A stretch of 12,693 nucleotides of DNA from an uncultured Lachnospiraceae bacterium (GTDB lineage Bacteria; Bacillota_A; Clostridia; Lachnospirales; Lachnospiraceae), in NCBI GenBank assembly GCA_949957035.1, contig CATLIP010000044.1, forward strand, positions 1 to 12,693. Direction: 5' to 3'. The stretch's first letter is position 1. The number at the start of each line of letters is the position of its first letter. Shown in pieces: positions 1-12,693 of the stretch. Below the pieces are notes generated by a model, which was given only the letters and a program-made list of their open reading frames with translations, was not told the origin of the DNA and did no database searches. A program made the position numbers and the translations under genes.

Positions 1-1
1 C

Positions 2-727
2 GGAGAGGACGGCGAAAAAAAGATAGGGATCGTGGTCGTTTTTTCTGATGTTACGGAGGTTGCAAAGCTCAACAGGCAGCGAAGGGAGGCTTCCGCCGTA
101 TTTTCCGTACTGATGATTTGTGTATGCGTATATCTGTTCCTTTGGAGTCTGTTGCGCCATCTGAATATGGAGCTGCCCGGACAGGTTATGAGTTTGGTTA
201 TCGAGGGTATTTCCATCATCATGTTCTTTATTATTCTGAAAACCACCAGCTTTTCCATCCGGGATATTGGATTGAAAATTTCAAATCCAAAGCAGACTTT
301 TGTCCCGGATATTGCAATTACCTTGGCGGCAGGCATCCTGCTGGTTGTCGGAAAGGTTATCATCTTACGCATTGCGCCTGGATTTTTCCCGGAGGGCGCT
401 CCGTTCTGGGATTGGAGCGTAGGAACTTTTGCAGATGTCATTTATCCGTTTACCGTTGTTTTGCAGGAGTTTTTGGCTAGGGGCGTTATGCAGGAAAACC
501 TGAACCGTATTTTTACGGGAAAGTATGCCGGACTTTTGTCAATTGTAGTTTCGGCTCTTGTGTTTGGCGTCCTTCATATTGCCTATGGATTTCCGTATAT
601 GCTGGGGGCATCCCTTCTATTGGGAATTTTGGGAATTTTATACCATAAGCAGGGGAATATCTGGGGGCTGTGTATTATCCATTATGTGCTGGGAGAGATA
701 GCGACATTTTTGCGTTATCTGATTTGA
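2..727 (+). CDS. PAS-CPBP membrane protein (CAAX-protease-like), 5' truncated by window edge
   Basis: The frame is open back to base 2, so the gene begins upstream of the window. The first visible residues (GEDGEKKIGIVVVFSDVTEV) look like the C-terminal strand of a PAS sensor domain, followed by a short charged linker and then a multi-spanning domain with about six hydrophobic segments. That domain carries CPBP (Abi/Rce1-like) motifs: QEFLARG at 464-484 in the position of motif 1 EExxxR, FGVLH at about 563-577 as motif 2, and IIHYVLGE near the C-terminus as motif 3. The first motif-1 glutamate, the presumed catalytic base of this family, is Gln here, so protease activity is doubtful. The GTG at 32 lies inside the PAS-like region and is unlikely to be the start. 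It is followed 31 bp later by pssA and may share its transcript. I infer a sensor-coupled membrane protein; whether it cuts peptides is open. Confidence 0.8.
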   Translation, partial: GEDGEKKIGIVVVFSDVTEVAKLNRQRREASAVFSVLMICVCVYLFLWSLLRHLNMELPGQVMSLVIEGISIIMFFIILKTTSFSIRDIGLKISNPKQTFVPDIAITLAAGILLVVGKVIILRIAPGFFPEGAPFWDWSVGTFADVIYPFTVVLQEFLARGVMQENLNRIFTGKYAGLLSIVVSALVFGVLHIAYGFPYMLGASLLLGILGILYHKQGNIWGLCIIHYVLGEIATFLRYLI

Positions 728-758
728 CCCAATGGTATGATGAAAGGAAACGTAGCAA

Positions 759-1421
759 ATGGAACAGAAGAATAGGGACAAAAAGGTCAATCTGCTTGGG
801 GTTTATAATTATACGGTATGGCTGACATACTTTGGTTTATTTATTTCCATAGCAGGGATGATGGAGGGGCTGCATGGGAGGCAGATAAAGGCGATATTCT
901 GTTTGGCAATTTCCGGCCTGTGCGATGCCTTTGACGGGCGGATTGCAAGGAAAAAGACGGACAGGACAGAAGATGAGAAGGCGTTTGGCATCCAGATTGA
1001 TTCACTTTGCGATATTGTGTGTTTTGGAGTCTTTCCTTCGGTTATATGTTTTACGCTGGGGGTAAACGGCGCGGCGGGAATGCTTGTGATTGCGTGGTAC
1101 TGTATCTGCGGGGTAATACGGCTGGCACAGTTTAATGTGACGGCACAGGGGCGTTTAGGGGAAACAGAAGAAAGCCTTTGTTACAGAGGGCTTCCGATTA
1201 CTTCCGCGGCCGTGGTGCTGCCTGTTATGTACCTGGTTGGGACATGGATTCCGGCAGGGATTTTTGTCCTGCTTCTGCATCTTATACTGGCGGCTATGGG
1301 GCTTATGTTTGTCATTGATGTGCCGTTTCCCAAATTAAAAGGAAAAGGGCTGGCGTTTTTCGCGGGGATTGTGGCGGCGGCGCTGTTTCTTTTGCTGGCA
1401 GGGAGGGAGTGGGGATGCTGA
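759..1421 (+). CDS. pssA: CDP-diacylglycerol-serine O-phosphatidyltransferase
   Basis: Integral membrane enzyme that transfers the phosphatidyl group from CDP-diacylglycerol to L-serine, giving phosphatidylserine. The CDP-alcohol phosphatidyltransferase signature is complete: D56-x2-D59-G60-x2-A63-R64, then G77-x3-D81-x3-D85, which bind the metal and the CDP moiety. The 12-residue gap between AR and G includes a charged TDRTEDEK insert that I associate with clostridial PssA. Several hydrophobic segments follow, and 220 aa fits the family. The ATG at 759 has an AAAGG about 11 bases upstream. The psd start overlaps the end of this gene, which couples the two successive steps of phosphatidylethanolamine synthesis. 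No separate promoter is visible in the 31 bp before it. Confidence 0.93.
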   Translation: MEQKNRDKKVNLLGVYNYTVWLTYFGLFISIAGMMEGLHGRQIKAIFCLAISGLCDAFDGRIARKKTDRTEDEKAFGIQIDSLCDIVCFGVFPSVICFTLGVNGAAGMLVIAWYCICGVIRLAQFNVTAQGRLGETEESLCYRGLPITSAAVVLPVMYLVGTWIPAGIFVLLLHLILAAMGLMFVIDVPFPKLKGKGLAFFAGIVAAALFLLLAGREWGC

Positions 1422-2227
1422 ATATACTTTACCGGACGCTTCCCGGCAGACTGCTGTTAAAGCCGCTTACCAGTCCTGTTTTTTCCAAAATCGGAGGATT
1501 TCTGTTAAATACCAGACTATCTGCGTGTATGGTTGGACCTTTTGTGCGGAAATACAAAATCTGTATGGACGATTACGAAAAGCGGGAATATTATTCCTTT
1601 AATGATTTTTTCTGCAGGAAAATTCTTCCGGAGAAACGCCGGATTGCGCAGGAGGGGGAAGCGCTGGTAAGTCCCTGCGACGGGAGTCTGTCTTGTTATC
1701 CGATTGCGGAAAACAGTCATTTTAAGGTAAAGCACGTGGTCTATACGCTGGAGGGCCTGTTAAAAAATAAGCGGCTGGCAGAGCGTTACCGGGGAGGCAT
1801 CCTTTTGGTTTTTCGTCTGACCGTGGACAATTACCACCATTTCTGCTACATTGCAGATGGGCAGAGGACAAAGAATGTGCGAATACCGGGTGTTCTGCAC
1901 ACCGTTCGTCCTGTCGCTGTAGGGACGGTGCCGGTTTATGCGGAAAATGCGAGACAGTATTCCCTTCTTAAAACCGAAAATTTCGGCGTGGTTCTGATGA
2001 TGGAGGTAGGGGCAATGCTGGTCGGCAGGATTGTAAACCTTCACGGACCGGCAGAGGTCAGAAAGGGACAGGAAAAAGGATATTTTGAATTTGGCGGTTC
2101 CACAGTTATTTTGTGCTTTCAAAGGGGGACTGTCACCGTGAACGACAGGATTTTGGCGGACAGCAGGGCAGGGAGAGAGACACCCGTGCGCATGGGGGAA
2201 CGTATCGGAACAGGCGTTCCTTGTTAG
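1415..2227 (+). CDS. psd: Phosphatidylserine decarboxylase proenzyme
   Basis: Decarboxylates phosphatidylserine to phosphatidylethanolamine; uses a pyruvoyl group made by self-cleavage. From the ATG at 1415 the protein is 270 aa. The proteolytic triad is recognisable: Asp89 in SPCDG, His141 in DNYHHF, and Ser229 in the FGGST motif. Cleavage between Gly228 and Ser229 would release a short alpha chain bearing the pyruvoyl. VYAEN and EVGAMLVGRI are further family motifs. A GTG at 1409 is also in frame, but the GGGAGG at 1401-1406 sits 8 bases before the ATG at 1415, so I prefer the ATG. The start overlaps the last 7 bases of pssA, so translation is probably coupled. The N-terminus is only weakly hydrophobic; membrane association is known for the family rather than obvious here. 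Confidence 0.93.
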   Translation: MLNILYRTLPGRLLLKPLTSPVFSKIGGFLLNTRLSACMVGPFVRKYKICMDDYEKREYYSFNDFFCRKILPEKRRIAQEGEALVSPCDGSLSCYPIAENSHFKVKHVVYTLEGLLKNKRLAERYRGGILLVFRLTVDNYHHFCYIADGQRTKNVRIPGVLHTVRPVAVGTVPVYAENARQYSLLKTENFGVVLMMEVGAMLVGRIVNLHGPAEVRKGQEKGYFEFGGSTVILCFQRGTVTVNDRILADSRAGRETPVRMGERIGTGVPC

Positions 2228-2254
2228 GCCGCACCGGAGGAAAGAAAAATTTTA

Positions 2255-2309
2255 AGGGGGCTGTCGGGAAATGTTGTATTTTCTGCAATCTATTTCCCGA
2301 CAGCCTTCT
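2255..2309 (-). terminator. Stem-loop terminator between convergent psd and malQ
   Basis: A long stem is formed by 2255-2272 and 2292-2309: 14 perfect pairs (GGCTGTCGGGAAAT with its complement) extended by G-T, G-T, G-C and A-T pairs. The loop can itself pair weakly (TTGTA with TGCAA). Read on the - strand, the stem is followed by CTTAAAATTTTTCTTT, a reasonable T-rich tail, so it should end malQ transcription. On the + strand the tail (TTCTCTATGG) is poor, but the structure may still hinder psd read-through. Confidence 0.8.
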
Positions 2310-2328
2310 CTATGGTTTGTAAAGCCGT

Positions 2329-3819
2329 CTAACGTCCATAACGTCTCGTGACCGAGAGAATTTCCTCTTTAAGCTCCTTTGACAAATCCGCCTCCGTAAG
2401 CCTCCATCTCCAATTCTTCCCTACGGTAGAAGGCTGGTTCATCCGGCAGCTATTGTCAAGCCCCATATAATCCTGTAGCGGAATAATACAAGTCCTTGCG
2501 CTGCTTCTCATCGCCATAGAAATGAAGGATTTATACAGCAGTTCTTTCGGCGTATGGTGGTCGCACATATAATCCCTTGCAGCCTCCAATTCTTCCTCTT
2601 TGATAGAATCCAGCCATCCCACAAGTGTCTCATTGTCGTGTGTCCCTGTGTAAACAACACTGTTCTCCACATAATTATGCGGCAGATAGTCATTGGCAGA
2701 ACCAGAATCACGGGAGTCAAATGCGAACTCTAATACCTTCATCCCCGGAAAACCAGTCTCATGTACCAACCAGCGTACAGAATCCGTCACATACCCCAGA
2801 TCCTCCGCAATCACGTCATGGTGTCCAAGATGCTGCTCCATGCACTGGAACAGTTCAATCCCGGGTCCCTTCTCCCAATGGCCGTTTACGGCAGAATCAT
2901 CTCCGTAAGGGATGGAATAATATTCGTCAAAACCGCGGAAATGATCGATCCGCAGAATATCGTACATCTGGAAACAATAGGTCAGGCGGGAAATCCACCA
3001 TTTATAATTAGTGTCCCTGTGGTAATCCCAGCGGTAGAGGGGATTACCCCAGACCTGTCCCGTGGCGGAAAAACCGTCCGGCGGGCAGCCTGCCACAGCG
3101 AGAGGGACATTCTTCTCATCTAATTGGAATAGTTCCGGATGGGCCCAGGTATCGGCGCTGTCCATGGCCACATAAATGGGGATGTCCCCAATCAGCCGGA
3201 TTCCCTTCTGGTTGGCATAATCTTTCAATGCGCTCCACTGTTCATGGAACTTAAACTGCAAGTATTGATGGAACTCCACATATGGATACAGCTCCTTATA
3301 GTATTCCTCCATGGCGGAACTTTCACGCAGCCGGATATCCTCGGGCCACGAAGACCAGGAAACATTGTCGTATTGCTCCTTGATTGCCATGAACAGGGCA
3401 TAATCAGACAGCCACCATTTGTTTTTCCTCACAAAATGCTGATAGTCATGATTCTCTGTAATCCAGCTTCTCTGATAAGCTTTGTAGAGCAGTGTGTAGC
3501 GGTTCTTATACAATTTCTCGTAATCTACCGTATCTGCCTGTTCCCCAAAATCAATGGCGTCGCACTCCTCCTGATGAAGGACGCCCTCCTTTACCAGCGC
3601 TTCAAGACTGATGAAATAAGGATTTCCTGCAAAGGTAGAAAAAGATTGGTAAGGAGAATCCCCATAGCTTGTAGGCCCTAACGGAAGAATCTGCCAGTAG
3701 GACTGCCCGGCCTCTTTCAGCCAGTCAATAAAATCATATGCACTCTGGGAAAAACAGCCGATGCCATAGCGTGATGGCAGGCTGGTGATGGGAAGAAGAA
3801 TCCCTGCTTTGCGTCTCAT
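2329..3819 (-). CDS. malQ: 4-alpha-glucanotransferase (amylomaltase, GH77)
   Basis: Transfers alpha-1,4-glucan segments between maltodextrins and releases glucose; cytoplasmic, in maltose/maltodextrin use. The 496-residue length is typical of the compact bacterial GH77 type. Catalytic residues are in the expected places: nucleophile Asp292 in RIDHFRGF, acid/base Glu339 in IAEDLG, and stabiliser Asp395 in TGTHDNET. The N-terminal LLPITSLPSRYGIG and the GDSPYQSFSTFAGNP loop are hallmark GH77 segments. There is no signal peptide. The start at 3819 is supported by AGGAGG about 9 bases upstream. It lies 279 bp downstream of a GH13 glucosidase on the same strand, with its own promoter-like sequence in the gap, so it may be expressed both with the glucosidases and alone. 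Confidence 0.96.
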   Translation of the reverse strand: MRRKAGILLPITSLPSRYGIGCFSQSAYDFIDWLKEAGQSYWQILPLGPTSYGDSPYQSFSTFAGNPYFISLEALVKEGVLHQEECDAIDFGEQADTVDYEKLYKNRYTLLYKAYQRSWITENHDYQHFVRKNKWWLSDYALFMAIKEQYDNVSWSSWPEDIRLRESSAMEEYYKELYPYVEFHQYLQFKFHEQWSALKDYANQKGIRLIGDIPIYVAMDSADTWAHPELFQLDEKNVPLAVAGCPPDGFSATGQVWGNPLYRWDYHRDTNYKWWISRLTYCFQMYDILRIDHFRGFDEYYSIPYGDDSAVNGHWEKGPGIELFQCMEQHLGHHDVIAEDLGYVTDSVRWLVHETGFPGMKVLEFAFDSRDSGSANDYLPHNYVENSVVYTGTHDNETLVGWLDSIKEEELEAARDYMCDHHTPKELLYKSFISMAMRSSARTCIIPLQDYMGLDNSCRMNQPSTVGKNWRWRLTEADLSKELKEEILSVTRRYGR

Positions 3820-3893
3820 AAATGTTACCTCCTAAATTTACCTCCGAAATCAATCTTTGATTAGATTCATTGCGGAATTGTCCGAAAATGCAA

Positions 3894-3909
3894 GCGCATA
3901 TGTTTGCGC
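3894..3909 (-). promoter_or_regulatory. Inverted repeat over the presumed malQ start site (candidate operator)
   Basis: On the - strand this reads GCGCAAACATATGCGC, an inverted repeat GCGCA-N6-TGCGC that extends to a 7-pair hairpin with one wobble. It begins only a few bases downstream of the TATAAT at 3913-3918, so it would cover the transcription start. The GCGCAAAC half resembles half-sites of LacI/MalR-type repressors, but the usual central CG is absent. It could instead act as a 5'-end mRNA hairpin. No LacI-family gene is in the window. Confidence 0.35.
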
Positions 3910-3912
3910 CTG

Positions 3913-3918
3913 ATTATA
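3913..3918 (-). promoter_or_regulatory. Candidate -10 box upstream of malQ
   Basis: A perfect TATAAT on the - strand about 95 bases before the malQ ATG, in an AT-rich stretch. No good -35 lies 16-18 bases upstream (the sequence there is A-rich), so the promoter may be weak or activator-dependent. Confidence 0.4.
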
Positions 3919-3990
3919 CATAATATAAATGTACCTCTTTTTGTGATAAAACGCAATCTGTATTTACATATTTCTCAAATACGCAGGAAT

Positions 3991-4070
3991 GGACTTTAGT
4001 CCCTAAGGACGGCATAGTAACACTTTTGCCGGGATTCAGGAAGGCAAGAGATAGATGTGCTCCTGCCTTC
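3991..4070. other. Non-coding gap with several short inverted repeats
   Basis: Part of the 279-bp gap between the two - strand genes. It holds CGGCA (4010-4014) paired with TGCCG (4027-4031), and GAAGGCA (4040-4046) paired with TGCCTTC (4064-4070), the latter extended by GAG/CTC. Neither is followed by a T tract on the - strand, so I do not call a clear intrinsic terminator for the upstream glucosidase. No coding sequence with a plausible start was seen in the gap. Confidence 0.3.
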
Positions 4071-4098
4071 TATGAATATCCCCAAAGGGCACGTATGA

Positions 4099-5760
4099 TT
4101 AGATTAATACGAATGCCTCATAAGGTCTTAACGTTATTTCTTTCTTGCTGTAGTCGTTTTCCATATTCGCAATCAGGCAGGATTTACCGACGAATTCTTC
4201 CGGTATGGTAAAGTCAATCTCCTGATCCGTAAAGTTGCAGACAGTCAGCAGTTTTTTCTCATCCAAAGTCCTTGTATAGACGAACAATTCTTCACTGTCC
4301 TCCATAAGCGGCTCGTATTTGCCGTACACCATGATTGGATTCTCTTTCCTCAGTGCAATGAGCTTCTTATAATAGTGGAACACAGAATTGGGGTCTTCTG
4401 TCTCAGCCTTAGCATTGATTTCCGTATAATTGGGATTCACGGCAATCCAGGGAGTCCCGGTGGTGAACCCGGCCTGTGCGGAATCGTCCCACTGTACCGG
4501 AGTCCTTGCGTTGTCACGGCTTCTGGCTATAATGCAAGGCCAGAAATCTTCATGGGAAACCTCGCCGCTCAGACACCATTCTTTGTAGGCATTGACGCTC
4601 TCAATATCACGGAATTCATCGGGGCTTTGGAAGGGATAGTTGGTCATTCCCAGCTCTTCTCCCTGATAAATGTAAGGAGAACCCTGCATCATATGAAGGC
4701 AGGTGGCAAGCATCTTGGCGGAAGCTTCCCGGTACATGGGCCTGTCGTCCCCGAAGCGGGAAACGGCTCTTGGCTGGTCATGGTTATCCCAGAACAAACT
4801 ATTCCATGCTTTCCCATATAACTCGGTCTGCCAGCGGGTCAGGATACTTTTTAATTTCGTGAGCTGCCATTTCTGATCGTCCCATTTGCCGTATTTCCCG
4901 TGGTTATCTACATGCTCGAACTGGAATACCATATTAAGCTCCCTGGTATCCTCCCCGGCGTACTGTTTTGCCTGTTCCGTAGTCACGCCCGGCGTCTCTC
5001 CTACGGTCATAATATCGTATTTGGAAAGGACCTTTTCGTTCATCTCCTGGAGATATCTGTGGACGTTGGGCCCATGTATGCAGTAAGGTGAGTAGTCGCC
5101 GTAGAAGTCTGTCACCGGACCGTCGGGCATCTCTTTGGTCTTGGAAATCATGCTGATTACGTCCATACGGAAACCATCGATACCCTTGTCGCACCACCAG
5201 GCCATCATGTCAAAGACTTCCTTGCGTACCTTTGGGTTGTCCCAGTTCAAATCCGGCTGTTTCCTGGAAAACAGGTGCAGGTAATACATGGCGGTCTGTT
5301 CGTCGTACTGCCATGCAGAACCGCTGAAACAGGAGCCCCAGTTGTTGGGAGGAGTTTCGGCGTCCTTCCCTTCCCGCCAGATGTAATAGTCCCGATATTC
5401 GTTTTCTTTTGATTTGCGGCTTTCCATAAACCATTTATGTTCGTCGGATGTGTGGTTTACCACCAGGTCCATGACTACCCGCAGGCCTCGCTTGTGGGCT
5501 TCTGCGAGCATCTCGTCGAAATCCTCCATAGTCCCGAATTCATCCATGATTGCCTGATAATCACTGATATCGTAGCCGTTATCATCGTTCGGTGATTTGT
5601 AGATTGGGGAGAGCCAAAGTACATCGACTCCTAAATATTTCAGATAATCCAGACGGCTGGTGATTCCCTTGATATCTCCGATTCCGTCTCCGTTGCTGTC
5701 CATAAAACTGCGGGGGTAGATTTGATAGATGACAGCCTCTTTCCACCATGTTCTGTTCAT
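4099..5760 (-). CDS. GH13 alpha-glucosidase, oligo-1,6-glucosidase (isomaltase) type
   Basis: Exo-acting retaining glucosidase that removes glucose from the non-reducing end of short oligosaccharides; cytoplasmic, since the protein starts directly with the domain (MNRTWWKEAVIYQIYPRSF) and has no signal peptide. The (beta/alpha)8 motifs are intact: VVNHTSDEH, nucleophile Asp200 in GFRMDVI, acid/base Glu255 in TVGETPG, and Asp328 in NHDQPR. The DSNGDGIGD metal-binding loop is at 21-29 and QPDLNW at 168-173. Val201, just after the nucleophile, is the residue associated with alpha-1,6 preference in Bacillus oligo-1,6-glucosidase and yeast isomaltase, so an isomaltase (MalL-like) is likelier than a maltase. 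The 553-aa length fits. AAAGGA lies 8 bases before the ATG. The upstream paralog ends 71 bp away on the same strand, with no clear terminator between, so co-transcription is likely. Trehalose-6-phosphate hydrolase is a less likely alternative. Confidence 0.9.
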   Translation of the reverse strand: MNRTWWKEAVIYQIYPRSFMDSNGDGIGDIKGITSRLDYLKYLGVDVLWLSPIYKSPNDDNGYDISDYQAIMDEFGTMEDFDEMLAEAHKRGLRVVMDLVVNHTSDEHKWFMESRKSKENEYRDYYIWREGKDAETPPNNWGSCFSGSAWQYDEQTAMYYLHLFSRKQPDLNWDNPKVRKEVFDMMAWWCDKGIDGFRMDVISMISKTKEMPDGPVTDFYGDYSPYCIHGPNVHRYLQEMNEKVLSKYDIMTVGETPGVTTEQAKQYAGEDTRELNMVFQFEHVDNHGKYGKWDDQKWQLTKLKSILTRWQTELYGKAWNSLFWDNHDQPRAVSRFGDDRPMYREASAKMLATCLHMMQGSPYIYQGEELGMTNYPFQSPDEFRDIESVNAYKEWCLSGEVSHEDFWPCIIARSRDNARTPVQWDDSAQAGFTTGTPWIAVNPNYTEINAKAETEDPNSVFHYYKKLIALRKENPIMVYGKYEPLMEDSEELFVYTRTLDEKKLLTVCNFTDQEIDFTIPEEFVGKSCLIANMENDYSKKEITLRPYEAFVLI

Positions 5761-5831
5761 ATGCTCAGTCCTTTCTTGTCATTTGCCGCCGCCTTTTTGG
5801 AAATGGCGTGCAGGCATAGTTTTTATGCTTG

Positions 5832-7496
5832 TTACATTTCTAATATAATAACCTGATAACCGGATAACTTCAACGACAATCCATCTGCAGAAAGCTCAGG
5901 ATAGTTGTTCAGCAGTATCTTTTTATATTCAGAAGGAAGTTTGACCGTCTGTGCTTCCTTCTGATAATTTCCCATTACCAGAAGAGTTTTATCCCCCTTG
6001 CGGAAATAAGCCATCAGGTTATGGGTATCCGGAAGATACGGTTCAAATGCGCCATACACCACCGTTTCCTGATATTCGGGATTCTTGCGCAGCGAGATCA
6101 ATTCCTTATAAAAGCTCCTGACAGAATCCGGGTCTTCCATCTGGTTTTCAGCATTAATGGAAGTGTAGTTGGGATTGACCTTCAGCCATGGCGTACCTTC
6201 TGTGAATCCGGCGTTTGCCTTGCCTGACCACTGCATCGGTGTCCGGGCGTTGTCACGGCTGAATTTTGCAACTGCCTTTAAGGCTTCGGCGGGAGCAAGC
6301 CCGGCGTCCAGTGCGACCTGATATTCATCTAGCGTGGAGATATCGTCTACCTCGTCGATGGAAGAGAATGGTACGTTTTCCATACCAATTTCCTGTCCCT
6401 GATAGATGAAGGGCAGGCCTCTCAGCATAAAGTTCAAGGCTGCAAGCAGCTTTTTGCTTTGGACACAGCAGTCCCCCTCCGGGATGTAACGGCTGACGCC
6501 CCGAGGCTCATCGTGGTTTTCGATGATATTGGAAAGGAAACCGATGTCTCCAATCTTTGCTTGAGACTCGAAGCAGCAGCGCTTATAATCATCCGGTGTG
6601 ATTGGTTTCGCATCATACCAACCTTTTTCGCTGTTGCCGAAAATTGTCTCGTTGAAATCGAACATACTGGAAAAATATCCGTTTTCACCGATAAAATCAG
6701 GAATCTCCTCCGGTTTTTCGTTAAATACTTCTCCTACGGAGAACGCATCATAGTTTTTGAAAGTACGATCCCGCATCTCTCCTAAGAATGTTCCGATGCC
6801 GTTCGCTTCTTTGAGCATTGTCTGGATATTGCACAGACCGTCGCTCCGGTCAGGCTCATAACTCCTGAATGGCAGGGCCTTCTTGATATTGATGATTGCG
6901 TCGATACGGAAACCGCCAAGACCCTTGTCAAGCCACCAGTTGATGTTCTTGTAAACTTCTTCGCGAAGTTCTGGGTTCTCCCAGTTCAAATCCGGCTGTT
7001 TCTTATGGAATACATGCAGGTATTGTTTGTCTGTTCCCGGGAGGTCTTCCCAGACCGGGCCTCCAAAGTAAGAGCGCCAGTTCGTAGGGAGTTCACCTTC
7101 TTTTTTATCCCTCAGATAGAAGAAATTCCCGTATTTCCCGTCCGGGTCTTCACAGGCTTTTTTGAACCATTCATGTTCGTCGGAACAGTGGTTCACCACC
7201 AAATCCATCAGAATGTACATATTACGTTTTTTTGCTTCTTCTATTAACTGCTCCATATCCTCCATGGTTCCGAAACGCGGGTCGATATCGTAGTAATCGG
7301 AAATGTCGTACCCCTCGTCGGCAAGGGGAGAGCGGTAGCAGGGGGAAAGCCAGATAATGTCAATCCCTAAGTCCTGTAAATAATCCAATTTGCTGATGAT
7401 TCCCGGAATGTCTCCGATTCCGTCCCCATTAGAATCATAGAAACTCTTTGGATAGATTTGATAAGCTACCTTGTCATGCCACCATTTTTTCGTCAT
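5832..7496 (-). CDS. GH13 alpha-glucosidase, probable alpha-1,4 type
   Basis: Second cytoplasmic GH13 glucosidase of the same subfamily as the next gene downstream. Numbered from the upstream ATG at 7502, it has the DSNGDGIGD loop (23-31), VVNHCSDEH, QPDLNW, nucleophile Asp201 in GFRIDAI, acid/base Glu258 in SVGEVFN, and Asp331 in NHDEPR. Ala202 follows the nucleophile; Ala or Thr here is associated with alpha-1,4 (maltase-like) activity, in contrast to Val in its neighbour. NHDEPR replaces the usual NHDQPR. I take the second ATG (7496) as the start because GGAGG lies 7 bases before it and only 1 base before the first ATG; this gives 554 aa. It is the first gene of a probable operon with the second glucosidase, driven by the promoter at 7555-7583. 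Exact substrate is inferred, not shown. Confidence 0.9.
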   Translation of the reverse strand: MTKKWWHDKVAYQIYPKSFYDSNGDGIGDIPGIISKLDYLQDLGIDIIWLSPCYRSPLADEGYDISDYYDIDPRFGTMEDMEQLIEEAKKRNMYILMDLVVNHCSDEHEWFKKACEDPDGKYGNFFYLRDKKEGELPTNWRSYFGGPVWEDLPGTDKQYLHVFHKKQPDLNWENPELREEVYKNINWWLDKGLGGFRIDAIINIKKALPFRSYEPDRSDGLCNIQTMLKEANGIGTFLGEMRDRTFKNYDAFSVGEVFNEKPEEIPDFIGENGYFSSMFDFNETIFGNSEKGWYDAKPITPDDYKRCCFESQAKIGDIGFLSNIIENHDEPRGVSRYIPEGDCCVQSKKLLAALNFMLRGLPFIYQGQEIGMENVPFSSIDEVDDISTLDEYQVALDAGLAPAEALKAVAKFSRDNARTPMQWSGKANAGFTEGTPWLKVNPNYTSINAENQMEDPDSVRSFYKELISLRKNPEYQETVVYGAFEPYLPDTHNLMAYFRKGDKTLLVMGNYQKEAQTVKLPSEYKKILLNNYPELSADGLSLKLSGYQVIILEM

Positions 7497-7503
7497 AGCC
7501 ATA

Positions 7504-7508
7504 CCTCC
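7504..7508 (-). promoter_or_regulatory. Ribosome binding site deciding the glucosidase start
   Basis: GGAGG on the - strand ends one base before the ATG at 7502 but seven bases before the ATG at 7496. Normal spacing therefore points to 7496 as the initiation codon. Confidence 0.7.
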
Positions 7509-7554
7509 GTGATTGCTGTATTTTAGATAAAAAATATCAAATTCTATGTGGTTT

Positions 7555-7583
7555 ATTATAGCTGTGTATTTTGGATTTGTCTT
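7555..7583 (-). promoter_or_regulatory. Promoter of the glucosidase operon
   Basis: On the - strand, AAGACA (7578-7583, four of six matches to TTGACA) is followed after exactly 17 bases by TATAAT (7555-7560). The leader to the ATG at 7496 would be about 50 bases. It is divergent from the hicAB promoter, with about 94 bp between the two -35 boxes. No clear CcpA cre-like site was seen. Confidence 0.65.
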
Positions 7584-7676
7584 ATATTTCTCTGATTAAA
7601 AATTACGATATTTTGACTTTTTTGAAAATGTAGTCGTGTTTATTGGGCTATGATACAAAGCTGTAGAATTAAATAA

Positions 7677-7705
7677 TTGACACACGTATTAGTACGTATT
7701 ATAAT
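7677..7705 (+). promoter_or_regulatory. Consensus promoter of hicAB
   Basis: TTGACA (7677-7682), a 17-base spacer, and TATAAT (7700-7705): both hexamers match the housekeeping sigma consensus exactly. The start site would be close to the AAAGGAGG of hicA. Such a strong promoter implies tight repression by the antitoxin. Confidence 0.85.
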
Positions 7706-7711
7706 ATTATA
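7684..7711 (+). promoter_or_regulatory. Candidate HicB operator within the hicAB promoter
   Basis: A perfect inverted repeat ACGTA-TTAG-TACGT (7684-7697) fills the spacer between -35 and -10. ACGTATTA also recurs as a direct repeat at 7684 and 7694, one helical turn apart, and TATAATATTATA (7700-7711) is a 12-bp palindrome over the -10. Ribbon-helix-helix antitoxins typically bind such short symmetric repeats, so autoregulation by HicB is a reasonable inference. Confidence 0.6.
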
Positions 7712-7724
7712 AAAGGAGGAAATA

Positions 7725-7910
7725 ATGAAAACATCAGAACTTATAAAGATTTTAAAGAAGAATGGATGTTTTTTCGTGGAACATGGTAAAGAACATGATA
7801 AATGGCATAGTGGCAAAACGGGGAAGGATATCAGGATTCCAAGGCATTTAAGTAAAGAAATCCCAAGTGGCACAGCGAATCGAATATTAAAAGATGCGGG
7901 GTTGAAATAA
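7725..7910 (+). CDS. hicA: HicA-family toxin (mRNA interferase)
   Basis: Small 61-residue protein of the HicA type II toxin family, which cleaves mRNA through a double-stranded-RNA-binding-like fold. Visible family features are the N-terminal helix (TSELIKILKKNGC), the region around His24 in HGKEHDKW where the catalytic His lies, the IRIPRH strand, and the C-terminal helix GTANRILKDAGL. The motif reads EHD rather than the common GSHH, but NHD-like versions occur in the family as I know it. The ATG at 7725 follows AAAGGAGG at good spacing. It precedes hicB by 11 bp, the usual toxin-first order. The frame is intact, so the toxin looks functional. Confidence 0.88.
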   Translation: MKTSELIKILKKNGCFFVEHGKEHDKWHSGKTGKDIRIPRHLSKEIPSGTANRILKDAGLK

Positions 7911-7921
7911 GGAGGTAAAAT

Positions 7922-8323
7922 ATGGCTAAATATGTATATCCTGCGGTTTTTACACAGGAGGAAAAAGGATTTTCAGTATGGTTCCCGGATTTGGAGGGAT
8001 GCTATACCTGCGGAGATGACTTAAACGATGCAATCAGGATGGCAGAGGATGTTCTGGCATATGTACTGTATGATTATGAACGGAAAAGAAAAGAGATTCC
8101 GGCGCCATCCCAGCGAAATGCGATTGAACTTGAATCTAAACGGGATTTCGTGAATGATATTGCCTGTGATACGATAGAATATGCAAAGATGCACAATCAT
8201 AAAGCTATCAAAAAGACGCTGACGATTCCTGAATGGCTGAATGAAGAGGCAATGGCGTTGGGTGTGAATTTTTCTCAGGTTTTGAAGGAGGCGCTTCTGG
8301 CAAAAATAAACGCAGGCAGATAA
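7922..8323 (+). CDS. hicB: HicB-family antitoxin
   Basis: 133-residue partner of HicA. Residues 1 to about 60 form the HicB partial RNase-H-like fold (YPAVFTQEEKGFSVWFPDL, then GDDLNDAIRMAEDVLAYVL), which binds and masks the toxin. Residues about 98-131 (KKTLTIPEWLNEEA, then SQVLKEALLAK) are a ribbon-helix-helix/Arc-like DNA-binding domain. GGAGG starts directly after the hicA stop and lies 6 bases before the ATG. The protein probably represses the promoter at 7677-7705. Its stop is 12 bp from the stop of the convergent AraC gene, with no terminator visible between. Confidence 0.9.
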   Translation: MAKYVYPAVFTQEEKGFSVWFPDLEGCYTCGDDLNDAIRMAEDVLAYVLYDYERKRKEIPAPSQRNAIELESKRDFVNDIACDTIEYAKMHNHKAIKKTLTIPEWLNEEAMALGVNFSQVLKEALLAKINAGR

Positions 8324-8335
8324 TGCTTCTTTCCG

Positions 8336-9271
8336 TCAGAGCCGCCTCCCATTTTCATGGGAATCATTCCTATATTTCAGCGGAGTCATCTCCGTATATT
8401 TCTTGAACGCACGGAGAAAATTTCCCAGATTATTATATCCACATTCCAGGCAGACCTCCATCACAGGCAGGTCTGTCTCCTTGAGCAGCCGCATTGCCTG
8501 TTTGATACGGTATTCATTGAGATATTCCATGGGGGAACGCCCAATAGATTTCTTAAAAAAACGGCAGAAATACTGCTCGTTCATATGCACCTGTTCTGCA
8601 AGGTCTTGAATATAAATCTTCTCTTTGTAGTTTTCCCTGATATAAGTAAGGACGGTCTTAATCCCTTCCACACGCTTGTCCAGATTCTTCTCCGTAGGCG
8701 TAAAGAGCCTGTAGCTTGAGAGAACGGCGAGAATATGGAGCAGGGATGATTTGATGAATAACTGGTTCGTCAGATCATCTGTAACGGCTCCGTTTCCGGG
8801 AACGTCTGATTCATCCGGCCTATGCCCGAAGGATTGCATGGTGTCAAGAAACGCATCCCGGACAGACAGAAATCCTGGGTGGGTGGGCAGAAGGCAGCGT
8901 GGGAACCGTATGTTTCCGTTTCGGATAGGCTGTATCAACTGCATCTGTGCAGCATCGTAGGAGTCGAAACTTAAAATATCCAGTGAAAAGACGACGGCAT
9001 CTTCGCCGGGGCTTCCTGCCTGTTCCTTGTAGATACTGTGTAGTTCACCGGGATTGATGAAGTACAGCGCCTCCGAGTGGACAAAAAATTGCTCCATGTT
9101 GATTTCAAGACGAAATTCTCCGCCGAAAAAATATAAGATCTCCACTTCGTCGTGCCAGTGGTGCTTAACAAGGGTTCCTTTGCCGACGGAGCGGGTCTGG
9201 TAGAAAGCACAGGGAAAAGATTTTGTGCCGTGAAGGCTGATTTCTTTTAGTGTGGGCGATAATTGCTGCAT
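8336..9271 (-). CDS. AraC-family transcriptional regulator with N-terminal cupin
   Basis: Residue numbers are from the ATG at 9271 (311 aa). Residues about 30-80 form a cupin/AraC-binding domain: KHHWHDEVEILYFF, then VHSEALYFINPGELHSIY. The C-terminal 100 residues form the double helix-turn-helix: IYIQDLAEQVHMNEQYFCRFF, then VMEVCLECGYNNLGNFLRAFKK and the closing TPLKYR. An ATG at 9298 gives a form 9 residues longer, but GGAGGG at 9277-9282 sits 5 bases before the ATG at 9271, and the upstream ATG has no good site. The cupin AraC class usually senses sugars or metabolites, so the nearby glucosidase/malQ block is a possible target; this is inference. It follows the TetR gene on the same strand by 42 bp and is probably co-transcribed with it. 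Confidence 0.9.
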   Translation of the reverse strand: MQQLSPTLKEISLHGTKSFPCAFYQTRSVGKGTLVKHHWHDEVEILYFFGGEFRLEINMEQFFVHSEALYFINPGELHSIYKEQAGSPGEDAVVFSLDILSFDSYDAAQMQLIQPIRNGNIRFPRCLLPTHPGFLSVRDAFLDTMQSFGHRPDESDVPGNGAVTDDLTNQLFIKSSLLHILAVLSSYRLFTPTEKNLDKRVEGIKTVLTYIRENYKEKIYIQDLAEQVHMNEQYFCRFFKKSIGRSPMEYLNEYRIKQAMRLLKETDLPVMEVCLECGYNNLGNFLRAFKKYTEMTPLKYRNDSHENGRRL

Positions 9272-9313
9272 GTAATCCCTCCATTCGTTTCTGCCCATAG
9301 CTTGCTGTGTATA

Positions 9314-9934
9314 TTATTTTCCTGCCTGATCTTTCACACGGTGGCTGTCAATAATCAGCCGGACAGAGCGGTAAAGAAATGGCTTGTACTGTTCAATCGG
9401 CAGAGGCTCTTTGTACAGGATGGAGTTATACCCGGCAGACCCGGCAAGCTCCACGATGGTAAAAAGCATCACCTCGATATCCTGATATTCATAAGAATCC
9501 TGGCGTACCATATCCAGGAATATCTCATAAAAATCCGTATCCGAACGCTCGCCGGTCAGAAGGACAGACCTAAGCGCCCCCATGACCAGATTCTTGGAAA
9601 TGAAGTTCATGAGAGGGATGTTAAGGACCAGCGTATCTATAATATGATTGATAATAAAAATCAACTGCTCGTCCAGCCCTATGACAGGATTTGGAGCATG
9701 GTCAAGGGCAAACTTCGCCCCATGGAACAGTTCATGGGTCTTGTGGGCGATGAGCTTGTTCCGTATGTCATATTTGTCCTTAAAATACAGATAGAACGTA
9801 CCTTTTGCAACCCCCGCCTTCTCTACGATATCGGATATGGCGGTGGAGTTGATTCCCTTTGTAATGAAAAGGTCATAGGCACTATTGAACAGTGTTTCCT
9901 TTTTCTTTTTCTTATTCTCGTCAATTTTCCCCAT
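9314..9934 (-). CDS. TetR/AcrR-family transcriptional regulator
   Basis: 206 aa from the ATG at 9934. An N-terminal helix-turn-helix spans residues about 16-52 (AYDLFITKGINSTAISDIV, EKAGVAKGTFYLYFKDK), the classic TetR signature; the rest is a helical ligand-binding/dimerisation domain. The frame opens further to a TTG at 9967, but the ATG is preferred: GGA of AAAGGA lies 12 bases upstream, a rather long spacing. The gene is divergent from the MMPL exporter, a common arrangement in which the regulator represses the exporter and the exported compound is the inducer. Three matching palindromes near the exporter promoter fit this role. Effector unknown. Confidence 0.92.
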   Translation of the reverse strand: MGKIDENKKKKKETLFNSAYDLFITKGINSTAISDIVEKAGVAKGTFYLYFKDKYDIRNKLIAHKTHELFHGAKFALDHAPNPVIGLDEQLIFIINHIIDTLVLNIPLMNFISKNLVMGALRSVLLTGERSDTDFYEIFLDMVRQDSYEYQDIEVMLFTIVELAGSAGYNSILYKEPLPIEQYKPFLYRSVRLIIDSHRVKDQAGK

Positions 9935-9980
9935 TCTAATCGACTGTCCTTTCCTTGCTATCCCCAAAGTGTGTTTGTAT

Positions 9981-10110
9981 CCTTATTATAACATGTCACC
10001 AACCGAAGGTTGATGACCTGCGTACGCATCAGCGTACTTCCTTATTATAACATGTCACCAACCGAAGGTTGATGACCTGCGTACGCATCAGCGTACTTCC
10101 TTATTATAAC
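9981..10110 (-). repeat. 59-bp tandem repeat, two copies plus 12-bp partial
   Basis: Copies at 9981-10039 and 10040-10098 appear identical, and the first 12 bases (CCTTATTATAAC) recur at 10099-10110. Each copy has a 47-base core with two hairpins: one at 9995-10017 in copy 1 (10 positions, GAA loop; on the - strand the only non-Watson-Crick pair is a G-U) and a perfect GTACGC-ATCA-GCGTAC at 10022-10037. The 12-base part carries TATAAT on the - strand, so the -10 box of tetR is triplicated. It lies in the presumed tetR leader. A diverged inverted copy of the core is at 10245-10292. It could be a REP/MITE-like element or a cis-acting RNA. Confidence 0.9.
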
Positions 10111-10132
10111 CAGAAAATAAGCGGATTTTCAA
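10103..10132 (-). promoter_or_regulatory. Promoter of the tetR-araC unit
   Basis: On the - strand, TTGAAA (10127-10132) and TATAAT (10103-10108) are separated by 18 bases. The -10 lies in the partial third repeat unit. Further TATAAT copies occur at 10044-10049 and 9985-9990 in the repeats but lack a recognisable -35. Use of this promoter gives a leader of about 160 bases containing both repeat cores. Confidence 0.6.
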
Positions 10133-10148
10133 GTACTTTTGAATAAAA

Positions 10149-10161
10149 TGACTAAAAGTCA
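10149..10161. promoter_or_regulatory. Candidate TetR operator O1
   Basis: TGACT-AAA-AGTCA, a perfect 5-base inverted repeat with a 3-base centre, the first of three with the pattern TGACY-N3-RGTCA. It lies between the divergent promoters, about 16 bp upstream of the tetR -35. Confidence 0.5.
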
Positions 10162-10180
10162 ATTTTTTATAAAAATGGTA

Positions 10181-10209
10181 TTGACTATTGGTCATTTCTG
10201 TAGTATAGT
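10181..10209 (+). promoter_or_regulatory. Promoter of the MMPL exporter gene
   Basis: TTGACT (10181-10186), a 17-base spacer, and TATAGT (10204-10209): each hexamer is one base off consensus. The start site should be near 10216, giving a leader of about 105 bases. Operators O2 and O3 overlap and follow it. Confidence 0.7.
10182..10194. promoter_or_regulatory. Candidate TetR operator O2
   Basis: TGACT-ATT-GGTCA, one mismatch from perfect symmetry, overlapping the -35 box and the spacer of the exporter promoter. It starts 33 bp after O1, close to three helical turns. Binding here would block RNA polymerase. Confidence 0.6.
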
Positions 10210-10224
10210 GCATATTGTAAGAAA

Positions 10225-10237
10225 TGACCAACGGTCA
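10225..10237. promoter_or_regulatory. Candidate TetR operator O3
   Basis: TGACC-AAC-GGTCA, perfect and extendable to 15 bp as ATGACC-AAC-GGTCAT (10224-10238). It lies about 10-20 bases after the predicted start site, 43 bp after O2. As the most symmetric of the three it may be the primary site. Confidence 0.65.
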
Positions 10238-10244
10238 TAAAGTG

Positions 10245-10292
10245 AAACACGCTGACGCGTGCCTTGTCATCAGCCTTTGGTTGGCGGCAAAT
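10245..10292 (+). repeat. Diverged inverted copy of the 47-base two-hairpin element
   Basis: On the + strand this aligns with the reverse complement of the core at 9992-10038, about three quarters identical with a one-base length difference. It keeps both hairpins: CACGC-TGAC-GCGTG (10248-10261) and GTCATCAGCC-TTT-GGTTGGCGGC (about 10266-10288, with G-U pairs and one mismatch). A T-A pair of the tandem copies is C-G here, a compensatory change. It lies in the presumed leader of the exporter mRNA. Confidence 0.7.
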
Positions 10293-10320
10293 CAGAATAT
10301 GAAAAAGGAGCAGTGAGAGT

Positions 10321-12447
10321 ATGGTTCAGTTTGGGAAAAAAGTGGTGAAGTACAGGGTGGCGATTTTGGTTTTCAGTATATTGCTGCTGATTCCTTCCGT
10401 ACTGGGATATGTGAATACCAGAGTGAATTATGATGTCCTGACGTATCTGCCGGAGGATATCGAGACCATGAAGGGTCAGGATATCATGGTAGAAGATTTC
10501 GGGACGGGCGCATTTTCCATGTTTATCGTAGACGGCATGGAAGATAAGGATATTGTAAAATTGAAGAAAGAAATTGAGGAAATCGACCATGTAGGGAACG
10601 TGCTGTGGTACGACTCCGTGATGGATATCTCGGTTCCGGAGAGTATGCTGCCGGATGAACTCTACAAGGTGTTTAATTCTGATACGGGAACTATGATGGC
10701 AATCTTCTTCGACGAAGGGACTTCCTCCGACGGAACCATGGGAGCCATTGAAGAGATTCGGAAAATTGCGGGAAAGCAGTGCTTTTTAAGCGGAATGTCC
10801 GCCATTGTGACCGATACAAAGAATCTTGCCGAGAAAGAGACGCCCCTCTACGTATTAATTGCAGTTGCACTGGCAGTCCTGGTGTTGGGAATCACGATGG
10901 AATCCTTCTTTGTGCCGGTACTGTTCCTGCTGAGTATTGGAATGGCGATTCTCTACAATCTGGGAAGTAATTATTTCCTTGGGGAGATTTCATATATTAC
11001 GAAGGCGTTGGCGGCAGTATTGCAGTTGGGCGTTACGCTGGATTACTCCATTTTCCTGATGCACAGCTATGAAGAGCAGCAGGAACGGTTTCATGGGGAT
11101 AAGAAGCGGGCGATGGCCCATGCGATTTCCCATACCTTTTCTTCCGTGGTGGGAAGTTCCATTACGACGGTTGCAGGATTTATCGCACTGTGTTTCATGA
11201 GCTTCACCTTGGGGCTGGATATCGGGGTCGTCATGGCGAAGGGCGTCGTCTTCGGTGTGATTGCCTGTGTTACGGTTCTGCCATCCATGATTCTGTGCTG
11301 TGACAAAATCATCGAGAAGACGAAACATAAGCCGCTTTTGCCGGATATCGGCAGGCTGTCGGAGAAGGTCACGAAGCGTTATCTCTGGTATGTGGCTGCC
11401 TTCCTGATACTTTTGTTCCCTGCGGTCTATGGAAATAACCACACAGGAGTTTACTATAATCTGGATGAGACGCTTCCTAAGGAGCTTCCAAGTATCATTG
11501 CAAATGAGAAGCTCAAGGAAGATTATGAGATGAATACCACCCACATCCTGCTGCTTGACAGCTCCGTACCATCCTCGGATGTGGGGAAGATGCTGAAACA
11601 AATCGAGAAGGTAGACGGCGTAAAGTGGGCGCTGGGCTTAGATAAACTGGTAGGTCCGGGAGTTCCTTCCGATATGCTTCCGGAGTCGGTCACGAGTATG
11701 TTAAAGACGGATAAATATCAGATGGTGATGGTCAATTCTTTATATAAAGTAGCGTCTGATGAGGTTAATAAACAGATAGAAGAGATTAATGGGATTATGG
11801 ACCAGTTTGACGAGAAGGCAATGCTGGTGGGAGAAGGGCCGCTGACGGCAGATTTGATTACCATTACGGATAAAGATTTCAAGACGGTAAGCGTGGTATC
11901 CATTGGAATTATTTTCATTATTATATTGATTCTGTTCCAGTCCATTTCCCTGCCGATTATACTGGTAGGCGTGATTGAATTTGCAATCTTTGTCAATATG
12001 GGTATCCCCTTCTATACGGGGACGACGTTGCCCTTTGTGGCTTCTATCGTAATCGGCACCATACAGCTTGGCTCGACTGTGGATTATGCCATTCTTATGA
12101 CCACGCGGTATAAGCGGGAGAGAAGCCAGGGAAGAAGTAAATTCGATGCGGTCACGATTGCCCATCGCGCTTCGGCACAGTCTATTATGGTAAGCGCATT
12201 CAGCTTCTTTGCGGCAACGGTTGGCGTAGGTTTGTTCTCAAATATTGACATGATTAGTTCCCTTTGTATCTTGATGGCGCGAGGGGCGATTATCAGTATG
12301 GTTGTAGTAGTATTGATTCTTCCGTCTATGTTCATGGTATTTGACAAGGTGATTGTGAAGACCAGCCGGGGATTTTTACCCAAGACGGCAAAGAGTGACC
12401 GTAAGCGTAAGGACTCTATGAAAGAGTGCTCGGACAGCGGGATGTAA
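10321..12447 (+). CDS. MMPL/RND-family exporter
   Basis: 708-residue membrane protein made of two homologous halves. Each half has one N-terminal membrane segment (about 12-30 and 354-371), an extracytoplasmic domain of roughly 145 residues, and a cluster of five segments (about 175-330 and 523-675). The cluster motifs GVTLDYSIF (Asp241) and GSTVDYAIL (Asp588) are the proton-relay-type GxxxDY signature of MMPL/RND permeases. Proton-driven export of lipids, drugs or hydrophobic peptides is the family role; the substrate here is unknown. The C-terminal tail is basic and cytoplasmic. AAGGAG lies 10 bases before the ATG. Control by the divergent TetR protein is likely (operators O1-O3). The secreted protein starting at 12557 follows without a clear terminator and may be a partner. 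Confidence 0.92.
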   Translation: MVQFGKKVVKYRVAILVFSILLLIPSVLGYVNTRVNYDVLTYLPEDIETMKGQDIMVEDFGTGAFSMFIVDGMEDKDIVKLKKEIEEIDHVGNVLWYDSVMDISVPESMLPDELYKVFNSDTGTMMAIFFDEGTSSDGTMGAIEEIRKIAGKQCFLSGMSAIVTDTKNLAEKETPLYVLIAVALAVLVLGITMESFFVPVLFLLSIGMAILYNLGSNYFLGEISYITKALAAVLQLGVTLDYSIFLMHSYEEQQERFHGDKKRAMAHAISHTFSSVVGSSITTVAGFIALCFMSFTLGLDIGVVMAKGVVFGVIACVTVLPSMILCCDKIIEKTKHKPLLPDIGRLSEKVTKRYLWYVAAFLILLFPAVYGNNHTGVYYNLDETLPKELPSIIANEKLKEDYEMNTTHILLLDSSVPSSDVGKMLKQIEKVDGVKWALGLDKLVGPGVPSDMLPESVTSMLKTDKYQMVMVNSLYKVASDEVNKQIEEINGIMDQFDEKAMLVGEGPLTADLITITDKDFKTVSVVSIGIIFIIILILFQSISLPIILVGVIEFAIFVNMGIPFYTGTTLPFVASIVIGTIQLGSTVDYAILMTTRYKRERSQGRSKFDAVTIAHRASAQSIMVSAFSFFAATVGVGLFSNIDMISSLCILMARGAIISMVVVVLILPSMFMVFDKVIVKTSRGFLPKTAKSDRKRKDSMKECSDSGM

Positions 12448-12527
12448 GGCAATGATGCGAAAAAGCAGGTAAGTATGAAGGTTTGGCAAATGCCCGTATA
12501 TTGCAGCAGATTTGCTGGAGGCGGGCA

Positions 12528-12560
12528 ATGAAAAATTGTGCAGGAGGTATGATGTTATGA
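12528..12560 (+). other. Possible 10-codon leader ORF before the secreted protein
   Basis: ATG at 12528 with GGAGG (12517-12521) 6 bases upstream, encoding MKNCAGGMML. Its TGA overlaps the ATG of the next gene as ATGA. The Shine-Dalgarno lies in a potential stem (TGCCCG 12491-12496 with CGGGCA 12522-12527, and inner CAGCA/TGCTG). It may be translated only to couple initiation downstream, or may be chance. Confidence 0.25.
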
Positions 12561-12693
12561 ATAGAAACAGGAAACGGGTAATGGCGGGAGCTATGGCGGC
12601 CGTTATGGCGGCAGGAACGGTCGGAGCGTATGAATATCAGGGATTAGGTACGGAAGTAATGGCAGAGGAGGAAACGACGGAGGCTCTTGAAGA
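12557..12693 (+). CDS. Secreted or membrane-anchored protein, 3' truncated by window edge
   Basis: Only 45 residues are visible. The N-terminus MNRNRKRVMAGAMAAVMAAG is a typical signal sequence: basic start, Ala/Met-rich hydrophobic core, then an acidic stretch EVMAEEETTEA where the mature chain probably begins (a VMA-E site is plausible for signal peptidase I). No lipobox Cys is seen. AGGAGG lies 9 bases before the ATG. It follows the exporter by 109 bp with no T-tract terminator between, so co-transcription is likely. The fold and role cannot be read from what is visible; an extracytoplasmic partner of the exporter is one possibility. Confidence 0.75.
   Translation, partial: MNRNRKRVMAGAMAAVMAAGTVGAYEYQGLGTEVMAEEETTEALE

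Follow-up and report, generated by a model that had tools for sequence, protein, structure and literature searches.

Two divergently transcribed neighbours in an uncultured Lachnospiraceae bacterium, a gene for a TetR family regulator and a gene for an MMPL family exporter, carry the same kind of two-hairpin element in their leaders, which raises the question of whether it is a regulatory RNA common to both genes or has reached each leader by other means. The window analysed here is the whole 12,693-nt stretch of DNA containing them. The tetR ORF (9314..9934, minus strand; Pfam TetR_N, E 1.8e-12) extends upstream as far as a TTG at 9967, with the ATG at 9934 as the likelier start, and the exporter gene is an ORF at 10321..12447 on the plus strand (Pfam MMPL, E 1.8e-51). 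Orthologues of tetR were found in 10 of 12 genomes of the genus, including G001, the genome nearest to the window (80% of sampled 31-letter words in common), and the exporter adjoins in all ten; the regions of these ten genomes and the window's own make up a locus alignment of 11 regions. Each gene is preceded by a promoter-like site whose hexamers are invariant in all 11: TTGAAA-18-TATAAT at 10103..10132 (minus strand; 11 of 12 consensus letters) for tetR, and TTGACT-17-TATAGT at 10181..10209 (plus strand) for the exporter. An imperfect inverted repeat lies over the exporter promoter (10182..10237; arms 10182-10199, TGACTATTGGTCATTTCT, and 10220-10237, AGAAATGACCAACGGTCA; 89% complementary), is largely conserved in the aligned regions and is, we infer, a probable TetR operator. 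Elsewhere in the window (7725-8323), two small adjoining ORFs of 61 and 133 aa resemble, by eye, a HicA/HicB toxin-antitoxin pair.

In the tetR leader a 59-nt unit is directly repeated without any change (9980-10038 and 10039-10097), and a partial third unit continues to 10110, since the first 13 nt of the unit (TCCTTATTATAAC) are present a third time at 10098-10110. Read in tetR sense on the minus strand, this 13-nt direct repeat (GTTATAATAAGGA, repeat family D2) has its first copy at 10098..10110, where it encloses the tetR -10 box, its middle copy at 10039..10051 and its last copy at 9980..9992. The two tandem units each hold one two-hairpin element, also on the minus strand: unit 1 at 10050..10102 (hairpin 1 10096-10081, hairpin 2 10076-10054) and the identical unit 2 at 9991..10043 (hairpin 1 10037-10022, hairpin 2 10017-9995). 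Both score 80.6 bits (E 1.7e-21) with covariance model R1, which had unit 1 in its training set. A diverged copy, inverse to the tandem units and likewise part of the training set, occupies the exporter leader at 10241..10292 on the plus strand (hairpin 1 10248-10261, hairpin 2 10266-10288; 53.5 bits, E 2.1e-13), and all three copies have the same sense relative to their own gene. In that sense the order is GAA, hairpin 1 with 5 to 6 bp and a TGAT or TGAC loop, a short linker, and then hairpin 2, which consists of GTCATCARCC, a TTC or TTT loop and GGTTGGYGRC. The hairpin-2 motif GTCATCARCCTTYGGTTGG, composed from the window copies themselves, matches three times (9999-10017 and 10058-10076, minus strand; 10266-10284, plus strand), against a mean of 0.02 per shuffle and three matches in 0 of 200 shuffles. 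A shorter hairpin-1 motif with one mismatch allowed was also found three times and is less telling (mean 0.90; at least three in 10 of 200 shuffles). The tandem repeat with a diverged inverted copy that an earlier note had described from the letters of the window is thereby confirmed; to that description the analysis adds the 13-nt flanking repeat with the tetR -10 box and the related copies in other genomes.

As RNA, the minus-strand tandem unit folds at -25.6 kcal/mol (z -5.3; 0 of 200 shuffles equally good), its opposite strand is also foldable (-19.4 kcal/mol, z -4.4), and the exporter copy reaches -18.6 kcal/mol (z -1.7; 9 of 200 shuffles equally good), which is weak on its own. As the earlier note had seen, the exporter copy has C-G where hairpin 1 of the tandem units has a T-A pair. 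The note has other changes tolerated as G-U pairs, but the outermost hairpin-1 pair of the exporter copy is gone (A opposite C) and A also stands opposite C within hairpin 2, so not every change preserves pairing; the tandem copies, being identical, provide no independent evidence from the second copy. Comparison with G001 over a 391-nt region revealed four differing sites (10006, 10065, 10210 and 10281), three of them within the element: two in hairpin-2 loops and one in which a G-U pair becomes G-C.

The tetR promoter-like site ends at 10103 and hairpin 1 (from 10096) begins 6 nt past the -10, so the tetR transcript should start near or inside hairpin 1; with 10209 as the end of the exporter promoter-like site, the exporter copy would lie about 25-75 nt into its leader. 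Since the promoter-like sites upstream of the copies are also present in nine orthologous loci that are free of the element, both copies should be in the mRNAs, as judged from the predicted start sites. The same-sense arrangement that had been proposed for the two divergent leaders is supported.

The element is not confined to this locus. A pattern search of G001 with up to 3 mismatches returned 16 matches, compared with 0 for the reversed pattern; the three that have 3 mismatches are probably chance. The genome collection contained the exact pattern in 20 stretches. Sixteen come from records labelled Lachnospiraceae, Lachnoclostridium, Clostridium or Clostridia, and two of these stretches (L023 and L029) have no hairpin 1; Paenibacillus, Polynucleobacter, a marine archaeon and Flavobacterium account for the remaining four, where hairpin 1 is missing too and which look like chance. 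The covariance model was built from 26 copies (alignment A1, comprising 26 of 38 distinct units after exclusion of partial copies, chance matches and one near-duplicate). It found matches in all six genomes picked as carriers and, with stricter filters under which weak matches are lost, in 9 of 116 relatives (G001 included) and in one genome, again G001, of a phylum-wide sample of 348. Five of 26 genomes in the genus of G006 were positive, with 18, 18, 33, 74 and 1 matches, and the other 21 had none; G144 is the richest genome, with 74. In the genus of G003 and G004, matches occurred in six of eight genomes. Their length varies from 36 to 63 nt. Among the sampled genomes the family was seen only in those labelled Lachnospiraceae or Clostridium and their kin, and searches of phage, plasmid and IMG/VR sequences gave no match. 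The idea of a REP/MITE-like dispersed repeat, one of several offered by the earlier note, is thus borne out by matches in G001, in the genome collection and in two further genera. We recognised no paper describing this two-hairpin repeat in the open-access literature; subscription papers lay outside that scope, so its absence from print is unproven.

Orthologous loci with and without the element speak for mobility. Of the 11 aligned tetR-exporter regions, two (the window and G001) have both elements and nine have neither, the latter being about 115-175 nt shorter when measured between matched codons. At a second locus with a conserved leader, G007 and G016 are near-identical save for a 55-nt insertion that the covariance model scores as the element (E 2.7e-5), making a filled/empty pair; the flanking repeat there is only TGCA. 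Two other searches were set aside: upstream regions of the cmk gene of G144 were unalignable between genomes and hence uninformative, and the L106 gene as query had, besides itself, only two relatives at 43-44%. Across 124 sites in four congeneric genomes (G144, G143, G134 and G006), only 3, 1 and 1 site pairs had a neighbouring gene in common between genomes, taking the nearest called gene on each side at >=55% identity and with the fetched sites forming part of each genome's total (60 stretches from G144, 25 from G143 and 15 from G134, covering most but not all matches). The empty orthologous loci, the filled/empty pair and the few shared insertion loci together indicate a mobile, non-autonomous repeat.

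It is very likely that the element is a non-autonomous mobile two-hairpin repeat that inserts mainly in front of genes, in the interval from promoter to start codon, where it is transcribed in the 5' leader, and that it came to tetR and to the exporter by separate insertions. Its unit would measure about 45-65 nt, with a 5 to 6 bp stem closed by a TGAT-type loop, a GCAG-type linker and a stem of about 10 bp or longer, and would be moved in trans by some enzyme. One insertion right after the -10 box of tetR would have given rise to the present two tandem units, and one separate insertion, in the same sense, to the exporter copy. The tetR mRNA would then start within a few bases of hairpin 1 and so have a 5'-terminal hairpin; more generally, the element would travel as a passenger in leaders, forming a double hairpin at or near the mRNA 5' end.

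A further conserved and apparently structured leader was noticed among the stretches L141-L167 (GGCATTAGAAGGC..TATTGGGTATGCCARGACC..GTGAACAT-variable stretch-ATGATGTAGCRGGGAGCGAAGCGGA..GATGACCAATGTGCCTTATT; for example L142, about 1501-1650). It is long, is present in 27 copies in 8 of 12 genomes of the genus and is followed in some cases by genes that look, by eye, like surface or polysaccharide genes; four stretches tested had no Rfam match. The element fills its variable stretch in 10 of the 27 copies. Where measurable, that stretch is 9-88 nt without the element, and with element arrays it reaches 208 nt.

Both hairpins are conserved across the family. Pairing in the sequence-based alignment A1 extends to 97.4% of cells, compared with 91.9% after shuffling and at most 44.1% when slid. 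Both-sided changes occur at four of six hairpin-1 pairs and two of ten hairpin-2 pairs, and further pair types are no more numerous than in shuffles (11 vs 10.9). When 100 matches are fitted to the model, both-sided changes are seen at 15 of 16 pairs, in an alignment that leans to structure; copies in one array or genome are non-independent. The both-sided changes in the two alignments support the selection on hairpin structure that had been suggested for the window copies, and would fit RNA hairpins and single-stranded DNA hairpins equally well. The apex CCUNCGG is reminiscent of a UNCG loop (PMC12691694); the idea of a UNCG tetraloop or LoaP (dfn hairpin) was dropped, the stem register giving a triloop and the exporter copy reading CCTTTGG. 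Likenesses to the hammerhead, guanidine-II and k-turn were considered and also dropped.

Site and gene-context analysis was based on 91 of the 100 covariance-model matches; those left out were L020 (which repeats L030), three L125 copies (G001's own tetR-exporter locus), L032:2116, L112:2143 and three antisense partial matches in L126. From the congeneric-genome sets, 73 of 78 and 42 of 46 matches were carried forward. Simple ORF calls, which have errors (the window's tetR site is mis-scored as antisense), class 30 of the resulting 69 sites as sense leaders and 12 as antisense; at 20 a gene starts to either side, the other 7 fall within ORFs, and no site has any other position. In the four congeneric genomes, 6 of the 124 sites fall inside called ORFs and 5 in convergent gaps. 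Two stretches of G005 (L115:278-327 and L116:2539-2588) show hairpin 1 plus GCAGGTCAT inside a called ORF and may be an intragenic copy. At co-directional sites, orientation depends on the subfamily, with a sense:antisense ratio of 34:3 in subfamily a and 6:26 in subfamily b (Fisher p 5e-10). The earlier note had reasoned that random placement without orientation bias relative to genes would favour a dispersed DNA repeat: the dispersal is there, but the placement is not random, being biased to positions upstream of genes and fixed in orientation within each subfamily.

Of 61 sites, 35 have a TATAAT-like hexamer in the 18 nt that precede hairpin 1, where shuffled sequence gives 11.4 and two control windows give 4 and 7 of 61 (8 of the 69 sites were dropped because the first copy was cut or the flank could not be read). 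The TG of an extended -10 is present at 15 of these 35 sites, and at 30 of the 35 hairpin 1 begins 3-8 nt past the hexamer. As read by eye, TGNTATAAT precedes hairpin 1 in subfamily a and stands on the other strand, at the hairpin-2 end, in subfamily b, so that in each the box faces the gene. A cruder TATA-type tally of both strands at the 69 sites, ignoring subfamily, gave no excess on the gene-facing side (sense-only sites, 13 of 34 with a box before hairpin 1 and 15 of 34 on the opposite strand; antisense-only sites, 9 of 15 and 9 of 15). Upstream of the left box, 49 copies of subfamily a display no -35 enrichment (2.55 vs 2.49 letters), so the left box may belong to the element. Several copies at G006 and G134 loci (L098-L109 and L328) have, by eye, a further hairpin directly before a TGATATAAT box, and a second dispersed unit (gtgaatctgtgtg type) is seen nearby; these loci may be hairpin arrays with extended -10 boxes in between. 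At L219:2460-2585 (G144), only 4 nt separate a copy of subfamily a from an inverted one of subfamily b, and the two apparently have one TGATATAAT box in common.

A hairpin at the 5' terminus of an mRNA impedes attack by 5' exonucleases and, by this principle, altered mRNA stability at the 5' end would be the most likely effect of the element, likelier than sensing. It is possible, if somewhat doubtful, that the element is a generic 5' mRNA stabiliser kept and spread by selection, with the promoter-proximal bias arising from selection instead of insertion preference. The short distance from the -10-like hexamer to hairpin 1 and the stems that keep their pairing suit a stabiliser, and 5' mRNA stabilisers are known in Bacillus subtilis. 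Those described in the part of the source at hand are a ribosome stall sequence and a polypurine sequence, neither hairpins nor dispersed repeats, so they are possible working analogies only, features near an mRNA 5' end (PMC3997798). The opposite orientation of subfamily b argues against it, as do the several sites between close co-directional genes, probably inside operons, and the patchy presence in 5 of 26 genomes of one genus. Stabilisation and mobility are compatible, and the first would not exclude the second.

The boxes also suggest a route of insertion. The extended -10 box is single-stranded in the open complex, and a hairpin element could home to promoters by inserting into this box (TGNTATAAT) and duplicating it, so that the promoter survives and the element becomes the mRNA 5' end; we consider this route unlikely. 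The base N of the left and right boxes (TGNTAT) of subfamily a is the same at 43 of 51 sites, against 25.3 expected and in 0 of 2000 permutations. By genome, the agreement is significant in G144 (14 of 16; 7.2 expected) and not in G143 (5 of 11; 4.0), G134 (13 of 13; 11.2) or G006 (9 of 9; 9.0). N is also loosely linked to an internal loop variant (p 0.026), which leaves room for built-in terminal repeats. The missing -35 enrichment, the cruder tally of boxes and the mere TGCA repeat at the G007/G016 insertion speak against this route as well. The flanks of subfamily b, too, match better than after permutation (251 vs 223.9 letters, p 0.001), with 22 sites excluded from the subfamily comparison as belonging to neither subfamily or running off the stretch end. 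Direct repeats compared over 63 sites score only marginally higher within a site than between sites (6.1 vs 5.5, p 0.036), and exact 13-nt direct repeats occur in the window and in L106. Flanking repeats holding the -10 give a hint of target duplication, but a built-in element end would account for them equally. Terminal inverted repeats were not seen in A1, where by eye the ends differ (AAGGAA-type on the left, GACA on the right).

Among known small repeats, one close comparison is with REP/REPIN sequences and their RAYTs. We judge it distinctly improbable that the element derives from REP/RAYT or IS200/IS605 sequences and owes its movement to a Y1 transposase. The family is short, mostly extragenic (called ORFs contain 7 of 69 and 6 of 124 sites), imperfectly palindromic, dispersed at up to 74 matches per genome and divided into genome-specific subfamilies, with compensating changes. 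The foot before hairpin 2 is mostly GCAG and sometimes GTAG, a G[CT]AG tetranucleotide found in most copies and missing from the exporter copy, which loosely resembles the GTAG of REPs (PMC2817692). G144 has four inverse copy pairs 4-171 nt apart (L219, L223, L224 and L272; three of them 84-171 nt). Unlike REPs, the unit has two different hairpins, forms head-to-tail tandem arrays besides the few inverse pairs and sits upstream of genes. No mobilising enzyme was found when carriers were searched for the Y1 transposase domain PF01797: it gave no match in 5 of 10 carriers tested, namely G001 (96% complete), G002, G003, G005 and the 74-match genome G144, which weakens RAYT/Y1 as a general explanation. 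It was present in G004, G006, G131, G134 and G143; in the genus of G006 a Y1 match accompanies 4 of 5 carriers and 9 of 21 non-carriers (Fisher p 0.32).

As a non-coding mobile unit of <200 nt with filled and empty sites, the element also resembles MITE-like repeats. Correia/NEMIS, RUP and ERIC are likewise non-autonomous, mobile, under 200 nt and often transcribed, effects on mRNA stability being proposed for ERIC and promoter motifs for Correia; the element is shorter and shows no terminal inverted repeats or TA ends. The CIR repeats of Caulobacter and Brucella share with it two independent hairpin arms and a linker, and differ in taxa, in sequence and in their GANTC motif; the part of the source at hand mentions no link of CIR to a -10 box (PMC2229807, also for Correia/NEMIS, RUP and ERIC). 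We file the element as a new variant among small mobile repeats, a member of neither the REP/RAYT nor the MITE-like kinds, because half of the carriers tested fail the RAYT test and no terminal inverted repeats were seen.

A cis-regulatory leader RNA common to tetR and the exporter, sensing a ligand or binding a protein to control the export operon, had been proposed from the window, and the same sense in both leaders, the conserved hairpins with paired changes and the location between promoter and start codon all agree with it. Comparison does not support the claim: nine orthologous loci have the same gene pair without the element, and family copies precede genes that, read by eye from their first residues, look unrelated, resembling gyrB, ribosomal protein genes, serC and transport genes. 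The hairpins do not include the ribosome-binding site of the exporter (AAGGAG, 10305-10310). Rfam gave no match above the gathering threshold in the window; a low-threshold search of 9940-10330 gave 10, all far under gathering scores and rejected (plant microRNA, plastid, small RNA and snoRNA models), and a tRNA scan found none. Expanded 5S rRNAs, some of them in Lachnospiraceae, are on record (PMC7812874). Leader-RNA control of this operon is very improbable.

Still less probable is a weak terminator or insulator against transcripts running opposite to the gene that the element precedes. Three terminator-like sites in 9900-10400, against 0.3 in shuffles, speak for it; on the plus strand they coincide with hairpin 1 of both tandem units and on the minus strand with that of the exporter copy, and the coding strand of either leader has none. 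The T-runs of the window's three copies are poor (TTCCTTATTA, TTCACTTTAT), and subfamily b would act in the other direction. Least probable are DNA operator sites bound by a regulator as inverted repeats, with no part for RNA or hairpin structure: inverted repeats do lie near the promoters of a regulator gene, with the probable TetR operator nearby, but matches of 36 to 63 nt whose stems change as pairs, including G-U, are unlike operator half-sites.

The non-autonomous mobile repeat accordingly remains the preferred reading. The dispersal, empty sites, conserved structure, upstream-of-gene placement and subfamily-specific orientation observed for the family describe a new dispersed repeat family of Lachnospiraceae-type bacteria, located mainly between promoter and gene and with an orientation fixed per subfamily. 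Matching leader hairpins of neighbouring genes need not mean a shared riboswitch. If the leader reading is true, insertions would give mRNAs folded 5' ends while leaving the promoter unbroken, and many leaders could be changed at once.
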